This document shows, piece by piece, positions 1-64,000 of a stretch of 64,000 nt of DNA. The position numbers and the translations under genes are program-made. The notes under the pieces are model-generated. The model was not told where the DNA came from and did not search any database. It was given only the letters and a program-made list of their open reading frames with translations. Position 1 is the first letter of the stretch. Each line of letters begins with the position of its first letter. Origin of the DNA: Candidatus Methanoperedentaceae archaeon. Lineage in GTDB: Archaea > Halobacteriota > Methanosarcinia > Methanosarcinales > Methanoperedenaceae. The stretch covers positions 1-64,000 of the forward strand of contig PQAS01000002.1 of the NCBI GenBank assembly GCA_003104905.1, in the 5' to 3' direction.

Positions 1-470
1 AGTGGTTTTCTTTTCCGTGGATAGAATCGGCGAATCACTGGATTTTAGGATTGTGCCGAGCCAAGACAGTATAAAATAATATTCACATTTAATTTTTCAT
101 GCTCATTTTATGTGTTTCCGCTTTCGCTTTCACACTTATATTAGCTGAAATATCCAGAGACACCCAATAAAGGAGTATCAGGATATCCAGATATCAATAC
201 TAAGGCGCTATACATCGATTATAGGATACTTTCAGATATCATCTAAAGGGATATATCCAGATATCCGCGTCGAATTCGATGATAAGAACTGCCGGAGTCG
301 CAGTGGTACTTACGTCTTATGGAGATACTACTTTTGACTTCGGGGTGCGGTGGGGTGGTCTGCATGTCATTTCAAATCAACTGTCTAAAGCAGGTGTCCC
401 TTCCTCCCTTATTATGGATATTAGCTATTAAGGGAAAGAAGGATAATATAATCAATATTCTATAATAAGA
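1..470. other. Intergenic, no gene seen
   Basis: No convincing reading frame is visible on either strand. The stretch holds three spaced copies of a ten-base box (annotated separately at 186-265) and a G-rich tract near 330-365. The first 50 bases loosely resemble the GGTGAATC-type repeat found at 10.6 and 12.5 kb, but too weakly to call. It may contain the promoter of a gene lying to the left of the window. Confidence 0.5.
186..265. repeat. Three spaced TYCAGATATC boxes
   Basis: The sequence TCCAGATATC occurs at 186-195 and 256-265, and TTCAGATATC at 231-240, all on the same strand. A degenerate fourth version (TCCAGAGAC) lies about 40 bases further left. Spacings are 45 and 25 bases, so this is not a CRISPR array. 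Repeated boxes in a gene-free stretch suggest protein-binding sites, but no target gene is visible. Confidence 0.4.
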
Positions 471-1379
471 TTAATGTTCTCTAAACATTTTTTCTATATT
501 CTTAGAATAATATTTTTTATTTGTCTGGTCTACAAAAAAAGCTCTCTTAGGAACTTTTCCGTTTAATGTCTGCATTAATATTTGATAATTTTTGATTATT
601 TGAAAACTTTTACCTGGGGTTAATTCTTTAGGAAATTCTATCGGAATAATTTCACTCTCAATTATGGTAAGGATTTCGTCATGATCTTTTATCTCTAATC
701 CCATACTTGATAATGTAACAGCAGTTCTTCCGTAATTAATTGCCTCAAAGCTAAAAGTTCTAACTGGGGGTGTTCCACTTCTAAAGTCTACGAACCCATG
801 TAAACAGTTTACCTTAATTTTTGAAGATAGTTTTTTATTGTCTATTATATAATTTAAACAGATTCCCAGTAGAAATGCGATTATAGTGCTAATTAATCCA
901 TATATACTGACATTATATGAATTATTAGAAATTATCATTGAATTAGCTTCATAATAGGACAGCACATGGATTTTTTTCTTATACATTAGTGAATCATCTC
1001 TAATATCTTGAAAAGTATGGTTTGCAGCGTAATCTTTGTCCAATACAAAATAATTTAAAGTCCAAACTCCAGGCGAATCAAAGGAATAATTAGTAAATGC
1101 TGAATAGGATGTACCATCCTTCGAAAAATCAGAAAAACCTGATTTGTAAGATTGATTTTCAGGAGAATCTAAAATATATAAAATACCAATATATTTATTT
1201 GTTTGATTATAGGGGGTTAAAATAAAGTTAAATTTAACCGTATCTCCTTCGGCTGGAAAGATTAATTTCGAATCAAATGAAAATTTAACGTCAATGTCAT
1301 ATGGTGCAAAACCTAGAAAAGCATAGACGGGATTTATTAAAAATATAAAAAATAATAGTGATAAGCCCAACTTTCTCAT
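471..1379 (-). CDS. Exported single-span membrane protein, unknown
   Basis: I do not recognise this 302-residue protein. It begins with a typical signal peptide (hydrophobic residues about 5-20 ending in VYA) and continues with an outward-facing, N-glycosylation-rich, beta-type region of about 135 residues. A transmembrane helix follows near residues 157-179 (IIAFLLGICLNYII). The remaining 120 residues are probably cytoplasmic and look like a second beta-sandwich domain. This resembles a surface sensor or adhesin with an internal tail, but that is inference from topology only. The ATG at the right end has no clear ribosome site; the flanking DNA is AT-rich. Confidence 0.7.
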   Translation of the reverse strand: MRKLGLSLLFFIFLINPVYAFLGFAPYDIDVKFSFDSKLIFPAEGDTVKFNFILTPYNQTNKYIGILYILDSPENQSYKSGFSDFSKDGTSYSAFTNYSFDSPGVWTLNYFVLDKDYAANHTFQDIRDDSLMYKKKIHVLSYYEANSMIISNNSYNVSIYGLISTIIAFLLGICLNYIIDNKKLSSKIKVNCLHGFVDFRSGTPPVRTFSFEAINYGRTAVTLSSMGLEIKDHDEILTIIESEIIPIEFPKELTPGKSFQIIKNYQILMQTLNGKVPKRAFFVDQTNKKYYSKNIEKMFREH

Positions 1380-1639
1380 TATTTATTCTAATAGAATTAC
1401 TATTTTAATAAGTTTATCATTAATGATTTAAAATCTTTTATCTTTCCTCTTATAGACTCCCTTTTCCACTTTTATCAAAAAGGCATTTTTCTTACTATGA
1501 CAAATCAGAATTTTTCCATATCAATGTCTCTTTTAGACGACTTGGAAATAATTGGGGATAAGCATCTGAAATAGGAATTAAATGTAATGTTTCTGGAAAA
1601 GGGTTAAGACTGGGTTAGGTTACATATAATTCAAAAAGT

Positions 1640-2311
1640 CTATGATTCTGCTTTGATCAAAAGCATATCATTTTCTCCCTGCATTCTATTAATTTCATTA
1701 TTCCCAAAGGTTTCCTGCATCGAATGTAATGCTTCTTCGTGTGTGGAAGCTCCTGAGAACAACATATATATTGACGCGGGATAATGCAGAAGTTTACAAA
1801 TTTTCTGGGGATTATTATTGTTTGAGAGAAAGATTGTTATTATTTTTGCATAGAAACTATTTATTTCAGGATCTATACCTGTTATCTGGACCGAGATATG
1901 GCCGTTTTCGCTGCCGATATTCACAGAGATCGGCCAGTTAAGGAATGAGATCTCTTCATTGATTACCTTATTCAGGGAATTTACATCATAACTATTGATA
2001 TTTTGTTGTGAGAAAAGTTGAATCGCTTCGTTAATGGGTGGCATATTGGTTTTTCTATTACTTAAAAGCCACCTGAACATTGTAAGGGGAATTGTTATAC
2101 CGTAGATACGGTTTCTTGTCTGTTCCATTGCATGGTTCTTTTCTTTAAAAAGATCTTTTGCAGTTTCAAGGCTTCCCATATTTTCGGTAACAAAACCTGT
2201 GAAATCGATAATATCCCTCATTGCCGCAGATAGGTTACCCTGGTGTTTCTTAAGCAATGGATCAAGCATCTTCAAATGGGTGTCACTTATAGAGACATTT
2301 TTTCTTAGCAT
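1640..2311 (-). CDS. Ribbon-helix-helix-type regulator-like protein
   Basis: The first 40 residues (RKNVSISD..., then LSAAMRDII) have the strand-helix-helix spacing of a ribbon-helix-helix DNA-binding domain of the CopG/MetJ kind. The remaining 180 residues form an alpha/beta domain I cannot assign, with a hydrophobic stretch near residues 75-85 that is too short for a membrane span. A regulator is the simplest reading. An AT-rich palindrome lies about 66 bases upstream of the start and could be its own operator. The gene stands alone between AT-rich spacers. Confidence 0.65.
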   Translation of the reverse strand: MLRKNVSISDTHLKMLDPLLKKHQGNLSAAMRDIIDFTGFVTENMGSLETAKDLFKEKNHAMEQTRNRIYGITIPLTMFRWLLSNRKTNMPPINEAIQLFSQQNINSYDVNSLNKVINEEISFLNWPISVNIGSENGHISVQITGIDPEINSFYAKIITIFLSNNNNPQKICKLLHYPASIYMLFSGASTHEEALHSMQETFGNNEINRMQGENDMLLIKAES

Positions 2312-2376
2312 TTTTCCACCTTTTTATTGTAGATTATTGTTCTTCATAAAGCGTGTAATCTTGGTTGCTTTATGGT

Positions 2377-2397
2377 TTATTATGATAATGATAATAA
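2377..2397. promoter_or_regulatory. AT-rich palindrome upstream of RHH gene
   Basis: TTATTAT and ATAATAA arms flank a seven-base centre. The core contains two adjacent GATAAT hexamers, which recalls Fur-box architecture. It lies in the promoter region of the ribbon-helix-helix gene that starts at 2311. Ribbon-helix-helix proteins bind short palindromes, so autoregulation is possible. AT-rich DNA gives such palindromes by chance fairly often. Confidence 0.35.
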
Positions 2398-2481
2398 TCA
2401 CTTAATAGTATTTATAACTTATCCATGAATAATTCGGGACTCCACATGAATAATTTCAGATCGAAATTCTCGGATAATACA

Positions 2482-3264
2482 TTATTTAGCAATGCGAATC
2501 TTTATTTCATCACCCTGCTTCTTGCAAAACATCTTCGCTGCACTTCCCAGGTTAACTGCGATTTCAAGATAACCATGGCTTCCTATTAATGCAAGGGGAT
2601 CTCCTTCTTCACAAAATCCGTACGAACTGCTAAATTTTACCTTCCTATTATCAACACTTAATTCATCACCTGTTTGGAAATCCACTGATTTTCCTGAAAA
2701 ATTAGTGATAATATTCCCGAATATGTCAATATATATTACTTCGCCCTGAAGGGAATCATTTATTTTTTTTCCCGTCCCAAAATCAAGAATATTAAAATCA
2801 TTAATGCATTCGCCTACCTTCTCGATCTCCAAACCTTTAGAAATATGCGCTCCTATTGGAGCAAAAATGTCCCTGCCATGAAAAGTGCCGGATATATTTT
2901 CTCGAAATAAGGCCCTGTTTGAAATCTCATAGACTTCTAACCTGCCAATACTCTTTGCAGCCGGAATAAGAAGGCCATTATCCGGCCCTATGAAAAAATG
3001 GATTTTCCCGTCTCCGGATTCTGCCCTGGCGGCTATGGCACGTCTTTTTGTTCCTACGCCCGGATCAACGACTGCAATATGCACAGTCCCGGAAGGGTAA
3101 TATTTTGCAGTGTTCATTAAAATGAACGCGCCCGCGCGTATATTATGCCGCGGAATTGAATGGGTGATATCCACGATGTTTGCACAGGGATCGATATCGA
3201 GTATTATGCCTTTCATTGATGCCGGATAAACATCACCAAAATCTGAAAGCAGAGTTATTACCAT
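2482..3264 (-). CDS. SAM hydroxide adenosyltransferase (DUF62)
   Basis: This 260-residue protein matches the family that hydrolyses S-adenosylmethionine to adenosine and methionine (the relatives are SAM-dependent fluorinases and chlorinases). The N-terminus ITLLSDFG, the VDITHSI segment, and VDPGVGT followed by an arginine-rich loop and FIGPDNGLL are the family's signature blocks. The C-terminal beta domain (residues about 170-260) is also present, so the protein is full length. It is cytoplasmic and monocistronic as far as can be seen. The tRNA-Arg gene is divergent from it. Assignment to the hydrolase rather than the halogenase branch rests on the organism and is inference. Confidence 0.9.
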   Translation of the reverse strand: MVITLLSDFGDVYPASMKGIILDIDPCANIVDITHSIPRHNIRAGAFILMNTAKYYPSGTVHIAVVDPGVGTKRRAIAARAESGDGKIHFFIGPDNGLLIPAAKSIGRLEVYEISNRALFRENISGTFHGRDIFAPIGAHISKGLEIEKVGECINDFNILDFGTGKKINDSLQGEVIYIDIFGNIITNFSGKSVDFQTGDELSVDNRKVKFSSSYGFCEEGDPLALIGSHGYLEIAVNLGSAAKMFCKKQGDEIKIRIAK

Positions 3265-3387
3265 ATAAGGATCAATAATACCTGTTAACGTCCTGAGATT
3301 TTCTCTTTATCACCAATACTTTATATGATACTGATATTATTACAGGGGTATTGCACAACGGGAAAAAAAACCCGTTGTTGTTCCCAT

Positions 3388-3460
3388 GGACTCGTGGGGT
3401 AGCCAGGATATCCTAGCGGGCTTCGAACCCGCGGACCCGCGTTCGAATCGCGGCGAGTCC
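3388..3460 (+). tRNA. tRNA-Arg (anticodon TCG)
   Basis: A 73-base cloverleaf can be folded. The acceptor GGACTCG pairs with CGAGTCC. The D arm contains TAGCC and GGATA. The anticodon stem GCGGG/CCCGC encloses loop CTTCGAA, giving anticodon TCG, which reads CGA arginine codons. The T arm CCGCG-TTCGAAT-CGCGG is perfect. No CCA is encoded and there is no intron. A TATA-like box (TTTATATG, 3320-3327) lies about 60 bases upstream, and a T-rich tract directly follows the 3' end. Confidence 0.95.
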
Positions 3461-3477
3461 GTTCATTTTTTTCCAGA

Positions 3478-4665
3478 TTATCTCAGGAAGAAATACCAGA
3501 GCATTACCAGGATTATCAGGAGTATTATTGCATACCAGATATAATCATTGCTGCTCTTTTCTTCTTCAACTTTTGGCAGTGGTTTTGGCGCCTGGATCTT
3601 TGGTGCAGGCTTTGGTTTTGGCGGCTCAGGTCTTGGCTCCGGTTTTGGTTCTTCTTTGGGTGGTTCAGGTTCAACTTCCTTGACCTTTTCCATCGCGCCG
3701 GATACGAACGGGCTTTCAACACCTGTCAAAACGGCCATAACACGTACTTTCCCTGTAAGGCTATTATCTACTTTTGCACCCCAGATGATCCTCTTTGTAT
3801 TGGGCACTTTATCCATGATCAATTCGCCTGTGACAGCAACTTCTTCCAGTGTCAGGTCTTCGCCTCCCACAATATGGATAAGCACACCGTAACAATCGGA
3901 AATATTTGTAACATCAAGCAGTGGCGTACTGATGGCCTGGGATACGGCTTTTGTGACCCTGTCCGCTCCATCCCCTTCTCCTATGCCGATGGATGAGATG
4001 CCGCCGCGTTCCATGACCGCACGAAGGTCTGCATAGTCAAGGTTCACAAGGCTTGGCTGGGTGATAGTATCCGTAAGATTCTTTACAAATGCTCCCACAA
4101 GAGCATTAGCGACATTAAGGGCCTCTTTTAATGGAAGGTTGCCTGCTACTTCCCTTAACTTTGAGTTATCGATGATAACAACGGAGTCGCAAGATTCTGC
4201 AAGGAGTTTGATTGCTTCTCTTGCTTTCTCCCTTCTTGACATTTCAATAGTAAATGGAATTGTGACGCATCCTATGGTAAGTGCGTTAAGGGAGCGTGTG
4301 ATCTCTGCAACAACTGGTATTGCACCTGTTCCTGTTCCGCCGCCCAATCCTGCGACAAGGAATACAAGGTTAGTGCCCTCAAGTTCGGTTTTTATTTCTT
4401 CGATGGTCTCCCTGGTAGCCTGCGCCCCCATTTCGGGGTAACCTCCACAACCGTGGCCCTTGCATATTTTTTCCCCAAGTAAGATCACTTTATCAGCTTT
4501 TTGAACATAAAGGTGATTCACATCAGTATTTGCAGCAATTATCGTGCCGCCCGAAATACCTTTTTCTGCTATCCATGTTGTAATATTACAACCCGCTCCA
4601 CCTAAGCCTACGACGGCAACTGATGGTTTTGCTGTTCTTGCAAACTCTTTTAAGTCCGTAACCAT
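3478..4665 (-). CDS. ftsZ: FtsZ with C-terminal membrane anchor
   Basis: FtsZ is the tubulin-like GTPase that polymerises into the division ring. This 395-residue copy has the nucleotide-binding GLGGAGCN (residues 20-27), the tubulin signature GGGTGTG (about 107-113) and a T7 synergy loop with both acidic residues (NLDYAD, about 206-211), so it should be GTPase-competent. After the C-terminal domain comes a proline/glutamate/lysine-rich linker (about 328-365), then a strongly hydrophobic segment (about 374-392) ending FFLR. That is a predicted tail-anchor helix. Ordinary FtsZ ends in a short peptide that binds SepF, FtsA or ZipA, so direct anchoring is unusual. Convergent with tRNA-Arg; AT-rich TATA-like promoter DNA near 4690-4725. 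Confidence 0.9.
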   Translation of the reverse strand: MVTDLKEFARTAKPSVAVVGLGGAGCNITTWIAEKGISGGTIIAANTDVNHLYVQKADKVILLGEKICKGHGCGGYPEMGAQATRETIEEIKTELEGTNLVFLVAGLGGGTGTGAIPVVAEITRSLNALTIGCVTIPFTIEMSRREKAREAIKLLAESCDSVVIIDNSKLREVAGNLPLKEALNVANALVGAFVKNLTDTITQPSLVNLDYADLRAVMERGGISSIGIGEGDGADRVTKAVSQAISTPLLDVTNISDCYGVLIHIVGGEDLTLEEVAVTGELIMDKVPNTKRIIWGAKVDNSLTGKVRVMAVLTGVESPFVSGAMEKVKEVEPEPPKEEPKPEPRPEPPKPKPAPKIQAPKPLPKVEEEKSSNDYIWYAIILLIILVMLWYFFLR

Positions 4666-4794
4666 ATTATAAAAGCCTCCTTCATATGAATGGCTATCTA
4701 TTTATATTGTTATATTACTATATATGCTTTTTCAAGACTTGAGATTGTTTCATTATGATGATGAGAATATAACTGGAAAAAACAATAAAAATAT

Positions 4795-4867
4795 GGGCCC
4801 GCGGAGATTCGAACTCCGGATCTCCGCCATGTCAAGGCGACGTCATAACCAGCTAGACCACGAGCCC
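4795..4867 (-). tRNA. tRNA-Val (anticodon GAC)
   Basis: Read on the minus strand, the acceptor GGGCTCG pairs with CGGGCCC (one G-T pair). The anticodon stem TCGCC/GGCGG encloses TTGACAT, giving anticodon GAC for valine GUC/GUU codons. The T arm CGGAG-TTCGAAT-CTCCG is perfect. Length is 73 bases, with no intron and no encoded CCA. It lies between ftsZ and the DUF1724 regulator with no obvious partner gene. Confidence 0.95.
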
Positions 4868-5002
4868 TGTTTATTTCCTCTGTGGATTATTGTCCTGTAT
4901 CACATTTGAAATGATTTAACTGATCCAACTAGTGGAAGCAATCCACTTACAATTCACAATAGTATAAAAAAGCTATCCTACAAAAATCACAGGTTGCACC
5001 TG

Positions 5003-5824
5003 TTAGTTTTTTGGAATTTCAACTATTACGGACCTATCTTTAAAATATTGAAAAAACCTTTTTCCCCAGTCAAGCGATTTATTATCGAAACCGAATATCT
5101 CTTCAGTTAAGTCAAATAACATACCATCTTTTTTATATAAACCAAAAGACAGGAATTTTTCAGTAACCGTGGTTCCAACTCTGACATATTCATCTGTGAC
5201 CATTAATTTAAGATTTGAAAATTGCATCATTTCAGAACATTTTTCAATATACGGTTCCTTATCCAATTTTTCAAAGACATCCCTGGTAATCACAACTTCA
5301 ACAGGGATTCCCTGTACCAATCGTTCAATTACAGCATCAATAAGTTCAGGGCTTGTCATAGATGAAACAACAAACACCTGTCTGGACTCCCTTAAGTATC
5401 TAAAATAGGATGATAATACATGATGAAGATCTTCAGTTGTATCTCTTATGATTTCTGAACCAAGAAGGTCTCCAAGATCATCTAATAACGGTTTGGGGAT
5501 TCCTTTAAGGTGGTGTTTTGTCCAGAAATCCTTAAATTTCCAATATACTCCAAAAGTCAAAATGCACTCTTCAATCCTGGATGTTAAGATTTTCCCTATC
5601 AGTGTGAGACGATAATTATAACCATCTTCTTCCACAAGGTGATTTGATTCCAGTATTCTGATTTTTGGAATAACTGCCTGGGAAGTACTCCCGGTTATTT
5701 CACGTAATTGTAAAAGAGTCTTGTTTTCTTCACCTAAGGATAACAGGATTTGTGTCTCAAGTCTCGATCTGAAAATCGATTTTATTTCATCCTCGATTAT
5801 TCCATACACTGGGATTGATGACAT
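5003..5824 (-). CDS. Winged-helix regulator with DUF1724 (FilR1-like)
   Basis: The 273-residue protein has an N-terminal winged helix-turn-helix (residues about 15-80, including LLQLREITGSTSQAVIPKIRILE). This is joined to the DUF1724 domain found in methanoarchaeal regulators such as FilR1 (FxVFVVSSMTSPEL..., then a GIPVEVVITRDVFEKL block). It is a transcription factor family expanded in Methanosarcinales; its ligand is unknown. A GTG codon four residues earlier is possible. I prefer the ATG because GGTGA lies eight bases before it. A perfect nine-base inverted repeat 65 bases upstream is a candidate operator. Confidence 0.85.
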   Translation of the reverse strand: MSSIPVYGIIEDEIKSIFRSRLETQILLSLGEENKTLLQLREITGSTSQAVIPKIRILESNHLVEEDGYNYRLTLIGKILTSRIEECILTFGVYWKFKDFWTKHHLKGIPKPLLDDLGDLLGSEIIRDTTEDLHHVLSSYFRYLRESRQVFVVSSMTSPELIDAVIERLVQGIPVEVVITRDVFEKLDKEPYIEKCSEMMQFSNLKLMVTDEYVRVGTTVTEKFLSFGLYKKDGMLFDLTEEIFGFDNKSLDWGKRFFQYFKDRSVIVEIPKN

Positions 5825-5888
5825 ATGATTAATCACCAGGGGCCTTCCTTAATATCTATTTTTCTTTTTGTGTGTCACAGAAGAGTTT

Positions 5889-5911
5889 ACATTCATCGGT
5901 TTGATGAATGT
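5889..5911. promoter_or_regulatory. Perfect inverted repeat, candidate operator
   Basis: ACATTCATC and GATGAATGT form nine-base arms around GGTTT. The site sits 65-87 bases upstream of the DUF1724 regulator start, where an autoregulatory site would be expected. There is no T-run, so it is not a terminator. Confidence 0.45.
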
Positions 5912-6096
5912 TATCCATCGTGACTAATATATAGTGTCAGGTTCAGTTAAGAATGTAGTCAGTGCATCCAGAAATAAGGTGCAAAAAAAGATTTATTAAT
6001 TGAAATTTTAAATGTTAAGTCAATTTCAATATGGGTGGTATGGACAGGTAGGGGAGTGGGTGGTATTCTAAACATTTTTTTGTATCATAACCTAAG

Positions 6097-6104
6097 TTTT
6101 ATAT
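6097..6104 (+). promoter_or_regulatory. TATA box for small leaderless gene
   Basis: TTTTATAT lies about 25-30 bases before the ATG at 6129, the spacing at which an archaeal transcript would begin at or next to the start codon. There is no ribosome-binding sequence before that ATG, which fits a leaderless message. Confidence 0.5.
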
Positions 6105-6128
6105 CTTAACGAATCAGAATAGTTTTTG

Positions 6129-6428
6129 ATGGGAACTGTTTCTTCAAAGAAAAGACTTGAAATCATAGAAAGGGATGTGATCCCTTCGATGTTCGTTGGC
6201 GTGCTCTCAAAGGATGACAAATGGCTGGAGCATACACTAAAAGAGACACTTCCCGTGCTTGAAGAGCGCGCACTTCGACTGGCGAGGGAATGCAAGACAA
6301 ATGGTGAATGCGCACAGGATGATCCGCTGGTTGATGAAACACGTATCAGGGCCTTATTTGAAGATGCGCGTTCAAAACTTGGAAAAGAGAATATTACAAG
6401 GAAAGCGCATTCAAGATATTCGCACTGA
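6129..6428 (+). CDS. Small charged protein, unknown
   Basis: A 99-residue, highly charged and mostly helical protein that I do not recognise. It has two cysteines close together (CKTNGEC, about residues 58-64), too few for a metal cluster by themselves. The ATG at 6129 is preferred over the TTG one codon earlier because the TATA box fits a leaderless start there. The next gene begins 43 bases later on the same strand, so the two may share a transcript. Confidence 0.6.
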   Translation: MGTVSSKKRLEIIERDVIPSMFVGVLSKDDKWLEHTLKETLPVLEERALRLARECKTNGECAQDDPLVDETRIRALFEDARSKLGKENITRKAHSRYSH

Positions 6429-6471
6429 ACTCTTCCACTAACTATTTATCGGGAAATTGTGATTTATAATT

Positions 6472-7281
6472 ATGATAGAGCTTTCAAAAAAGGAATTCGA
6501 AGAACAATACACGCTATGGATAAGCTCTGCTGCCAGGGATATTGCTTTTTCACTTAACAGGTTAAAGCCGTCCGGCATAAAAAAAATCATTACACGCAGC
6601 GAAGAGTATCTGGAAAGACCGGAATCCGTGTTTGGCGCAGATGGTCTTATTGAGGTCAAGAAGCTGGCACCTGGAAATATATTATTTCTTTCAACGGATG
6701 CAGTTGTTTTCTCCCAGAGCATCTTTGCACCTTTCCCTGATGTTTTTGACTATGCAGTCGCCCTTAACAGGCGTTATTACATTGAAGGTTCATGGTATTC
6801 AATAATAACGCTCAATACAACCTATATTGAGGAAGCCAATGAAACAATATTGAAATATGCGATCTTTCATGAACTTCTGCAAAAAGAAATATACGAGGAA
6901 AATATGAGGAATGGTGTTCGTAAGTTTTCTCCTGAGGAAAAGCGAAAAATAAGCAACGACACATTGAATAAGGCGATTGAAAGCTCAGGGATTACACCCG
7001 ATGAGCTAATGAGAGAAAAAGAACTGATGCTGCAAATATCCTCCGATTCTCCCCTTGTCCCGAAACCATTTGCTGAAACAGCGCTTTACCATTATATTGA
7101 AAAGAATCTCGGGGAATTAAATGATTTTCGCGAAAAGAGCAGTACTGAAAAAGAGGATTCAATAGGAAAGAAATTGAATGCCGATTTTAAGGCATGGCTT
7201 GATTTTTCAACGGATACTTACAGGAAATACCTTCGGGAACTCAAAAAAGAATTGAATTATATGGATTACGGATATACATGA
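6472..7281 (+). CDS. Conserved-looking cytoplasmic protein, unknown
   Basis: This 269-residue protein has no signal peptide or membrane span. The middle part (residues about 60-145) alternates strands and helices. The sequence FHELLQKEIYEEN near residue 133 begins with HE but lacks the second histidine of HExxH, so I do not call it a protease. The C-terminal third is strongly helical and charged. It overlaps the following phosphodiesterase by four bases (ATGA), a sign of translational coupling. No function can be assigned. Confidence 0.7.
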   Translation: MIELSKKEFEEQYTLWISSAARDIAFSLNRLKPSGIKKIITRSEEYLERPESVFGADGLIEVKKLAPGNILFLSTDAVVFSQSIFAPFPDVFDYAVALNRRYYIEGSWYSIITLNTTYIEEANETILKYAIFHELLQKEIYEENMRNGVRKFSPEEKRKISNDTLNKAIESSGITPDELMREKELMLQISSDSPLVPKPFAETALYHYIEKNLGELNDFREKSSTEKEDSIGKKLNADFKAWLDFSTDTYRKYLRELKKELNYMDYGYT

Positions 7282-7814
7282 AAATAATAGCACTCGCTGA
7301 TACACACATAAAATCAGGTTCCATTACAGAAGCTCTTCCGGCAAAGCTTATTGAACTGATAAAAGAGGCTGATATTGTTATCCATGCAGGGGATTTTGTT
7401 ACAGGACAGGCATATGATGAACTCGCAGGTTTATGCAGGCTTGAAGCAGTGCACGGGAATATGGATGAGATGAGTTTAAAGAAATTGTTACCCGACAGAA
7501 AGATCATTGAAGCAGGCGGCCTGAAAATCGGGATCGTACATGAAGCGGCGCTGTCTATCCATGACACTACAGGGGCAAGGTACATGGCAAAAGAAATGGG
7601 TGTTGATGTTCTCGTATTCGGTCATATCCATAAGCCTGTGATCGATAAAAGCGATCTGCTGCTTATATGCCCGGGAAGTCCCACAGCACCCAGGTTATCC
7701 GAACCATCTGCCATAGAATTAATTATTGATGCAGGAAATATTTCCGGAAAAGTTATCACTCTTGATGGAACACGATGCGCTAGTATGAAGGCAATGACTG
7801 GATATGATACATAA
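7278..7814 (+). CDS. YfcE/MJ0936-type metallophosphoesterase
   Basis: A 178-residue calcineurin-like phosphodiesterase of the small archaeal MJ0936/YfcE family, which hydrolyses phosphodiester model substrates with two metal ions. The metal-binding blocks are visible: ALADTH at the N-terminus, VIHAGDF near residue 36, VHGNMD near 57 and FGHIHKP near 114. The usual HG pair in the fifth motif appears as VHE (near residue 90), a variation to note. It is cytoplasmic and translationally coupled to the upstream unknown gene. The physiological substrate is unknown. Confidence 0.88.
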   Translation: MKIIALADTHIKSGSITEALPAKLIELIKEADIVIHAGDFVTGQAYDELAGLCRLEAVHGNMDEMSLKKLLPDRKIIEAGGLKIGIVHEAALSIHDTTGARYMAKEMGVDVLVFGHIHKPVIDKSDLLLICPGSPTAPRLSEPSAIELIIDAGNISGKVITLDGTRCASMKAMTGYDT

Positions 7815-7853
7815 AATACTTTTAAATTCTCATAATACAAATAACTCCTGAAG

Positions 7854-8483
7854 ATGGATAACTCAATAAAAGACCACTGGAATGAAATTTATGGGGCATT
7901 AGATACGGATGAGCTGACATGGTATGAAGAAATTCCCGCTCCTTCTGTCAAATTACTTTCTAAATGTCATATTGATAAAGATGAGACTATATTAGATGTA
8001 GGGGCAGGTGCATCGACTTTTATTGATTATCTTGTTAATCATGGATTCAAAAATATAATTGCTGCTGATATAAGTGAAATAGCTTTAAACAAATTAAAAG
8101 AAAGACTGGGTAAGGAAAAAGAATCTGCAGTAAGATGGATAGTAGATGATATCACCCGGCCGGTCCATATCCAAAATCTGAGAGATATTGCGGTGTGGCA
8201 TGACAGGGCAGTTTTGCATTTCTTATTGGAAGAAGAACAGCAACAAATGTACCTATCCACGCTAAGGAAAGTGATTAAAAAAAGCGGTTATGTCATTGTC
8301 GCTGCCTTTTCTCTGGAGGGAGCAAAAAAATGCAGCGGCCTGGAAGTTAAAAATTATGATCAGAATATGATGGCAAAATTCCTGGGGGAGGATTTTATCC
8401 TTATCGAATATTTTGATTATGTATATTATATGCCATCGGGTAAACCAAGACCCTACATATATACCTTATTTCAAAAAAAATAA
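7854..8483 (+). CDS. Class I SAM-dependent methyltransferase
   Basis: The 209-residue protein has the Rossmann SAM-binding motif I (ILDVGAGASTFIDYL, residues about 44-58), an acidic motif II (AADIS) and the post-III region. This is the layout of small-molecule methyltransferases. Its start (DHWNEIYGALDTDELTWYEE) and a WHDRAVLHFL block resemble the thiopurine/tellurite-type branch that occurs in many microbes. The substrate cannot be read from sequence. The gene ends directly in a strong hairpin terminator shared with the convergent groEL. Confidence 0.85.
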   Translation: MDNSIKDHWNEIYGALDTDELTWYEEIPAPSVKLLSKCHIDKDETILDVGAGASTFIDYLVNHGFKNIIAADISEIALNKLKERLGKEKESAVRWIVDDITRPVHIQNLRDIAVWHDRAVLHFLLEEEQQQMYLSTLRKVIKKSGYVIVAAFSLEGAKKCSGLEVKNYDQNMMAKFLGEDFILIEYFDYVYYMPSGKPRPYIYTLFQKK

Positions 8484-8523
8484 ACAGAACCGAAGATGCG
8501 TAGCCATCTACGGTTCTGTTTTT
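8484..8523. terminator. Hairpin terminator between convergent genes
   Basis: ACAGAACCG and CGGTTCTGT form a nine-base stem that is extended inward by AGATG/CATCT after an A-A mismatch. On the plus strand it is followed by a run of Ts. The hairpin begins directly after the methyltransferase stop codon and probably serves groEL from the other side as well. Confidence 0.75.
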
Positions 8524-8558
8524 CAAAATATTCCGATTATTTTCGAATTTCACAATAG

Positions 8559-10458
<1,900 letters not shown>

Positions 10459-10581
10459 ATTATCTCCTCTTGATATCAACTATCCGTCCAAAACTCCGAC
10501 TTGTACGGGAGATTTTGATTGTTTGCAGTTCTATATAACTGTTACTATCGGAGGCAGTGGTGAAAGTTAGGTGTTTCATGT

Positions 10582-10626
10582 AAAGAAATTTAGGTGAAAA
10601 TGCGGTTGGTGAATCGGTGGGTTTTT
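10582..10626 (+). repeat. 45-nt repeat, left copy
   Basis: This copy matches 12551-12595 in the same orientation with about seven mismatches in 45 bases. Both contain AAAGAAATTT, CGGTTGGTGAATC and GTGG. The pair brackets the 174- and 222-residue membrane protein genes and the first transposase scar. Confidence 0.6.
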
Positions 10627-10714
10627 TGGCTCAATGATCCTTTAAATTAGCCATAGTATCAAGGGGTTTTAAGATAAATATATATTTATAACTTGTTAGA
10701 TATTAATAGATACT

Positions 10715-11239
10715 ATGACCGATTCAGAAAAAATATCTGAGTTATTACTTGATACTGCTTGGAAAAGCTTCGAATTTATACAGGCGAGAGTTGATAAAAT
10801 GGAGGATAAAGCCAATAATATTATGGCTTTTTCTGGTGTATTAATGACTATTGATATAGCTCTAATTGTTGAATCCAACGATTCAGTTTTTATTTCAATC
10901 TTATTGTTTATAGAGATGGTTTTATTAATTAAGAGTGTATGGTATGGATATTGTACTATTAAATTACAAAAACAGAATTTATTAGATATGGTTGGGGCGC
11001 TCAGAACAATAAACTTGACAGATCATATTCGATCAGCAGGGGATTTAGCCATAACAATCTCAAATAAACAACAAGAGTTATTAGATTTAATGAAAATAAA
11101 AAGTTTAAATTTAAAAAATAGTATGAAGTGGTTTACTTCATCATTGGGTTTCCTTATTTTTATCAGCTTTATTTATCTTTTATCGGCTCTTTTACCGATG
11201 ATTCAATCTGCCTTTCAGCAGCTTTGCCTAAATCCTTAA
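10715..11239 (+). CDS. Three-span membrane protein, possible effector
   Basis: The 174-residue protein starts with a charged helix (residues about 1-32). Two adjacent transmembrane helices follow (about 34-52 and 57-77), then a cytoplasmic helical stretch and a third span near the C-terminus (about 143-165). The segment VDKMEDKANNIMAFSGVLM just before and in the first helix resembles, to my eye, the KAxxxLxxNG region of small membrane effectors such as the Pycsar effector family. That is a weak similarity and no cyclase is next to it. The third span overlaps an antisense small gene. TATA-like sequence and an apparently leaderless ATG precede it. Confidence 0.6.
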   Translation: MTDSEKISELLLDTAWKSFEFIQARVDKMEDKANNIMAFSGVLMTIDIALIVESNDSVFISILLFIEMVLLIKSVWYGYCTIKLQKQNLLDMVGALRTINLTDHIRSAGDLAITISNKQQELLDLMKIKSLNLKNSMKWFTSSLGFLIFISFIYLLSALLPMIQSAFQQLCLNP

Positions 11240-11312
11240 AAGTATATTCTCCAACATTTAAAGATATAATAGGTTCGGATTTTTGCTGCGAATCTTTTTT
11301 ATCATTTACCAT
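11169..11312 (-). CDS. 47-residue charged protein, antisense overlap
   Basis: A short gene reading leftwards. Its last 71 bases are antisense to the end of the three-span membrane protein gene. It encodes 47 mostly charged residues with a central SLNVGEYTFKDLG segment and ends in KEPIKDK. Support comes from upstream signals: AAGGA eight bases before the ATG and GTATATAAAA about 25 bases before it. Hydrophobic codons read on the opposite strand tend to give charged codons, so the overlapping half may be fortuitous. The N-terminal half is outside the overlap. Function unknown. Confidence 0.45.
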   Translation of the reverse strand: MVNDKKDSQQKSEPIISLNVGEYTFKDLGKAAERQIESSVKEPIKDK

Positions 11313-11374
11313 TATTATTTTCCTTGTTAATTTTATATACGCTACGCTCTACGAAAAGATTATTACCTTTGTAT

Positions 11375-11410
11375 AACATACAAAAGAGTGTTCTAATGCT
11401 TTCGTATGTT
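11375..11410. other. Inverted repeat (hairpin)
   Basis: AACATACAAAAG and CTTTCGTATGTT form 12-base arms with one mismatch (a G-U pair in RNA) around a 12-base loop. A second, smaller perfect hairpin (GTAAAATC/GATTTTAC) follows at 11416-11437. They could end transcription of the rightward membrane-protein gene. Confidence 0.4.
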
Positions 11411-11568
11411 GCAAGGTAAAATCTTAATTGATTTTACTTTACAATATAGTACCTTATTGTCATCTCCTTTATGGTTAAATAAGTTTTAACTATATATAAT
11501 ATTTTTGCTCAAATATTATCAAAAAAAAGAGATTATTCAGATATTCTTTCTCTGATGCTCAATACTTT

Positions 11569-11784
11569 TCTGTATCATCCATGCCATCTATTTCTTCCGA
11601 GCTTCAAATCAATCCCTGCGCCTGTGCTGGAGTTTTGCCTTTGAGTGCCATATGCGGCCTTAAGTGATTATAGAAAGCCCTGAAACCATCATTAAATTCC
11701 GTTGCAGTACCATCATTCTGTAATCCTCTCATAACCTTCTGAAGTTCCCTTACCGTATTATGTAACCTTTCAACCTTGCTCTTT
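11569..11784 (-). pseudogene. Transposase remnant (IS6/IS240-like), C-terminal end
   Basis: Read leftwards, the DNA encodes KVERLHNTVRELQKVMRG, then FYNHLRPHMALKGKTPAQ before a stop at 11604. This is the conserved C-terminus of DDE transposases of the IS6/IS240 kind. The rest of the gene is missing. The non-coding tail after the stop also matches the second remnant at 13.9 kb, so an element end is retained. The upstream boundary runs into the 222-residue membrane protein gene, whose stop lies inside the remnant. Confidence 0.8.
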
Positions 11785-12438
11785 TAAGTTTTTTATTAAG
11801 TCTTCGCCACTAACATATACATCTTTTGCATGTTTCAGGAATTTTACAATTTCATCATATTCAAGTTTCTCTTTGATTTGAAGATATATTAAAAAACCGT
11901 ATGGAGTTCCATGGATTGTCTTTAGTTTCTTATAACCTTCTTCTATATGTAGGAGTTCGATGTAATATTCTTTTAACTTTTTTATAATATCTTCATTTAA
12001 TAATCCTAATTTGCCGGATAATGCAGAGTAACCGTTTCTCTCAAAATACAATCTCTTTGGAAACTTATCTTCATATGAAGTTTCACTCATGTTATCCAAT
12101 ACTTTAACGACGGCCTCTGAGAATGGCTGTAATTGTTTTTGGTTTACTCTAGTTTCTGCTATTAAATTTTTTGAAATGCCCAATCTTTCATTCCTTCGTT
12201 CTATCTCTTTGTTCCTTTCGAATTCTAATATTTCTTTTTGTCTGCGTTTCCCTTCGGTATCTTCATGGAAAAACCAATCAAATAATCTACTCACAACAGG
12301 CACTCCCGCAAGCCATATCGAAATTAATGCTATAAAAGCCATCATAAGGTCTGTTTGCCATGCATGATATGCTCGAAAAATAAGATATGATAAAATTATT
12401 GTATAGGCTAATAAGACTAAAATCTTTAACTTTCGCAC
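11770..12438 (-). CDS. Two-span membrane protein, 3' end altered
   Basis: The 222-residue protein has two N-terminal transmembrane helices (residues about 5-22 and 31-50) and a long charged helical cytoplasmic part (KRRQKEILEFERNKEIERRNERL). I do not recognise it. It starts with GTG. The last few codons and the stop fall inside the transposase remnant, read in another frame, so the natural C-terminus was probably lost when the element arrived or left. It lies in the AT-rich accessory island. Confidence 0.6.
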   Translation of the reverse strand: MRKLKILVLLAYTIILSYLIFRAYHAWQTDLMMAFIALISIWLAGVPVVSRLFDWFFHEDTEGKRRQKEILEFERNKEIERRNERLGISKNLIAETRVNQKQLQPFSEAVVKVLDNMSETSYEDKFPKRLYFERNGYSALSGKLGLLNEDIIKKLKEYYIELLHIEEGYKKLKTIHGTPYGFLIYLQIKEKLEYDEIVKFLKHAKDVYVSGEDLIKNLKEQG

Positions 12439-12492
12439 AAATTAACTTTTTAAATCGGGCATTATTAAATTTTGTCTTTTTAATTTCCCATC

Positions 12493-12595
12493 GATTCACC
12501 AACCACAAATTCAACATCTCAATTTTTTTAGACACACCCATATTTCGCCAAAAGAAATTTCGGTGAATCCTCGGTTGGTGAATCTGTGGTTTTCC
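12493..12595. repeat. Inverted and direct copies of the 45-nt repeat
   Basis: GATTCACCAACC at 12493-12504 is the exact reverse complement of GGTTGGTGAATC at 12573-12584, so the region could fold into a large hairpin. The right part (12551-12595) is the second copy of the 45-nt repeat at 10582. All are intergenic and bracket the membrane-protein genes. Confidence 0.6.
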
Positions 12596-12644
12596 AAAAG
12601 AACTATAGAGAGTGCTATTTATGACAATAGAAATGAAACCATAT

Positions 12645-13795
12645 CTAAATTTCACCCATTTTCGTACCCTCGGCCATAATCTCTACAAAGCTACTAAATA
12701 TATAGCGTTTATATCTTTTTCTACCCGTTGCCTCTCTTAAAATACCTAAGTCCGCAAATACCTTTATAAGGCTATTTGCTGCCACTGTGGACATATTTAA
12801 TCTTTCTGAGACCTCTTTTATACTTATCATAGGATTATTAAAAAGCAAGTCTAATAATTTTATAGCAGATATGCTCGGTGCTTTATCGTAAAGTTTCACT
12901 CTTAAATCTTCTTTTAATCTGATAATATCTCTTGCAGTATTCGCCGCACCTTCTGAAGTTTCACTTACACCTTTGAGAAAAAATTTAATCCAATCTTCCC
13001 ATGCTCCATCCGTGCGGACTTTCATTAATAAATCATAATATTCAATCCTATTCTTTTTAAGATAATAACTCAAATACAAAAGAGGTTTGGATAAAATCTT
13101 TATCCAAAATAAATAAAATGTTGTTAGGAGTCTACCCATTCTTCCATTTCCATCCAAGAACGGATGGATTGTTTCAAATTGAGCATGAATTAATGCAATC
13201 TTGACTAAAGGTGGAATGTTATTGCCATAAAAAAATTTTTCAAGTTCTTCCATTGCTGGTATCACCATATTTGGTGGTGGTGGAACAAACGTTGCTTCAT
13301 TTATGAGAGCGCCCTGCGGAGCTATGTAGTTTTGGCGGGTTCTAAATTCACCTGGATTTCTGTTAGCACCTCTTGTTCCTTCTAATAGAATTTTATGAAT
13401 CTCTTTTATTAGCCTTAAACACATAGGTAATTCATTGAGCCTTTCTATTCCATAATTTAAAGCTTTGATGTAATTTATTACTTCTTTTAAATCATTTATA
13501 TTTTCTTTGGGTTTTATATCAGCTTCAAATTCTAATACTCCCTCAAGAGAAGCTTGTGTTCCTTCAATCTGAGAACTTAAAAGAGCTTCTTTTTTTACAT
13601 ACATTGCAATGAAAAGGTCAGGGTTTGGTAGAACTGTTGTAATTCCGTCTAATTTTGCAAGGTTTCTATCAGCTTTCGATAGAAGTGAGTGAAGCTCATC
13701 GTCATAAATAATTCTGAAACAAGAGACAAATTTTTTGGAATAAATGCCTTATAGCCCTCAGATTGCATTTTAAATATGCCGGATCTATTGCTCAT
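12645..13795 (-). pseudogene. Fic-domain AMPylator, N-terminal frameshift
   Basis: Fic proteins usually transfer AMP from ATP onto target proteins. The core HPFLDGNGRMGR (13131-13166) is intact, including the catalytic histidine. The inhibitory-helix motif SSQIEGT precedes it, as in class II Fic proteins. A winged helix follows (ISIKEVSERLNMSTVAANSLIKV). An internal ATG at 13604 opens a 319-codon frame, but the usual N-terminal segment is encoded upstream in two frames: MSNRSGIF... from 13795, then YDDELHSLLSKADRNLAKLDG. They join by a one-base shift at the A6 run (13731-13736). This is a one-base deletion, a sequencing error or, less likely, recoding; the repaired protein would be about 383 residues. 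Confidence 0.85.
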
Positions 13796-13808
13796 GTTAT
13801 TTTGCCTT

Positions 13809-13888
13809 ACTTATCTTTGATTTATGATAATATCTTTCTAAGTTAAGTGGACTTATCTTAGATTTGAATTAGCCATTCTAAGTAAAGT
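13809..13888. promoter_or_regulatory. Four-site operator-like array upstream of fic
   Basis: Twelve-base boxes with consensus TCTAAGNTAAGT lie at 13809-13820 (minus), 13837-13848 (plus), 13851-13862 (minus) and 13877-13888 (plus). The middle two form a nearly perfect 26-base palindrome. Sites begin 14 bases upstream of the fic ATG. The Fic protein carries its own winged helix and may bind here; that is inference. Confidence 0.6.
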
Positions 13889-13914
13889 ACAGGTTATCTT
13901 ATAATTAGATTTCT

Positions 13915-14014
13915 TTTGTATAATCCCATACCATCTATTTCTTCCAAGCTTAGGTTCAATCACTGCGGCTTACGCTGGTGTCTTTCCTTTAAGTGCCATA
14001 TGCGGCCTCAAGTG
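13915..14014 (-). pseudogene. Second transposase remnant
   Basis: The minus strand encodes HLRPHMALKGKTPA followed by a stop at 13970. It is the same transposase end as at 11.6 kb and in the same orientation. The homologous non-coding tail (CCATCTATTTCTTCC) is retained on the left side. Only the last 15 codons survive. Confidence 0.75.
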
Positions 14015-14054
14015 CATTTAAAAAAGAATGACCTGTTAAAACAGGTCAACATAT

Positions 14055-16946
14055 TTAATTTAATGTTCCCATGAATTGCGGATTACCAGTTACATTATAT
14101 CCATAAACTCCTATCATCCATGCCCCAGCTACTGGATTTGGTATGCTGACAGCCTCATTTATGCTATTTGACCCGGTCGAACTTGCTACTGACTTACCTG
14201 AAGGATCGAATACGAACAAGTCCATGTCATTATTGCTATTATTCCAGTCAATACTCACATTTAAAATCTCGGAATTGACGTAACTGTTATAATATCTCCA
14301 TTCTTTATTCCGGATCTTACCGCTAAAATTACCTGGTTTGGAAATATTTTGAAATACGTTCACTGATATGGGGACCTTGAGTTGCTCTTTTTCTCCTGAT
14401 ACGGTCAATTCACCCGTATAATAACCGTTCGCGTCATCCGGTAGTTTCATCGTGGAGATAAATTCCTTGTTGGATAAGCCCCGGATTAGCAATGTATCGG
14501 GTTTGTTTGTTATCCATATTGTATTCTTTGATACTACATCATAATCTCCACGATAGTGTTCAGTGGTATTTATTGGAGTATATCTCATTCTGACTATGGC
14601 TTTCCATTTCCCGGGCATCGGATCATTTATTTTGAGGCTGCCAGATCTGAGCGCCGCGTCTACACTGTCTACCAGCACACCTCCGGGATCATAGATCGAA
14701 GCGGAAATAGCACTCTTTTTATCCAGGGCTGTCAAAGTGAAAGTGTACTGCGTAGAATTATACGGGATATCAAAGGTATGTGAATTCATGCTTCCGATTC
14801 CGCGAATATAGCTGACATTTCCTTTGAAGCTTCCGCTTGCTGAATTATTCGGAATTTTCATATAGGCGTTAATATGTACGGATCTTGTATTTTTTCCGGT
14901 ATTTGTTACGGTAAAATTCTGAATAATACTGTTCCCTGCTGATATTGCTGTAGTGTGACTCCACAATGTGGGCTCCAATTTCAGCACATTCAAATATGTT
15001 ATCAGCGTTATAGGCACCTCTTTTAAAAATGGATCATAACTCCGTGAATCAAGAAGGATCATCCATCTCCCCGCTCTGGGATTCAATGCCGAAACCGTGG
15101 AAGGTGTTTGTCCTAAAAAACTATATGCCTGGTCCACGAATTCCCCTGCAGGATCAATCAGATATATGTCCGTGTACTCTGTGAATTTCAGGGTGGATGA
15201 TATTCCAGGAACTCCCTCAGGTACATCAAAATAATAGTAATTAGTGCCTCTTCTTAATGATCTCAAGTCAATTTTATCATTGATTTCAGACTTGCCCCCG
15301 GTGAAGGTCAGGGGTGTATCTTCAAACACCGGGATTTTTACTGTCAGGGTATTTCCATCATATACCATTATATTACCAGCATGCGCGCCGGCAGATAAGC
15401 CATTTGGCATTTCAATTACGGCATTAATGTTTTTTGTTTCGCCAGGTTCAATTGATATTGTTTCAGTTGAGAATTTGACATTTAGATCTCCTGTGCTTAC
15501 TAAAGAAAGTGTTCTCTTCTGTTTTCCATTGTTAGTAATTTTAATGCTCTCTTCTGTGTTTGTACCCGGGTTCATTATATAACTTAAACTAACAGGGATT
15601 ATACTTATCGTATTGTCCACTGCTGATAATGCATCGATTCTACCTGCACCCTGATTGATAGGGTCGTATCCAAGATCTACAGCCGTATTCATCAACTTCT
15701 GTTTTATCTGTTCAGGCTTTATTTGCGGATATGCCTGCAGCAAAAGGGCTGCAACTCCTGAAACATGTGGCGTTGCCATGGATGTTCCTGATAATGCCAT
15801 ATAATATTTATCTATCCCATACGCAGGATTCATTTGATCAAGCATTGATCCGGCCGCTTTTGTTGAAACAATGCCTAATCCGGCAGGATCTAATGACATG
15901 GGTGATGCACCACCTGGAGCGACTACTTCGGGTTTGATCCTGTGGTCCCACGTAGGCCCCTGGGAACTGTACTGCGCGACCTTATCATCTTTTGTGCTTG
16001 CACCTACGGCAATTACTTTCTCTGCTGCTGCAGGAGAGGCAATTTGGAGAGGTGTTCCACTATTTCCGGCAGCAACTATGACAACCACACCCGCGTCCAC
16101 GGCTGCATTGGCTGTGATGGACAGGGGGTCAGTGCCATCAGGGGGCCAGATTCTAGCTCCAAGGCTCATGGAAATTATATCTGCGCCATTATCAACAGCA
16201 TACTCGATCCCGGCCATAATTGATGATGCAGGCCCATATCCCTCATCACCAAGAACCTTGATATTCATTAATGATGCTCCAGGCGCCACTCCTTTATATT
16301 TCCCGCCGGAAGAAGCTCCACTGCCTGCTATAATACCTGCCACATGCGTGCCATGGCCATTTCCGTCATCAGGTGATTCATCCTTTGCGAAAGATACCTT
16401 ATCGACGACTTTTCCTTTTAGGTCGGGATGATTTGTATCAATACCAGTATCGAGCACTGCCACTTTTATTCCGGTTCCGTCATATTTTGACCATAAAGTA
16501 TTCGCCTTGATCAAGGGGACACTATCATAAAGAGCAACAGTAACTCTGAAATCCTCGTATATCTTTTCGACGTCATCAAGTTTCGCAATATCTTTGATAG
16601 TATCAGCTTTTACTCTTGCGGAAAAAGCGTTCGCCATTCTATGATATGTGATTTTCCCTCCCTGGATTTTTTGTTGTGGGTCACTGGAAATAAGATCCTG
16701 AACAAGTTCATTTTTTCCATTTTTTCTTAAGACAACAATTATTTCTTTTTCTTCCTCTTTGTTCGTTTCTATTGCTTCCAGGAGTTTATTCTGGATTTTT
16801 GAGTCCTTGAATTCATTATTTTGATTGGCAAGATTCTGATAGCTATTTAATTCTTCCGAATCAAGTTTTGCTACCGCTGACGGGATAAAAATGCTTATAA
16901 GCAAAGCTACTCCCATTAGCAAAGCTCTCATAGATTTAATATTCAT
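14055..16946 (-). CDS. Secreted subtilisin-family (S8) serine protease
   Basis: The 963-residue protein has a signal peptide (residues about 8-26, ending SAVA), an inhibitor-I9-like propeptide (about 65-135) and an S8 catalytic domain. The triad is visible: Asp166 in AVLDTGID, His201 in GHGTHVAG and Ser389 in SGTSMATPHVSG, with the oxyanion asparagine in VAAGNSG. About 500 residues of beta-sandwich repeats follow, including two segments of the type WxxxLxSRS/DLFVFDPSGK that resemble pre-peptidase C-terminal domains. No C-terminal anchor is seen, so it is probably released or surface-bound. GGTGGTGG before the ATG is the ribosome site. It lies downstream of an ArsR gene with a palindrome between them. 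Confidence 0.92.
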   Translation of the reverse strand: MNIKSMRALLMGVALLISIFIPSAVAKLDSEELNSYQNLANQNNEFKDSKIQNKLLEAIETNKEEEKEIIVVLRKNGKNELVQDLISSDPQQKIQGGKITYHRMANAFSARVKADTIKDIAKLDDVEKIYEDFRVTVALYDSVPLIKANTLWSKYDGTGIKVAVLDTGIDTNHPDLKGKVVDKVSFAKDESPDDGNGHGTHVAGIIAGSGASSGGKYKGVAPGASLMNIKVLGDEGYGPASSIMAGIEYAVDNGADIISMSLGARIWPPDGTDPLSITANAAVDAGVVVIVAAGNSGTPLQIASPAAAEKVIAVGASTKDDKVAQYSSQGPTWDHRIKPEVVAPGGASPMSLDPAGLGIVSTKAAGSMLDQMNPAYGIDKYYMALSGTSMATPHVSGVAALLLQAYPQIKPEQIKQKLMNTAVDLGYDPINQGAGRIDALSAVDNTISIIPVSLSYIMNPGTNTEESIKITNNGKQKRTLSLVSTGDLNVKFSTETISIEPGETKNINAVIEMPNGLSAGAHAGNIMVYDGNTLTVKIPVFEDTPLTFTGGKSEINDKIDLRSLRRGTNYYYFDVPEGVPGISSTLKFTEYTDIYLIDPAGEFVDQAYSFLGQTPSTVSALNPRAGRWMILLDSRSYDPFLKEVPITLITYLNVLKLEPTLWSHTTAISAGNSIIQNFTVTNTGKNTRSVHINAYMKIPNNSASGSFKGNVSYIRGIGSMNSHTFDIPYNSTQYTFTLTALDKKSAISASIYDPGGVLVDSVDAALRSGSLKINDPMPGKWKAIVRMRYTPINTTEHYRGDYDVVSKNTIWITNKPDTLLIRGLSNKEFISTMKLPDDANGYYTGELTVSGEKEQLKVPISVNVFQNISKPGNFSGKIRNKEWRYYNSYVNSEILNVSIDWNNSNNDMDLFVFDPSGKSVASSTGSNSINEAVSIPNPVAGAWMIGVYGYNVTGNPQFMGTLN

Positions 16947-17370
16947 ATTTCCACCACCATGTAAATAGACAAGCTGAAATTATTTTCGTATTACAAATAT
17001 TTTTTGCAACTTGTATACTTGTTGTCCGATTTGGCTTTTATCAAATAAATACTTTCCCTTTTATGAATGCTCATGGAACGACCTATCTCACACGCATTGT
17101 TTTTTTCTAATAAAGTGATGTGACTGCTCACATTTTTAGAAGATACTGTGGAATTGCCAGTTAGATTTGAAGGTTACAGTCAGGACATTACGTCCGGAGG
17201 ATAGGATGGCAGCATGATAATAAAGGGTGGTGGAGGGGTAAGAAATGTTGTTCATGCTGTCGTCCTAATTATCCAATTACTTCTTAAAAGATAAATGGAA
17301 TAGCCCATTCTCAAGATTTGAGAATACCAGCAGTTGAGCCCCGGCATCAAAAATAAACATTATGCTCAGT
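16947..17370. other. Protease leader and intergenic region with large hairpin
   Basis: No gene is visible in these 424 bases. Between 17203 and 17266 two 15-base arms (AGGATGGCAGCATGA and TCATGCTGTCGTCCT) can pair with two G-U pairs around a purine-rich 34-base loop. Just before it lies the near-palindrome GGACATTACGTCC. A 19-base palindrome follows at 17307. The region is long for an archaeal 5' leader and may contain a structured RNA or a small mobile-element relic. Confidence 0.45.
17307..17325. promoter_or_regulatory. 19-nt palindrome, ArsR-type operator (copy 1)
   Basis: ATTCTCAAGATTTGAGAAT is a perfect inverted repeat with eight-base arms. An almost identical site covers the start of the neighbouring DUF7521 gene at 18059. 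It lies between the ArsR gene and the subtilase gene on the upstream side of the latter. There is no T-run, so a terminator is less likely. Confidence 0.55.
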
Positions 17371-17742
17371 TCATTTTTGTATATCACTGGCATGAGCAAG
17401 CCTTTTCCATAATCTGATAATCTTATCACTCTGGTCCTCCTTTTTTAAGTCCAGAGAAATAATTCCATTACGAATATGTATTGTAGCCTCAAGGATCGCG
17501 CAACGATAATATTTCTCTTCGTTCCCTGAAAGATTTATAATTGTTTTAACGTGCCGCAAAAGACCCGAATTTTCCATGAATTTAAGCTTTCTATATACAG
17601 TCGCAAGAGGTATGTCAAGCTCCTGGCTCAACTGGCTTGCCGAACATTCCTTTAGTGATGCCAGGGACAATATCCTTCGAGAGTACTTGTTTGCAAGCAG
17701 CTCAAAGACTATCTCTTCATGGTCTTGATCCGTTGGGTTCAT
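17371..17742 (-). CDS. ArsR-family winged-helix regulator
   Basis: A 123-residue protein that is almost entirely a winged helix: LANKYSRRILSLASLKECSASQLSQEL, then IPLATVYRKLKFMENSGLL as recognition helix and wing. No metal-binding cysteine pair is seen in the ArsR alpha-3 position (a single ECSAS cysteine). It follows the DUF7521 gene by six bases and is almost certainly cotranscribed. Archaea often pair ArsR regulators with DUF7521 membrane proteins. Two near-identical 19-base palindromes flank the pair and are likely its targets. Confidence 0.85.
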   Translation of the reverse strand: MNPTDQDHEEIVFELLANKYSRRILSLASLKECSASQLSQELDIPLATVYRKLKFMENSGLLRHVKTIINLSGNEEKYYRCAILEATIHIRNGIISLDLKKEDQSDKIIRLWKRLAHASDIQK

Positions 17743-17748
17743 TTTCAG

Positions 17749-18060
17749 TCAGCTTTTTCTTATTGCTATTATTAATGCAATTAATCCAAGTATATCAAAA
17801 ACATTTGCAAGCAATTTGTCCATTCGCGCATCATCGACATAATAAATGGTTGAAAATAGATTTCCGATCGTAATGAGAGCAAAACCCATTGTAAGATAGA
17901 ACATATCAGAAGTTTTTGTTCTTGAATATGCACGCATTGCAATTATGACCAATATCAGGCCTACAAAAAAACGAACCGCGCCGATCAGGTTGTCAATTAA
18001 GTATGATACCATAATATCCTGATCATTAATTATTGATTCAAATATAATAACTTCTGTCAT
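17749..18060 (-). CDS. DUF7521-type three-span membrane protein
   Basis: A 103-residue protein with three hydrophobic helices (residues about 27-46, 55-75 and 83-100), matching the small DUF7521 membrane proteins encoded next to ArsR regulators in archaea. The ATG at 18060 is used; a TTG two codons earlier is less likely, and an internal ATG before VSYLIDN is possible. Its start codon overlaps palindrome copy 2, so binding there would block its own transcription or translation. Role unknown; a membrane partner or sensor for the regulator is a guess. Confidence 0.7.
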   Translation of the reverse strand: MTEVIIFESIINDQDIMVSYLIDNLIGAVRFFVGLILVIIAMRAYSRTKTSDMFYLTMGFALITIGNLFSTIYYVDDARMDKLLANVFDILGLIALIIAIRKS

Positions 18061-18077
18061 TCTCAATTTGTGAGAAC
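18059..18077. promoter_or_regulatory. 19-nt palindrome, ArsR-type operator (copy 2)
   Basis: ATTCTCAATTTGTGAGAAC has the same arms as the site at 17307 (ATTCTCAA on the left, TGAGAA on the right). It overlaps the DUF7521 start and lies between that gene and the divergent MoxR gene. Confidence 0.6.
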
Positions 18078-18135
18078 GAGCTCTATCATTTAATATTCAG
18101 GAATATAGTAAAAAATAAATATTTCACAAATAAGA

Positions 18136-19158
18136 ATGGAATACTCGAAGAGACCTATAGAGGTGATGAAAACGAACGAAGATATACAGGCACTCAACAA
18201 GCAGGCGCTGCTTTATTCAAAAGACCTGGAAGCGATTGTCGAGGAAATGCACAGGGTAATAATCGGCCAGGAAAACGTTATTGAAAAACTTATCCTTGCA
18301 CTTGTTGCGGATGGACACGTGCTCCTTGAAGGCATGCCGGGTCTTGCAAAGACCTTAATGATAAAAACACTCTCAGATACTATCGAAGCTTCCTTCAAAC
18401 GCATACAGTTCACCCCTGACCTTCTCCCGGCAGATATTATGGGGACACGTATCTACAACCAGAACACCTGCCAGTTTTCAACACGAAAAGGTCCGATATT
18501 TGCTCATTTCATCCTTGCTGATGAAATAAACAGGGCCCCGCCAAAAGTCCAGAGCGCTCTTCTTGAGGCAATGCAGGAAAGGCAAGTCACCATATCGGAT
18601 GAGAGCCATCAGCTTGAAAAACCCTTTCTTGTGATGGCAACGCAGAATCCTGTAGAAACACAGGGAACATATGAACTGCCTGAAGCCCAGGTTGACCGCT
18701 TCATGTTCAAGATATTGCTGGATTATCCTACACAGAGGCAGGAACAGGAAATTATGAACATGGTCGCAGGTTCCGGATTGTCAAAGATCACAAATATCAT
18801 TTCCCCGCCCAGGATAATCGAGATCCAGAATTTCAATCATCGAATCTATATGGATGAAAAGATATCAAAATATATCACCGATATTGTTCAGGCCACAAGG
18901 GACCCGCAGCAATATGGTCTTGATTTAAAGGACTTCATCGAATACGGTGCATCCCCCCGCGCTTCCATAAACCTTGCACTTGGCGGCAAAGCAAGCGCTC
19001 TTTTTGCAGGAAGAGGCTATGTAATACCCGAAGACGTAAAAAGAATAGCAAGGGATGTGTTAAGGCACCGCATAATCATGACATATGAAGCGCTTGCCGA
19101 AGAGATGACCACGGATAAGATAATTGGTTCGATACTTGAAAAAGTGCCTGTTCCCTGA
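18136..19158 (+). CDS. moxR: MoxR-type AAA+ ATPase
   Basis: A 340-residue AAA+ ATPase of the MoxR group. Walker A is LLEGMPGLAKTLM (about residues 56-68) and Walker B is FILADEINRAPPKVQSALLEAMQE (about 124-147). Sensor 1 is in VMATQNPVE and the lid domain follows. MoxR proteins act as chaperones that assemble or activate metal- or cofactor-containing complexes together with VWA-domain partners. It is the first gene of a four-gene operon with DUF58, VWA and a BatD-like protein. An AT-rich TATA region about 20 bases upstream and no ribosome site suggest a leaderless start. Confidence 0.95.
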   Translation: MEYSKRPIEVMKTNEDIQALNKQALLYSKDLEAIVEEMHRVIIGQENVIEKLILALVADGHVLLEGMPGLAKTLMIKTLSDTIEASFKRIQFTPDLLPADIMGTRIYNQNTCQFSTRKGPIFAHFILADEINRAPPKVQSALLEAMQERQVTISDESHQLEKPFLVMATQNPVETQGTYELPEAQVDRFMFKILLDYPTQRQEQEIMNMVAGSGLSKITNIISPPRIIEIQNFNHRIYMDEKISKYITDIVQATRDPQQYGLDLKDFIEYGASPRASINLALGGKASALFAGRGYVIPEDVKRIARDVLRHRIIMTYEALAEEMTTDKIIGSILEKVPVP

Positions 19159-19172
19159 TAAGAGGTACGATC

Positions 19173-20060
19173 ATGGAACGTCCTACCACTTCAGAAATAA
19201 TATCCAGAGTAAGGCAGATAGAAATAAAGACAAACAGGCCCGTGGAAGGAATTATCAGCGGGGCTTATCTATCTGCATTTAAAGGAACAGGTATTGAATT
19301 TTCACAGGTGCGCGAATACCAGCCAGGGGATGATCCAAGGACAATTGACTGGAATGTGACGGCAAGGATGAACCACCCGTTTGTGAAAGAGTTCATTGAG
19401 GAGCGTGATCTTTGCATAGTTATCGTATTTGATATTTCCCGCTCATCAGAATTCGCAACGACAGGTTCCCTGAAAAAGTATGTCGGAATTGAGATTTGTG
19501 GTTCTCTTGCCATGTCTGCAATCAGGAACAATGATAAAGTGGGGCTCATGCTCACATCGGACATCGTTGAGAAATATATTCCTCCAAGGAAAGGGAAAAA
19601 CCAGGTGTTCAGGATAATAAGAGAAACTATTTTTCATGAGCCAAGGAATGCCGGAACAGACCTTTGCGTACCCCTTGTGAAACTTTCCAGGATACTTCGG
19701 AAAAAAAGTGTGATATTTGTGATTTCGGATTTCCAGGATGATCCGCAAAATCTAAAAAAGCCACTCCAGGTGCTCAGGAACCGGCATGACATCATAGCTA
19801 TAAAGCTATGGGATATCAGGGAACAGGAATTTCCTGATATCGGGCTTATCGAGCTTGAAGATGAGGAGACAGGGGAGCAGATACTTGCGGACACCACAGA
19901 TACAGGATTCAGGCTGCGCTTTGAGGAAATGGTCAAAGCCAGAAATAAGAGGTTATCAGAGGTCACAAAACGCCTGGAAATTGACCTGATAGAGATTTCG
20001 ACGGGGCAGGACTGGATCAAACCAATATTGAAATTTTTTAATATGAGGGTGAGAAGATGA
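19173..20060 (+). CDS. DUF58 protein of the MoxR system
   Basis: A 295-residue DUF58 protein. The family signature YQPGDDPRTIDWNVTAR (about 48-64) is followed by a VWA-like Rossmann part with a degenerate metal site (VIVFDISRSSEF). DUF58 proteins accompany MoxR and VWA proteins in nearly all lineages and are thought to work as adaptors in the same assembly. It is 14 bases downstream of moxR and overlaps the next gene by four bases. Confidence 0.92.
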   Translation: MERPTTSEIISRVRQIEIKTNRPVEGIISGAYLSAFKGTGIEFSQVREYQPGDDPRTIDWNVTARMNHPFVKEFIEERDLCIVIVFDISRSSEFATTGSLKKYVGIEICGSLAMSAIRNNDKVGLMLTSDIVEKYIPPRKGKNQVFRIIRETIFHEPRNAGTDLCVPLVKLSRILRKKSVIFVISDFQDDPQNLKKPLQVLRNRHDIIAIKLWDIREQEFPDIGLIELEDEETGEQILADTTDTGFRLRFEEMVKARNKRLSEVTKRLEIDLIEISTGQDWIKPILKFFNMRVRR

Positions 20061-20998
20061 ATTTTGAGAACCCGTCATGGTTTGCTGCTTTATTACTTCT
20101 CCCTGTTGTGTGGTATTTTTACCGGGAATCCATGAAAAAGAAGAAAGCTCTTGCCATCAAGTTCAGCAATATTTCACTTATCAAGGAAGCGGGAATTAAG
20201 AAATCAAACGCTAAGGACGTCCTCTTTTATTTGAATCTACTTTTACTGGTCTTGCTGATAGTCGCCCTTGCTGACCCCCATATACCTCTTAAACAGACCA
20301 AAGAAGGTGTAAACGTGGTAATGGTGATGGATGTATCCGGAAGTATGGCGGCCAGCGATTATAAGCCCACAAGGCTTGAGGCGGCAAAGGAAAGCGCGAA
20401 GATAATGGTAGATGAATTGAACAACAAGGACAATTCGGGGATTGTAATATTTTCAAGCGGCGCGACTACATCTGCGTATCTTTCGCCTTATAAGGATAAA
20501 GTGCTTGAAAAATTATCAGGGATAAAACAGACCGAAGGTGAGACTGCGTTAGGGGATGGTCTTGCGCTGGCGGTGGACATGGCTACATCGATCCCCAACA
20601 AAAAGAAAGTTATCATTCTCATGAGCGATGGCGTCAATAATGCCGGGATTATAAGCCCGGACGATGCCATTTCATTTGCAAAGACAAACAATATACAGGT
20701 CTATACTGTAGGAATAGGCTCGAATGAGAATGTCATCTTTGGTTATGACTTTCTCGGTCGTCCTGTGTATGCACAACTTGATGAGGCAACGCTGCAAAAA
20801 ATAGCACAGGAAACAAACGGCCAGTATTTCAAATCCGTGGATAGTTCAACACTTGAGAAAATATATAGCGAACTTCCTCAGAAAATCGAACGTGAGCCAG
20901 AGGATTCAAGCATTAAGGACTGGGTAATTATGTCCGCTATTGCGGTTCTCCTTATTCAATTGTACCTGAGGTTCGGAAGATACAGGATTCTGCCGTGA
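20057..20998 (+). CDS. Membrane-bound VWA-domain protein (BatA-like)
   Basis: A 313-residue protein with an N-terminal membrane helix (about 6-22), a second span (about 58-76), a VWA domain with intact MIDAS motif (VMDVSGSMAASD, about 94-105) and a C-terminal span (about 289-307). This is the Aerotolerance BatA layout. The metal-ion-dependent adhesion site implies binding of a partner, probably under MoxR control. The start overlaps the DUF58 stop (ATGA). Confidence 0.92.
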   Translation: MNFENPSWFAALLLLPVVWYFYRESMKKKKALAIKFSNISLIKEAGIKKSNAKDVLFYLNLLLLVLLIVALADPHIPLKQTKEGVNVVMVMDVSGSMAASDYKPTRLEAAKESAKIMVDELNNKDNSGIVIFSSGATTSAYLSPYKDKVLEKLSGIKQTEGETALGDGLALAVDMATSIPNKKKVIILMSDGVNNAGIISPDDAISFAKTNNIQVYTVGIGSNENVIFGYDFLGRPVYAQLDEATLQKIAQETNGQYFKSVDSSTLEKIYSELPQKIEREPEDSSIKDWVIMSAIAVLLIQLYLRFGRYRILP

Positions 20999-21007
20999 GG
21001 TGAGAAT

Positions 21008-22525
21008 ATGAAAAGATCAATGATAGTAACAATTTCAATTTGTCTCATAATAATATTTTCAGGCATAACATCTGCAAAACAACTGTCAGTCAAAAAGATC
21101 GTCAGCAACACTGACATAAGTACGGGAGACAGTGCCAATATTTCACTTGAATTTGAAAATCCTTTCAATAAATCCCTACCTGTGAAAATAGAGGATAATA
21201 ATGTCCTGGGGAATAACGGTCTTGAGATCCAGTGCTATGAATATGAACTTCCGGACAGGCCCCTGACTCTGGTTGGATACGATTTTCCGATACAGGCATA
21301 TTCCCCGGGGGAATTTACGCTTGACCCGGCAACTGTGACATACACAAATCCGGAAACAGGAACACAGGAATCCGTAAAGACACAGCCTGTTAAAATAGTG
21401 ATAAGGCAGGGTAGAGCAACAGGACAGCAGCAGGGGATCACGCAGATATACCAGTGCGGCGGCGTGAGCATGCGCAGCACTTCTGTCTCATCAAGCAGTT
21501 CTTCATCCGTATCAATAAGCAGCGGAAGCCAGCAGGTAAATCCGAATATCAATCCGCAGCCTGCTGATTCTCCTGAAAATATCCAGCAGGTGGGGCAGGA
21601 TATGCAGAATATTAAACAGCAGATGGAGCGCCAGCAGCAGGATAAGCAGAAGATGGAAGAAGAACTTAAAAGAAGAATCGAAAATAATGGTGAATTCCAA
21701 AACCTGAGTGAGGAGCTTCAAAAACAGGGATATGCACCTGATGGCCAGCAAATAAGGCCCGAATCCAACAATACCGGGAATTTTGACTACGGATTCAAAA
21801 AGGGTGAAGAGAATGCGAACATTAGCGGGAGGATGGACGCCGGGAAAATGGAAAACATCCGGGAACAGAGTACTGAAGATGTAAAGAAGCTGGAACAGTA
21901 TATCGAGAACAATGAAACGTTCAGGCAAATGCAGAATACGCTTTTAGATAAAGGGTATAATCTCTCCGGCAAGAAAATCGATCTTGAGCAAAATATCAGC
22001 AGTTTTCAATATTCATACAGCGACCAGCAGGGGAGGAATGCTTCAATCGAAGGGAATGTGACCGGCGCAGGTGAGATAAAAGATATTGCGCCAAAAGAAC
22101 CCGATCAGCCATACTGGATCATTGCTCTTCTTCTTATACTGTTGTCCGGGATTTATCTATATAATAAGTTCAGGAATAATTCGAGACCTTTTGAACCGGC
22201 GATGGAGACAATTCACATTGATCCAAAGGAGAACGCTCTTCTTCTGCTTGAGAAAGCGATAGGGATGTTCAATAGCGGTATGCATAGAGAGGCATATGTT
22301 GAAGCTTCAAATGCGGTTAGAGCCTATTTCAAGGGATCATCAGGAATACAGGAACTTACAAGCGATGAGATAATTAGGAGCATCCGGGGATCAAAGGAAA
22401 AAGGATATATTGAGGATGTAAGGGATTGTTTCATGCTCTGCGATCTTGTTAAATTTGCAAAATATGAACCCAACAGGGAGGATTTCAATCGTGTGGCGGA
22501 ACTTGCGAGGAGGATTATTGTCTGA
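21008..22525 (+). CDS. BatD-like exported protein with coiled coil
   Basis: A 505-residue last member of the MoxR operon. It has a signal peptide (about 5-23), a beta-sandwich BatD-like domain (about 24-135), a serine-rich linker (SVSSSSSSSVSISSGS), and a glutamine-rich coiled coil (about 185-230). Two similar segments follow, each with a RxENxxFQxLxxxLxxxGY pattern (about 230-265 and 300-330). A transmembrane helix lies near 364-384, followed by a cytoplasmic helical domain like the DUF4129 tail. The two repeated segments are not part of classical BatD. The gene ends 15 bases before a hairpin repeat. Confidence 0.75.
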   Translation: MKRSMIVTISICLIIIFSGITSAKQLSVKKIVSNTDISTGDSANISLEFENPFNKSLPVKIEDNNVLGNNGLEIQCYEYELPDRPLTLVGYDFPIQAYSPGEFTLDPATVTYTNPETGTQESVKTQPVKIVIRQGRATGQQQGITQIYQCGGVSMRSTSVSSSSSSSVSISSGSQQVNPNINPQPADSPENIQQVGQDMQNIKQQMERQQQDKQKMEEELKRRIENNGEFQNLSEELQKQGYAPDGQQIRPESNNTGNFDYGFKKGEENANISGRMDAGKMENIREQSTEDVKKLEQYIENNETFRQMQNTLLDKGYNLSGKKIDLEQNISSFQYSYSDQQGRNASIEGNVTGAGEIKDIAPKEPDQPYWIIALLLILLSGIYLYNKFRNNSRPFEPAMETIHIDPKENALLLLEKAIGMFNSGMHREAYVEASNAVRAYFKGSSGIQELTSDEIIRSIRGSKEKGYIEDVRDCFMLCDLVKFAKYEPNREDFNRVAELARRIIV

Positions 22526-22540
22526 TATATCCCGCTAACA

Positions 22541-22575
22541 GGATTTACAGGATATTTTTTCAATCCTGTAAATCC
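22541..22575. repeat. Dispersed palindromic repeat, copy 1 / terminator
   Basis: GGATTTACAGGAT and ATCCTGTAAATCC are perfect 13-base arms around an AT-rich nine-base loop with six Ts. It lies between the convergent BatD-like and multihaem cytochrome genes and could terminate both. A longer relative is at 43593-43655, with shared TTTTCAATCC and CTGAAATT/CTGATATT flanks, so it belongs to a dispersed family. Confidence 0.7.
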
Positions 22576-22585
22576 GGTCTGATAT

Positions 22586-23680
22586 TTATTGTTTTGCTGT
22601 TGTTGCTTTTCCTGTCGCATGGCAATCCGAACAGAATTTCGGCTGATGACAATCGCTGCATACTTTGCCAATTAAAACCTGCGACTTATGAGTATTTATC
22701 CAATCGCTTGGATGCTCACTCTTATGACAGGTAGCACATAGATTTTCCTTGATTTGTGGTTTATGTTCTACTTCAGAATGACAGTTATAGCATGCTATCT
22801 TATTATTTGTGACATGGTTTTTATGCACAAAATTAAAATCATCATACTTTTCCAGCCTTTCCGATTTGTAATGACATGAATTACATTTATCTTTGGGAAC
22901 AATATCATTTGCGCTCTTTGATATATTTAGATGGCATGTCAGGCAATTAGCTCCACGGCTTATGTGGCTTGTATGATCGAAATTTGTATAATTCCTTGGC
23001 GTTTCCTTCGGGGGACCATGACAGGACGGACAACCGGAAATCGAATTGTTACCCGGTACCTCCCTAAAATGGCAGGTAAAACATGTAGAGGTTGTGACCA
23101 CAATGTGACCTTTATCCTTTTGCTCCATATTAGGATGGCACTGGGCGCATGATGGATCTGATACCGATTGATGTTCTTTCATGCCGATAACAAGCATGGA
23201 ATGACAGCTTGTGCATGTTAATTGTATATCCCTGTTTGGTTTTAACAAATGGTTCTTATGACTGAAGTTGACACCTGTGAATGGAACATCCGTAGAAAAA
23301 ATACGATCTTCATGACATATCAGGCAGTTTTTATCCATGACTTTAGCATATAACTTGCCTGAATATTCTTCCACGGTGGTTTCATAACTATAGAATTGCA
23401 TAAGCCCATTTATCTTCCCTTTTACATGGCCTATTATTCCCGGTTCATAGTGGCATTCTACACATTTTACAGTAGTATGCGATGAAGATCTCCACGAATC
23501 GTAATATGGCCTCATTATATGACAATTCTTGCCGCAAAATGCCGGATTTTCAGTGATATCCAGCATTTTTGCTGAAATTACTAATGTAATTGAAAGCAAG
23601 ATAATCAATACAATAATGATAGGAAGTTTATATGTTGAAATCCTATGCTTAATAACATCTATAAGTGATATTTTGTCCAT
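22586..23680 (-). CDS. 13-haem-motif membrane-anchored c-type cytochrome
   Basis: The 364-residue protein has an N-terminal membrane anchor (about 18-37) followed by a NapC/NirT-like start and then haem motifs to the end. I count twelve CxxCH motifs (CVECH, CLICH, CTSCH, CAQCH, CFTCH, CPSCH, CLTCH, CNSCH, CYNCH, CATCH, CSDCH twice). The first site is CGKNCH, a CX3CH spacing. Many free histidines could give bis-histidine ligation. It would sit outside the membrane and pass electrons onward. It is the last gene of the operon, six bases after the preceding cytochrome, with GGTGAAGGGAC before its ATG. Confidence 0.92.
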   Translation of the reverse strand: MDKISLIDVIKHRISTYKLPIIIVLIILLSITLVISAKMLDITENPAFCGKNCHIMRPYYDSWRSSSHTTVKCVECHYEPGIIGHVKGKINGLMQFYSYETTVEEYSGKLYAKVMDKNCLICHEDRIFSTDVPFTGVNFSHKNHLLKPNRDIQLTCTSCHSMLVIGMKEHQSVSDPSCAQCHPNMEQKDKGHIVVTTSTCFTCHFREVPGNNSISGCPSCHGPPKETPRNYTNFDHTSHISRGANCLTCHLNISKSANDIVPKDKCNSCHYKSERLEKYDDFNFVHKNHVTNNKIACYNCHSEVEHKPQIKENLCATCHKSEHPSDWINTHKSQVLIGKVCSDCHQPKFCSDCHATGKATTAKQ

Positions 23681-23686
23681 GTCCCT

Positions 23687-24661
23687 TCACCGTTTTCTAA
23701 TAAGATATAATACTGCGAATATTCCCAGAACTAGAATTATCCCGGCTCCCGGAACAGAAGGTGCAGTTGGCTCAGTTTCAACTAATTTACCCTGCGCTTT
23801 CTTAGCTGAATCAATCCCGACCTGAACTTGCCTGTCAAAATCTTTTAAATTAAAACTGTGCCATAATGATGGAACATCCTTCATAATAGCTAATGCTTTA
23901 TCAAGATCATTTTGAGATGAAACAATATCCTTACCTTTTGCCTTTGCATCAGAGATAGAATCTCTTGCTTTGCGGATTTCTTCCTTTAATTCATCGGCTT
24001 TTTCAAGTCCGAATTTTGCATCCTTTGGAACATTTGCAGTTGAAACCTGGTCTTTTGCATTGTGGCAAACACTGCACAATGGTGTGATTTCGGATGCTTC
24101 CAATACTTTGAAACTGTGCGGTTGATGGCAATTTACACATGAAGGCGCACGCGATTCGGCTCTCAATCTTTGATAATGCATGGTATTTTTAAAATGATCC
24201 AATTCTGTTGCATGGCATTTTCCACATGTTTCAGGAATATTCTTAAAATAAATCGGACTTTCAGGACTACTCATGTTTTTCATAGTAGAATGAGCCCCTT
24301 CTATTGTATTTAAATCCGGATTGCCTCCGTGGCATGCATCACAGGTAACAGAATAGCTTGAATGACCCGAATCAGACCATTGCTGGAAATTATCTGAAGC
24401 TTTTTTTCTTATTATGTCTTCATGACATTCAAGTGAACAAGTTATATTTCTTTCAGTATGATTCAATCTAATATCATTGAATCTTAATTGCTCATCCGTA
24501 AAAGGTGATAAACTCTTATGGCAATTAATACATGAATTATTTAAAGCTTCAAAACTAGCTGCTCCAGCCGGAGCGATCAAGAAAATGAAGATTATTAATA
24601 ATCTTTGCGTAAATCTAAAACTATCCATATATGAACTTGATTTCTTATCTTTTGTAGACAT
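23687..24661 (-). CDS. Six-haem-motif cytochrome with C-terminal anchor
   Basis: The 324-residue exported protein has a signal sequence (about 19-35) and haem motifs CINCH, CSLECH (CX3CH), CDACH, CGKCH, CVNCH and CSVCH. After these come a helical haem-free region (about 225-290), a proline/threonine linker, and a PGAG-hydrophobic-RKR tail like archaeal PGF-type sorting signals. It is a paralogue of the protein at 27380-28348 with the same motif order. A 248-base gap with a hairpin separates it from nrfD-like, so it may have its own promoter. Confidence 0.9.
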   Translation of the reverse strand: MSTKDKKSSSYMDSFRFTQRLLIIFIFLIAPAGAASFEALNNSCINCHKSLSPFTDEQLRFNDIRLNHTERNITCSLECHEDIIRKKASDNFQQWSDSGHSSYSVTCDACHGGNPDLNTIEGAHSTMKNMSSPESPIYFKNIPETCGKCHATELDHFKNTMHYQRLRAESRAPSCVNCHQPHSFKVLEASEITPLCSVCHNAKDQVSTANVPKDAKFGLEKADELKEEIRKARDSISDAKAKGKDIVSSQNDLDKALAIMKDVPSLWHSFNLKDFDRQVQVGIDSAKKAQGKLVETEPTAPSVPGAGIILVLGIFAVLYLIRKR

Positions 24662-24853
24662 TTTTCCTTTTCCGCCGTTATTATGATTTAAATTAATATT
24701 TTTTAATGCCAGAACTCTGTACCCGTTTTTTATTCTGTTTTTCTTAATATTATTTGATGATTCTCTACAATAAAAAGTTTGCGATTATTTTAACATGATA
24801 ACTTTAAATCAAAATTGTTCAAAAAAGAAATTTTTTTTCTAATAAACATAAGA

Positions 24854-24879
24854 CACAGAAGCCTTTACTGGCATCTGTG
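24854..24879 (-). terminator. Hairpin after NrfD-like gene
   Basis: CACAGA-A-GCC and GGC-A-TCTGTG pair around a six-base loop. It lies about 30 bases downstream of the NrfD-like stop, in the 248-base gap before the next cytochrome. It may partially terminate or process the operon message. Confidence 0.5.
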
Positions 24880-24909
24880 CGTTTCATGAATATAGACTTA
24901 ACAAATTAA

Positions 24910-26079
24910 CTACGACGGTTCTTCTTCCATATCTTTCCACGGTGGCAGGATAGACGTTACAACCAGCAATATAATAAACGGAAGAATAAATATTATTAAA
25001 GCTGGTAAGACACCTTCCTGACTGAAGAAAACAGGTACGTAAGTTAGTGTTCCGCTCAGGCTTTTTGAAATTTCCTGCCCTCCGATTACTACATTCCATC
25101 TCATGGCAAATACACCTATTACCACAAAAATGGATGATATGGATATCATGTACAGTTTAAGAGTCTCACGGTTCTTCATTAAGCTTACCATAAGCAATAG
25201 TACAAAAGGTATGAATATGCCAAGTGTCAGTTGCACACCATAAAAAGTAAAGCCGATCTTATCTGAAAGGAGCCTGTTGATGATATCGATATCTTCACGT
25301 GAGGCATATTTCATGCTGACTATCTCAAGCAATTCCAATGTTACATCCAGGATCAAAAAAATCCACAGGTAATGTGCAAGTGATTGAAGACATTTATGAT
25401 CAATTACATGTTTGCGTATTTTCATTGCTGCAATATATAATAAGATCAATAGCGCTATCCCTGATACTATAGCCGACATAAGGAATATAATTGGCATAAG
25501 AGGGGTAGACCACCATGGATTTGCCTTGATACCACCGAATATAAAACCCACATAACCATGCAGGAATGCAGCCGAAGGTATACCGATTATGGCAAGTTTC
25601 CTGGCAAATTTTTCATCATCATGCAATGCTTTTTCCGAAATATCAAATGAAAACAGGGCAAGGCTTGAATATAATAATTCTTTCCATCCATGGGAACTAA
25701 GGGCCTTATTCACAATATCTTCCCTGAATGAAAGCCATATTTCTAGCACTACGATGGTCAGATAGAAGGAAAATATATAGCCAAAACCTGACATCGCAGA
25801 TGTTAGATGCGGAGTGAACATGATTTCAATACCACGCTCCGGTCGTCCGAGATGAACGAGCAGAGGCAGCATTGCAACAAGCAGGAATGACAATGCCGTA
25901 AGAAGTGCAAATCTTGCTACGGGCTTGATCTCCTTCTTGCCAAAAACATGATATAATGATGAGGCAATGAAAGCACCTGCTACCAGACCTGTAATATAAG
26001 GATACAATACTATCAATATGCTCCATTGTATTTCGGATTCATTGGGATAAACATAACCCCAGATCAGATTCTCTAACAT
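24910..26079 (-). CDS. NrfD/PsrC-type quinol-interacting membrane protein
   Basis: A 389-residue polytopic protein with about nine to ten hydrophobic helices and the NrfD/PsrC-type N-terminus (WSILIVLYPYITGLVAGAFIASSLYHVFG). Members of this family exchange electrons between the membrane quinone pool and a partner iron-sulfur subunit. Here the partner is the NrfC-like gene directly upstream, sharing one base (TAATG). No catalytic molybdopterin subunit is present, so the electron acceptor or donor is presumably the set of cytochromes in the same operon. Confidence 0.9.
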   Translation of the reverse strand: MLENLIWGYVYPNESEIQWSILIVLYPYITGLVAGAFIASSLYHVFGKKEIKPVARFALLTALSFLLVAMLPLLVHLGRPERGIEIMFTPHLTSAMSGFGYIFSFYLTIVVLEIWLSFREDIVNKALSSHGWKELLYSSLALFSFDISEKALHDDEKFARKLAIIGIPSAAFLHGYVGFIFGGIKANPWWSTPLMPIIFLMSAIVSGIALLILLYIAAMKIRKHVIDHKCLQSLAHYLWIFLILDVTLELLEIVSMKYASREDIDIINRLLSDKIGFTFYGVQLTLGIFIPFVLLLMVSLMKNRETLKLYMISISSIFVVIGVFAMRWNVVIGGQEISKSLSGTLTYVPVFFSQEGVLPALIIFILPFIILLVVTSILPPWKDMEEEPS

Positions 26080-26870
26080 TATTTCACTTCCCGGTCTAAA
26101 CCAATATAGAATACCTTGGGCTTTGTACCAAGGTCGGGTTTAAGAAGAGTGATTCTTTCTTCATCCATTATTTTCTTCACTTCGCTTTTATTATCCTTCA
26201 GGTCTCCGAATTTTCGTGCGCCTGTAGGGCATGCCTGAACACATGCCGGCAATAAACCTTTAGTAATTCTGTGATAACACCATGTGCATTTGTCTGCGGT
26301 TCCCTTCTCGGTATTAAAGTACCTGGCACCATATGGACATCCCTGTATACAATACCTGCAACCGATGCAATATTCATAATCCACAAGTACAACACCATCT
26401 TTTGTCTCATACGTTGCACCTACGGGACAAACCTGTACGCATGGAGCATTATCACAATGATTGCATATTTTCGGTACATAGAAAGCCTTTTTTACTTCTT
26501 CGGCGGGAATATCATCTACAAATCCTTCTATTCCCCCATCAGGTGAATCGATTACAACTTCTTCCTCAAAGGTTTCATTTATTGTTTTTTTCACCCGGTA
26601 TCTTTCAATCCATGTCCTGTAAACTTCTTCATCAAACGGCACCTTATTTTCCATTTTACATGCATTGGCGCACCTTCCGCAGCCTATGCATTTGCGTGTG
26701 TCCACCACATAACCCCAAAAGTGTTTCTCCCAATCATACCCGCCATTTTCAGGGGGATTTTCAGCCGCAATACCTTTAGTGAACATTGATTGTACGATCG
26801 CAGTTCCTGAAGCCGCACTTATTATGATTTTGCATCCGATCTTAGTAAAATCTCGTCTTGTAATATCCAT
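26079..26870 (-). CDS. NrfC-like four-cluster ferredoxin, Tat exported
   Basis: The 263-residue protein opens with a Tat-type motif (TRRDFTK) and hydrophobic segment. It then has four cysteine groups for [4Fe-4S] clusters: CIGCGRCANACKMENK, CNHCDNAPCVQVCP, CIGCRYCIQGCP and CTWCYHR...CVQACP. This is the electron-transfer subunit that partners NrfD/PsrC proteins. The Tat signal places it on the outer face of the membrane. It starts 12 bases after the four-haem cytochrome gene. Confidence 0.93.
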   Translation of the reverse strand: MDITRRDFTKIGCKIIISAASGTAIVQSMFTKGIAAENPPENGGYDWEKHFWGYVVDTRKCIGCGRCANACKMENKVPFDEEVYRTWIERYRVKKTINETFEEEVVIDSPDGGIEGFVDDIPAEEVKKAFYVPKICNHCDNAPCVQVCPVGATYETKDGVVLVDYEYCIGCRYCIQGCPYGARYFNTEKGTADKCTWCYHRITKGLLPACVQACPTGARKFGDLKDNKSEVKKIMDEERITLLKPDLGTKPKVFYIGLDREVK

Positions 26871-26882
26871 ATTCTACCTCCT

Positions 26883-27332
26883 TTAATCGAACCAGGGTTT
26901 ATGCGGATTATGACAATATACACATCTTAGATCCTCGCCATGAGCTCCTGGATCGATCTGCGGGAAGGCTTCAGGCCTTGATATTCGCTTGAAGTGGCAT
27001 TTACCGCAATAATCTCGTGAATCATTAGCCGGCATTAATGGTTCCCTTGCATCAAGAACATGTTTTTGCGCAGGACCATGACATGTTTCACAATTCACTG
27101 TCTTATGCCGGTCCTTTGCCCATACTGTATATATATTTTCATGACAGTTCTCTTCTCCACAGCTTGCAGAACCCCTATAATTTACAGTAAGATTTCTGAT
27201 TTCTTTTACCGAATCACCCCTGTACCATCCATATTGCCCGAATGATTCAGGAACAACCAGGGACCTTACAAAAATAAAAGCAATTATTATAAGAGCTAAT
27301 ATAGTAAAAGCTCTTTTTAAATGTGGCTGCAT
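26883..27332 (-). CDS. Small tetrahaem-type cytochrome with CX4CH site
   Basis: A 149-residue protein with an N-terminal membrane anchor or signal (about 8-26). Three CxxCH motifs are present (CETCH, CGKCH, CVYCH), and the first site is CGEENCH, a CX4CH spacing confirmed in the nucleotides. It lies between the first cytochrome and the NrfC-like gene, a position suited to receiving or giving electrons to the iron-sulfur subunit. AAGGTGAT precedes the ATG. Confidence 0.9.
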   Translation of the reverse strand: MQPHLKRAFTILALIIIAFIFVRSLVVPESFGQYGWYRGDSVKEIRNLTVNYRGSASCGEENCHENIYTVWAKDRHKTVNCETCHGPAQKHVLDAREPLMPANDSRDYCGKCHFKRISRPEAFPQIDPGAHGEDLRCVYCHNPHKPWFD

Positions 27333-27379
27333 TACTTATCACCTTTCCATGACAGGATATCGTTCATCATTTCCGGCCT

Positions 27380-28348
27380 TTACTTCTTTCTCAGAATATA
27401 GAATACGGCCATTAGCGAAATTAATCCGGTAATACCTATAAATCCCGGCACTCCAGGTGCTGCTGCGGTTTCAGTTGGCACAGGAGCGGATTTCACGAGG
27501 TCTTCAGCATCTTTTATCTCCGAATTCGCAGAATCTATTACATCCTCGAAATGAGTTAGATTGAATTCATGCCACATTGGCGCAAGCTCTCCAAGCGTTT
27601 TTAGTGCATTATCCGTATACTTTTCAGCCTGTGCAACATCAGTTCCATTTTTCTTTGCCCAGAAAATATCCTGTCTTGCATTATCAATATTGAATTTCAA
27701 TTTATTTACTTTTCTTAGCATATCTTCTGCTTTTAATGGTATGTCATACGGTGCTACTTTCTTATAGATAGAATGGCAGTTCCCGCAGGAATTCCTGAAA
27801 TCTTCAGGGTTAAGTACAGTGAAGGTATGAGGGTGATGGCATGTCGTGCATGTTGGAGCAAGCTGCAATGATTCAAGCTTCCGAAAATGCGTGCTATTCT
27901 CAAAATTATCCAGTTCTTGTGAATGGCATTTACCGCATGTCTTGGGAACATTGGTATAATAAACAGGACTTTCAGGGTCTGTAATATTCTTAAAATCTAT
28001 GTGCGCTTTTTCTTTGGTAGCCTGCTTCGGATCGCCTCCATGGCAGGCCTCGCATGTAACTCCCTTCAGAGCGTGAACCGATTCCGCCCATTGCTGGAAA
28101 TTAGCGGTCGCCAGCTGTCTTACCCTGTCTTCATGGCATTCCAGAGAACATTCGGCATTCCTTTCAAGATGCTGAATCCTTATCTGATTAAACCGTTTTT
28201 GTTCTTCAATAAATGGCGTCAAAGTCTTATGACAATCCACACATGAATTTTCAGAAGCATTCACATCAGGAAGAAATACCAAAATTCCTGTTAAAATTAA
28301 AAATACAATTAAGATTTTATCAAATGATATCATTCGCATTTTATTCAA
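27380..28348 (-). CDS. Six-haem-motif cytochrome with PGF-type tail
   Basis: The 322-residue first gene of the electron-transfer operon. A signal peptide (about 10-30) is followed by CVDCH, CSLECH (CX3CH), CEACH, CGKCH, CTTCH and CGNCH, then a helical haem-free domain. The C-terminus has a PGVPGF-hydrophobic-RKK tail, which is the arrangement of archaeosortase substrates. It is a close paralogue of 23687-24661, including the odd CX3CH site, so the two probably arose by duplication within the operon. It would be attached to the outer surface. Confidence 0.9.
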   Translation of the reverse strand: MNKMRMISFDKILIVFLILTGILVFLPDVNASENSCVDCHKTLTPFIEEQKRFNQIRIQHLERNAECSLECHEDRVRQLATANFQQWAESVHALKGVTCEACHGGDPKQATKEKAHIDFKNITDPESPVYYTNVPKTCGKCHSQELDNFENSTHFRKLESLQLAPTCTTCHHPHTFTVLNPEDFRNSCGNCHSIYKKVAPYDIPLKAEDMLRKVNKLKFNIDNARQDIFWAKKNGTDVAQAEKYTDNALKTLGELAPMWHEFNLTHFEDVIDSANSEIKDAEDLVKSAPVPTETAAAPGVPGFIGITGLISLMAVFYILRKK

Positions 28349-28517
28349 ACCTTCCGTTTTATATACTTACGTTTTGATTTATATCGTTTTAAAGGTATCG
28401 TTTTTTCTAATTTCAACTAACCCGTTATTTTCTTATTTATAACTTTTGGTTTCGTTTTTTCGGTGCAGAGTACGGATATTTTTTCGGATTATCCGGTTTC
28501 ATTTTTTCCAAATCATT

Positions 28518-28527
28518 TATTTAAATA
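28518..28527 (+). promoter_or_regulatory. TATA box of rpiA
   Basis: TTTAAATA lies about 25 bases before the rpiA ATG at 28549. There is no ribosome-binding sequence, so a leaderless message is expected. Confidence 0.5.
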
Positions 28528-28548
28528 AAAGACATTAAAGCGCTCATT

Positions 28549-29229
28549 ATGAAGAAATCTATCCATAATCCCAAGCAGGCAGCCGGAGAACAGGCAGCCC
28601 GGCTTGTAAAAAATAATATGGTCGTGGGGCTTGGCACAGGTTCCACCACGGCATATGCAATAAAAGAATTGGGACGGCAAATAGAAAATGGCCTGAAGAT
28701 CAAGGGTGTTCCAACATCACACCAGTCGGCATTTCTGGCTGTCGAGAACGGCATTCCGCTTACAACACTTGATGAACATCCGATCCTTGATATTGACATT
28801 GACGGTGCAGACCAGTTCGCGAATTTCATAGCAATAAAAGGCGGCGGAGCGGCTCATCTACGGGAAAAAATCGTAGCGGAGTCAGCAAAAAAGTTTGTTG
28901 TAATATTGGATGAATCAAAAATGGCTGATGTTTTGAACCATTCAGTTCCGCTTGAAGTCATACCATGTGCTCGCAGACTTGTCGAAAGAAATATTGCAGG
29001 ACTCGGCGGAAAAACGGAAGTGAGAATGGGAGTTAATAAGGACGGGCCTGTCATATCGGATAATGGAAATTTCATTATGGATGCCGATTTCGGGGATATC
29101 GATGACCCAATTTCATTAAATAAAGAGCTTTCGTATTGCACCGGCATTGTGGAACACGGAATATTCACCGATGTAAATGTAGTATATATAGGGAAAAAGG
29201 ACGGAACTGTAGAAATATCGGAATCTTAA
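28549..29229 (+). CDS. rpiA: Ribose-5-phosphate isomerase A
   Basis: A 226-residue enzyme interconverting ribose 5-phosphate and ribulose 5-phosphate, which supplies pentose for nucleotides. Family motifs are intact: VGLGTGSTTAYAI (residues about 26-38), IDIDGADQ (about 83-90), KGGGAAHLREKI (about 97-108) with the catalytic lysine and glutamate region, and the C-terminal GIVEHGIF. Full length. Its TAA stop shares bases with the stop of the convergent nucleotidyltransferase. Confidence 0.96.
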   Translation: MKKSIHNPKQAAGEQAARLVKNNMVVGLGTGSTTAYAIKELGRQIENGLKIKGVPTSHQSAFLAVENGIPLTTLDEHPILDIDIDGADQFANFIAIKGGGAAHLREKIVAESAKKFVVILDESKMADVLNHSVPLEVIPCARRLVERNIAGLGGKTEVRMGVNKDGPVISDNGNFIMDADFGDIDDPISLNKELSYCTGIVEHGIFTDVNVVYIGKKDGTVEISES

Positions 29230-30401
29230 GAACCTTTAATATTATTCCCAAAATCCTCATTCCCAAGGTTCTCACTTACTTTACTTCCATTTTTTACCCT
29301 GACTTCAGGCCATATCCTTACCATTGAATTAACAGTCACTTCATCCCCGATAATAACCCTCGGACCGATGACTGTCCCCGTTTCCAGTATGCACGAATCT
29401 TTCACTTTAGTACCATTATCGATAATAGCACTTGAAACCGCAGTATTTGAGCCGATCTCAACATTATTGAATATATATGAAGAAAGGATCCTTGAGTTGT
29501 TGCCAATTTTACAATTTGAGCCGATCGATGTATAAGGACCGATCAGGACTTTGTCCCCTATAGTCGTATTTTCCCCGATTACAATAGGGCCTACTATAGT
29601 TGAATTTGAACCGAGGGATACATCATGTCCGATATCGATTGGGCCTGTTACTCTTGCATCCCTGATGTTCAGACGCCCCGATATTTTGGTACCCGGCATC
29701 TGTTCAAGCATCCATCTGCATGCTTCCCTGTAAGCTTGCGGATTCCCTATATCTGTCCACTTTCCATGCACAAGGAAACCATTGATGTTTTTACCTTTTT
29801 TCATAATATCCGGAAAAAGGTCTTTTGCAAAATCGTATTTCTTTCCGGGGATCCATTTCATTACCTCCGGATCGCAAACATATATGCCTGTGCTTGCAAG
29901 GTTACTGAATATTTCCCCGGGCCCTGGTTTCTCAAAGAACCGATTGATCCTGTTATTTACATCAAGATCTGCTATACCATAATCCCGCGGGTCATCAATT
30001 GGGAGAAGGCCTATTGTCACAAGTGCATCGTTCTTGTCATGGAAACGCACAAATTCACGAAGTTCAAGGTCCATCACATGGTCTCCCCCTACAACCATGA
30101 AAGGTTCACCTTCAAACAGCTCTTCGGCGTTCTTTACTCCCCCTGCCGTTCCCAGCTTTTCCTTTTCATGCACATATTCTATATGTACGCCATACATGCT
30201 TCCGTCGCCAAGTGCGGCTTCAATTTCTCCTCCGAGATAACCCAGTGTAAGCACGATATCATTGAAACCCTCAATAGCCAGATGTTCCACAAGATGGACT
30301 AATGATGGCTTGTTCAACAGGGGGATCATAGGCTTTGGCCTATCAAAAGTTAATGGACGAAGTCTTGTCCCTTCGCCGCCGCACATTATGCAAGTTTTCA
30401 T
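29226..30401 (-). CDS. Sugar-phosphate nucleotidyltransferase
   Basis: A 391-residue enzyme with an N-terminal nucleotidyltransferase domain (MCGGEGTRLRPLT, GDHVMD metal-site aspartate, FFEKP) and a C-terminal left-handed beta-helix of hexapeptide repeats (about 245-375). This layout is shared by archaeal mannose-1-phosphate guanylyltransferases and glucose-1-phosphate thymidylyl/uridylyltransferases. The substrate cannot be decided by eye; GDP-mannose synthesis for glycans is a reasonable guess. It overlaps rpiA tail to tail by four bases. Confidence 0.9.
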   Translation of the reverse strand: MKTCIMCGGEGTRLRPLTFDRPKPMIPLLNKPSLVHLVEHLAIEGFNDIVLTLGYLGGEIEAALGDGSMYGVHIEYVHEKEKLGTAGGVKNAEELFEGEPFMVVGGDHVMDLELREFVRFHDKNDALVTIGLLPIDDPRDYGIADLDVNNRINRFFEKPGPGEIFSNLASTGIYVCDPEVMKWIPGKKYDFAKDLFPDIMKKGKNINGFLVHGKWTDIGNPQAYREACRWMLEQMPGTKISGRLNIRDARVTGPIDIGHDVSLGSNSTIVGPIVIGENTTIGDKVLIGPYTSIGSNCKIGNNSRILSSYIFNNVEIGSNTAVSSAIIDNGTKVKDSCILETGTVIGPRVIIGDEVTVNSMVRIWPEVRVKNGSKVSENLGNEDFGNNIKGS

Positions 30402-30620
30402 TAAAGCACCCTTCTTGGAATTGGCATCGGAGTATATAGATATAACTCACTCTTAAAACGATGGTCTTGCATTAAAACCAAATTTTTAAATATAAAGTCC
30501 ATCATATACATGTAATTGGTACGTTAGATTAGGGTGGTAATCAAACATTCCAGTGGAGATGCAGAATTGTATTTTTATTTTCCTTAATATTACGCATCAA
30601 CTAGGTGGATAAAGGGAGAA

Positions 30621-30638
30621 ATGGATTATGGCATTTAA
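30621..30638 (+). other. Five-codon upstream frame overlapping the protease start
   Basis: AGGGAGAA is directly followed by ATG-GAT-TAT-GGC-ATT-TAA. This frame overlaps the likely start of the large metalloprotease at 30628. It could reduce or couple translation of the long gene, or the ribosome site could simply serve the second ATG. Confidence 0.35.
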
Positions 30639-33600
30639 TAAGCTAATTGGAAAAAAAGCATTATATCTTCTCATGACAGCTATATGCCTGGTAATATTGC
30701 TCGCCCCGAGCATTTATGCTGCACAAATCAGTCACATAGGTACGAATCAGAAAGTATTGGTCATTTGCGTAAAATGGAGTAATATATCAACAACCAGGAT
30801 GGCAAGCTGTTCTGATTGGGTCAGCGTTCTCAATAATGAAACAAATAATTTCTACAATCTTGCTACGTTCAGCCAGACAAATTTCATTTTTGAAACGCCC
30901 TCAGGTGGGCCTATAAATGGATGGTATGATCTGGGTTATCCTGTTGAAAATTATGGCTTCTGGACTACCGGGCAGGATGCCATAAGTCTAGCAGACCACG
31001 ATATCGATCTTGGTGGTTATAATAGAGTTTTTATTATCACCAACAACCCGGGTTTCGGAGGCCAGGGGGGCGGCCCATGGTGGTGGAAGGTCAATGAAAG
31101 CGCCGAAGCCACCTTCATGGAGGATGGCATATCAGTCGGGAAGCGATTCATGACACTTTCAATTATTAATGAATGGGCGGCACACAGCTTTGGTTATCCA
31201 TTTGATGAAGCGGCTTCTGTTGGTGCGCATGAGTTGGGCCATCAGTTGGGTCTTAGAACTCATTATGGCACCATATATTTCAATGGGCTTAGCCGCGATC
31301 CGATTGATCCGTGGGATATGATGGGACTAAGTCCGTCGCTAACTCATTTCATAGGGTGGTCAAAAGCAGAAAGGCAATGGATACCATCCGGACCTCGCAT
31401 CAATATTGTCGGCCCACCGGTTGTATCGGATATTGATGCAACGTTGACCCTTAATCCCCTGGAAGTCAATAGTGCAGGGATTCAGATAATCAAGATACCA
31501 TTTACTACAACAAATCCATTTATGGGATATGTTGTAGAAAACAGGAAAAATATAAATACAGACCAGTATCTTCCAGGTGAAGGAGTACTTGTTTCATTAG
31601 TGGATGAAAGTAAGAGTATCAGTCCTCCTCCCGTAATAGTAATGGAAAATCCGATTTATCCCGGGGATCTCAGTCGAGCCCCATTGAAAGCGGGTGAATC
31701 GTTCAATGACCCTGCACGTAACATAAGCGTTGGCATAGTCAGCCAATCCGGAAATAATTACAATGTAAGGATACAATATAAGCTTCCGCCTGGAGGCAGC
31801 CCTGATCCAATGATATTAGACTGGGGTGCGCCGCCATACGAAACAGCAGATATCTGGGTAGATAGTGAAAAAAATGGGTGGGGAACTTATAGATATACTG
31901 ACGGATCGGGCAATCCAGTAGGTAATGGTGATGATGCATGGGTCGGCAGGAACAACAGAATTTATGCTAAAGTGCACAATACGGGCACAGCTCCTGCGTC
32001 CAATGTCAGGGTTCAGGTATATTCCAATTCACCACCGGGCATGGGAGACGCCGGTGAAGACTGGGATTACCTTGGCACCATCGTATTTCCATATATTCCC
32101 GCCGGTGGATCAGCACAGGATTTTGTCATATGGAATCCCACCGTTGGAAGACATACATGTATCAAAGCCCAGATTCAACCATATCCAGGTGAATCAAGTG
32201 AATCCAATAATCATGCACAGGAAAATGTAGATCATTTTGACACAACAAGCGGCAGTCCTTTCCAACCTGTGGCACAGAATATAACAGTGTATAATCCATC
32301 CGATACCAACGATACGCCGGTCCATTTTAATGTCAGGGACATTCCCCCGGGATGGGCAGCAAGAGTAGATCCTGCTGATATGATCCTTCCGAAAGGAGGT
32401 AACAATACCGTGATCTTCGAAGTGTTTCCTTCCGGTCCGCCCGGTGCATCCCCGACAGGCAGTCAAATATCAGAACTTACCTTAAGAAGCTATACTTCAT
32501 TAAACCTGTCAAGAAATTCAATCCTGACTATTGCCAGAGATTTGAAATTCCATGTGTCTGAGACTTCCGAGGTCAGTTTCTATCCATCCTTGAATAAGAT
32601 AAGAGGGGCCGTTTCCAGGCTCATATCATTGAACAATTTGAGTGTGACAAAATGGGATGCGATGAACTTCCCTGCATTGCTGTATGACATAAACAATAAT
32701 AGATCAACCGAGACTTTGTATATCGACCAGGGAGCCTTGCGCAATAATAGAACTATTGCTAAAGAAAATCTCTGGTACAAGACAGGAAGAGCGGCTCAAA
32801 AATATAAAGTATTCAAAAATAAAAATCTTTCTGTTGAGAACGGTCTTGATAAGAACTTTAATCAGCAACCTTTTGGAGGATATTATGCTCTTGTAGGATT
32901 GTTCGGGGAACAATATGTTGCGTTAAATGGTAATGTCGGAAAGCTTTCAAAGCTTATTCTCGAGCAAGAGGATTTCGACCGGAAAGTTATGTCAGTAGGT
33001 GGATCGTGGGATATGGGAGATGGCTGGATCTTGAAAATACAGGCGGTGGATGCCAGAGCAAGCCCAAGAAATGTATGGTTCACCCTCACCAGAGACGGTG
33101 TCATACTTGATGAAAGGGTCGCCTCCCAGGGTGAGGTATATACTTTTTCACAGAATCTCTCTGATGAAAAGAATGTCCCGGTGTTTGTGACATATATTGA
33201 TGCGGTATTTGTGGGTTCGACCACAGATTTGGTTCAGCTCAAATATTCATGGTTGATCTCAAATTCGATCATGGAATTGAAGGCAGGGGATAGGTTTGGC
33301 ATATTGGAAGTTGTCAATGAATCCCAGAGCACTGGATTTACAGGTAAACCTATAATAGAAGCTTATATTCCCTTTTATGATACTTTTATTCCCATCGGAG
33401 GGGTTGAAGCATGGGTTCACCTGGTCAATCCCACGGATATTAATTGCAGAGTAAATCAAAAAGAAATTAGTCCCTACGTTAGTATTCAGGGCCGGCTTTC
33501 GCCGCCCATTGAAAATGCACTGATATCAGTAGAATTTACCCTGAAAAATATGCGTGAAGTTAAGTTTGCCACAACTAATTCGATGGGGATTTATTCTATC

Positions 33601-34026
33601 AGGTACCTGCCAAAAGATAATGGTGTATGGGAATCACAGGCATTCTATAGCGGAGATAATAAGTATGAAGCGGCAGAATCCAATGTTTGCAGATTTGAGG
33701 AAAAAGATCTTTCAAGCATAAGTGGCCGGAAGTTGAATGACACGAACGGAAATCAGAAAGTCGATGAAGGTGAGATGGGACTTCCCAAATGGACAATACA
33801 ACTAACAAAACCTGATGGAACAACTGTGACTACAAATACCGGCAGGAATGGCAGTTATGTTTTCAAAGGGCTTCTTGCAGGCAGTTATGTTGTGGAAGAG
33901 AAACCGAAAAAAGGGTGGATACAAACATATCCTCCCCGAGGAAAATATATTGTAAATATTTCAACTGGAAAGGATCTGATAGATGTAAATTTCCTGAATC
34001 ATAGAGAAAGTATCAGAGTAACATAA
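30628..34026 (+). CDS. Large secreted M6-like metalloprotease
   Basis: The 1132-residue protein has a signal peptide (about 10-31) and a metalloprotease domain with HELGHQLGLRTHYG, the zinc site, at about residues 201-214, as in immune-inhibitor-A (M6) peptidases. A CARDB-like beta domain follows (about 390-540), then further beta domains. A final SdrD/Cna-B-like domain (about 1030-1120) starts SGRKLNDTNGNQKVDEGE, a calcium-binding-type loop. No C-terminal anchor is visible. The ATG at 30628 gives the proper signal peptide. It converges on the secretion-motor operon with nine bases between stops. Confidence 0.85.
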   Translation: MAFNKLIGKKALYLLMTAICLVILLAPSIYAAQISHIGTNQKVLVICVKWSNISTTRMASCSDWVSVLNNETNNFYNLATFSQTNFIFETPSGGPINGWYDLGYPVENYGFWTTGQDAISLADHDIDLGGYNRVFIITNNPGFGGQGGGPWWWKVNESAEATFMEDGISVGKRFMTLSIINEWAAHSFGYPFDEAASVGAHELGHQLGLRTHYGTIYFNGLSRDPIDPWDMMGLSPSLTHFIGWSKAERQWIPSGPRINIVGPPVVSDIDATLTLNPLEVNSAGIQIIKIPFTTTNPFMGYVVENRKNINTDQYLPGEGVLVSLVDESKSISPPPVIVMENPIYPGDLSRAPLKAGESFNDPARNISVGIVSQSGNNYNVRIQYKLPPGGSPDPMILDWGAPPYETADIWVDSEKNGWGTYRYTDGSGNPVGNGDDAWVGRNNRIYAKVHNTGTAPASNVRVQVYSNSPPGMGDAGEDWDYLGTIVFPYIPAGGSAQDFVIWNPTVGRHTCIKAQIQPYPGESSESNNHAQENVDHFDTTSGSPFQPVAQNITVYNPSDTNDTPVHFNVRDIPPGWAARVDPADMILPKGGNNTVIFEVFPSGPPGASPTGSQISELTLRSYTSLNLSRNSILTIARDLKFHVSETSEVSFYPSLNKIRGAVSRLISLNNLSVTKWDAMNFPALLYDINNNRSTETLYIDQGALRNNRTIAKENLWYKTGRAAQKYKVFKNKNLSVENGLDKNFNQQPFGGYYALVGLFGEQYVALNGNVGKLSKLILEQEDFDRKVMSVGGSWDMGDGWILKIQAVDARASPRNVWFTLTRDGVILDERVASQGEVYTFSQNLSDEKNVPVFVTYIDAVFVGSTTDLVQLKYSWLISNSIMELKAGDRFGILEVVNESQSTGFTGKPIIEAYIPFYDTFIPIGGVEAWVHLVNPTDINCRVNQKEISPYVSIQGRLSPPIENALISVEFTLKNMREVKFATTNSMGIYSIRYLPKDNGVWESQAFYSGDNKYEAAESNVCRFEEKDLSSISGRKLNDTNGNQKVDEGEMGLPKWTIQLTKPDGTTVTTNTGRNGSYVFKGLLAGSYVVEEKPKKGWIQTYPPRGKYIVNISTGKDLIDVNFLNHRESIRVT

Positions 34027-34035
34027 AGGAATATT

Positions 34036-35973
34036 TCATACCATCGACCGAAAGATCACTCTTGAAACGATGGTCGTTACCGTGAATACCATTATCGACA
34101 CAGGCAGCCTCTGCCCCAGATCGTACATGAATTGGGGTCTATCATCCCCATACTCTATTCCACCCGCAAACCGCGTAAGGATTATCACAAGAAGGACCAT
34201 GTAAATTCCCACCACAAGCAGGAAAATATCGGGAGAGACGCTCTGTGTCATTCCCGTTCCTGCTTCTGTCATAAAATCCCCTATATTGTATTCATCCGGC
34301 AAATTGCGGGACTCTTTTGAGATATTGAGCAATATCTTCTGGATCACCTCCGAAAGAGCAAGCGTCACGCCTGCGATAAGCGGGGCAAAAATAATGGCTG
34401 TTGACCCCATAGTGGAAGTTACATCATAAAGCGACCTTCTGATATTTGTTTCCACATCCTGCAATTCCTTGAGATGGTCCGCAATTTTTATGATAGCCAT
34501 ACCCGCTGCTTCATGGCTTCTATGAACACTCCGGGTGAGAAGCTTCATAATCGTATGTACCCTATCCGAATAAATGTCCTTGAATGCCCCATATTTCTCA
34601 TTGAAAATAGCGCCATGCAAAGTTGTCCGCATAGATGAAAGGTTTTTTGCAATATCTGCAAAGGCTTCCCCTATCTTTGATCCTTTCATAGTCTCGGAAG
34701 TATGCACAAAAGCTTCCTCTGCCGACCTTCCTTCAGAAATCCTTCGGCCAAGTATGAACATAGCGTCAGCAAACTCATTTTCGATTTGTTTAATATCGTC
34801 GCGTATTTTCTTATAGGGCATATATACTCCGAGGCAATATATCGTGATCATCGCAGTCATAGCCCACACGATCGGAAAAGTTGGCAATACCAATCCACCC
34901 ATAGCTTCTGTGGATATGATATTTAATGGATTGTAAAAATCAAGAAGAATATACCCTGAAGAACCTATGGCTGCCCCGGCTATCAACGTGACTATAATAA
35001 TATTTTTCCGGATTGAGGCAATATTGGAAAGTTCAGGATGTCCGGCAGATATGTTTGGCGGTGAAAAAGCTGCAGGACGCTGCAGTAAAATATACTCTGA
35101 ATATAATAAAGTAAAAAGAGGTAAACCAATATCGTAAATTATAACAAGGGTCACAGTATCCATCCTTACGCCCACAATGCTTACAGCCGGGATCAATGCT
35201 ACAAGGGCAAGGGGGATCAATATGAAAATCGAGTATAGAACATATGTAGGGGTTTTAAGTTTAGCTGCAAACGCATCCATCAATGTTTTTGTCCCCTCAA
35301 GAACTATATCAAGTGATTTGTTAAGAGTCATAATCCTCTGGGCTTCATCGGGTTCACTGTTAGAACTTTTTACGAGATGGAGCGACCGCTTGAAATATTC
35401 ACTGTTTTTACCCCACTGGTCCGCAAATTCGATAAGCGCTTCATCTATATTGCTATATACGCGAATATGAATGTCCCAAACTAATTTTTTTAAGTCCTTT
35501 GCCAGCGGCCGTAGGGAATTATCAGCTGCAAAAATTATGGCTCTTTCCATATTCGGAACAAGCTTCATTGACATAACGATATAACTCTGTATTTCCGGAA
35601 TATCACCCAGTGTGTAGATTCTTAAGAATTTTGCATGAATTTTAGGATATTCACTCAAATATATCATTGAAGCAATGGGAACTACCGCAGTGAAAAACAG
35701 GATAAGAATTATGGAATTTCTTTCATATATGAAAATGTTGAAAATAATTATATCAAGACTTATCAATAAAATAAATAAGAACAGGCTGCATGCGTATGAA
35801 AGTATGTGTGTTTCCCACGGCTCCAGATCAAATCCTGAAAAATCCATTGCATCAAGGAACTCTTTGCTCACCGTCTTTTCGCTTTTTTTCTTGTATTTAT
35901 CAAGATCGCCAACAATCCAGCTAAAGTGTTTCACTGAAAAACAGCAAGCACGGCAATAAAAATTCTGATCCAT
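34036..35973 (-). CDS. FlaJ/TadC-type secretion platform protein
   Basis: The 645-residue integral membrane protein is a double T2SSF protein of the archaeal FlaJ/type IV pilus family. Two helical cytoplasmic domains (about 110-215 and 415-500) are separated by clusters of membrane spans. It forms the platform on which the partner ATPase turns. Two cysteine pairs near the N-terminus (CRACC) are unusual. Three bases separate it from the ATPase stop. No pilin gene is next to it. Confidence 0.9.
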   Translation of the reverse strand: MDQNFYCRACCFSVKHFSWIVGDLDKYKKKSEKTVSKEFLDAMDFSGFDLEPWETHILSYACSLFLFILLISLDIIIFNIFIYERNSIILILFFTAVVPIASMIYLSEYPKIHAKFLRIYTLGDIPEIQSYIVMSMKLVPNMERAIIFAADNSLRPLAKDLKKLVWDIHIRVYSNIDEALIEFADQWGKNSEYFKRSLHLVKSSNSEPDEAQRIMTLNKSLDIVLEGTKTLMDAFAAKLKTPTYVLYSIFILIPLALVALIPAVSIVGVRMDTVTLVIIYDIGLPLFTLLYSEYILLQRPAAFSPPNISAGHPELSNIASIRKNIIIVTLIAGAAIGSSGYILLDFYNPLNIISTEAMGGLVLPTFPIVWAMTAMITIYCLGVYMPYKKIRDDIKQIENEFADAMFILGRRISEGRSAEEAFVHTSETMKGSKIGEAFADIAKNLSSMRTTLHGAIFNEKYGAFKDIYSDRVHTIMKLLTRSVHRSHEAAGMAIIKIADHLKELQDVETNIRRSLYDVTSTMGSTAIIFAPLIAGVTLALSEVIQKILLNISKESRNLPDEYNIGDFMTEAGTGMTQSVSPDIFLLVVGIYMVLLVIILTRFAGGIEYGDDRPQFMYDLGQRLPVSIMVFTVTTIVSRVIFRSMV

Positions 35974-35976
35974 ATA

Positions 35977-38337
35977 TTATCTTACCATTAAATTCGGCCG
36001 GTTTTTTTCCACAAAATCATGATACCAGACCATCCACATGTCAAGAACTTTCTGGAAATCCACTTTTCCGTTCTCATCCTGCATTCTGTCAAAGTAAAGG
36101 CAAAAAACGTTGTTTGCTTTTATTACCATGTCTGATTCCACAAACCCGGGATATTCCAGGCCGACTTTTGCAATCGTTTCTTTGATCATTGCTCGCATCT
36201 TTATATTCAGAGATGCTTCATCAACGCTCATACCCCATTTACGAGCGATCTTACTTACAAGCTCTGATCCTCCCCTGTCCAGCAAATCGGTAGCTATGAG
36301 CTTATCATGGGCGGCATCAAATACCATTATATCGTTGAAAATGTCATCTGCATCAGGGTGTTCTTCCCATTCTCCCCCGGTTACTTCTGCTATTTCCACA
36401 ACTCTTTTTTTCTTTTTCATTGTTCCGCAAATTCTTACATTCTGTGCTACAACGACAGCATCCGTCGCCCTGAAAGATGCAGCCGGAACCCCAAGGCTGG
36501 TGACTATTCGTTCGAATACCGCTCTTGTGGATGCGCCGTGGATAGTACCGATAACAGAATTACCGGCAGCTCCAACCTGCATCGCCTCATACAATACTTT
36601 CACTTCAGGACCTCTCACTTCCCCGAGTACAAGAGTAGCATTTCCCATCCGAAGGGCAGCACGAAGAGCCGTTTCAGGATTGACCTCAATGTTCGTACCA
36701 CCCACAGCGGCCTTTGTATTCATTCCCTGGATCTTGCAGCCAAGTTTCTGCAGATTTTCAATTGGAAGCTCAGGAGTATCTTCAATGGTCAATATCCTGT
36801 ATTTCTGGGGTATTTCAAGAAGCATGGCGCAAAGAAGTGATGTTTTTCCCGAACCAACTCCACCCGTGACCAGAATGGAAGACTGGCCGTCCATCAGGAA
36901 ACTTAATAAACCTGCAGCCAGCGGCGTGATTGAACCTGTATTTATCAGCTTGGGAAGCGTCCATGGATTTCGCGCATGCTTTCTGAAAGCGTAAGCAAGA
37001 CCGCCAGAAGATAACGGATCTCCGATTACTGATACTCTTGTCTTATACTCCGAAAGGTCCATATCAAGTACCGGATTTGCTTCCCCAAATGGTCTTCCGC
37101 TTATCGCCCTGAACCGAGTTATCATTGAATCGATATCGTCTTGTGATAAATATATATTTGAAGAACATTCTTCTCCATCAACTACGACATGAATCGGATT
37201 TATATCAGCCGGGGAATTCACATAAATGTCTGTAACGCGTTCATCAGAAAGCACATCTTCCAGTATCCCCAATCCTGTTGTATATTTTGCCAGGATATCA
37301 GATAATACATTTATTTCTTCGGGTGTGAGTTTTAAATCTTTCTCACGAGCCTCTTCTGAAATCAATTGTGTCCCAAGCCTTTCGAAATATTCCCGGGAAT
37401 TGGCAGATTCTGCAAAATTGATATTCTTTGGCCTGTGTCTCATCAATTTTTTCCTGGCTGTTTCTATGACCTCCAATTCTATTGGATGCATATTATTATA
37501 TTCACCGGGAATTATGAAATAAAGGCTTTCAGGCCTGTCAGTCAGCTTATAGATCGTAATCGGCATGATTCTTCCACCCGATCTTTGTACTTCATATCTT
37601 TCAAGAAATTCCGTATTCGATGGCGGGGAGGTATATATCCTTGAGGTGGAAAAACCAGGTCTGACAAGCGACTTTATATTCCCGTAATAATCCCAACCCG
37701 GCATCTGGCCTTTTATCCGGTCTGCGAGTAAAGGTACACCTGAGATCATTTTTTCCAATAATGAGAGAAAATAAATCCTGCATGTTTCGGTTTCAAATAC
37801 AATATCTGACAGGTCCGGTCTTTGAAGAGCCGGGATCTTTCCACTTAATTCCAGGTATGCCTTTACAGGATCGGATGCACTTAAATCTATGATGGGAAGG
37901 AGCCATTCGTTCCATTGTTTTAAATATATTTCATATTCTTTCCCATGTTTTGAATTTTTATAACTGTTGATATTATAGATGAATCGCGCCAGTGAATATA
38001 AAAAATCCAGATTTTCCATTTCATAGTCCCTTTCGAAAAGATGAGAAAGGACAAGGCGGTTTGCCCTGGGTTCAGAGTTCAGTATTTGAAAAATATATTC
38101 CCTGCATGTTGAATCCGTGATGGATGAAGAACCTGACATGCAGTTCTTGCAGTCAAGTATGATAATACGCTGGTTCCTGTATTTTCGAACCTTATAAGAA
38201 CAAATTTTTTTTTGGTGTTTCTTTTTTCCTGCCAATGATTTAATTGTGTGTAATAATGATGCGGCGCTCATCACTTTCTTATCGGTTTTTTTTATGTCGT
38301 TTTTTAATATCAAAGTATTATTTATAATTTCACTCAC
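35977..38337 (-). CDS. FlaI/GspE-type secretion ATPase
   Basis: The 786-residue hexameric ATPase has Walker A VTGGVGSGKTSLL (about 490-502), an Asp box (ILTIEDTPELP), Walker B LVLGEVRGPE and a His box (IGTIHGAST), so the motor is complete. The N-terminal 150 residues are not conserved with FlaI and contain a CKNC pair plus other cysteines, which may bind metal. The start is uncertain: a GTG is used here and an ATG lies about 22 codons further in. It powers assembly of a pilus-like fibre with the FlaJ protein. Confidence 0.9.
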   Translation of the reverse strand: MSEIINNTLILKNDIKKTDKKVMSAASLLHTIKSLAGKKKHQKKICSYKVRKYRNQRIIILDCKNCMSGSSSITDSTCREYIFQILNSEPRANRLVLSHLFERDYEMENLDFLYSLARFIYNINSYKNSKHGKEYEIYLKQWNEWLLPIIDLSASDPVKAYLELSGKIPALQRPDLSDIVFETETCRIYFLSLLEKMISGVPLLADRIKGQMPGWDYYGNIKSLVRPGFSTSRIYTSPPSNTEFLERYEVQRSGGRIMPITIYKLTDRPESLYFIIPGEYNNMHPIELEVIETARKKLMRHRPKNINFAESANSREYFERLGTQLISEEAREKDLKLTPEEINVLSDILAKYTTGLGILEDVLSDERVTDIYVNSPADINPIHVVVDGEECSSNIYLSQDDIDSMITRFRAISGRPFGEANPVLDMDLSEYKTRVSVIGDPLSSGGLAYAFRKHARNPWTLPKLINTGSITPLAAGLLSFLMDGQSSILVTGGVGSGKTSLLCAMLLEIPQKYRILTIEDTPELPIENLQKLGCKIQGMNTKAAVGGTNIEVNPETALRAALRMGNATLVLGEVRGPEVKVLYEAMQVGAAGNSVIGTIHGASTRAVFERIVTSLGVPAASFRATDAVVVAQNVRICGTMKKKKRVVEIAEVTGGEWEEHPDADDIFNDIMVFDAAHDKLIATDLLDRGGSELVSKIARKWGMSVDEASLNIKMRAMIKETIAKVGLEYPGFVESDMVIKANNVFCLYFDRMQDENGKVDFQKVLDMWMVWYHDFVEKNRPNLMVR

Positions 38338-38524
38338 TCCAGGATTTGCTTTGCAGGTGGACTTTTGTTAATATAAATTTATCCTGACGAATATATAATA
38401 ATTATTACTATTATTATAATATAAATTGAGATTACTATGATTATCACAAGTATTTGCAGTATAAAATAATAACACACACATTAAATACTATAAGCCGCCT
38501 ACCAATTTCTCACAGGGGATATAA

Positions 38525-39817
38525 ATGATGAATTCCAAGGACGAAATAATCCCGCATGATTTAAAAAAAACTGGTGTCACCCAAAAACAATACGTAATCG
38601 GCAGGAGGGATTCCAATACAAGCCTGGGTACGCTTGAAGTGGGAAGATACCTTGCTCTTGACAGATCAATGGGTTCACGAGTTCATATGGATGCACTAAA
38701 ACCCCATGCCATACTAATATGCGGCAAACGCGGATACGGCAAGTCTTATACAATGGGACTGATAATCGAAGAACTCGCAGCACTTTCACCGGAAGTCAAT
38801 ATTGCTGCTCTTGTTATTGATACAATGGGAATATTCTGGACAATGCGCCATCCAAACAATAAAGAAAATGAAATCTTATCAAAGTGGGATTTTTCCCCGG
38901 AGGGAATCAGCGCAGAACTCTTTGTTCCGGCGGGAAGCATTGAACATTATAACCAAATGAATATCGAGGCAAAGCCATTTTCAATTTCACCTCAGGAACT
39001 CTCAGGTTATGACTGGTGTTCATTATTTGGTTTTGATCCCATTAGCCAGATAGGTGTTTTCATTCTGAAAATAATTGACGAGATAAAAGATAAAACATCT
39101 GAATTCTCATTAGTTAATATTATAGATCATATAAACATTGATGGGGAGGCAGATAGGACTTTGCGAAGCGCTGCAAAAAACTATTTCCGATTGGCCGTTT
39201 CATGGGGGATATTTCATGAAGGAGGGATAATCCTTTCAGATATTATCCGGAAGGGAAAAGTGAGCATCCTTGACCTGAGCTCGATTGACAACCAGAATAT
39301 CAAGGCAATTGCCGTTAAGGTACTTGGCTCCAAAATTTATAATGAGAGTATAAGATCAAGAAGAATATATGAAAAACGGGAAATGGGAGAAAAACCAGTC
39401 GATGAAGTTATACCTCTGGTCTGGATGTTCGTTGATGAAGCGCATTTGTTTTTACCAGCGGATGGAGAAACTCCTGCAACAAGCGTCCTTGTGAATGAAT
39501 GGCTAAGACAGGGAAGACAACCCGGCCTTTCAATAATTTTTGCAACCCAGAGGCCTGCTGCACTTCATTCCGATGTCATTTCGCAAAGTGATATGATAAT
39601 CTGCCATCGTATTACCGCTCAGGATGACATAAGCGCGCTTGAAGCTGTTCGCCCCACATATATGAGAGAAAGAATAGGCGATTCCCTGAAAAAGATGGGA
39701 ACAGAAAAAGGAGTTGCTTTCATCGTTGATGATAATTCAGAATCCGCCCATATTGTCCGGATGCGCCCCAGGAAAAGCTGGCATGGAGGCGATGAACCAT
39801 CCGCCATCAAGAAATGA
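38525..39817 (+). CDS. HerA-like (DUF87) ATPase
   Basis: The 430-residue ATPase of the HerA/FtsK superfamily has Walker A CGKRGYGKSYTMG (about 73-85), Walker B WMFVDEAHLFLP (about 301-312) and the arginine-finger region LRQGRQPGLSIIFATQRP. HerA proteins move DNA or work with NurA nucleases. No NurA gene is adjacent, and this branch may have another substrate. It is divergent from the FlaI operon; a TATA-like AGTATAAAATAA lies at 38458. An ATG-ATG start follows a GGGG ribosome site. Confidence 0.88.
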   Translation: MMNSKDEIIPHDLKKTGVTQKQYVIGRRDSNTSLGTLEVGRYLALDRSMGSRVHMDALKPHAILICGKRGYGKSYTMGLIIEELAALSPEVNIAALVIDTMGIFWTMRHPNNKENEILSKWDFSPEGISAELFVPAGSIEHYNQMNIEAKPFSISPQELSGYDWCSLFGFDPISQIGVFILKIIDEIKDKTSEFSLVNIIDHINIDGEADRTLRSAAKNYFRLAVSWGIFHEGGIILSDIIRKGKVSILDLSSIDNQNIKAIAVKVLGSKIYNESIRSRRIYEKREMGEKPVDEVIPLVWMFVDEAHLFLPADGETPATSVLVNEWLRQGRQPGLSIIFATQRPAALHSDVISQSDMIICHRITAQDDISALEAVRPTYMRERIGDSLKKMGTEKGVAFIVDDNSESAHIVRMRPRKSWHGGDEPSAIKK

Positions 39818-39895
39818 TTATTCAGAAGGCTTCTTGTTCGTAATATAACCAAAGATTATATCCTATGTCATCATTACAACATCTCATTAGCGAAA

Positions 39896-41434
39896 ATGAT
39901 CCAAAGAAGACCTGTGATGCTGATGATTCTCGATGGCTTTGGCCTTAGCGAGAGAAGTGAGGGAAATGCCATCGCATCAGCGAGAACGCCAAACCTTGAT
40001 CGTTTATTTTCAAGTTATCCCCATTCAAGTCTTCAAGCTTCAGGTATGTCTGTCGGGCTTCCCGAAGGCCAGATGGGGAATTCCGAAGTTGGACATCTCA
40101 ATATTGGTGCTGGAAGGATCGTTTACCAGGACCTGACAAGGATCACAAAATCAATAATCGACGGTGATTTTTTTAAGAATCAAGTTCTTCTTGAGGCGAT
40201 TATGAACGCCAGAACAAAAAATTCATCGCTGCATCTTATGGGATTGCTTTCGGATGGCGGCGTTCACAGCCATAATAGTCATCTATATGCTCTCCTTGAA
40301 CTTGCAAAAAAACATGATGTAAAGAAAGTGTTCGTGCATGCATTCCTTGACGGCAGGGACGTGCCGCCAAAAAGCGCTCTTACTTATATTGCGGATGCTC
40401 AAATAAAAATGAAAGAACTGGGAGGGGAGTTTGCCACCATTTCCGGCAGATATTTTTCAATGGACAGGGACAAAAGATGGGACCGGGTGGAAAAAGCATA
40501 CGATGCCATGACCTCCGGAATCGGCGAGAAAGTGAGCACGGCCCGCCTTGCCGTGGAAAAAGCATACGAACGTGGTGAAACCGATGAGTTCGTAACTCCG
40601 ACGGTGATCTTGAAAGATAATATTCATTCCTCTGTGATCATGGATAATGACTCCGTGATTTTCTTCAATTTCCGTTCAGACCGCGCGCGTGAGATAACGA
40701 GGGCTTTTACAGAAAAAGACTTCAAAGGGTTCAGTAGAAAAAAAAATCCGAAATCGCACTTTGTATGCCTGACGCAATATGATGAGACATTTAATGTTCC
40801 GGTAATATTTTCATCCGAATCCATGAAAAATATACTTGTTGATGTATTGTCCTCTTATCACTTAAGACAGCTTCGGATAGCAGAGACCGAAAAATATGCA
40901 CATGTAACATTCTTTTTCAATGGCGGGCGGGAAATACCTGTTGAAGGTGAAGAAAGGATACTTGTGCCATCGCCAGGAGTTGCGACATATGATATGCAGC
41001 CGGAAATGAGCGCTTTTCCTGTCACGGATGAAGCTGTGAAAGCGATCTCATCGGGCAAGTTTGATATTATTATCCTGAATTTCGCAAATCCTGATATGGT
41101 AGGACACACGGGTGTTTTTGATGCTGCCGTCAGGGCAGTGGAAGCGGTGGATAAATGCGTGGGAATACTGTTCGAAAAAGTGAGCGTCTCAGGCGGACTG
41201 CTGATATTGACGGCGGATCACGGCAATGCGGAGCAGATGCTTGATGAGAATGGCGGGATACATACAGCCCATACCTGTGATAAGGTCCCCTTCCTTGTCT
41301 GTGACCCGAAAGTCAGTGTAAAGGATGGGATACTTGCGGATATAGCCCCGACGATTCTTGAAATTATGGGAATTGAAAAGCCCGTGGAGATGACAGGGAA
41401 ATCTCTTTTGGTTGAAGGTCAATCTGTCATTTGA
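39896..41434 (+). CDS. gpmI: 2,3-BPG-independent phosphoglycerate mutase
   Basis: A 512-residue enzyme that interconverts 3- and 2-phosphoglycerate in glycolysis and gluconeogenesis. It has the alkaline-phosphatase-type metal sites (MLMILDGFG at the N-terminus, TADHGNAEQM and HTAHT near the C-terminus) and the phosphorylated serine in GNSEVGHLNIGAGR (about residues 61-74). This is the long bacterial GpmI form; many archaea instead use the shorter ApgM. No catalytic residue appears to be missing. Confidence 0.96.
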   Translation: MIQRRPVMLMILDGFGLSERSEGNAIASARTPNLDRLFSSYPHSSLQASGMSVGLPEGQMGNSEVGHLNIGAGRIVYQDLTRITKSIIDGDFFKNQVLLEAIMNARTKNSSLHLMGLLSDGGVHSHNSHLYALLELAKKHDVKKVFVHAFLDGRDVPPKSALTYIADAQIKMKELGGEFATISGRYFSMDRDKRWDRVEKAYDAMTSGIGEKVSTARLAVEKAYERGETDEFVTPTVILKDNIHSSVIMDNDSVIFFNFRSDRAREITRAFTEKDFKGFSRKKNPKSHFVCLTQYDETFNVPVIFSSESMKNILVDVLSSYHLRQLRIAETEKYAHVTFFFNGGREIPVEGEERILVPSPGVATYDMQPEMSAFPVTDEAVKAISSGKFDIIILNFANPDMVGHTGVFDAAVRAVEAVDKCVGILFEKVSVSGGLLILTADHGNAEQMLDENGGIHTAHTCDKVPFLVCDPKVSVKDGILADIAPTILEIMGIEKPVEMTGKSLLVEGQSVI

Positions 41435-41597
41435 GAACTCAAAATTAAGAAGTGTGCTGGCAATTAAAGAAATGGAATCTGTTTTCAATTTGAATGACAA
41501 AGCCTCAAGGGTTCTAATAAGGCTCTCTTCAATAGAAGATGTCCACAGCGCCAAACGCCTATGGATGCAGCAAAGCATCAAAGGGGAAATTTCGTAA
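41412..41597 (+). CDS. Possible 61-residue protein overlapping gpmI end
   Basis: A frame starting with TTG inside the last codons of gpmI encodes 61 residues. It is helical and charged, with SIEDVHSAKRLWMQQS near the end. There is no strong ribosome site. The composition looks protein-like and the frame fills the gap to the next promoter, but it could be chance. Confidence 0.35.
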   Translation: MKVNLSFENSKLRSVLAIKEMESVFNLNDKASRVLIRLSSIEDVHSAKRLWMQQSIKGEIS

Positions 41598-41599
41598 TA

Positions 41600-41609
41600 T
41601 CTTATATAC
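41600..41609 (+). promoter_or_regulatory. TATA box of RMD1-like gene
   Basis: TCTTATATAC lies about 25-30 bases before the ATG at 41632, and no ribosome site is present. A leaderless start is expected. Confidence 0.5.
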
Positions 41610-41631
41610 TTTTTAAACATATTATTCATAT

Positions 41632-42747
41632 ATGGATTCCAACAGCGACTTGACCATCCTGAACGGCAAACTCACTATTCTTGTGGCTTTCGGACATGGG
41701 GGAGAACTGGATAAAACACAGTTAAGGAGATTCATAGGTTCGGAAGTCATTTCGGAAAAATGGAATAAACCCATAGAGGTGGAACAATCAGAATGCCTTA
41801 CTATCATAGTGGCGGGCAGTGAAAAAATAACATGCACTACGAATGTATATTCCGATGCTTTTATTGCAGGTGCCTCGATACTTCGTACGGAAATTGAGAT
41901 AAGGGACAGGATATTGTTAAATGATATTCTGGTAGCTCTCCATTCAAACACGATAATCGTCGAAGGGCTTGATTTTCAGTCTTTTGCGGTCAAGAAAGTA
42001 AAGGAATTGCGAAAAAAACTGAACCCTGATATTAATATTGAATATTACCCGCATTTTAAAAAATACACTCTTTTGCGACTCAAGGATTTCACACCAAAGC
42101 TTGACCAGAAAGGCCTGAAAGAACAATATGGTGAGATAATAACGCGTTTCCTGTCAGGAGAGACTTCCATCCGCAGGCTTCACAGTAAAGAGATCGCTGA
42201 AAAGCTTTCCAATGACCTCTCATATTACGATGAAGACCTTTTCCTTGCTTCAACAGAGGGAGTATTTATACTGGGGTGCGAGGATTATATCAAAGATCTT
42301 CGCGAACTGCTTGAACTTGCCATCTCACTTCTCCTTTTGTTCCAGCTTTATGACCAGAAGATCGATGCTGAGATCACAAATGCTTTTGATGCAATAAAAA
42401 AACTTAGCAGTTCAAAGTATTATTTCCTTACGCAGGTTCCAAGAAAGCTGGAAAAATCCCTGTTGAAAGTAAGCGAGATAGGGCTTGTTATCCTTGATGA
42501 TATTGAAGACCTCATGAATCCCCAGAAAGTTACACAGGACTGGTACTACCAGTCAACCTACCAGAAAATGCTGAACACTCTCAAAGTGGGGGACTTTGAA
42601 AAAGTCGTACAGCATAAGATCGATTCGCTGCAAGACCTTTATATAACTGCAAGAGAGCTATCATCCGAACAATTGAATATATTGCTCGAAGTTGCTATCG
42701 TTATTTTGATCCTCTGGGAAGTTGTTAAACCAGTCCTTTTCGGATAA
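41632..42747 (+). CDS. RMD1/DUF155-like membrane protein
   Basis: The 371-residue protein has an alpha/beta N-terminal half. Its helical C-terminal half includes LTQVP/DWYYQSTYQKMLNTLKVGDFEKVVQHKIDSL-like segments and a single C-terminal transmembrane helix (about 350-367, VAIVILILWEVVKPV). The arrangement resembles the RMD1/YagE (DUF155) family, whose members are membrane anchored. The match is by pattern only and moderate. Function in archaea unknown. It converges on the FKBP gene with no gap. Confidence 0.55.
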   Translation: MDSNSDLTILNGKLTILVAFGHGGELDKTQLRRFIGSEVISEKWNKPIEVEQSECLTIIVAGSEKITCTTNVYSDAFIAGASILRTEIEIRDRILLNDILVALHSNTIIVEGLDFQSFAVKKVKELRKKLNPDINIEYYPHFKKYTLLRLKDFTPKLDQKGLKEQYGEIITRFLSGETSIRRLHSKEIAEKLSNDLSYYDEDLFLASTEGVFILGCEDYIKDLRELLELAISLLLLFQLYDQKIDAEITNAFDAIKKLSSSKYYFLTQVPRKLEKSLLKVSEIGLVILDDIEDLMNPQKVTQDWYYQSTYQKMLNTLKVGDFEKVVQHKIDSLQDLYITARELSSEQLNILLEVAIVILILWEVVKPVLFG

Positions 42748-43431
42748 TTATTCGGTAGCTTTTGGCTCCAGTATTTCCTTGTTATATTTTTCAAGATAGA
42801 TTATTTCTTTGATACCGGTGTTATCGATCACTTCACGCGCGATCTGCCTTTTGGACATGAGCCATCTCTGGTTATATGTCAATTCAGGTTCGATATCAAC
42901 TGTTATACTGTCCTCATTTACCTGGACGGGCAGATCTTTTCCGATATACAACCCAAGAAGACCTTTTACCTTGCCTTCGATATCGTCAATTTTCTCTTTT
43001 ATTTCATAGTCGTATGTTACTGTCTGCCCTGCAAGGAACCTGTTGAAGTCCACCTGCGCCATCCTTCCGATTGCTCTTATTACCATTCCGGGGCGGCCAT
43101 CAACCTCTACAGGCATTCCAACCTGGACTCTCTGGTTGAATTTTGTCATCGGTATGTTTTCAATAAGTTCAGGATTCCTTTGTCCGAAGGCTTTTTCCGG
43201 AGGGATAGTTATGCTGCCTGTGTATCCAATTTCCTTTCCTACAAAATCCTCGTCCAATCCGGCGACCGTGTGCTTTGCGCCTACTATTACAACATCTCCC
43301 CCGTATTTTCCCTTTTCATTATAGATGCTGTTGGCTTTTGCCACATCTTCATCAGTTGTGTCAAAAACGTGGCCTTCATCGGTTTTTCCGGTATATGAAA
43401 CTCGTATAAAATCACCTTTTTCAATAGTCAT
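42748..43431 (-). CDS. FKBP-type peptidyl-prolyl isomerase
   Basis: A 227-residue protein of the long archaeal SlyD-like FKBP group: FKBP fold at the ends of the first domain (KGDFIRVSYTGKTDEGHVFDTT, IPPEKAFGQR) with an inserted chaperone flap (about 95-135). A C-terminal extension (about 150-227) is also present in methanogen homologues. It assists folding in the cytoplasm. The ATG at 43431 is used instead of a TTG two codons earlier. Confidence 0.93.
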   Translation of the reverse strand: MTIEKGDFIRVSYTGKTDEGHVFDTTDEDVAKANSIYNEKGKYGGDVVIVGAKHTVAGLDEDFVGKEIGYTGSITIPPEKAFGQRNPELIENIPMTKFNQRVQVGMPVEVDGRPGMVIRAIGRMAQVDFNRFLAGQTVTYDYEIKEKIDDIEGKVKGLLGLYIGKDLPVQVNEDSITVDIEPELTYNQRWLMSKRQIAREVIDNTGIKEIIYLEKYNKEILEPKATE

Positions 43432-43739
43432 AATCAATCATTTCCTTTTTTTCGCCCTTCATGTATGGATGGTATAAAATACTTACTTACTTGACAAATA
43501 AAAAAATCTCTGAAGAGAATTTGACGGGAAATAATCAGATTTGTGGTACAGACACTTATTTTCATAAAAAATTACAATCAAAGTCACCATTCGACAGGAT
43601 AACAGTACAGGATAACTTTTCAATCCAATCCTGTCCATCCTGCAAATCCTGTCTGAAATTAATTAATTTCATAAGTATTACTTCAGATCATATCCACAAA
43701 ATCCGTCGAACTTAAAGCAATGATTTATTATTTTAGATA
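43432..43739. other. Intergenic region with repeat
   Basis: The 308-base gap lies between two leftward genes. It contains the second dispersed palindromic repeat (43593-43655) and AT-rich promoter-like DNA. An 84-codon open frame spans the repeat but looks like non-coding sequence. Confidence 0.5.
43593..43655. repeat. Dispersed palindromic repeat, copy 2
   Basis: Several ACAGGAT units on the left face ATCCTGTC-type units on the right around CTTTTCAATCC. It is a longer, less perfect relative of the hairpin at 22541-22575 with the same centre and right flank. It may fold in RNA or DNA and sits downstream of methanogenesis marker 9's promoter-distal side, upstream of no obvious start. Confidence 0.65.
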
Positions 43740-44855
43740 TTAATTTTTCTTATGTTTTAGTATATATTCTGACAATTTCTTCTTAATGGTCATATATTCG
43801 ACATCTGAAAGACCAATCGATTCAAGCGCCGAATCCCTGAGGAAACAGGGTTTTGTTATCTTACAGCACCATGTCATGCTGCCAAAACATGTACCTTCTC
43901 CGTATTCAATGGGAGTTTTTCTTGCAAAATCGGTCTTTATTTTCATGAATTCCTCCGCAGTGATACCCGCCTGTTTGAGCGCGCCGTGAAGTGCACAGGG
44001 TTTTACCGGAAGGCAGCAAAAAGCAAGCGCCCTTAAGTCCCCGCCGCCGCAAATATGCTTGGGAGCATTATACCAGCCTGTCATGGTCTGGAGTGAGGTT
44101 ATATCAAAAACAAGCTGGTCGATGATACGGGGATTTATACTGACTGCGCGCGCAACAGAAACCATATCAGCACCCCGGGAAAACATTTCCTTTGCGCTTT
44201 CGGGATCCGTGATCGAATTATTGCCTATTATAAATAGTTTCGTTGAATTTCGTATCCGTTTGATAACTCCTATATCTACACCCTGCGGATGCATGGCATC
44301 TATATGGATAATATCTGCCCCGGCCTTTTCAATCGCTTTAGCAAGTTCCACATCATTCACAACATTCGCTCTTGTTTTTACAGAGAGCACAACACCTGTC
44401 TTCTTTATTTCTGTGATATATTCGCAAAGACGCGGAATATCTTTCAACAAAGCTTCTCCTGCTCCGAGTTCAACCATTTCGGGCTGTCTGCAATGTGCAT
44501 TTATTTCCAGAATGGCACCGTATCCTTTTGCAAGAACAGCAGCTTCCAGGAACGGTCCGATAGATGCCGCACGCACATTTACTGCGATCGTTGTGTATCC
44601 TTTTGTGGCTTCAAGTTCTGACTTTATGAATTCCAGGGGTTTATCGGAAATGAATTCAGTCCTTCCCCGTTCTACCTCTTTCCTGGCGGCTTCATTTGTA
44701 GGTTGATCGAGATTATATCCTCCAAGAATGATCATTCCCGCATTTTTAAACCGGGATGCGAAAATGCTATCCGTTATACCTGCCATTGAAGCAGTTGCAA
44801 TTGGATTTTTGGGTGATGCATAACCTATCTTAATATCAAATATTGTTTCTGTCAT
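43740..44855 (-). CDS. Methanogenesis marker protein 9
   Basis: A 371-residue TIM-barrel protein related to dihydrouridine synthases and dihydroorotate dehydrogenases (NPIATASMAGITDSIFASRF, LEINAHCRQPEM, IHIDAMHPQG, IIGNNSI). Its C-terminus is cysteine-rich (CGGGDLRALAFCCLPVKPC and CFGSMTWCCKITKPC) and could hold an iron-sulfur cluster. The combination is that of methanogenesis marker 9, conserved in methanogens and methanotrophic archaea; its exact reaction is not established. It is divergent from the fpo operon. Confidence 0.9.
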   Translation of the reverse strand: MTETIFDIKIGYASPKNPIATASMAGITDSIFASRFKNAGMIILGGYNLDQPTNEAARKEVERGRTEFISDKPLEFIKSELEATKGYTTIAVNVRAASIGPFLEAAVLAKGYGAILEINAHCRQPEMVELGAGEALLKDIPRLCEYITEIKKTGVVLSVKTRANVVNDVELAKAIEKAGADIIHIDAMHPQGVDIGVIKRIRNSTKLFIIGNNSITDPESAKEMFSRGADMVSVARAVSINPRIIDQLVFDITSLQTMTGWYNAPKHICGGGDLRALAFCCLPVKPCALHGALKQAGITAEEFMKIKTDFARKTPIEYGEGTCFGSMTWCCKITKPCFLRDSALESIGLSDVEYMTIKKKLSEYILKHKKN

Positions 44856-44931
44856 GATTTAACCTAATTAATTATTTGCCTTCAGTTGTCGGAATCATTA
44901 AAGAATTTTGCGCTAAAACAATTTCATAAGC

Positions 44932-44940
44932 TTTTTATAT
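44932..44940 (+). promoter_or_regulatory. TATA box of the fpo operon
   Basis: TTTTTATAT lies about 36-44 bases before the fpoA ATG at 44976. That predicts a short leader, and a GGTGGT ribosome-site-like sequence is found in it. Confidence 0.55.
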
Positions 44941-44975
44941 CAATAATCCTTTTGTAAGTTGTAAATGGTGGTCCA

Positions 44976-45350
44976 ATGGTCACAAATGAAATTTTTGATA
45001 ATTATTTGCCTGTCGTAATTCTTACGATTGTAGGTGTTGTGTTCGTGGCGATCGCACTATTCATGTCGCGAATGGTGAGGCCTAGCAACAAGACAAAGGA
45101 AAAACTCTCAACGTATGAATGCGCCGAAACGCCCATAGGCGACGCAAGAATACATTTTAACATCCAATATTACCTGATAGTCATAGTTTTTCTGGTATTT
45201 GATGTTGAAGTGCTGTTCCTGTATCCATGGGCTGTGCAATTTAAGAACCTGGGACCGCTGGGATTTTTTGAAATGATAATTTTTATTGAAGTACTTATTG
45301 TAGGCCTGGCTTACGCCTGGAGAAAGGAGGCTTTAGAGTGGATCCATTAA
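44976..45350 (+). CDS. fpoA: F420H2 dehydrogenase subunit FpoA
   Basis: A 124-residue membrane subunit (NuoA homologue) of the proton-pumping F420H2 dehydrogenase. It has three transmembrane helices (about 14-32, 66-86 and 92-113) and the conserved [22 protein letters not shown]-type loop. First gene of the operon. It overlaps fpoB by 13 bases. Confidence 0.95.
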
Positions 45351-45931
45351 CAATTGATACAACAAAGATCAAAATAACAAAGAAGAAGCCTGTGACTGCG
45401 CTTGATAAATTGAATGATACCGGCCTTATAAGCACAGTCCTTGCAGCCAGGGAACGGGAAGGATTGATATTATTTTCAACAATCGACCAGATATTTAACT
45501 GGGCGCGTTTAAGTTCACTCTGGCCGGTCACATCCGGTCTTGCCTGCTGTGCTATCGAAATGATGGCAACGGCTATGGCACATCATGATGTGGCAAGATT
45601 CGGTATGGAGATATTCAGGGCAAGTCCGAGACAGGCCGACCTTATGTTCGTTGCAGGAACTGTTACAAAACGCATGGCCCCCAGAGTAAAACAACTCTAT
45701 GAGATGATGGCTGAGCCAAAATGGGTAATATCAGTTGGAAGCTGCGCAAATACAGGAGGCCCTTATCACGATTCATATTCGGTATTAAAAGGCGTGGATT
45801 TGATCATTCCTGTTGACGTTTATATTCCCGGATGTCCACCAAGACCCGAGGCATGGATATATGGGATCATCCAATTGAGGGAAAAGATAAAGAACAAAGG
45901 ATATGGGGCAAAATGGGGGTTGAATAAATGA
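45338..45931 (+). CDS. fpoB: F420H2 dehydrogenase subunit FpoB
   Basis: A 197-residue NuoB homologue carrying the N2-type [4Fe-4S] cluster next to the quinone/methanophenazine site. The paired cysteines [11 protein letters not shown], then [12 protein letters not shown] and PGCPPRPE are intact. The start is GTG, preceded by AGGAGG and lying inside the end of fpoA. It overlaps fpoC by four bases (ATGA). Confidence 0.96.
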
Positions 45932-46428
45932 ACCCGGCTGAAGAGATAAAACAATTATTTCCGGGTTCTGTTGTCAGCACAGGGCTCCAGACAAATAAAC
46001 CTCTGGCGACTATTAAGAAAGAAGACCTGTTAATTATCGCTGAAAAAGTGAAAGAAATGGGATTTGACAACCTTTCCCTGATAACAGGCATTGATTATAG
46101 GGACAGGTTCGAGATAATTTATAATTTCTTTTCTTATGCTAAAAAGCAGAATCTTGTTTTAAAAGTTATTCTTGACCATGACAAACCAGAAGTAGATTCT
46201 TTAGAGTCTCACTGGAAAGTGGCAGATTGGCTTGAGCGGGAGACCTATGATCTTGTGGGTATTAAGTTCCGGGGTCATCCAAATCTAAAAAGGATATTAT
46301 TGCCTGATGGCTGGGTCGGTCATCCCCTGAGGAAGGATTATGATATGGGCGTAGATCAATTCGTTACCCTGGGGGAAGATGGAGAAGATATCGTGAGCAC
46401 TGACGGATCAAATCTGCTGAGGAGATAA
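45928..46428 (+). CDS. fpoC: F420H2 dehydrogenase subunit FpoC
   Basis: A 166-residue NuoC homologue of the peripheral arm, with [19 protein letters not shown] and the conserved [27 protein letters not shown] block (cited in part). It is separate from fpoD, whereas some bacteria fuse the two. Start overlaps fpoB stop. Confidence 0.95.
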
Positions 46429-46429
46429 A

Positions 46430-47578
46430 ATGAGAACTGAAGAACTTCTGATTAATATGGGTCCGGTCCATCCAAGTACACACGGTGTATTGAGGTTCAA
46501 GTTAACAATGGACGGGGAGATAATTAGAAAATGCGATATCGTTATGGGATACCTGCATCGCGGAACGGAGAAATTGGGGGAGATGAAGACGTATCTGCAA
46601 TTCGTTCCTTACACGGACAGGCTGGATTATATATCAGCCTTCCCAAACAATTACGCTTATGTTAAAGCTGTGGAAGAGCTTGCTGGTGTAGAAGTGCCAT
46701 TGAGGGCAGAATATATCCGCGTTCTTACGCTTGAACTTAACAGGATAGTGAATCATCTGGTCATGCTGGGCTCTCTTCTTCTGGATCTCGGTGGATCTAC
46801 AATGATAATGTGGGGTTTCCGGGAAAGAGAGAATGCTCTGCAGTTATTTGAGATGCTGTGCGGCGCCAGGATGACTTTTAATTATATCAGGCCGGGAGGA
46901 GTAAGGGAAGACCTTCCTGAAGGCTTCATTCCAAAACTTAACGAATTCATAAAAGATATGGAAAATCGCATAGTTGATTACGAGGAGCTTATAAGCGGTA
47001 ATGAGATTTTCATTATGAGAATGAAAAATATCGGAGTAATAAGCGCAAAAGATGCCATTAATTATGGCATGACAGGTCCGTCGCTTCGCGGTCATGGCGT
47101 GAATTATGATATACGGAAGATCGAACCGTATTCAGTGTATCCTGACCTTGACTTCAGGGCATGTGTTCGCAATGAATGCGACAGCTTTGCCAGATACATG
47201 GTAAGAATCGATGAGATGAGAGAAAGCCTGCATATCCTGAGGCAAGTGGTTGATGCAATGCCTGAAGGGAAACCAACAAGCCAGGCAAAGTACGGGATAG
47301 CTCCGATGACGGGAGCTCCAACTGCAGTTTCCACATATTTTCCGAGAATATTTACTCCGCCCCCCGGAGAGGTTTACAGCAGGATAGAGGCGCCAAAGGG
47401 AGAATTAGGTTTTTATGTGGTAAGTGACGGGACAATAAAACCATACAGGATAAAGATACGTTCGCCTTCTTTCTGCAACCTTACAGCTATACCAAAAATG
47501 GTTGAAGGGCTTATGATCCCTGACCTTATAGCAGCCTTCGGGACAATTGATGTTGTTCTTGGCGATGTGGACCGGTGA
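46430..47578 (+). CDS. fpoD: F420H2 dehydrogenase subunit FpoD
   Basis: A 382-residue NuoD homologue (49-kDa type), related to the large subunit of NiFe hydrogenases. It contributes to the quinone-binding pocket next to FpoB. The N-terminal NMGPVHPSTHGVLRF and LHRGTEK motifs and the C-terminal PSFCNLTAIPKMVEG are characteristic. The nickel-binding cysteines of hydrogenases are absent, as expected. Confidence 0.96.
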   Translation: MRTEELLINMGPVHPSTHGVLRFKLTMDGEIIRKCDIVMGYLHRGTEKLGEMKTYLQFVPYTDRLDYISAFPNNYAYVKAVEELAGVEVPLRAEYIRVLTLELNRIVNHLVMLGSLLLDLGGSTMIMWGFRERENALQLFEMLCGARMTFNYIRPGGVREDLPEGFIPKLNEFIKDMENRIVDYEELISGNEIFIMRMKNIGVISAKDAINYGMTGPSLRGHGVNYDIRKIEPYSVYPDLDFRACVRNECDSFARYMVRIDEMRESLHILRQVVDAMPEGKPTSQAKYGIAPMTGAPTAVSTYFPRIFTPPPGEVYSRIEAPKGELGFYVVSDGTIKPYRIKIRSPSFCNLTAIPKMVEGLMIPDLIAAFGTIDVVLGDVDR

Positions 47579-47582
47579 TATA

Positions 47583-48689
47583 ATGTTTGCAAATGCTTAC
47601 GACCTTATTGTGTATATTTTGAATTTTATCGGGATTTATGAACCTATAAATAACATATTTGAGACGCTAGGAATTGAATATGTTTTGAGGATCATAATTG
47701 TATTTGTGGAGATTGCAGTTTTAATGGTTTTTGCTCTCCTTACGATCATGTTCCTTACATGGATGGAACGCAAAGTTGTCGCCATTGTACAGGCAAGGTA
47801 CGGCCCAATGGTCACAGGACCGAGGGGATTACTCCAGCCGGTTATGGATGGTGTTAAACTTATAGGTAAGGAGGACATAATCCCGGCAAAAGCGGACAGA
47901 TGGATTTTTACACTTGCGCCCTTTATCATATTCATACCAGCGCTCCTCATTTTTATTCCCCTTCCGTTTGGCGAATCGCTCATAATATCGGATTTAAAAG
48001 TTGGTCTTCTTTATATAATAGCGATATCTGCCGTATCCCCGATCGCAATTTTGCTTGCAGGCTGGGCTTCAAATAATAAATATTCATTAATGGGGGCAAT
48101 GAGGGCAGTGGCCCAGGATATAAGTTATACGATTCCGCTTGCACTTTCTGCTTTAGCTATTGTTTTATTCACCGGTTCCCTGAGCACTGTTGATATCGTA
48201 TCCGCTCAAAGTGCGACCTGGTTTGGCTTTATTCCAAAATGGTTCATATTCCTGCAGCCTCTGGGTTTTCTTTTATTCCTGATCGCATCGATCGCGGAAA
48301 TGGGTCGTATACCTTTTGATTTCCAGGAATCAGAACAGGAACTGGTAGCTGGCTTCTTCACAGAATACAGCGGAATGAAATTTGCAATGTTTTTCCTTGC
48401 AGAGTATGCGCACTTATTTTCAGTTTCGGCAATAGTTGTCACATTGTTCCTGGGAGGATGGTCATTTCCGTTCCTTAATTTGCTCCCGTCCGGTCTGGTT
48501 CCACTGGTGTCGTTTGGAATCTTCCTGGTTAAAACATATGCGATAATTTTCTTTGCAATGTGGCTGCGGGATACAGTACCAAGGGTCAGGATAGACCAGC
48601 TTATGAACCTGGGCTGGAAAATCATGATACCTCTGGCGTTACTCAACTTACTGGCCACTGGTTTTCTTTTAACCGCAGGGGTGTTCTAA
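47583..48689 (+). CDS. fpoH: F420H2 dehydrogenase subunit FpoH
   Basis: A 368-residue NuoH homologue, an eight-span membrane subunit joining the peripheral arm to the proton pumps. WMERKVVAIVQARYGPMVTGP and FDFQESEQELVAGFFTEYSG are diagnostic. The frame is open upstream, but the ATG at 47583, four bases after the fpoD stop, gives the family N-terminus. Stop and fpoI start overlap (TAATG). Confidence 0.95.
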   Translation: MFANAYDLIVYILNFIGIYEPINNIFETLGIEYVLRIIIVFVEIAVLMVFALLTIMFLTWMERKVVAIVQARYGPMVTGPRGLLQPVMDGVKLIGKEDIIPAKADRWIFTLAPFIIFIPALLIFIPLPFGESLIISDLKVGLLYIIAISAVSPIAILLAGWASNNKYSLMGAMRAVAQDISYTIPLALSALAIVLFTGSLSTVDIVSAQSATWFGFIPKWFIFLQPLGFLLFLIASIAEMGRIPFDFQESEQELVAGFFTEYSGMKFAMFFLAEYAHLFSVSAIVVTLFLGGWSFPFLNLLPSGLVPLVSFGIFLVKTYAIIFFAMWLRDTVPRVRIDQLMNLGWKIMIPLALLNLLATGFLLTAGVF

Positions 48690-49105
48690 TGGCCTGGATA
48701 AGCAAGAACTGGACCATGATCGGGATCGTTAAAGGGCTTATCGTTACCATGAAACATATGTTACGTATTGGCAACAGGCCTACAGTGACTGTCCAGTATC
48801 CATATCAGAAAATGAAAGTATGGCCCAGATTCAGGGGGCTGCATGCAGTCGATGAAAAAGCCTGCATTGGCTGCGGGATATGTGAAGTGAGCTGTCCTAA
48901 TGGAACAATACGGATAGTAAAATACAAAACAAGATGGTACCCGCAGGTCAATGTGGGTATGTGCCTGTTCTGCGGCCTCTGTGTGGATGCATGTCCCATG
49001 AATGCTATGAAAATGACCGGAAACTATGAGCTTGCGGATTATACGCGTGAGAGTCTGGTGTATGGTCCTGATAGATTATTATTCAACAAAGAGGTGGAAC
49101 AATGA
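48689..49105 (+). CDS. fpoI: F420H2 dehydrogenase subunit FpoI
   Basis: A 138-residue NuoI homologue with two ferredoxin motifs, CIGCGICEVSCPNG and CLFCGLCVDACPMN, for two [4Fe-4S] clusters carrying electrons along the peripheral arm. The reading frame extends further upstream, but the ATG overlapping the fpoH stop is the proper start. It overlaps the first fpoJ gene by four bases. Confidence 0.95.
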   Translation: MAWISKNWTMIGIVKGLIVTMKHMLRIGNRPTVTVQYPYQKMKVWPRFRGLHAVDEKACIGCGICEVSCPNGTIRIVKYKTRWYPQVNVGMCLFCGLCVDACPMNAMKMTGNYELADYTRESLVYGPDRLLFNKEVEQ

Positions 49106-49347
49106 TAGATATTGTATTTCTTGTTATTTCAGTTCTCACGATCCTGTCAACAATCATGGTGGTCAGGTCAAATAAATTAGTTCACAGCGCTACATATCTG
49201 GCCGGTACATTCATTGGTACCGCAGGTCTTTTCATCCTCCTTAAAGCCGAGTTCCTTGCCTGGGTACAGGTCCTTGTCTATGTTGGAGCGGTAATAACCC
49301 TGATATTATTCACAATTATGTTGACCAGAAAGGGGGAGGAAGAATAA
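49102..49347 (+). CDS. fpoJ: FpoJ, N-terminal half (J1)
   Basis: An 81-residue membrane protein equal to the first half of NuoJ, with three predicted spans and the conserved EFLAWVQVLVYVGAVITLILF segment (in part). The second half is a separate gene one base further on. Splitting of fpoJ is known for Methanosarcinales operons, so this is not a frameshift artefact. Confidence 0.9.
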   Translation: MIDIVFLVISVLTILSTIMVVRSNKLVHSATYLAGTFIGTAGLFILLKAEFLAWVQVLVYVGAVITLILFTIMLTRKGEEE

Positions 49348-49348
49348 A

Positions 49349-49615
49349 ATGATCAATAAGACCTTCAATTTACTGATCGCATTACTGTTGTTTGCAGCAT
49401 TATTCCTTGCTATTGATAACAGTTTTACTGACCTGGCAAAGAAAGAGGAAATCACCCAAATCAGTATAGAACAAATCGCAGGTGGAATGAATAATAAAGG
49501 GGAAACGATAAGAAATGGTATTTTCAGTGATTTTATATTTCCCTTTGAATTACTTTCACTGTTATTGTTAGCATCGTTGATGGGCGCCCTTTATATCGCA
49601 AAAAAGGAGGCATAA
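49349..49615 (+). CDS. fpoJ: FpoJ, C-terminal half (J2)
   Basis: An 88-residue protein equal to the second half of NuoJ, with one N-terminal and one C-terminal membrane helix and the end [15 protein letters not shown]. It lies between J1 and fpoK with single-base spacers and GGAGGA ribosome sites inside the preceding gene. Confidence 0.88.
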
Positions 49616-49616
49616 A

Positions 49617-49916
49617 ATGTCTTTATATTCATATCTCTTAATTTCGATAATAATATTCACCATAGGTGTATATGGAATAATTACACAAAGAAGCGGGATC
49701 AAAATCCTGATGTGCATTGAACTGCTTCTGAATTCGGCAAATCTTAACCTTGTTGCTTTCTCAAGTTATAATGGCAATGCGACTGGCCAGGTATTTGCAA
49801 TATTTTCTATTGCCATTGCAGCAGCAGAAGCCGCCATAGGATTTGCGATACTTGTGGCTTTGTTCAGGTTGAAAGATACTATCAATCTTGACAATATCAA
49901 CATATTGAGGTGGTAA
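49617..49916 (+). CDS. fpoK: F420H2 dehydrogenase subunit FpoK
   Basis: A 99-residue NuoK homologue, an MrpC-like three-span subunit. The second helix keeps the buried glutamate ([18 protein letters not shown]) and the third helix has another ([14 protein letters not shown]); both are important for proton pumping in complex I. AGGAGG precedes the start. Confidence 0.95.
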
Positions 49917-49917
49917 T

Positions 49918-51927
49918 ATGTTCAGCGAATTTGCAGCACTAATAGTATTATTACCGGTCATAGCATTTGTATTAACGCTTTTCCTGGGTAAGAAACTCTA
50001 TTCCGGCGGAGCATTGTTACCAATAGCGGCGATTGCAGGTTCCTTCATCATCTCGGTTGGGATTTTCTTTGAGATATTTCCGAATGATGGAATGGTCCAG
50101 CAGTCATTTCCCTGGTTTGCAGGAATGAATATTGGAATATTGATCGATCCGCTGGCAATAGTTATGCTGATGATGGTCACATTTGTCAGTCTTCTAATTC
50201 ATATTTATGCAGTAGGATATATGTCCCATGATCCTGCAAAGCCAAGATATTTTGCCGAAACATCGCTCTTTACTGCGGCGATGTTAAGTGTAATATTATC
50301 CGATAATATCCTTCAGTTCTTTATTTCATGGGAATTAGTAGGGTTATGTTCATTTCTATTGATAGGTTTCTGGTACCATAAACCATCGGCTGCTGCCGCT
50401 GCCAAGAAGGCTTTCCTTGTAACAAGGGTCGGAGATGTACTCTTCCTTGCCGGGATCGTTTTGCTTTATGTAAACATGAAATTGCTGATAGATAATGGAA
50501 CTCTTGTCGTCGAATCTCAAAGCTTCATACTTCAATTCAGGACAATGTTCGAAGCAATTCCCCTTATGGACGGGACTCAATTAACTTATATTACTTTGTT
50601 GTTCTTTGGCGGAGCTATAGGCAAGAGCGGCCAATTTCCGCTGCATGGTTGGTTGCCGGATGCGATGGAAGGCCCGACAACGGTTTCTGCCCTTATTCAT
50701 GCAGCAACGATGGTTACTGCAGGTGTTTACCTTGTTGCAAGAACATTCCCCATGTTTGTGGCAACCCCGTCTACAATATCTGCCGGTGTGCCGGATTCGC
50801 TTCTTATAGTTACTTATGTTGGCGGTTTCACGGCTTTGTTCGCAGCAACGATGGGACTTGTGATGAACGATATCAAAAGAGTTCTCGCTTATTCAACTGT
50901 CAGCCAGCTCGGTTATATGATGCTGGCACTCGGGACTGCAGGTACGGTCCTGGGGGCTAAAGCAGTTGGAATCTCCATGTTCCATCTGATAAGCCATGCA
51001 TTTTTCAAAGCGCTTCTTTTCCTGTGTGCAGGAAGTGTTATCCATGCCGTTGGAACGAATGACATTCGGGAAATGGGGGGTTTATTCAGCAAGATGAAAA
51101 TAACCGCAACGACTATGTTAATTGCAGCGCTTGCCCTGGCAGGATTCGGTTTACCGTTCGAAGGTCTGGGTATGCCCATAATGAATATTGGAACTGCCGG
51201 GTTTTTCAGTAAGGATGCAATAATAGAAGGAGCAATGGAGTATGGGGAAGTAACACACGATATGATTCCATACGGATTTGCAGTTATTGCAGCTCTTTTG
51301 ACATCAATATACATATTCAGGCTGTGGTTCATGACATTTACAGGAAAACCACGTTCAGAGAGGCATTCACATGAATCGCCGGGAGTAATGACCGGACCAT
51401 TAATGATACTGGCAATATTTGCCTTATTGTTTGGTTTCTCCCAGGCTGGTTTCTATGGTTACGTTGAGAAGAATTTTGAATTGATGGATGTAAATATAGC
51501 TGTTCATGAAGGTGAGGCTTTCCACCCATCAGCATTGGTGATACTTCTTCCCGTGATCGTTGGAGTATTGGGTCTCTTGATATCATATTTAATATACAAT
51601 AAACGAATTATCGATATGAGCAAGCTGGTTTCAGCAGGGAATCCTATTTATAAACTATTATTGAACAGGTATTACGAGCCAAAATTGGGCGCTAATATAA
51701 TTGGCGTGAAACTGACACATGATGTAGTAGCCCAATCCGGTGAGTTCATTGACAGGAAGATAATTGATGGGCTGGTTATAGATAATATCATCAGCAATAC
51801 CCTGCTTAAGCTTGGTGAAATCGTCCGGAAATTACAGACAGGGGTTGTGCAGAATTATGCCTCTGTTACGATTTTTGGAGTAGCATTGCTATTAATAATT
51901 CTTAGACTTATATTCGGAGGGACATAA
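49918..51927 (+). CDS. fpoL: F420H2 dehydrogenase subunit FpoL
   Basis: A 669-residue NuoL homologue, the distal antiporter-like proton pump with about 15-16 membrane helices and a long lateral helix at the C-terminus. Conserved SWELVGLCSFLLIGFW (glutamate), PLHGWLPDAMEGPTTVSALIHAATMV and the broken helix region are present. Its stop overlaps the fpoM start (TAATG). Confidence 0.96.
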   Translation: MFSEFAALIVLLPVIAFVLTLFLGKKLYSGGALLPIAAIAGSFIISVGIFFEIFPNDGMVQQSFPWFAGMNIGILIDPLAIVMLMMVTFVSLLIHIYAVGYMSHDPAKPRYFAETSLFTAAMLSVILSDNILQFFISWELVGLCSFLLIGFWYHKPSAAAAAKKAFLVTRVGDVLFLAGIVLLYVNMKLLIDNGTLVVESQSFILQFRTMFEAIPLMDGTQLTYITLLFFGGAIGKSGQFPLHGWLPDAMEGPTTVSALIHAATMVTAGVYLVARTFPMFVATPSTISAGVPDSLLIVTYVGGFTALFAATMGLVMNDIKRVLAYSTVSQLGYMMLALGTAGTVLGAKAVGISMFHLISHAFFKALLFLCAGSVIHAVGTNDIREMGGLFSKMKITATTMLIAALALAGFGLPFEGLGMPIMNIGTAGFFSKDAIIEGAMEYGEVTHDMIPYGFAVIAALLTSIYIFRLWFMTFTGKPRSERHSHESPGVMTGPLMILAIFALLFGFSQAGFYGYVEKNFELMDVNIAVHEGEAFHPSALVILLPVIVGVLGLLISYLIYNKRIIDMSKLVSAGNPIYKLLLNRYYEPKLGANIIGVKLTHDVVAQSGEFIDRKIIDGLVIDNIISNTLLKLGEIVRKLQTGVVQNYASVTIFGVALLLIILRLIFGGT

Positions 51928-53444
51928 TGGCAGCTTTAATTTCATTGATGATTGCTATTTCTTTGATAGGAGCAATCATAACATTCTTGACAAGAACCAG
52001 GCAGCAGGCCCGCATGATAGCATTGATAACATCAATGATATCATTTGTCATATCATTGATACTATTCTTTGGATTCAACAGTTCAACTTCTTCAATGCAA
52101 TTCCTTGAAACATCGGCATGGGTACCCAGCATAGGTGTAACTTTAAAGTTCGGGGTGGATGGAATTAGCATGCCCCTTGTACTGCTGTCAAATATTATAA
52201 TTCCACTGACAGTCATATTCGCATGGGGTGAAACAAAACAGGCAAACCAGTTCTATGGTCTGATACTTCTGGAACTCGTAGGAGTTATGGGAGTTTTCAC
52301 TTCACTTGATTTCTTTGTATTCTATATATTCTGGGAAATCGTCCTTATCCCTATGTACTTCCTGATAAGCATATGGGGAGGACCTAGAAAAGATTACGCT
52401 GCAATTAAGTTCTTCATATATACGCATGTGGCAAGTCTTGTCATGCTGCTTGCGATATTTACGCTGTACTTCAATTCGCTGCAAATAACCGGGAAACCGA
52501 GTTTTGACATATTTGAACTCCTTAAATCCTACCAGGTTATGGACGGATGGTTGTTGAAAAATATAATCTCTATAAAAGATGCGGTATTTATTGGGTTATT
52601 GTTCGGTTTTCTTGTAAAAATGCCGGCTGTACCTTTCCACACGTGGCTGCCTGATGCACATGTTGAAGCCCCTACGGCAGGTAGTGTCATACTTGCGGCT
52701 TTGCTGCTCAAAATGGGTGGTTATGGTCTATTCAGGGTTATTCTTCCAATCCTGCCATATTCCAGTTCACCTGATTATTTGATCTCTATCATGGCCGTAA
52801 TCGGTGTGCTTAGCATCCTTTACGGGACCTTCCTGGCACTTGCCCAGCGTGATCTCAAGAAGATGGTCGCATATTCGAGTATAAGCCACATGGGTTATGT
52901 TACACTTGGCGCTGCCGCTCTCATTCCACTCTCCGTAAGCGGAGCAATGTACCAGCAATTTTCACACGGTCTTATCACGGGTGTATTGTTCATGTCATGC
53001 GGTGTAATACAGCATTCTGCAGGAACAAGGATAATACATGACCTTGGAGGCATAGCAAAATATATGCCAAAACTTACCTTTGTTATGCTGGCAGGATTCC
53101 TTGCCTCGCTTGGATTACCAGGTATGAGCGGATTCATAGCTGAATTCCTTATCCTTGTGAACTCATATTTCTCACTTCCAACATTCGTGATCCTGGCGCT
53201 TTTTGGCATCGTTTTTACAGCAGGATATCATTTGTGGGCAATGCAAAGAGCGGTATTTGGCACTTACAATGAGAAACTGGGGCATATCCATGATGGGGCA
53301 AGCTATGAAATTGCTTCAATGGCAATTCTTGTCCTCCTGGTAATATACTTTGGACTAAATCCCAACCCTGTGCTTGATATGATGACTGCGAACGCAACTC
53401 AACTACTGGAAATGGTTACAGGAATGAAAGGAGTGATAACATGA
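51927..53444 (+). CDS. fpoM: F420H2 dehydrogenase subunit FpoM
   Basis: A 505-residue NuoM homologue, the second antiporter-like proton pump. FYIFWEIVLIPMYFLI with the key glutamate, PFHTWLPDAHVEAPTAGSVILA and the lysine-containing LLKMGGYGLFR are intact. It overlaps fpoN by four bases. Confidence 0.96.
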   Translation: MAALISLMIAISLIGAIITFLTRTRQQARMIALITSMISFVISLILFFGFNSSTSSMQFLETSAWVPSIGVTLKFGVDGISMPLVLLSNIIIPLTVIFAWGETKQANQFYGLILLELVGVMGVFTSLDFFVFYIFWEIVLIPMYFLISIWGGPRKDYAAIKFFIYTHVASLVMLLAIFTLYFNSLQITGKPSFDIFELLKSYQVMDGWLLKNIISIKDAVFIGLLFGFLVKMPAVPFHTWLPDAHVEAPTAGSVILAALLLKMGGYGLFRVILPILPYSSSPDYLISIMAVIGVLSILYGTFLALAQRDLKKMVAYSSISHMGYVTLGAAALIPLSVSGAMYQQFSHGLITGVLFMSCGVIQHSAGTRIIHDLGGIAKYMPKLTFVMLAGFLASLGLPGMSGFIAEFLILVNSYFSLPTFVILALFGIVFTAGYHLWAMQRAVFGTYNEKLGHIHDGASYEIASMAILVLLVIYFGLNPNPVLDMMTANATQLLEMVTGMKGVIT

Positions 53445-54916
53445 ACTTTACTTTATTTGCCCCTGAAATACTGTTGACCGTACTGGCTTTTGTCATTATA
53501 TTGATGGGTTTATTGGTAAATGATAAATCCAAGAATATGCTGGGTTACTTAAGTGCGGCAGGTCTTCTGGCCAGCATTGTATATCTTGTTGGCAACGGGA
53601 TGACCGGGAAAACCAGTTACTTCTATGATTCCCTGGTAGTTGACCCATTGTCCCAGGTTTTCAAATTGATATTCATAATAGTATCAATAATAGCAGTCAT
53701 TGCTTCTATTGAATATTTCAAGAACAATCGTAATCAGGATGAGTATTATGCCCTCCTTCTGCTGTCTACCGTGGGAATGATGGTGGTTGCATCGGCAAAT
53801 GACCTGATATCGTTATTTGTAGGCTTTGAACTTGCAAGCATGTCAACATATGTCCTTGCAGGTTTTGAGAAGAAGAACCCGGCTTCACTTGAAGCAGCGT
53901 TAAAATATTTCATCATAGGTTCTCTTTCCTCGGCTTTGATGTTATTCGGTATGTCGATTGTCTATGGAATGACCGGTTCTACCAATATTCCTGCAATAAT
54001 TGAGTTCTTTAAGGTTACCCATCTGAGTGCAGAAAGTTCACTCGGAATACTTGCGATGGTCTTCCTTGTGGCAGGATTCGGTTTTAAGATGGCTATTGTG
54101 CCATTCCATATGTGGGCTCCTGATACATATGAAGGTTCACCCAGTGTTGTCTCAGCCCTGCTTGCAGCGGGTTCTAAGAAGATGGGATTTGTTGCAGCAT
54201 TCAGGGTACTTATCCTTGCATTAGTTGCGATCAAGGTGGATATCCAGTATACCTTTGCTATACTTGCAATATTGACCATGAGTTATGGTAACATCGTTGC
54301 CATTTCCCAGCGCAGCATCAAGAGGATGCTTGCATATTCATCCATTGCCCAGGCCGGATATATTTCACTTGCTTTTGTAGTGATGACCCAGATGTCAATT
54401 GCAGGAGGCGTACTTCTTGCCCTTGGCCATGCCCTTATGAAAGCCGGCGCATTCATTGCAGTAGCAGTTGTTGGTTATATGGTCTTAAATGATAATAAGA
54501 ATGCTAAGAACTCAGATGATATAGGGAATTTTGCAGGGCTTGGAAAACGCGCACCAATAACAGCATTTTCGCTGTTCATATTTTTCCTGGCACTGGCAGG
54601 AATACCGCCGTCAGCAGGATTCATAGGGAAATTCGTATTATTCTATTCAATAACAGTGGAAGCTTTAACCCCGGCAACCAGCTGGCTTCTAATTATTGTG
54701 ATCATTGCAATTTTAAACAGTGCATTATCCATCTATTACTATGCAAGGGTCATAAGATACATGTATGTGCTGCCGCCAAATGGTGAAACGATAAGAGAAC
54801 CGGCGCCATATGTTGTAGCAATGTTGATTGCAGTGATAGGCACGATCGGAATAGGTTTGTATCCAGAACCCTTCGTCCAGATGGCAATCAATGCGGCTCA
54901 TGTTCTAGGAGTGTGA
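53441..54916 (+). CDS. fpoN: F420H2 dehydrogenase subunit FpoN
   Basis: A 491-residue NuoN homologue, the third antiporter-like proton pump. LFVGFELASMSTYVLAGF with the conserved glutamate and PFHMWAPDTYEGSPSVVSALLA are present. It is the last membrane subunit of the complex in the operon. Confidence 0.96.
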   Translation: MNFTLFAPEILLTVLAFVIILMGLLVNDKSKNMLGYLSAAGLLASIVYLVGNGMTGKTSYFYDSLVVDPLSQVFKLIFIIVSIIAVIASIEYFKNNRNQDEYYALLLLSTVGMMVVASANDLISLFVGFELASMSTYVLAGFEKKNPASLEAALKYFIIGSLSSALMLFGMSIVYGMTGSTNIPAIIEFFKVTHLSAESSLGILAMVFLVAGFGFKMAIVPFHMWAPDTYEGSPSVVSALLAAGSKKMGFVAAFRVLILALVAIKVDIQYTFAILAILTMSYGNIVAISQRSIKRMLAYSSIAQAGYISLAFVVMTQMSIAGGVLLALGHALMKAGAFIAVAVVGYMVLNDNKNAKNSDDIGNFAGLGKRAPITAFSLFIFFLALAGIPPSAGFIGKFVLFYSITVEALTPATSWLLIIVIIAILNSALSIYYYARVIRYMYVLPPNGETIREPAPYVVAMLIAVIGTIGIGLYPEPFVQMAINAAHVLGV

Positions 54917-54921
54917 TATTT

Positions 54922-55272
54922 ATGGCAGATTGTGAATTATGTGGTGTAGCAAGACCAACTCTTTGTCCGGTAAAAGTTAAGGATTTAAGTGTAATAGCAG
55001 CTTATCCTGGAGGGACATGGAGAGGAATAAACGAAGAATGTCTTAACAGGTGTCATGAGGCGAACATTGACAGGACCCCAATAAAAGCGAAGAAATGCGA
55101 TCTTTGCGGAACCAGGAATGTTCCCCTATTTCAGGTAAAAATCCAGATACCCATTTTCCAGGAACCGTATCAAAGGGATGCGAACAAAGCTATGTGTGAA
55201 AGTTGTTTTGAAGCTTGCGAAGACACGATCAAACGGCGTGAAGCTGAAAAACAAGAGTCACATCATCTTTAG
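54922..55272 (+). CDS. fpoO: F420H2 dehydrogenase subunit FpoO
   Basis: A 116-residue cysteine-rich subunit found only in the F420H2 dehydrogenase of Methanosarcinales-type archaea. CELCGVARPTLC, NRCHEAN, CDLCGTRN and CESCFEACED could hold an iron-sulfur or zinc centre. The frame is open three codons further, but AGGAG ten bases before the ATG fixes this start. It ends the operon; the F420-oxidising subunit FpoF is not in the window. A T-rich tract follows the stop. Confidence 0.92.
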   Translation: MADCELCGVARPTLCPVKVKDLSVIAAYPGGTWRGINEECLNRCHEANIDRTPIKAKKCDLCGTRNVPLFQVKIQIPIFQEPYQRDANKAMCESCFEACEDTIKRREAEKQESHHL

Positions 55273-55281
55273 CTCTTTTTT

Positions 55282-55319
55282 TTCACCTCTTTTCACACCC
55301 TCATTTATATTTGTGTGAA
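55282..55319 (+). promoter_or_regulatory. Promoter with CTTTTCACA box (HEAT-CheC gene)
   Basis: CTTTTCACA lies six bases before TTTATAT, and another TTCAC is further upstream. The same box at the same distance precedes the KaiC-like gene (60875-60904). TTCACAC and GTGTGAA also form an inverted repeat around this TATA box (55292-55298, 55313-55319). Confidence 0.5.
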
Positions 55320-55397
55320 TTCAAGGCAAATATATCTTTAGACTCGAGCAAGATGTATCTATGATGATAAATAATCGATATTATCGAGGAAATTAAA

Positions 55398-57314
55398 TTG
55401 CCTTTAGACCACACAGACTTAAGAGAAATGAAAAAACGCCAGGATATTGAGGGGTTAGTGAATATCCTTGAAACCGGCGATATAAAGGAATGCCGGGAAG
55501 CGATATGCATATTAGGAGAACTGAGGACCAGGAAGGCAATTACTCCCCTGATAGGATTTCTTGAAACTGACGATGTACAGATCCGTTCAAATGCAGCATG
55601 GGCTCTTGGCGAGATAGGGCACATAAAAGCTGTTTTACCGTTAATAGGCCTCTTAAATGATCCTATTGAAAATGTACGGATAAATGCGGCCTGGTCCCTG
55701 GGAAGAATAGGCGATAAACGCGCTTTATCAGTTTTGAGATATGCTGTGAAGAATGGTTCAACAGACCTTCGAAAACATGCACGGGAAGCAATAGCCCGGA
55801 TAGACTCCAACGGAAATGACAAATGGCGAAACATGTTAGAACCTGACAATTCTGATACCGTGGACAATCCTCTAATTGCGATTGAAGTCCCTTCAGATAT
55901 GGATTGCAATTATTTATCCAGAGTAGAAGATGATGAATCCCAAACAGATTACGAAAATATGGCAAGGTTCTCAAGGCATATCCAGATAAGAGATACATGC
56001 GATTCATTTTCAGAAGAGAACACACGAAAGATCGTATTGGGATTAAAGGACGATTCTAAGGGTCTGGTTTCAATTGATATTTTATTCAGATATAAAGATA
56101 ATCAAGGTATCGAAAGAAAGTCAAGTTCTGTGTGGCTGCAAATGTCAAGTCTTGATGGGGAACATAAGACTGAAAGGGAAATTGAAAGGATCGATTCCAG
56201 GCCAAAAGATAGAACGGGTGAAAGCAGTAAGAGAAAAGCGAAAATAAAACATTTAAGAAAGCCAAGACCTGTCGATTATGATATACCTGAGGAAATCGGA
56301 TTTGATCCAATCGACAAAGATCCGACTGATGAAGAGGACGAGAGGATAATCAATAAGAGAATAACCCGGCAAAGACATGGGACACAAGACAAAGAAGATA
56401 ATCAGGAAACAATAAAACCACTTAAAAGATTCCGGAAGACACCCGTTCCTGAATTGGACATCAATGAGATACCAGAACCAGTACTTGAGGAAACCGAAAA
56501 GGTTCCTGAGCAGCCCGGAGTATCCCAACCCGAACCTGAACAGGCTCTTGTTCCTGAACCCAGAGTATCCAAACCTGAAGCTAAACCTGATCCTGAACCC
56601 AGAGTATCCAAACCAGAAGCTAAACCTGCTCCTGTGCCTGAACCCAAACCTGAACTTCCTATCATACAGAAACCTGAAGTTAAAGCGGCACCCGAAATAA
56701 AGCCAATCGGGGGAAATGTAAATTCGGCCGTCCAGCTCTTGAGCGATATCGGCATGTCGGGTATGACCAATGCGGCTTCAACTGTTACTCAGTTATCAGG
56801 GGAGGAAGCGGAATCACTACATTCTAAATTGCGAACGCTTCCGATCGATGAAATGAAGGAAGAAATAACAAGTCTTGGCGATAATGTAGTTATGATCGGT
56901 GTGGAGCTTCATGGCAACGGCCAGGCAGGTGAAGTCAAAGGGGCGATGCAAATATATATTTCAAGCCAAACCGCACTTGATGTCGCTAATGACCTCCTAT
57001 GCAATACTCCTGATGCAGCGATAAAGGAATTCAACGAGGATATTATTTCTACATTAAAAGAAACTGCAAATATTTTTGGAGGTCAATATATCAGTGCAAT
57101 ATCCGAATATATCGAAGTGCCATTAACATTGAAGACGCCGACATTCAATTCAGGAAATTCTTCAAATGTTGCCGAATCTGTATTGAAAGAAATTACGGGT
57201 AAAATAGAGTTTGCCCTTGCAACAAATTTACAATTGGGAAATAATAGGATCGGACATTTGATAATGCTGGTTGATACAAAATCCTTTGATATTATTATAC
57301 AAAAGCTCTTTTAG
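55398..57314 (+). CDS. HEAT-repeat and CheC-like domain fusion
   Basis: The 638-residue protein has three to four HEAT/PBS-lyase repeats at the N-terminus (about 15-135; NAAWALGEIG, NAAWSLGRIG), a charged linker of unknown fold, and a proline/glutamate-rich stretch containing a tandem repeat. The C-terminal domain (about 435-638) resembles the CheY-P phosphatase CheC. In CheC two ExxN-type active sites are usual. The second is intact here (LKETANIFGGQYISAIS); the first reads LSDIGMSGMTNAAS and has lost both residues. It could sense or dephosphorylate a response regulator. Start TTG, preceded by GAGG; an ATG ten codons later is possible. Confidence 0.75.
   Translation: MPLDHTDLREMKKRQDIEGLVNILETGDIKECREAICILGELRTRKAITPLIGFLETDDVQIRSNAAWALGEIGHIKAVLPLIGLLNDPIENVRINAAWSLGRIGDKRALSVLRYAVKNGSTDLRKHAREAIARIDSNGNDKWRNMLEPDNSDTVDNPLIAIEVPSDMDCNYLSRVEDDESQTDYENMARFSRHIQIRDTCDSFSEENTRKIVLGLKDDSKGLVSIDILFRYKDNQGIERKSSSVWLQMSSLDGEHKTEREIERIDSRPKDRTGESSKRKAKIKHLRKPRPVDYDIPEEIGFDPIDKDPTDEEDERIINKRITRQRHGTQDKEDNQETIKPLKRFRKTPVPELDINEIPEPVLEETEKVPEQPGVSQPEPEQALVPEPRVSKPEAKPDPEPRVSKPEAKPAPVPEPKPELPIIQKPEVKAAPEIKPIGGNVNSAVQLLSDIGMSGMTNAASTVTQLSGEEAESLHSKLRTLPIDEMKEEITSLGDNVVMIGVELHGNGQAGEVKGAMQIYISSQTALDVANDLLCNTPDAAIKEFNEDIISTLKETANIFGGQYISAISEYIEVPLTLKTPTFNSGNSSNVAESVLKEITGKIEFALATNLQLGNNRIGHLIMLVDTKSFDIIIQKLF
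56553..56630 (+). repeat. 39-nt tandem repeat in proline-rich linker
   Basis: Two 39-base units, nearly identical, encode PEPRVSKPEAKPD/A. Flanking PEP-type codons look like decayed further units. The linker can change length by slippage or recombination. Confidence 0.8.
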
Positions 57315-57329
57315 TTTTAGAAAAAAATA

Positions 57330-57358
57330 TAATTATATGTGTATAACACATATAATTA
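57330..57358. terminator. 12-bp hairpin between convergent units
   Basis: TAATTATATGTG and CACATATAATTA are perfect arms around TATAA. The site lies between the HEAT-CheC gene and the leftward 21-residue peptide gene, and it overlaps the stop codon of the latter. It is AT-rich, so a weak but two-sided terminator. Confidence 0.55.
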
Positions 57359-57421
57359 CGCGCATGAGGAATGACATTTGCATGTCCCTTTTTTAATCTT
57401 CCTTATTTTCGCAATTTTCAT
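57356..57421 (-). CDS. 21-residue basic peptide with CKCHSSC
   Basis: A tiny gene: AGGAGGTGAG five bases or less before an ATG, then 21 codons and TAA. The peptide begins MKIAKIRKIKK, is strongly basic, and ends GTCKCHSSCA with three cysteines and one histidine. It starts 24 bases after the stop of the secreted monohaem protein, so the two are probably cotranscribed. Too short for any family assignment. The excellent ribosome site is the reason for the call. Confidence 0.55.
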   Translation of the reverse strand: MKIAKIRKIKKGTCKCHSSCA

Positions 57422-57445
57422 AACTCACCTCCTGATTCATTTATT

Positions 57446-59362
57446 TCAAGTATTGATCCATTCATTAACGAGTTCACCTACTTCCTGTGCATTCAATGGC
57501 CGATCAAATCCAAAAGGAATTATGGCGTTTCTGGAGTCATTTATAGCTTGCATTAGATCCCCTGTTTCTATTATATCAGGATTATTACCAAGACGTCTGT
57601 AGAATTCCAGGATATCGATCTTGACACCTTCATCTCCTGACACATATTGTACAATTCCATCATTACTTATTGTACCAATTATCTGGTAAGTTCCAATGGA
57701 TATATTTGCCGGTGATGTCAATGTATAGGTGATGTTCCTGGGGATTCCCGGTAACATTTCGAGCAATATCCATTCATGTGTACTGTTCTTGAAACCATCA
57801 TCAGATGTGTATGTTACATTCCATCCTTCAGGAATGTCTTCATGAAGATTCAATGCCTGGTTTATGCTGCTTGTGATACTGATCGTAATATCTGTGGATT
57901 CACCGGGGAGAATAGATGTACTTTCTATTTTACGGGTCGCGTTCATAAATTGCACGAAAGTAAAGTTGACCATTTTTTGGGATTCGATATTTCCTGCATA
58001 ATCCGTTGAAAAGTATGTTACATTATTCTGTCCGAACGTATCAACAACGAATGGCACTGTGTATGTCGTTGTATTACCACCGTTAACACTGAAGAAAGTC
58101 TCATTAACACCCGATCCTCCCGGATTATCCGTGGCAGTTAAACTAATAGTCACATTATTATATGAACCATTCTCAGCAACACCCCAAATATTCGTTATAG
58201 GCGGGATTATATCCATTCCTAATCCACTGATAATAGTAAAGTTAACCATCTTTGGGGATTCTATATTTCCTGCAACATCCTTAGACCAGTATGTTACACT
58301 ATCCTGTCCGATTATATCAACAATGAATGGCACTGTGTATGTTGTGGTTTGACCACCATTAACGCTGAAGATTGTTTCCTTAACACCCGATCCTCCCGGA
58401 TTATCTGCAGCTGTCAAAGCAATGGCCACATTATTATTATACAAACCCTTTTCAATAACCCCGCTTATGTTCGTTTCAGGTGGAATAACATCTACTGGTA
58501 CACTGGTAATAGTAAAATAAACCGTCTTTTGAGGTTCAATATTTCCTGCATTATCCGTAGACCAGTATGCTACACTATCCCGTCCGATCGTATCAACAAT
58601 GAATGGCACTGTATATGTTGTGGTTTGACCACCATTAACGCTGAAGATTGTCTCCTTAACACCCGATCCTCCCGGATTATCCATAGCAGTCAAAGTAATG
58701 GTTGCATTATTATTATACAAACCATTCTCAGTAACGCCATTTATGTTCGTTTGGGGGGGAATCGTATCTATTGGCAATTGATTGGCTATTGTAAAGTTAA
58801 CGATCGCTGGGACTTCAATATTTCCCGCATTATCTATTGACCAGTAAGTTACATTATTCTGCCCGTTCGTATTAACAACGAATGGTATGGAATATTTCGT
58901 TGCCGGACCGCCATTAGTACTGAACATCGTCTCCCTGACACCCGATCCACCCATATTATCCGTAGCAGTTAAAGTAATAGTTACGGCAGTATTATATGAA
59001 CCGTTTTCAGTAACGCCACTTATATTCGTTTCAGGTGGAATAGTATCTGCCGGCGCAGGTACTCCGGGAGGAACTCCTATAGATAACAACGCGCCTGCTG
59101 GATTTGAACTGTGGCTTGTTATGGCTGCAAATGCATTTCCATAGGAATTTAAGGCAGGTGGGGAAGTATGGCACGTACTGCATGACGTGCCGGTGGTTCC
59201 ATACACGGATTGAAGTGCTCCGAAATAGCCTGAGTTTGCCGATGCTTCGGGCATTATTACAAGGGCCGATATTAAGAGCAGCAATACAACATTAAATATA
59301 TTATTCATATAAAATTTATATCCATTTTGCATATTTATACCTGATTCATATTTAGTTATCAT
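57446..59362 (-). CDS. Secreted monohaem-type protein with four beta repeats
   Basis: The 638-residue protein has a signal peptide (ending PEASAN) and one CxxCH motif (TSCSTCHTSPP), which may bind a single haem c. Four tandem repeats of about 92 residues follow, each with IPPxTN...GSGV...VNGG...YWSxDNAGNIE, the OmpL47-type surface beta domain. A beta-sandwich (about 475-565) and a dockerin-like end (EFYRRLGNNPDIIETGDLMQAI...) complete it. The start is the ATG with GGAGAGG upstream; the frame is open 15 codons further. It is probably an extracellular structural or electron-transfer-linked protein. Confidence 0.75.
   Translation of the reverse strand: MITKYESGINMQNGYKFYMNNIFNVVLLLLISALVIMPEASANSGYFGALQSVYGTTGTSCSTCHTSPPALNSYGNAFAAITSHSSNPAGALLSIGVPPGVPAPADTIPPETNISGVTENGSYNTAVTITLTATDNMGGSGVRETMFSTNGGPATKYSIPFVVNTNGQNNVTYWSIDNAGNIEVPAIVNFTIANQLPIDTIPPQTNINGVTENGLYNNNATITLTAMDNPGGSGVKETIFSVNGGQTTTYTVPFIVDTIGRDSVAYWSTDNAGNIEPQKTVYFTITSVPVDVIPPETNISGVIEKGLYNNNVAIALTAADNPGGSGVKETIFSVNGGQTTTYTVPFIVDIIGQDSVTYWSKDVAGNIESPKMVNFTIISGLGMDIIPPITNIWGVAENGSYNNVTISLTATDNPGGSGVNETFFSVNGGNTTTYTVPFVVDTFGQNNVTYFSTDYAGNIESQKMVNFTFVQFMNATRKIESTSILPGESTDITISITSSINQALNLHEDIPEGWNVTYTSDDGFKNSTHEWILLEMLPGIPRNITYTLTSPANISIGTYQIIGTISNDGIVQYVSGDEGVKIDILEFYRRLGNNPDIIETGDLMQAINDSRNAIIPFGFDRPLNAQEVGELVNEWINT
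57944..59047 (-). repeat. Four tandem 276-279-nt coding repeats
   Basis: Repeat starts (aspartate before IPPxTN) are at 59047, 58768, 58492 and 58213. The units are highly similar in DNA, most of all units 2 and 3, which suggests recent duplication or gene conversion. Confidence 0.85.
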
Positions 59363-59654
59363 CTTTTTTACCTCTCCGCCTGTCTGATTATGTTTTTTCA
59401 CTTCCAATCCTGCAAATATATGTCATGGGCCACTCCATGGTCCTGTTTCCAGACCGAGATAGGAGAAAAAATCTATGCAGAATGCATCTCCAAAATCTCG
59501 TTTTTTATCTTCACTTATTCAACAAAAATATCTTTGTTGTGAACCATATTTAAACCTTTCGATTTTTATTAATAAATGATAATTATAATATAGATTATAA
59601 TGATACATTTGGAACGCAATAATTTTGTGTTTCTTTTAAAAAAATCAAAACGCA

Positions 59655-60785
59655 TCACGAAACATAGACTTCATTAGTGCGGATTACCTTTTCCACATCC
59701 CTTTCCAGTTTTGAAAGCATGGATTTGTCGACTTTCTTTCCTTTTAACTGTTCAATGAACATCAGGGATTTCGTATGGTCGTCAGGAAGCAGTTTCCATG
59801 TTGGCCTTTCCACATAGTAATCTATCCCGTTCGCATATGCCAGCATTTTTTCGCAGACATCTTCGCTTATCCATCCTATGTCAATATAATACTCCAGTAC
59901 TTCGGAAAGATTGTTCCGTCCCACTTTTTCCAGCAGGAATTCGATCCAGTTCAAAAGGATGATCGAAGTTTCCGTTTTATTATCCAGAGATTGTAATTTG
60001 ATATTTTCATCCGGATATTGCGGATCCGGATCTATAGTTTTTCCCGGTTCAAGCGTAACAGAAGAAGATTGTACGGCAGCCTGCTGTATGGATTGTTCTA
60101 TCATTGGTTTTATCTGTTCGATGACGGGTTTTATCCTTTCCATTACCTGGTCCGAGACATTCTTGATCATATCTTCCTGATTTGCCGGTGCTGAACCTAC
60201 TAATTGAGTTAGTTCTTCCAGGCTCCCTTCAAGCGCTTTGAATTTTATATCATATTCTTCTCTTATATTTGCAGGGATCTCGGAAGGTTTCTGGCTTATA
60301 ATATCAATTCTTTTCTCCAGCTGGTCCAACTTCTCGTTTGGAATCATTCCCTTATCCCCGACAAAAGGATTTACGGTACTTGAAACGACTTCATACAATG
60401 ATAATAATTCCAGAAGGCTCTCATCTATCTTATCCAGCCTGTCCTTAAATTCACCCACGGAAGTTTTAGTGGTTGATATTGCCCCTTCAAGTTTATTTAT
60501 TTTAACATCAAATTCCTTTATAGATTCAACACTTGTATTGAGCTGTTCTGTTTTTGATTTAACAATCTCTTCAATTTTTTGTGTCATTTCTTCCTGGGCT
60601 TTCTTGACCTGATCGGAAATATCAGGCACATTTGATGGTGTACCCGGGGAAGCAGAGGATGGAATGGAAGGGGAAACAGATAAAATTCCGGCATCTGGAG
60701 TCTTCTTGATGCGCTCGATCTTCTTTATGAGGGACTCTTCAGGCATCTTGAATTTTTTTAGTTTTTCTGAAATATCCTCAAACAT
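59655..60785 (-). CDS. Archaellum FlaD/FlaE-family coiled-coil protein
   Basis: The 376-residue protein has a long coiled coil (about 60-245) and a C-terminal FlaD/E domain (about 265-370; ILLNWIEFLLEKVGRNNLSEVLEYYIDIGWIS). In archaella these proteins (ArlCDE) link the motor to the chemotaxis system through CheF. No other archaellum gene is adjacent, so it may instead act in an ArlCDE-like adaptor for the FlaI/FlaJ system at 34-38 kb. It is divergent from the KaiC-like gene. Confidence 0.8.
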   Translation of the reverse strand: MFEDISEKLKKFKMPEESLIKKIERIKKTPDAGILSVSPSIPSSASPGTPSNVPDISDQVKKAQEEMTQKIEEIVKSKTEQLNTSVESIKEFDVKINKLEGAISTTKTSVGEFKDRLDKIDESLLELLSLYEVVSSTVNPFVGDKGMIPNEKLDQLEKRIDIISQKPSEIPANIREEYDIKFKALEGSLEELTQLVGSAPANQEDMIKNVSDQVMERIKPVIEQIKPMIEQSIQQAAVQSSSVTLEPGKTIDPDPQYPDENIKLQSLDNKTETSIILLNWIEFLLEKVGRNNLSEVLEYYIDIGWISEDVCEKMLAYANGIDYYVERPTWKLLPDDHTKSLMFIEQLKGKKVDKSMLSKLERDVEKVIRTNEVYVS

Positions 60786-60874
60786 TATTGTCCTTCTAAT
60801 TATTTTTTTATTAATATGATATTGAACGTAATTATAATTATTCTACTTTTGATAGTACAGGTTATTAAGCGTAA

Positions 60875-60904
60875 TTCACACACTTTTCACAACTGCGTTT
60901 ATAT
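60875..60904 (+). promoter_or_regulatory. Promoter with CTTTTCACA box (KaiC-like gene)
   Basis: TTCAC, then CTTTTCACA, then six bases, then TTTATAT. The same arrangement is at 55282-55310 upstream of the HEAT-CheC gene. The TATA box is about 46 bases before the ATG, so a short leader with GAGGTC is expected. Confidence 0.5.
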
Positions 60905-60949
60905 AGACAAAAAATCAAACAATCTATACTTACCTATTAAGAGGTCATT

Positions 60950-61702
60950 ATGAGAATAAAATCAGGAATTGAAGGGTTTGATGTGCTGGTTGAAGGAGGA
61001 TTTCTGCAGGGAAGGCAGTACCTGTTGAGCGGTTCTCCCGGCAGCGGCAAGACTACTTTTGGCGTCCAGTTTCTTATTGCAGGGGCGCTGGAAGGCGAGG
61101 CAGGAGGATATATTGCATTATCCGAGAGTACAGGGACTATTATAGATGATATGTCCCGGTATAATCCACAGATCGGTGATCTGATAAAGAATAAAAAAAT
61201 GTTCTTTATAGATCTTGGTCCGTCTGTAAATTACGGGGAATATGATGAGGTAACAAATCTTATTACTCCTGATTATAGCCAGCAATCAGGCGAATCGCCT
61301 GCGAATAAACCTCCCACTCCTTTTACGGTATTTAAAGAAGTGGAAAACCAGGTAAAGCAGTTCGGTATTAAAAGATTGGTAATAGACTCAATCTCCTCGA
61401 TCAGGTTTACATCACAGAACCCGGCGTCTGAAGAACGTTCCGTGGGCAGGTTCATCCGCAACCTTAAAAACCTGGGGTGCACAACAGTACTGCTTTCCGA
61501 GCTTACCAAGCCCGATGCCTATACAATAGAACAATTCGCATCCCATGGCGTAATATTCCTTCATAATTTTATGAATAAGGACGGAACCATGGTCCGGGCT
61601 TTGCAGATCATAAAAATGCGCGGAACAAAGCACGACTGCGATATGCGAAGCATTGAATTCTCGGAAAAAGGTTTAAAAATCGGTAAACCGCTCAAAAAGT
61701 AA
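60950..61702 (+). CDS. KaiC-like RecA-superfamily ATPase
   Basis: A 250-residue single-domain KaiC-like ATPase with Walker A SGSPGSGKTTFG (about 28-39), a KaiC-type LSEST block and Walker B-like RLVIDSISSIRF (about 142-153). Archaeal relatives act in signalling and include ArlH, which regulates the archaellum motor. The neighbours (FlaD/E-like, chemoreceptor, CheC-like) support a signalling role. The 144-residue gene starts 16 bases downstream. Confidence 0.9.
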   Translation: MRIKSGIEGFDVLVEGGFLQGRQYLLSGSPGSGKTTFGVQFLIAGALEGEAGGYIALSESTGTIIDDMSRYNPQIGDLIKNKKMFFIDLGPSVNYGEYDEVTNLITPDYSQQSGESPANKPPTPFTVFKEVENQVKQFGIKRLVIDSISSIRFTSQNPASEERSVGRFIRNLKNLGCTTVLLSELTKPDAYTIEQFASHGVIFLHNFMNKDGTMVRALQIIKMRGTKHDCDMRSIEFSEKGLKIGKPLKK

Positions 61703-61718
61703 ACCGGGAAGTCCAGGT

Positions 61719-62153
61719 ATGACCGGCAAAATTGAAGGAAAAGACGGGGCAGAGCTTATAAAGAAAATATATGAGCTTGGCTTTGAGGTGGGACTAAAGA
61801 ACCACTCTGAAATAGGCTGGGTACTGAGAGAATATAATGACCTGATCTCAAAAGCCCTGAATCTGGGCATCAAATCACCTGATTCTTATTATGCTGACGG
61901 CAAGGTAAAGGGAAAAGCCAGCCGGGATAAAACTGTCGAGGGTCCAAAAACCCCTGAGAAAGAAACTGCTCCGGTCAGGAAGGTGGTTTTTTCAGAACAT
62001 GTGGCAGAACCTGTAATTCAAAAAGAGGTGTCGGGAATTGAACGCCGTCTGCAAAAACCTACGATGGACGAACTGCCAAAATTTGTAGAAAAAGGCAGCG
62101 CTACGGAAATTCCATCATTCCTTGAAGGATTTAAACAAACTAAAAGAAAATGA
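61719..62153 (+). CDS. Small helical protein following KaiC-like gene
   Basis: I do not recognise this 144-residue protein. The first 60 residues are helical (AELIKKIYELGFEVGLKNHSEIGWVLREYNDLISKALNLG, in part) and might be a small interaction domain. The rest is charged, proline-containing and probably disordered, ending in a motif-like LPKFVEK...EIPSFLEGFK segment. Tight spacing suggests it works with the KaiC-like ATPase, perhaps as an adaptor. That is inference. Confidence 0.7.
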   Translation: MTGKIEGKDGAELIKKIYELGFEVGLKNHSEIGWVLREYNDLISKALNLGIKSPDSYYADGKVKGKASRDKTVEGPKTPEKETAPVRKVVFSEHVAEPVIQKEVSGIERRLQKPTMDELPKFVEKGSATEIPSFLEGFKQTKRK

Positions 62154-62159
62154 CCTGGG

Positions 62160-62588
62160 TTATATCCAATTTTTCTTTATTGAATTTAAGATATATTCTT
62201 CCGCTTCAATAAATTCAATTAATTTTGTTTCAATTATTTGCCTGCCATTAACACTGGGGGAATAGATTTTCGTTCTCATATCCCTGTTCTTAAACTCAAT
62301 CTGTAAAATCCCTTTAGCTTTCAGTGAATATAAATAAGGATAAACTGTTCCCTGGCTCAATAGAACATTATATTTCAAGAAAATCTCTTTTATAAGTTCA
62401 AACCCGCTCATAGGTTTGGTGTATAAAATGTCTAAGATAATAATCTCAAGATGGTTTTTAATAATATCTTCCAGTGTTTGATTTACATTCAAAAATAGCT
62501 GTTGAGCAATTTTGCCTTCGTTTTTATCATTCATCGTATCTTTTTCAAGAATTCCTTCGCCTATTATATGTTCCTTCCTGTCTTTCAT
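62160..62588 (-). CDS. PadR-family transcriptional regulator
   Basis: The 142-residue protein has a PadR winged helix (about 48-115): LDILYTKPMSGFELIKEIF, then LLSQGTVYPYLYSLKAKGILQ as recognition region, and a final dimerisation helix. An N-terminal extension of about 40 charged residues is unusual. Start choices are the ATG used here, a TTG five codons earlier and an ATG 18 codons later. It converges on the preceding gene and diverges from the chemoreceptor, whose expression it may control. Confidence 0.85.
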   Translation of the reverse strand: MKDRKEHIIGEGILEKDTMNDKNEGKIAQQLFLNVNQTLEDIIKNHLEIIILDILYTKPMSGFELIKEIFLKYNVLLSQGTVYPYLYSLKAKGILQIEFKNRDMRTKIYSPSVNGRQIIETKLIEFIEAEEYILNSIKKNWI

Positions 62589-62776
62589 TAAACACCCACT
62601 CAATATTAGTATATTGTCCTGATGTATAATCTTTTCGGATATAAATTATTATATGTTATTAATATTTATAAAACTAATAAGTTTCAGAATTAATAACAAA
62701 AATTGAAATGCTTTTCCAAATACATTTTGAAAAATCGAAACATATTATAATATAATGATTACATGTGGTGAGTATT

Positions 62777-62926
62777 ATGATAATAATAATGCATGGATTC
62801 ATCGGATCAGGAAATTGCATGAATCCTGCATCTATTGTTACCCATAAAAACGATCCTAACCATAACATCCGCCCGGTTATTCTTGGTTTGGAAGTTTTGA
62901 GGCGAATTAGGACAATGGAGGAATAA
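62777..62926 (+). CDS. 49-residue upstream gene of the chemoreceptor
   Basis: GTGGTGAG precedes an ATG by four bases, and 49 codons follow without interruption to a TAA that ends one base before the chemoreceptor ATG. The product starts MIIIMHGFIGSG, ends RRIRTMEE and matches nothing I know. Its last codons contain the ribosome site of the chemoreceptor, so translation of the two would be coupled. The 5' part forms a hairpin (62789-62831). Confidence 0.45.
   Translation: MIIIMHGFIGSGNCMNPASIVTHKNDPNHNIRPVILGLEVLRRIRTMEE
62789..62831 (+). promoter_or_regulatory. Hairpin in chemoreceptor leader
   Basis: ATGCATGGATTCAT and ATGAATCCTGCAT pair with a single bulged base around a 16-base loop. It lies inside the 49-codon frame and about 100 bases before the chemoreceptor start, where it could modulate translation. 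Confidence 0.45.
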
Positions 62927-62927
62927 A

Positions 62928-64000
62928 ATGGTTAATATAAAAGATATTTCTTTAAGTAGAAAGTTGATCGGTGGATTTAGTATTGTTGTGATACTTCTTG
63001 CCATCGTAGGAATTATTGGATATAATGCAGTAACTACGGTAGATTCAGACCTAAGTAACATCCTCGCTGACAAAGAGTTGTCAGACGATGCTGCAAAAAT
63101 GATAATAGATGTCACTGCCGTAGGAGAGTCTGTCAATGCTTACGGTCTTGGGGAGAAAGAGGCAATAAAAGATTATCAGGCATCCATAAAGGGATATGAT
63201 CTAGCCCATGAGGAAATTCTCAGTATGGAGTTGAGTGATGAGGAAAGACAGGTTATGACCAAAATCGATGCACTCCATAATTCTTATCAGGAATCGGCAG
63301 ACAACTATATTCAGGTTATCGATGAAACAAATGCACAGAAGAATGCCAATGTGGTGGCAGCCATGGAAAAGTTCATGGAGGATGGGAAAAAACTTGATGA
63401 AGCTCTTGTAGAATTTGAAAATATCCAGACGATCAAGGAAGAAGAAAACAAAGCGGGTGCTGCCCTGGCATCAAGAAATGCCATTATGGAGATTCTTATT
63501 GTAAGCATTATTGCCGGAATCCTTGGATTATCCATCGGGCTATATATCTCCCGCTCTATCACAAAACCAGTGGACGAGGTTCTATCGGGTGCAAAGACAA
63601 TCTCAGAAGGGAAACTGGACATCAAGATGCATAATGATTCCGCTGACGAAATCGGTGTACTTTCAAGCACATTCCAGAACATGGCGAATGATTTGAATGA
63701 AGTTATCGCGGATTCCAATAAGGTACTTTCCGCAATGTCCGAAGGTGACCTGACCAGGAATATATCAGTAGAGGCTAAAGGAGATTTCAAGAAAATCACA
63801 ATGGGTATAGAGAATATGCAAGAAAGCCTGCATAAACTTCTGCTATCAATGAAGCAAAGCGCAGAAAGAGTGGCTTCCACTGCCCAGGAACTCTCAGCTT
63901 CAAGCGAGGAAATGAAAGCCTCCACTGACCAGATCTCAAGTACAACACAGGACATTGCCACAGGCGTAAGCTCACAGGCCTCAAAGATGGCTGAGATAAG
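62928..64000 (+). CDS. Methyl-accepting chemotaxis protein, 3' end outside window
   Basis: An uninterrupted frame from ATG at 62928 (GGAGGAATAAAATG) runs off the window after 357 codons. It has a first transmembrane helix (about 16-36), a helical 4HB-type outer ligand domain, and a second helix (about 189-209). Two HAMP units follow (KPVDEVLSGAKTISEGKLDIKM... and a second around SEGDLTRNI), then the start of the signalling coiled coil with methylation-helix-like ASTAQELSASSEEM. It would relay a signal to CheA. The receptor tip and C-terminus are outside the window. Confidence 0.93.
   Translation, partial: MVNIKDISLSRKLIGGFSIVVILLAIVGIIGYNAVTTVDSDLSNILADKELSDDAAKMIIDVTAVGESVNAYGLGEKEAIKDYQASIKGYDLAHEEILSMELSDEERQVMTKIDALHNSYQESADNYIQVIDETNAQKNANVVAAMEKFMEDGKKLDEALVEFENIQTIKEEENKAGAALASRNAIMEILIVSIIAGILGLSIGLYISRSITKPVDEVLSGAKTISEGKLDIKMHNDSADEIGVLSSTFQNMANDLNEVIADSNKVLSAMSEGDLTRNISVEAKGDFKKITMGIENMQESLHKLLLSMKQSAERVASTAQELSASSEEMKASTDQISSTTQDIATGVSSQASKMAEI

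What the first reader, a model, noticed from the sequence alone, without database searches (positions are those of the whole stretch)
22586..28348. Six-gene NrfC/NrfD-multihaem operon without a catalytic subunit
The sequence shows six leftward genes: six-haem, four-haem, Tat-exported four-cluster ferredoxin, NrfD, six-haem and 13-haem proteins. NrfCD modules normally serve a terminal reductase such as NrfA, Psr or a molybdoenzyme, but none is encoded here. Two sortase-tailed cytochromes and a NapC-like anchored one suggest a chain from the quinone pool to the cell surface. I infer a methanotroph extracellular electron conduit. The exact composition may be a new complex type.
Basis: partly seen in the sequence, partly recalled or inferred. 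Interest (0 to 1): 0.75.

Follow-up and report, generated by a model that had tools for sequence, protein, structure and literature searches.

The report
Methanoperedens quinol-to-cytochrome electron export genes
These six genes encode a membrane machine that probably passes electrons from a methane-eating archaeon's membrane pool to outward-facing haem proteins; this type of gene cluster has already been described in this family, though how its parts are shared and rearranged between species adds useful detail.

Summary
Six leftward genes encode 6-haem, 4-haem, Tat-exported four-cluster ferredoxin, NrfD, 6-haem and 13-haem proteins, with no catalytic reductase. In relatives no catalytic gene is conserved beside it. 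The host genome has no NrfA and only one strong molybdoenzyme hit, which shows no export signal. So it is not a reductase operon missing a subunit.

It is a known kind: the NrfD-type menaquinone:cytochrome c oxidoreductase cluster of Methanoperedenaceae (Leu 2020, mBio and ISME J; Zhang 2023). Its core, multihaem-NrfC-NrfD, is intact in 53 of 59 examined bacterial loci and resembles Geobacter Cbc4 (CbcSTU).

Corrections and additions:
- It is probably two units, ABCD and EF. In nine genomes EF lies on another contig, in some with a conserved promoter-like block.
- The 6-haem proteins belong to a four-member family; the other two sit beside Rieske/cytochrome b genes.
- In two other archaea of the phylum, NrfCD, 6-haem and Rieske/b genes lie in one array.
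- Stand-alone paralogues of the 13-haem NrfH-like protein lie beside S-layer-domain cytochromes.

Most likely function: menaquinol oxidation feeding outward cytochromes. No biochemistry was possible, and structure predictions were too poor to use.

The parts
27380..28339 (-). A: exported 6-haem c-type cytochrome (5 CxxCH + 1 CX3CH), 319 aa from ATG (TTG at 28348 also possible), C-terminal PGF + hydrophobic + basic tail
   Evidence: PGF tail in 28 of 29 orthologues
26883..27332 (-). B: N-terminally anchored 4-haem cytochrome (3 CxxCH + 1 CX4CH), 149 aa; homologue is a 4-10 haem protein in bacteria
26079..26870 (-). C: NrfC-like, Tat-exported four [4Fe-4S] cluster protein, 263 aa; just above NCBIfam DsrO cut-off (203.4 vs 200); best solved-structure match is the NrfC-type chain 2vpw_B
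24910..26079 (-). D: NrfD-like integral membrane protein, 389 aa; start overlaps the end of C; R327 invariant in 66 distant homologues
24662..24909 (.). 248-nt gap between D and E; separates two tightly spaced gene groups
24770..24780 (-). Promoter-like AAACTTTTTAT block about 119 nt upstream of E; kept upstream of E in several relatives, including some where E-F is on another contig
23687..24661 (-). E: exported 6-haem cytochrome, 324 aa, paralogue of A (43% identity)
22586..23680 (-). F: 13-haem cytochrome (12 CxxCH + 1 CX3CH), 364 aa; N-terminal NrfH-like quinol dehydrogenase region with CGKNCHIM motif, then polyhaem arm
28434..28442 (-). TATA-like TTATAAATA about 103 nt upstream of A's ATG, aligned with ATATAAATA in near relatives

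Best explanation
The locus encodes a menaquinol:cytochrome c oxidoreductase without a classical catalytic subunit. NrfD (D) oxidises menaquinol on the outer face of the membrane; electrons pass through the four [4Fe-4S] clusters of C to the anchored tetrahaem B and then to the six-haem acceptor A. The adjacent E-F pair is a second, separable unit in which F, an NrfH/NapC-type quinol dehydrogenase with a long haem arm, feeds E or surface cytochromes. Electrons finally leave through S-layer and extracellular cytochromes to metals, electrodes or partners. Shown here: gene content, haem motifs, conservation, absence of a catalytic partner, separability of E-F, sharing of the six-haem family with the Rieske/b cluster. 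Inferred: direction of flow, order of carriers, proton translocation by NrfD, final acceptor.
For: NrfD in 31 of 34 family genomes and all 21 near-complete ones; in 29 relatives it is a 78-99% identical orthologue. A-B-C-D contiguous wherever the contig allows, with no conserved catalytic neighbour. B-C-D intact in 53 of 59 bacterial loci across many phyla, including Thermincola, Anaeromyxobacter and Melioribacter; frequent families among large flanking genes are cytochromes, cytochrome b and histidine kinases, with no molybdoenzyme or NrfA among the 25 listed. Own genome lacks NrfA and its one strong molybdoenzyme hit shows no Tat signal and sits in a histidine-kinase cluster. The six-haem family's other two members sit directly upstream of Rieske, cytochrome b and subunit IV, and in other archaea six-haem, Rieske/b and B-C-D genes lie in one array. 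In Bacteroidota/Ignavibacteria the order is B-C-D-Rieske-cytochrome b-multihaem-NapC. Lone F paralogues lie beside S-layer-domain cytochromes. Literature: such clusters are named MK:cytochrome c oxidoreductases and are expressed or differentially transcribed with Mn and Fe (PMC7327174, PMC7082337, PMC10542353).
Against: No biochemistry exists for this complex and no subunit interaction was tested. NrfCD complexes can run either way (Qrc and Nhc reduce quinone), so direction is not given by sequence. Structure predictions were too poor to use (mean pLDDT 61.5 for A, 36.8 for F). The link between the published 'Group 1' locus tags and this cluster is inferred from the pattern of tag numbers, not from sequence.
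Confidence: 0.8

Rival explanations
1. NrfCD serves a terminal reductase encoded elsewhere in the genome (NrfA or a Psr/Ttr-type molybdoenzyme), with the cytochromes as carriers.
For: NrfCD modules classically serve such enzymes; NrfA is present in four relatives with strong hits.
Against: No NrfA in the host genome and only 5 of 34 family genomes match, against 31 of 34 for this NrfD. The one strong molybdopterin hit is a protein without a Tat signal in a histidine-kinase cluster; two weaker hits (447 and 440 aa frames) were not characterised.
Confidence: 0.05
2. The complex runs in reverse, taking electrons from extracellular cytochromes into the quinone pool, as Qrc and Nhc do.
For: Qrc and Nhc are NrfD complexes that reduce quinone from cytochrome c3 (PMC8076601); sequence does not fix direction.
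Against: Methane oxidation makes menaquinol that must be re-oxidised; published transcription is high with soluble iron or Mn as acceptor; the shared six-haem family also sits with a Rieske/cytochrome b complex, a type that oxidises quinol.
Confidence: 0.1
3. All six proteins form one stable complex from one transcript, a distinctive new complex type.
For: All six genes are co-linear in 21 of the roughly 29 family loci read, including the sister genus (the D-E and E-F gaps could be measured in 21).
Against: E-F is on another contig in nine genomes, always as a pair; the D-E gap is large; a conserved promoter-like block precedes E in several clades even after relocation.
Confidence: 0.15

Closest known systems
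Methanoperedenaceae NrfD-type menaquinone:cytochrome c oxidoreductase clusters (Leu et al. 2020, PMC7327174; PMC7082337)
   Same: Same family; NrfD-like protein + 4Fe-4S ferredoxin + multihaem cytochromes, including '3- and 6-heme' ones (B has 3 strict CxxCH); no catalytic subunit.
   Different: The passages read do not describe the 13-haem NrfH-like protein, the separable E-F unit or the link of the six-haem family to the bc cluster; supplements could not be read, so these may be partly recorded there.
Geobacter Cbc4 (CbcSTU)
   Same: Three-part cytochrome c + FeS protein + membrane protein, called menaquinol:ferricytochrome c oxidoreductase (PMC11434368); CbcT is called orthologous to DsrO there, and C here just passes the DsrO cut-off.
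   Different: Here two six-haem and one 13-haem proteins are added; direct orthology to G. sulfurreducens genes was not tested.
Nhc and Qrc complexes of sulfate reducers
   Same: NrfD + FeS protein + multihaem cytochrome exchanging electrons between quinone and cytochrome c.
   Different: They reduce quinone from cytochrome c3; Qrc has QrcB; C and D are far below the QrcC/QrcD cut-offs.
NrfH / CymA / NapC-type quinol dehydrogenases (for F)
   Same: N-terminal anchor and NrfH-like region with a Met after the first haem motif.
   Different: F carries about nine further haems and scores half the NrfH cut-off.
Noncanonical Rieske/cytochrome b cluster of Methanoperedens (Arshad et al. 2015, PMC4683180)
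   Same: Its two multihaem cytochromes appear to be members of the same six-haem family (host copy).
   Different: Quinol is oxidised by Rieske/cytochrome b instead of NrfD.

Membership tests
Methanoperedenaceae NrfD-type MK:cytochrome c oxidoreductase | NrfD-like protein adjacent to 4Fe-4S ferredoxin and multihaem cytochromes | tested here: met
Methanoperedenaceae NrfD-type MK:cytochrome c oxidoreductase | Conserved across the family | tested here: met
   NrfD in 31 of 34 genomes, 21 of 21 near-complete
Methanoperedenaceae NrfD-type MK:cytochrome c oxidoreductase | Menaquinol oxidation | not testable with these tools
   No enzyme assay; literature calls it putative
Cbc4 / CbcSTU | Three-gene cytochrome-FeS-membrane module without catalytic subunit | tested here: met
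   B-C-D order in 53 of 59 bacterial loci and in the family
Cbc4 / CbcSTU | Orthology to G. sulfurreducens cbcSTU | not tested
   No named Geobacter genome among fetched loci
NrfABCD nitrite reductase | NrfA present | tested here: not met
   None beside the locus or in the host genome
NrfABCD nitrite reductase | NrfC and NrfD equivalog cut-offs | tested here: not met
   166 of 377.6 and 65.9 of 347.6 bits
Psr/Ttr/Arr molybdoenzymes | Molybdopterin subunit adjacent | tested here: not met
   None in the window neighbourhood or near in the host genome; none among frequent neighbours of bacterial homologues
DsrMKJOP | DsrO cut-off for C | tested here: met
   203.4 vs 200, marginal
DsrMKJOP | DsrP cut-off for D | tested here: not met
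   51.6 of 350 bits
Qrc | QrcC and QrcD cut-offs | tested here: not met
   125.3 of 400 and 23.4 of 570 bits
NrfH quinol dehydrogenase (protein F) | NrfH equivalog cut-off | tested here: not met
   67.3 of 134.2 bits, residues 21-161
NrfH quinol dehydrogenase (protein F) | N-terminal anchor and CxxCHxM-type first haem | tested here: met
   CGKNCHIM (CX3CHxM form) invariant in alignment A5; match to NrfH 2j7a_C at 3.9e-4
PGF-CTERM / archaeosortase A substrate (protein A) | PGF + hydrophobic stretch + basic end | tested here: met
   28 of 29 A orthologues, only 7 of 30 for E
PGF-CTERM / archaeosortase A substrate (protein A) | Curated CTERM model cut-off | tested here: not met
   Best 15.6 of 24 bits, to a different CTERM model; the archaeosortase gene itself is in all 34 genomes

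The most novel reading that the evidence does not exclude
The locus holds two independent quinol-oxidising entry points, an NrfCD type (ABCD) and an NrfH-polyhaem type (EF), that together with the Rieske/b complex converge on one family of exchangeable six-haem acceptors. This would be a modular hub letting Methanoperedens swap the quinol oxidase according to acceptor potential while keeping the outward wiring, with F-type proteins connecting to S-layer cytochromes.
Probability: 0.3. Interest if true: 0.55.

Novelty: already known. Interest (0 to 1): 0.35.

Why it matters
How anaerobic methanotrophs move electrons from the membrane to the outside is a central open question in methane cycling. 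This cluster is present in every near-complete Methanoperedenaceae genome examined, unlike the patchy NrfA, so it is a strong candidate for a core route out of the quinone pool. The shared six-haem family and the S-layer neighbours of F's paralogues give specific partners to test.

Tried and rejected
Missing catalytic subunit: searched neighbours in about 29 family loci and 59 bacterial loci, plus NrfA and molybdopterin in the host genome; rejected. DsrMKJOP: C passes the DsrO cut-off marginally but D fails DsrP; rejected. Structure prediction of A (32-row alignment) and F (14-row alignment) gave low confidence; the fold search with A had no match at E <= 0.001, only insignificant HAO/MccA entries in the list, so fold was not used. 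The NrfD profile found no solved-structure chain by sequence. Viral contigs: no relatives of the six-haem or 13-haem proteins. The family tree shows A, E and the two bc-linked proteins as four well-supported groups, but their order at the base is not resolved.

Full report
Observation. Six minus-strand ORFs fill 22586-28348. In order of transcription they are A (6 haems), B (4), C (NrfC-like), D (NrfD), E (6) and F (13). Strict CxxCH counts are 5, 3, 0, 0, 5 and 12, and each cytochrome adds one CX3CH or CX4CH motif. Shuffles give almost none, and the variant motifs are conserved in orthologues. Pfam and NCBIfam confirm NrfD, the four-cluster ferredoxin and an NrfH-like start of F; solved structures place C nearest the NrfC-type chain 2vpw_B and F's start near NrfH.

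Host. The nearest named record is Candidatus Methanoperedens (NrfD 99% identical). NrfD is found in 31 of 34 family genomes and in all 21 near-complete ones. A-B-C-D are contiguous wherever the contig allows, with flanking genes that differ between genomes.

Catalytic subunit. None is conserved beside the cluster in relatives. Among 59 bacterial homologous loci, 53 keep B-C-D; 66 large flanking proteins gave other multihaem cytochromes, cytochrome b and histidine kinases as the frequent families, with no molybdoenzyme or NrfA among the 25 listed. The host genome has no NrfA. Its one strong molybdopterin hit lacks a Tat signal and sits in a histidine-kinase cluster; two weaker hits were not characterised.

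Two units. A-B-C-D gaps are -4 to 70 nt, E-F has a median of 8 nt, and D-E is 99-473 nt. In nine genomes E-F is on a different contig from ABCD, or on a contig where no ABCD was found, always as a pair. A block (AAACTTTTTAT or AAGCTATTTAT) about 101-120 nt upstream of E is kept in several clades, including relocated copies; in other clades it was not found, so a shared transcript remains possible there.

Shared six-haem family. Most genomes carry four copies: A, E and a tandem pair elsewhere. In the host the pair lies directly upstream of a Rieske protein, cytochrome b and subunit IV, matching the noncanonical complex described by Arshad 2015. A tree gives four well-supported groups. Of 393 genomes sampled across the phylum, the six-haem proteins were found outside this family in two. 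There the order is six-haem, 2-haem, small protein, Rieske, cytochrome b, subunit IV, B, C, D in one (L183), and B, C, D, two polyhaem, two six-haem, 2-haem, small protein, Rieske in the other (L181). In Bacteroidota/Ignavibacteria, B-C-D is followed by Rieske, cytochrome b, a nine-haem and a NapC-type protein. The modules therefore recur together, which fits a quinol-to-cytochrome system.

F. Stand-alone F paralogues (69-70% identical) lie divergently near S-layer-domain 12-haem cytochromes in L079, L080 and L082, and near a related gene in L083 (the Pfam S-layer domain was tested for the first three). This suggests, by neighbourhood only, that F-type proteins feed S-layer cytochromes.

Mechanism. 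NrfD oxidises menaquinol; electrons pass C to B to A and outward; E-F is a second route. R327 of D, invariant in 66 homologues, may correspond to the proton-gating arginine proposed for NrfD proteins; that equivalence is inferred from position near the end of the NrfD model and was not aligned. Direction, order and proton pumping are inferred.

Known status. Leu 2020 lists NrfD + 4Fe-4S + multihaem clusters as menaquinone:cytochrome c oxidoreductases of this family and reports high expression of one with Mn. Zhang 2023 reports a four-cytochrome cluster (tags 02260, 02261, 02264, 02265) highest with soluble iron; the two-gene gap fits A, B, [C, D], E, F, whose order is intact in the ANME-2d type genome (L102/L054), but identity was not checked by sequence. 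Cbc4 of Geobacter is the closest named bacterial analogue.

Limits. One session note guessed Archaeoglobi for them; that guess was not verified.

Noticed in passing
L079, L080, L082, L083 (G005, G022, G030): Lone paralogues of F lie divergently beside a 216-238 aa protein (DUF5667 in the one tested) and S-layer-domain 12-haem cytochromes, in two loci followed by a 16-haem anchored cytochrome.
   Followed up: partly
L064 (G000:C44): Second NrfD locus in the host genome: 7-haem protein, ferredoxin with C-terminal anchor and a 422-aa NrfD, again with no catalytic gene beside it.
   Followed up: partly
L034, L041, L044, L053, L055, L073, L078: Downstream of F on the other strand lie a membrane protein of about 250 aa (cytochrome b-like by eye) and a 7-haem protein, resembling another published oxidoreductase group.
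   Followed up: no
window 18136-22525 (+): MoxR-like ATPase, DUF58-like, von Willebrand A-like and a further membrane protein in a row, converging on F; read by eye, not scanned.
   Followed up: no
window 30628-34026 (+): 1132-aa secreted protein that looks like an M6-type metalloprotease with a C-terminal Sdr-like repeat; read by eye, not scanned.
   Followed up: no
L040 7393-10530, L045: 16-haem cytochrome of about 1000 aa close to the ABCD unit in two genomes where E-F is not adjacent.
   Followed up: no

Follow-up and report, generated by a model that had tools for sequence, protein, structure and literature searches.

A HEAT-repeat protein fused to a CheC-family domain as a candidate taxis output protein of the Methanoperedenaceae

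Archaea of the family Methanoperedenaceae encode an unusual protein, in which HEAT repeats are fused to a CheC-family domain with one predicted working phosphatase centre. We propose that this fusion is the taxis output protein of the family, i.e. a scaffolded, single-centre CheY-P phosphatase at the archaellum motor that is FliY-like in function, and we consider the chances of this reading evenly balanced. The CheC-family domain would dephosphorylate CheY-P through E555/N558, while a long flexible linker would tether it to a scaffold of HEAT repeats and a beta-rich domain. Either or both of these parts would act as a dock, most likely holding the CheC domain at the ArlCE switch complex, in which case the signal would be ended at the motor, as by bacterial FliY. 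The gene was found in a window of 64,000 nucleotides, i.e. positions 1 to 64,000 of contig PQAS01000002.1 (Candidatus Methanoperedentaceae archaeon, assembly GCA_003104905.1), and its features are given in Table 1.

Table 1. Features of the fusion gene, its promoter and its neighbours (positions in the window)
Feature	Position	Strand	Evidence or remark
Palindromic operator (putative) TTCACAC-N14-GTGTGAA of the gene's own promoter	55292..55319	+	Exact arms and 14-nt spacer in 18/18 genus members
TATA-box-like TTTATAT within the palindrome	55304..55310	+	Sequence; putative TATA box
GAGG ribosome-binding site	55386..55389	+	Sequence; 8 nt upstream of TTG
HEAT-CheC fusion gene	55398..57314	+	638 aa, TTG start; ORF calling
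HEAT-repeat domain, residues 1-138	55398..55811	+	Pfam HEAT_2 1.7e-23; nine helices in AlphaFold model, mostly pLDDT 70-90
Conserved beta-rich domain, residues 152-256	55851..56165	+	Homologue alignments; strands in low-confidence model
P/E/K-rich flexible linker, residues 257-437	56166..56708	+	Composition; 17-66% pairwise identity
CheC-family phosphatase domain (predicted), residues 438-638	56709..57311	+	Pfam, NCBIfam and PDB profile matches
Degenerate first active centre DIGM, D450..M453	56745..56756	+	E and N both absent in 18/18 homologues
Second active centre ETAN, E555..N558	57060..57071	+	Intact; invariant in 18/18 homologues
ArlCE-type archaellum switch-complex protein, FlaC and FlaD/E domains	59655..60785	-	PF04659 1.7e-26, PF05377 2.5e-13
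KaiC-family ATPase, conserved neighbour	60950..61702	+	PF06745 2.8e-47; adjoins ArlCE in several relatives
Conserved protein after KaiC-like gene, no named family	61719..62153	+	Pfam scan, relatives' loci
Methyl-accepting chemotaxis receptor, past window end	62928..64000	+	HAMP 2.7e-14; first of receptor/CheW array (L055)

The gene is real, since dN/dS against its nearest relative is low in both the HEAT part (0.02/0.27) and the CheC domain (0.04/0.26), while the linker between them drifts among relatives. The TTG start is common to all 18 genus members compared. ORF calling as well as Pfam, NCBIfam and PDB profiles bear out a preliminary description of the open reading frame as a HEAT/CheC fusion. 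There, N-terminal HEAT repeats were joined to a C-terminal CheC-like domain by a proline-rich linker, which agrees with the Pfam matches and with the linker composition (31 P, 28 E and 22 K of 181 residues). However, the conserved beta-rich domain at residues ~152-256, between HEAT repeats and linker, had been overlooked. The N-terminus also matches HEAT_PBS (1.4e-14). For the beta-rich domain, comparison with Pfam, PDB and CheF gave no credible match; consequently, its assignment to a known Pfam or PDB family was rejected, and a CheF-like PH domain was rejected too (hhalign probability 0.3%). FliN/FliM-type motor domains are absent from the fusion, as the Pfam scan returned only HEAT/Arm-type and CheX/CheC families.

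The assignment of the C-terminal domain to the CheC family speaks for the proposed phosphatase. Pfam CheX (PF13690, cut-off 27) scores 28.0 bits on the full window protein and 30.8 bits on the CheC domain alone, while Pfam CheC (PF04509) scores 17.0 bits on the window protein, which is under its cut-off of 22. If members are scanned singly, CheX matches 18/18 and CheC 15/18 (Pfam, E<=0.01). The NCBIfam model NF041093 (CheC_Thtogales) aligns from position 7 to 199 of 201 with residues 444-637 (5e-12, under the equivalog cut-off). Searching the PDB with a profile of 18 relatives delivered CheC of Thermotoga (1xkr/2f9z, 5.6e-8), archaeal CheC (3qta, 0.0023), CheX (3hzh, 0.019) and FliY (4hyn, 0.065). 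The C-terminal profile search suggested in the preliminary description thus gave a CheC-like domain by sequence, and no other fold was matched. However, the AlphaFold models of this domain are poor (pLDDT 44, from shallow alignments of 4-5 sequences), which counts against the motor phosphatase; only the HEAT part is reliably modelled. Foldseek with the poor C-terminal model found CheC-like 3qta as best match, but with E 0.09 and TM 0.18, and we do not use this match as evidence.

A second active centre left intact and a first one without its key residues had already been described, and both observations hold in 18/18 homologues. In the first centre of all of them, E is replaced by D or N, and N by M, K, I, L, T or H. 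Where CheC has two centres, the fusion thus has only the second E-x-x-N centre intact, and this invariance supports the proposed phosphatase as well. Judging from the alignment, in which centre 2 is kept and centre 1 lost throughout, the single-centre state is an old and fixed property of the fusion. A degenerate first centre as such is not unusual, because single-centre members of the CheC/CheX family, such as CheX, are known. The stand-alone CheC of the same genome has both centres intact. A recent copy of it as source of the fused domain was rejected, since the latter stands on a long branch of its own in the CheC tree. It groups weakly (92/94) with additional CheCs of Methanosarcinaceae, possibly through long-branch attraction.

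The fused CheC domain occurs in 20 of the 34 Methanoperedenaceae genomes, two of a second genus included, and relatives of the fusion come from Candidatus Methanoperedens, from an archaeon with the label Methanosarcinales and from another with the label uncultured archaeon. A survey of domain architectures, also suggested in the preliminary description, thus found the fusion widespread only within one archaeal family. A profile of the CheC domain matched 17/391 Halobacteriota genomes; its matches >300 aa comprised four out of the five family members sampled and two haloarchaeal frames (408 and 421 aa). However, this profile is blind to most ordinary CheCs, as it matched 17 genomes though 263 have CheA. 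Consequently, HEAT fusions with other CheC subfamilies could be missed. No description of a HEAT-CheC fusion was found in the open-licence literature (CheC/CheX with HEAT; Methanoperedens/ANME chemotaxis). Carriage on viral contigs was rejected, as the viral scan found no such contig with the fusion.

According to one study, che and flagellar genes vary between Methanoperedens genomes (PMC11264602). CheA (PF02895) was detected in 23/34 family genomes. Among the 25 genomes that are >=90% complete, 17 of the 18 with CheA encode the full fusion and none of the seven without CheA does, which argues for the motor phosphatase. The remaining CheA-positive genome, G002, encodes HEAT repeats and beta domain only (290 aa, L005/L117), with the operator kept and no CheC domain. 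Thus the CheC domain is not always needed, a point against the motor phosphatase. The nine genomes <90% complete comprise two with both CheA and fusion (G019, G025), three with CheA only (G011, G027, G032), one with the fusion only (G023) and three with neither (G010, G028, G029). In an ArlCE tree of 11 che-positive and 6 che-negative genomes, the two groups separate on one branch (100/100). The association of fusion and CheA is thus one evolutionary event, not many independent ones, and weighs less in favour of the motor phosphatase, as shared history could account for it. Members of the archaellum switch protein family were found in 31/34 family genomes, che-less ones included.

On the contig, the genes after the fusion gene are a cell-surface gene, ArlCE, the KaiC-like ATPase, the conserved protein, PadR and an array of receptors and CheW. 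The KaiC-, FlaD/E- and receptor-like genes noticed earlier were thus located (Table 1). The product of the cell-surface gene (57446-59407, minus strand) is of surface type; it carries a CxxCH motif (CSTCH) close to the N-terminus, as well as about four repeats that resemble each other, and may be a haem-bearing adhesin. An ArlC/D/E gene lies <=6 kb away on the same contig in 11/20 full-fusion genomes, and fusion gene and ArlCE are adjacent and convergent in L101, L102, L103 and L107. In L101-L103 the fusion gene is located between ArlCE and a gene termed sec550, while in 6/6 che-less loci (G001, G013, G014, G017, G022, G030) ArlCE adjoins sec550 with no HEAT-CheC between them. Both observations argue for a function at the motor. 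However, ArlCE is on another contig in 8/20 full-fusion genomes, and no ArlC/D/E gene was found in G023. Taken together, CheA co-occurrence, the ArlCE/receptor/CheW neighbourhood and the CheC assignment support a taxis role, so that the earlier interpretation as a specialised chemotaxis or motility regulator stands in part.

One might speculate that the protein is not involved in taxis at all and instead dephosphorylates a different response regulator, or is linked to fpo. The gene indeed follows fpoO in the window, in L003-L006 and in L107, and another receiver protein is encoded near the archaellum operon. However, the fpo link is not conserved, being missing in L101-L103, and we rejected the assignment as an fpo-operon gene. 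Since the fusion gene also has its own conserved promoter and is absent from che-less genomes >=90% complete, a function outside taxis is highly improbable.

The che genes themselves are part of the archaellum operon. In G000, archaellins, arlF/G, arlH, arlI, arlJ, cheY, cheB, cheA, cheR, cheC and cheD follow each other on one strand, and L097, L100, L104 and L105 agree with this order as far as they reach. The archaellum genes in it are presumably named correctly, based on similarity and order. Some che-less genomes (L106, L118-L121) contain a second type of archaellum cluster with two adjacent arlI copies, which adjoins ArlCE and is without che genes. L122 contains ArlCE and sec550 and no arl cluster within the stretch read. 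On another contig of the home genome (L054:2531-4198), a 205-aa ArlD-like protein is encoded directly after a 349-aa actin-like protein. With cheD in the che operon, and receptors and CheW near the fusion gene, the fusion might function in adaptation or at the receptor array instead of the motor, e.g. through binding to CheD like an ordinary CheC. Yet the stand-alone two-centre CheC, whose gene adjoins cheD, suits that role better, and the closest conserved neighbour of the fusion gene is ArlCE; we thus regard this possibility as improbable.

A different question is how CheY-P reaches the motor in this family. CheF is described as an archaeal adaptor that binds CheY-P below ArlCDE (PMC9126983). 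Pfam CheF (PF04283) matched 0/34 family genomes, while the Methanocaldococcus, Haloferax and Methanosarcina controls were positive. A profile built from 18 CheF proteins and tuned to Methanosarcinales/Methanomicrobia matched none of the 34 at E<=1 either, save one 19-aa chance frame. Of the genomes from outside the family, G100 and G113 are in the query alignment of this tuned profile, while in G403, which is not, CheF was found at 7e-116. The fusion itself gave no CheF match, and Pfam and profile comparison found no sequence relation. The family therefore seems to be without the usual link between chemotaxis and motor, though cheY directly follows arlJ, and the fusion may contribute to a substitute for that link.

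Two versions of this idea can be formulated. In the narrower one the fusion replaces CheF: its CheC-fold domain would mainly be the CheY-P receptor of the motor, like bacterial FliM/FliY, the HEAT/beta part would relay to ArlCE, and hydrolysis would only reset the system. We consider this unlikely. The other sees the Methanoperedenaceae as having an archaellum-coupled Che system without CheF, in which a scaffolded CheC-family domain would be both receptor and eraser of CheY-P at the motor, an independently arisen archaeal counterpart of FliM/FliY; this we put forward tentatively, as rather doubtful. The replacement of CheF is weakened by che-positive G002, and the absence of CheF is not unique. 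Among 391 Halobacteriota genomes CheA was found in 263 and CheF in 177, and thus solutions other than CheF exist; at least 86 of the 263 are without Pfam CheF match. In addition, CheF could have diverged past recognition, or another protein could do its job. In some Methanosarcinaceae there is another che type, whose operon has several CheC genes and no CheF; its CheA is ~52-54% identical to that of Methanoperedens. One such operon with four CheC genes also encodes a PilM/FtsA/MreB-like protein of 706 aa (L090:11849-13969). In G037, a divergent CheF-like frame of 207 aa (L111; 6e-11, tuned profile) is located at a distance of ~10 kb from a che operon that has no CheF.

The proposed motor phosphatase has precedents in H. 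salinarum. The HEAT_PBS protein OE2401F interacts with CheD and with a CheF there, and it is indispensable for switching (PMC2666748). CheC2 binds CheFs, and the authors drew a comparison with FliY, which is located at the motor of bacteria (PMC3579733). Dephosphorylation of CheY-P at the motor was suggested in this work as well (PMC2666748, PMC3579733). Thus motor-side dephosphorylation by the fusion is plausible, and the fusion would unite OE2401F-type and CheC2-type roles in one protein. Like OE2401F, it would be a HEAT protein that belongs to a taxis system in archaea. However, OE2401F-type proteins are pure HEAT proteins of 405-464 aa that adjoin CheF in 4/4 loci read, and they comprise neither beta nor CheC domain. 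We rejected the idea that the HEAT part descends specifically from OE2401F: the profile match (98%, 1.3e-13) is one that any HEAT pair may give, and among the pairwise matches listed, further HEAT proteins of Methanosarcinales resemble the fusion equally well or better. With this generic HEAT match and no CheF in the genome, the fusion is not an OE2401F ortholog next to CheF, and the generic nature of the HEAT similarity counts against the motor phosphatase.

The fusion also resembles other known systems in part. It agrees with CheC (Thermotoga maritima 1xkr/2f9z; archaeal 3qta) in sequence profile along most of the domain and in the second E..N centre, whereas CheC is stand-alone and the fusion has HEAT repeats and beta domain attached, its first centre lost and a long tree branch of its own. 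FliY, the bacterial motor phosphatase (4hyn), likewise joins a CheC-type domain to a motor-binding part, which is the role proposed for the fusion, but the partner domains are unrelated and the sequence match is weak. CheF holds the place between CheY-P and ArlCDE that is proposed for the fusion; however, CheF combines PH-like domains with a C-terminal domain that binds CheY-P, and it has no bona fide phosphatase domain (PMC9126983). Schlesner et al. (2009) left open the taxis role of HEAT-type taxis proteins coded elsewhere, outside the haloarchaea. The fusion is a concrete candidate for such a protein, in environmentally important methane oxidisers. With che genes within the archaellum operon and CheF undetected, it becomes testable whether the link between CheY-P and archaellum can be built differently.

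The promoter of the gene is conserved as well. The palindrome lies 17-107 nt upstream of the start in 18/18 genus members with upstream sequence (G025 is outside this count, as its upstream region is off the contig), while the two sister-genus genomes have approximate forms only. With exact arms it occurs once in the window and was not found elsewhere in 623 kb of family loci. Its position over the TATA-box-like sequence suggests a repressor site.
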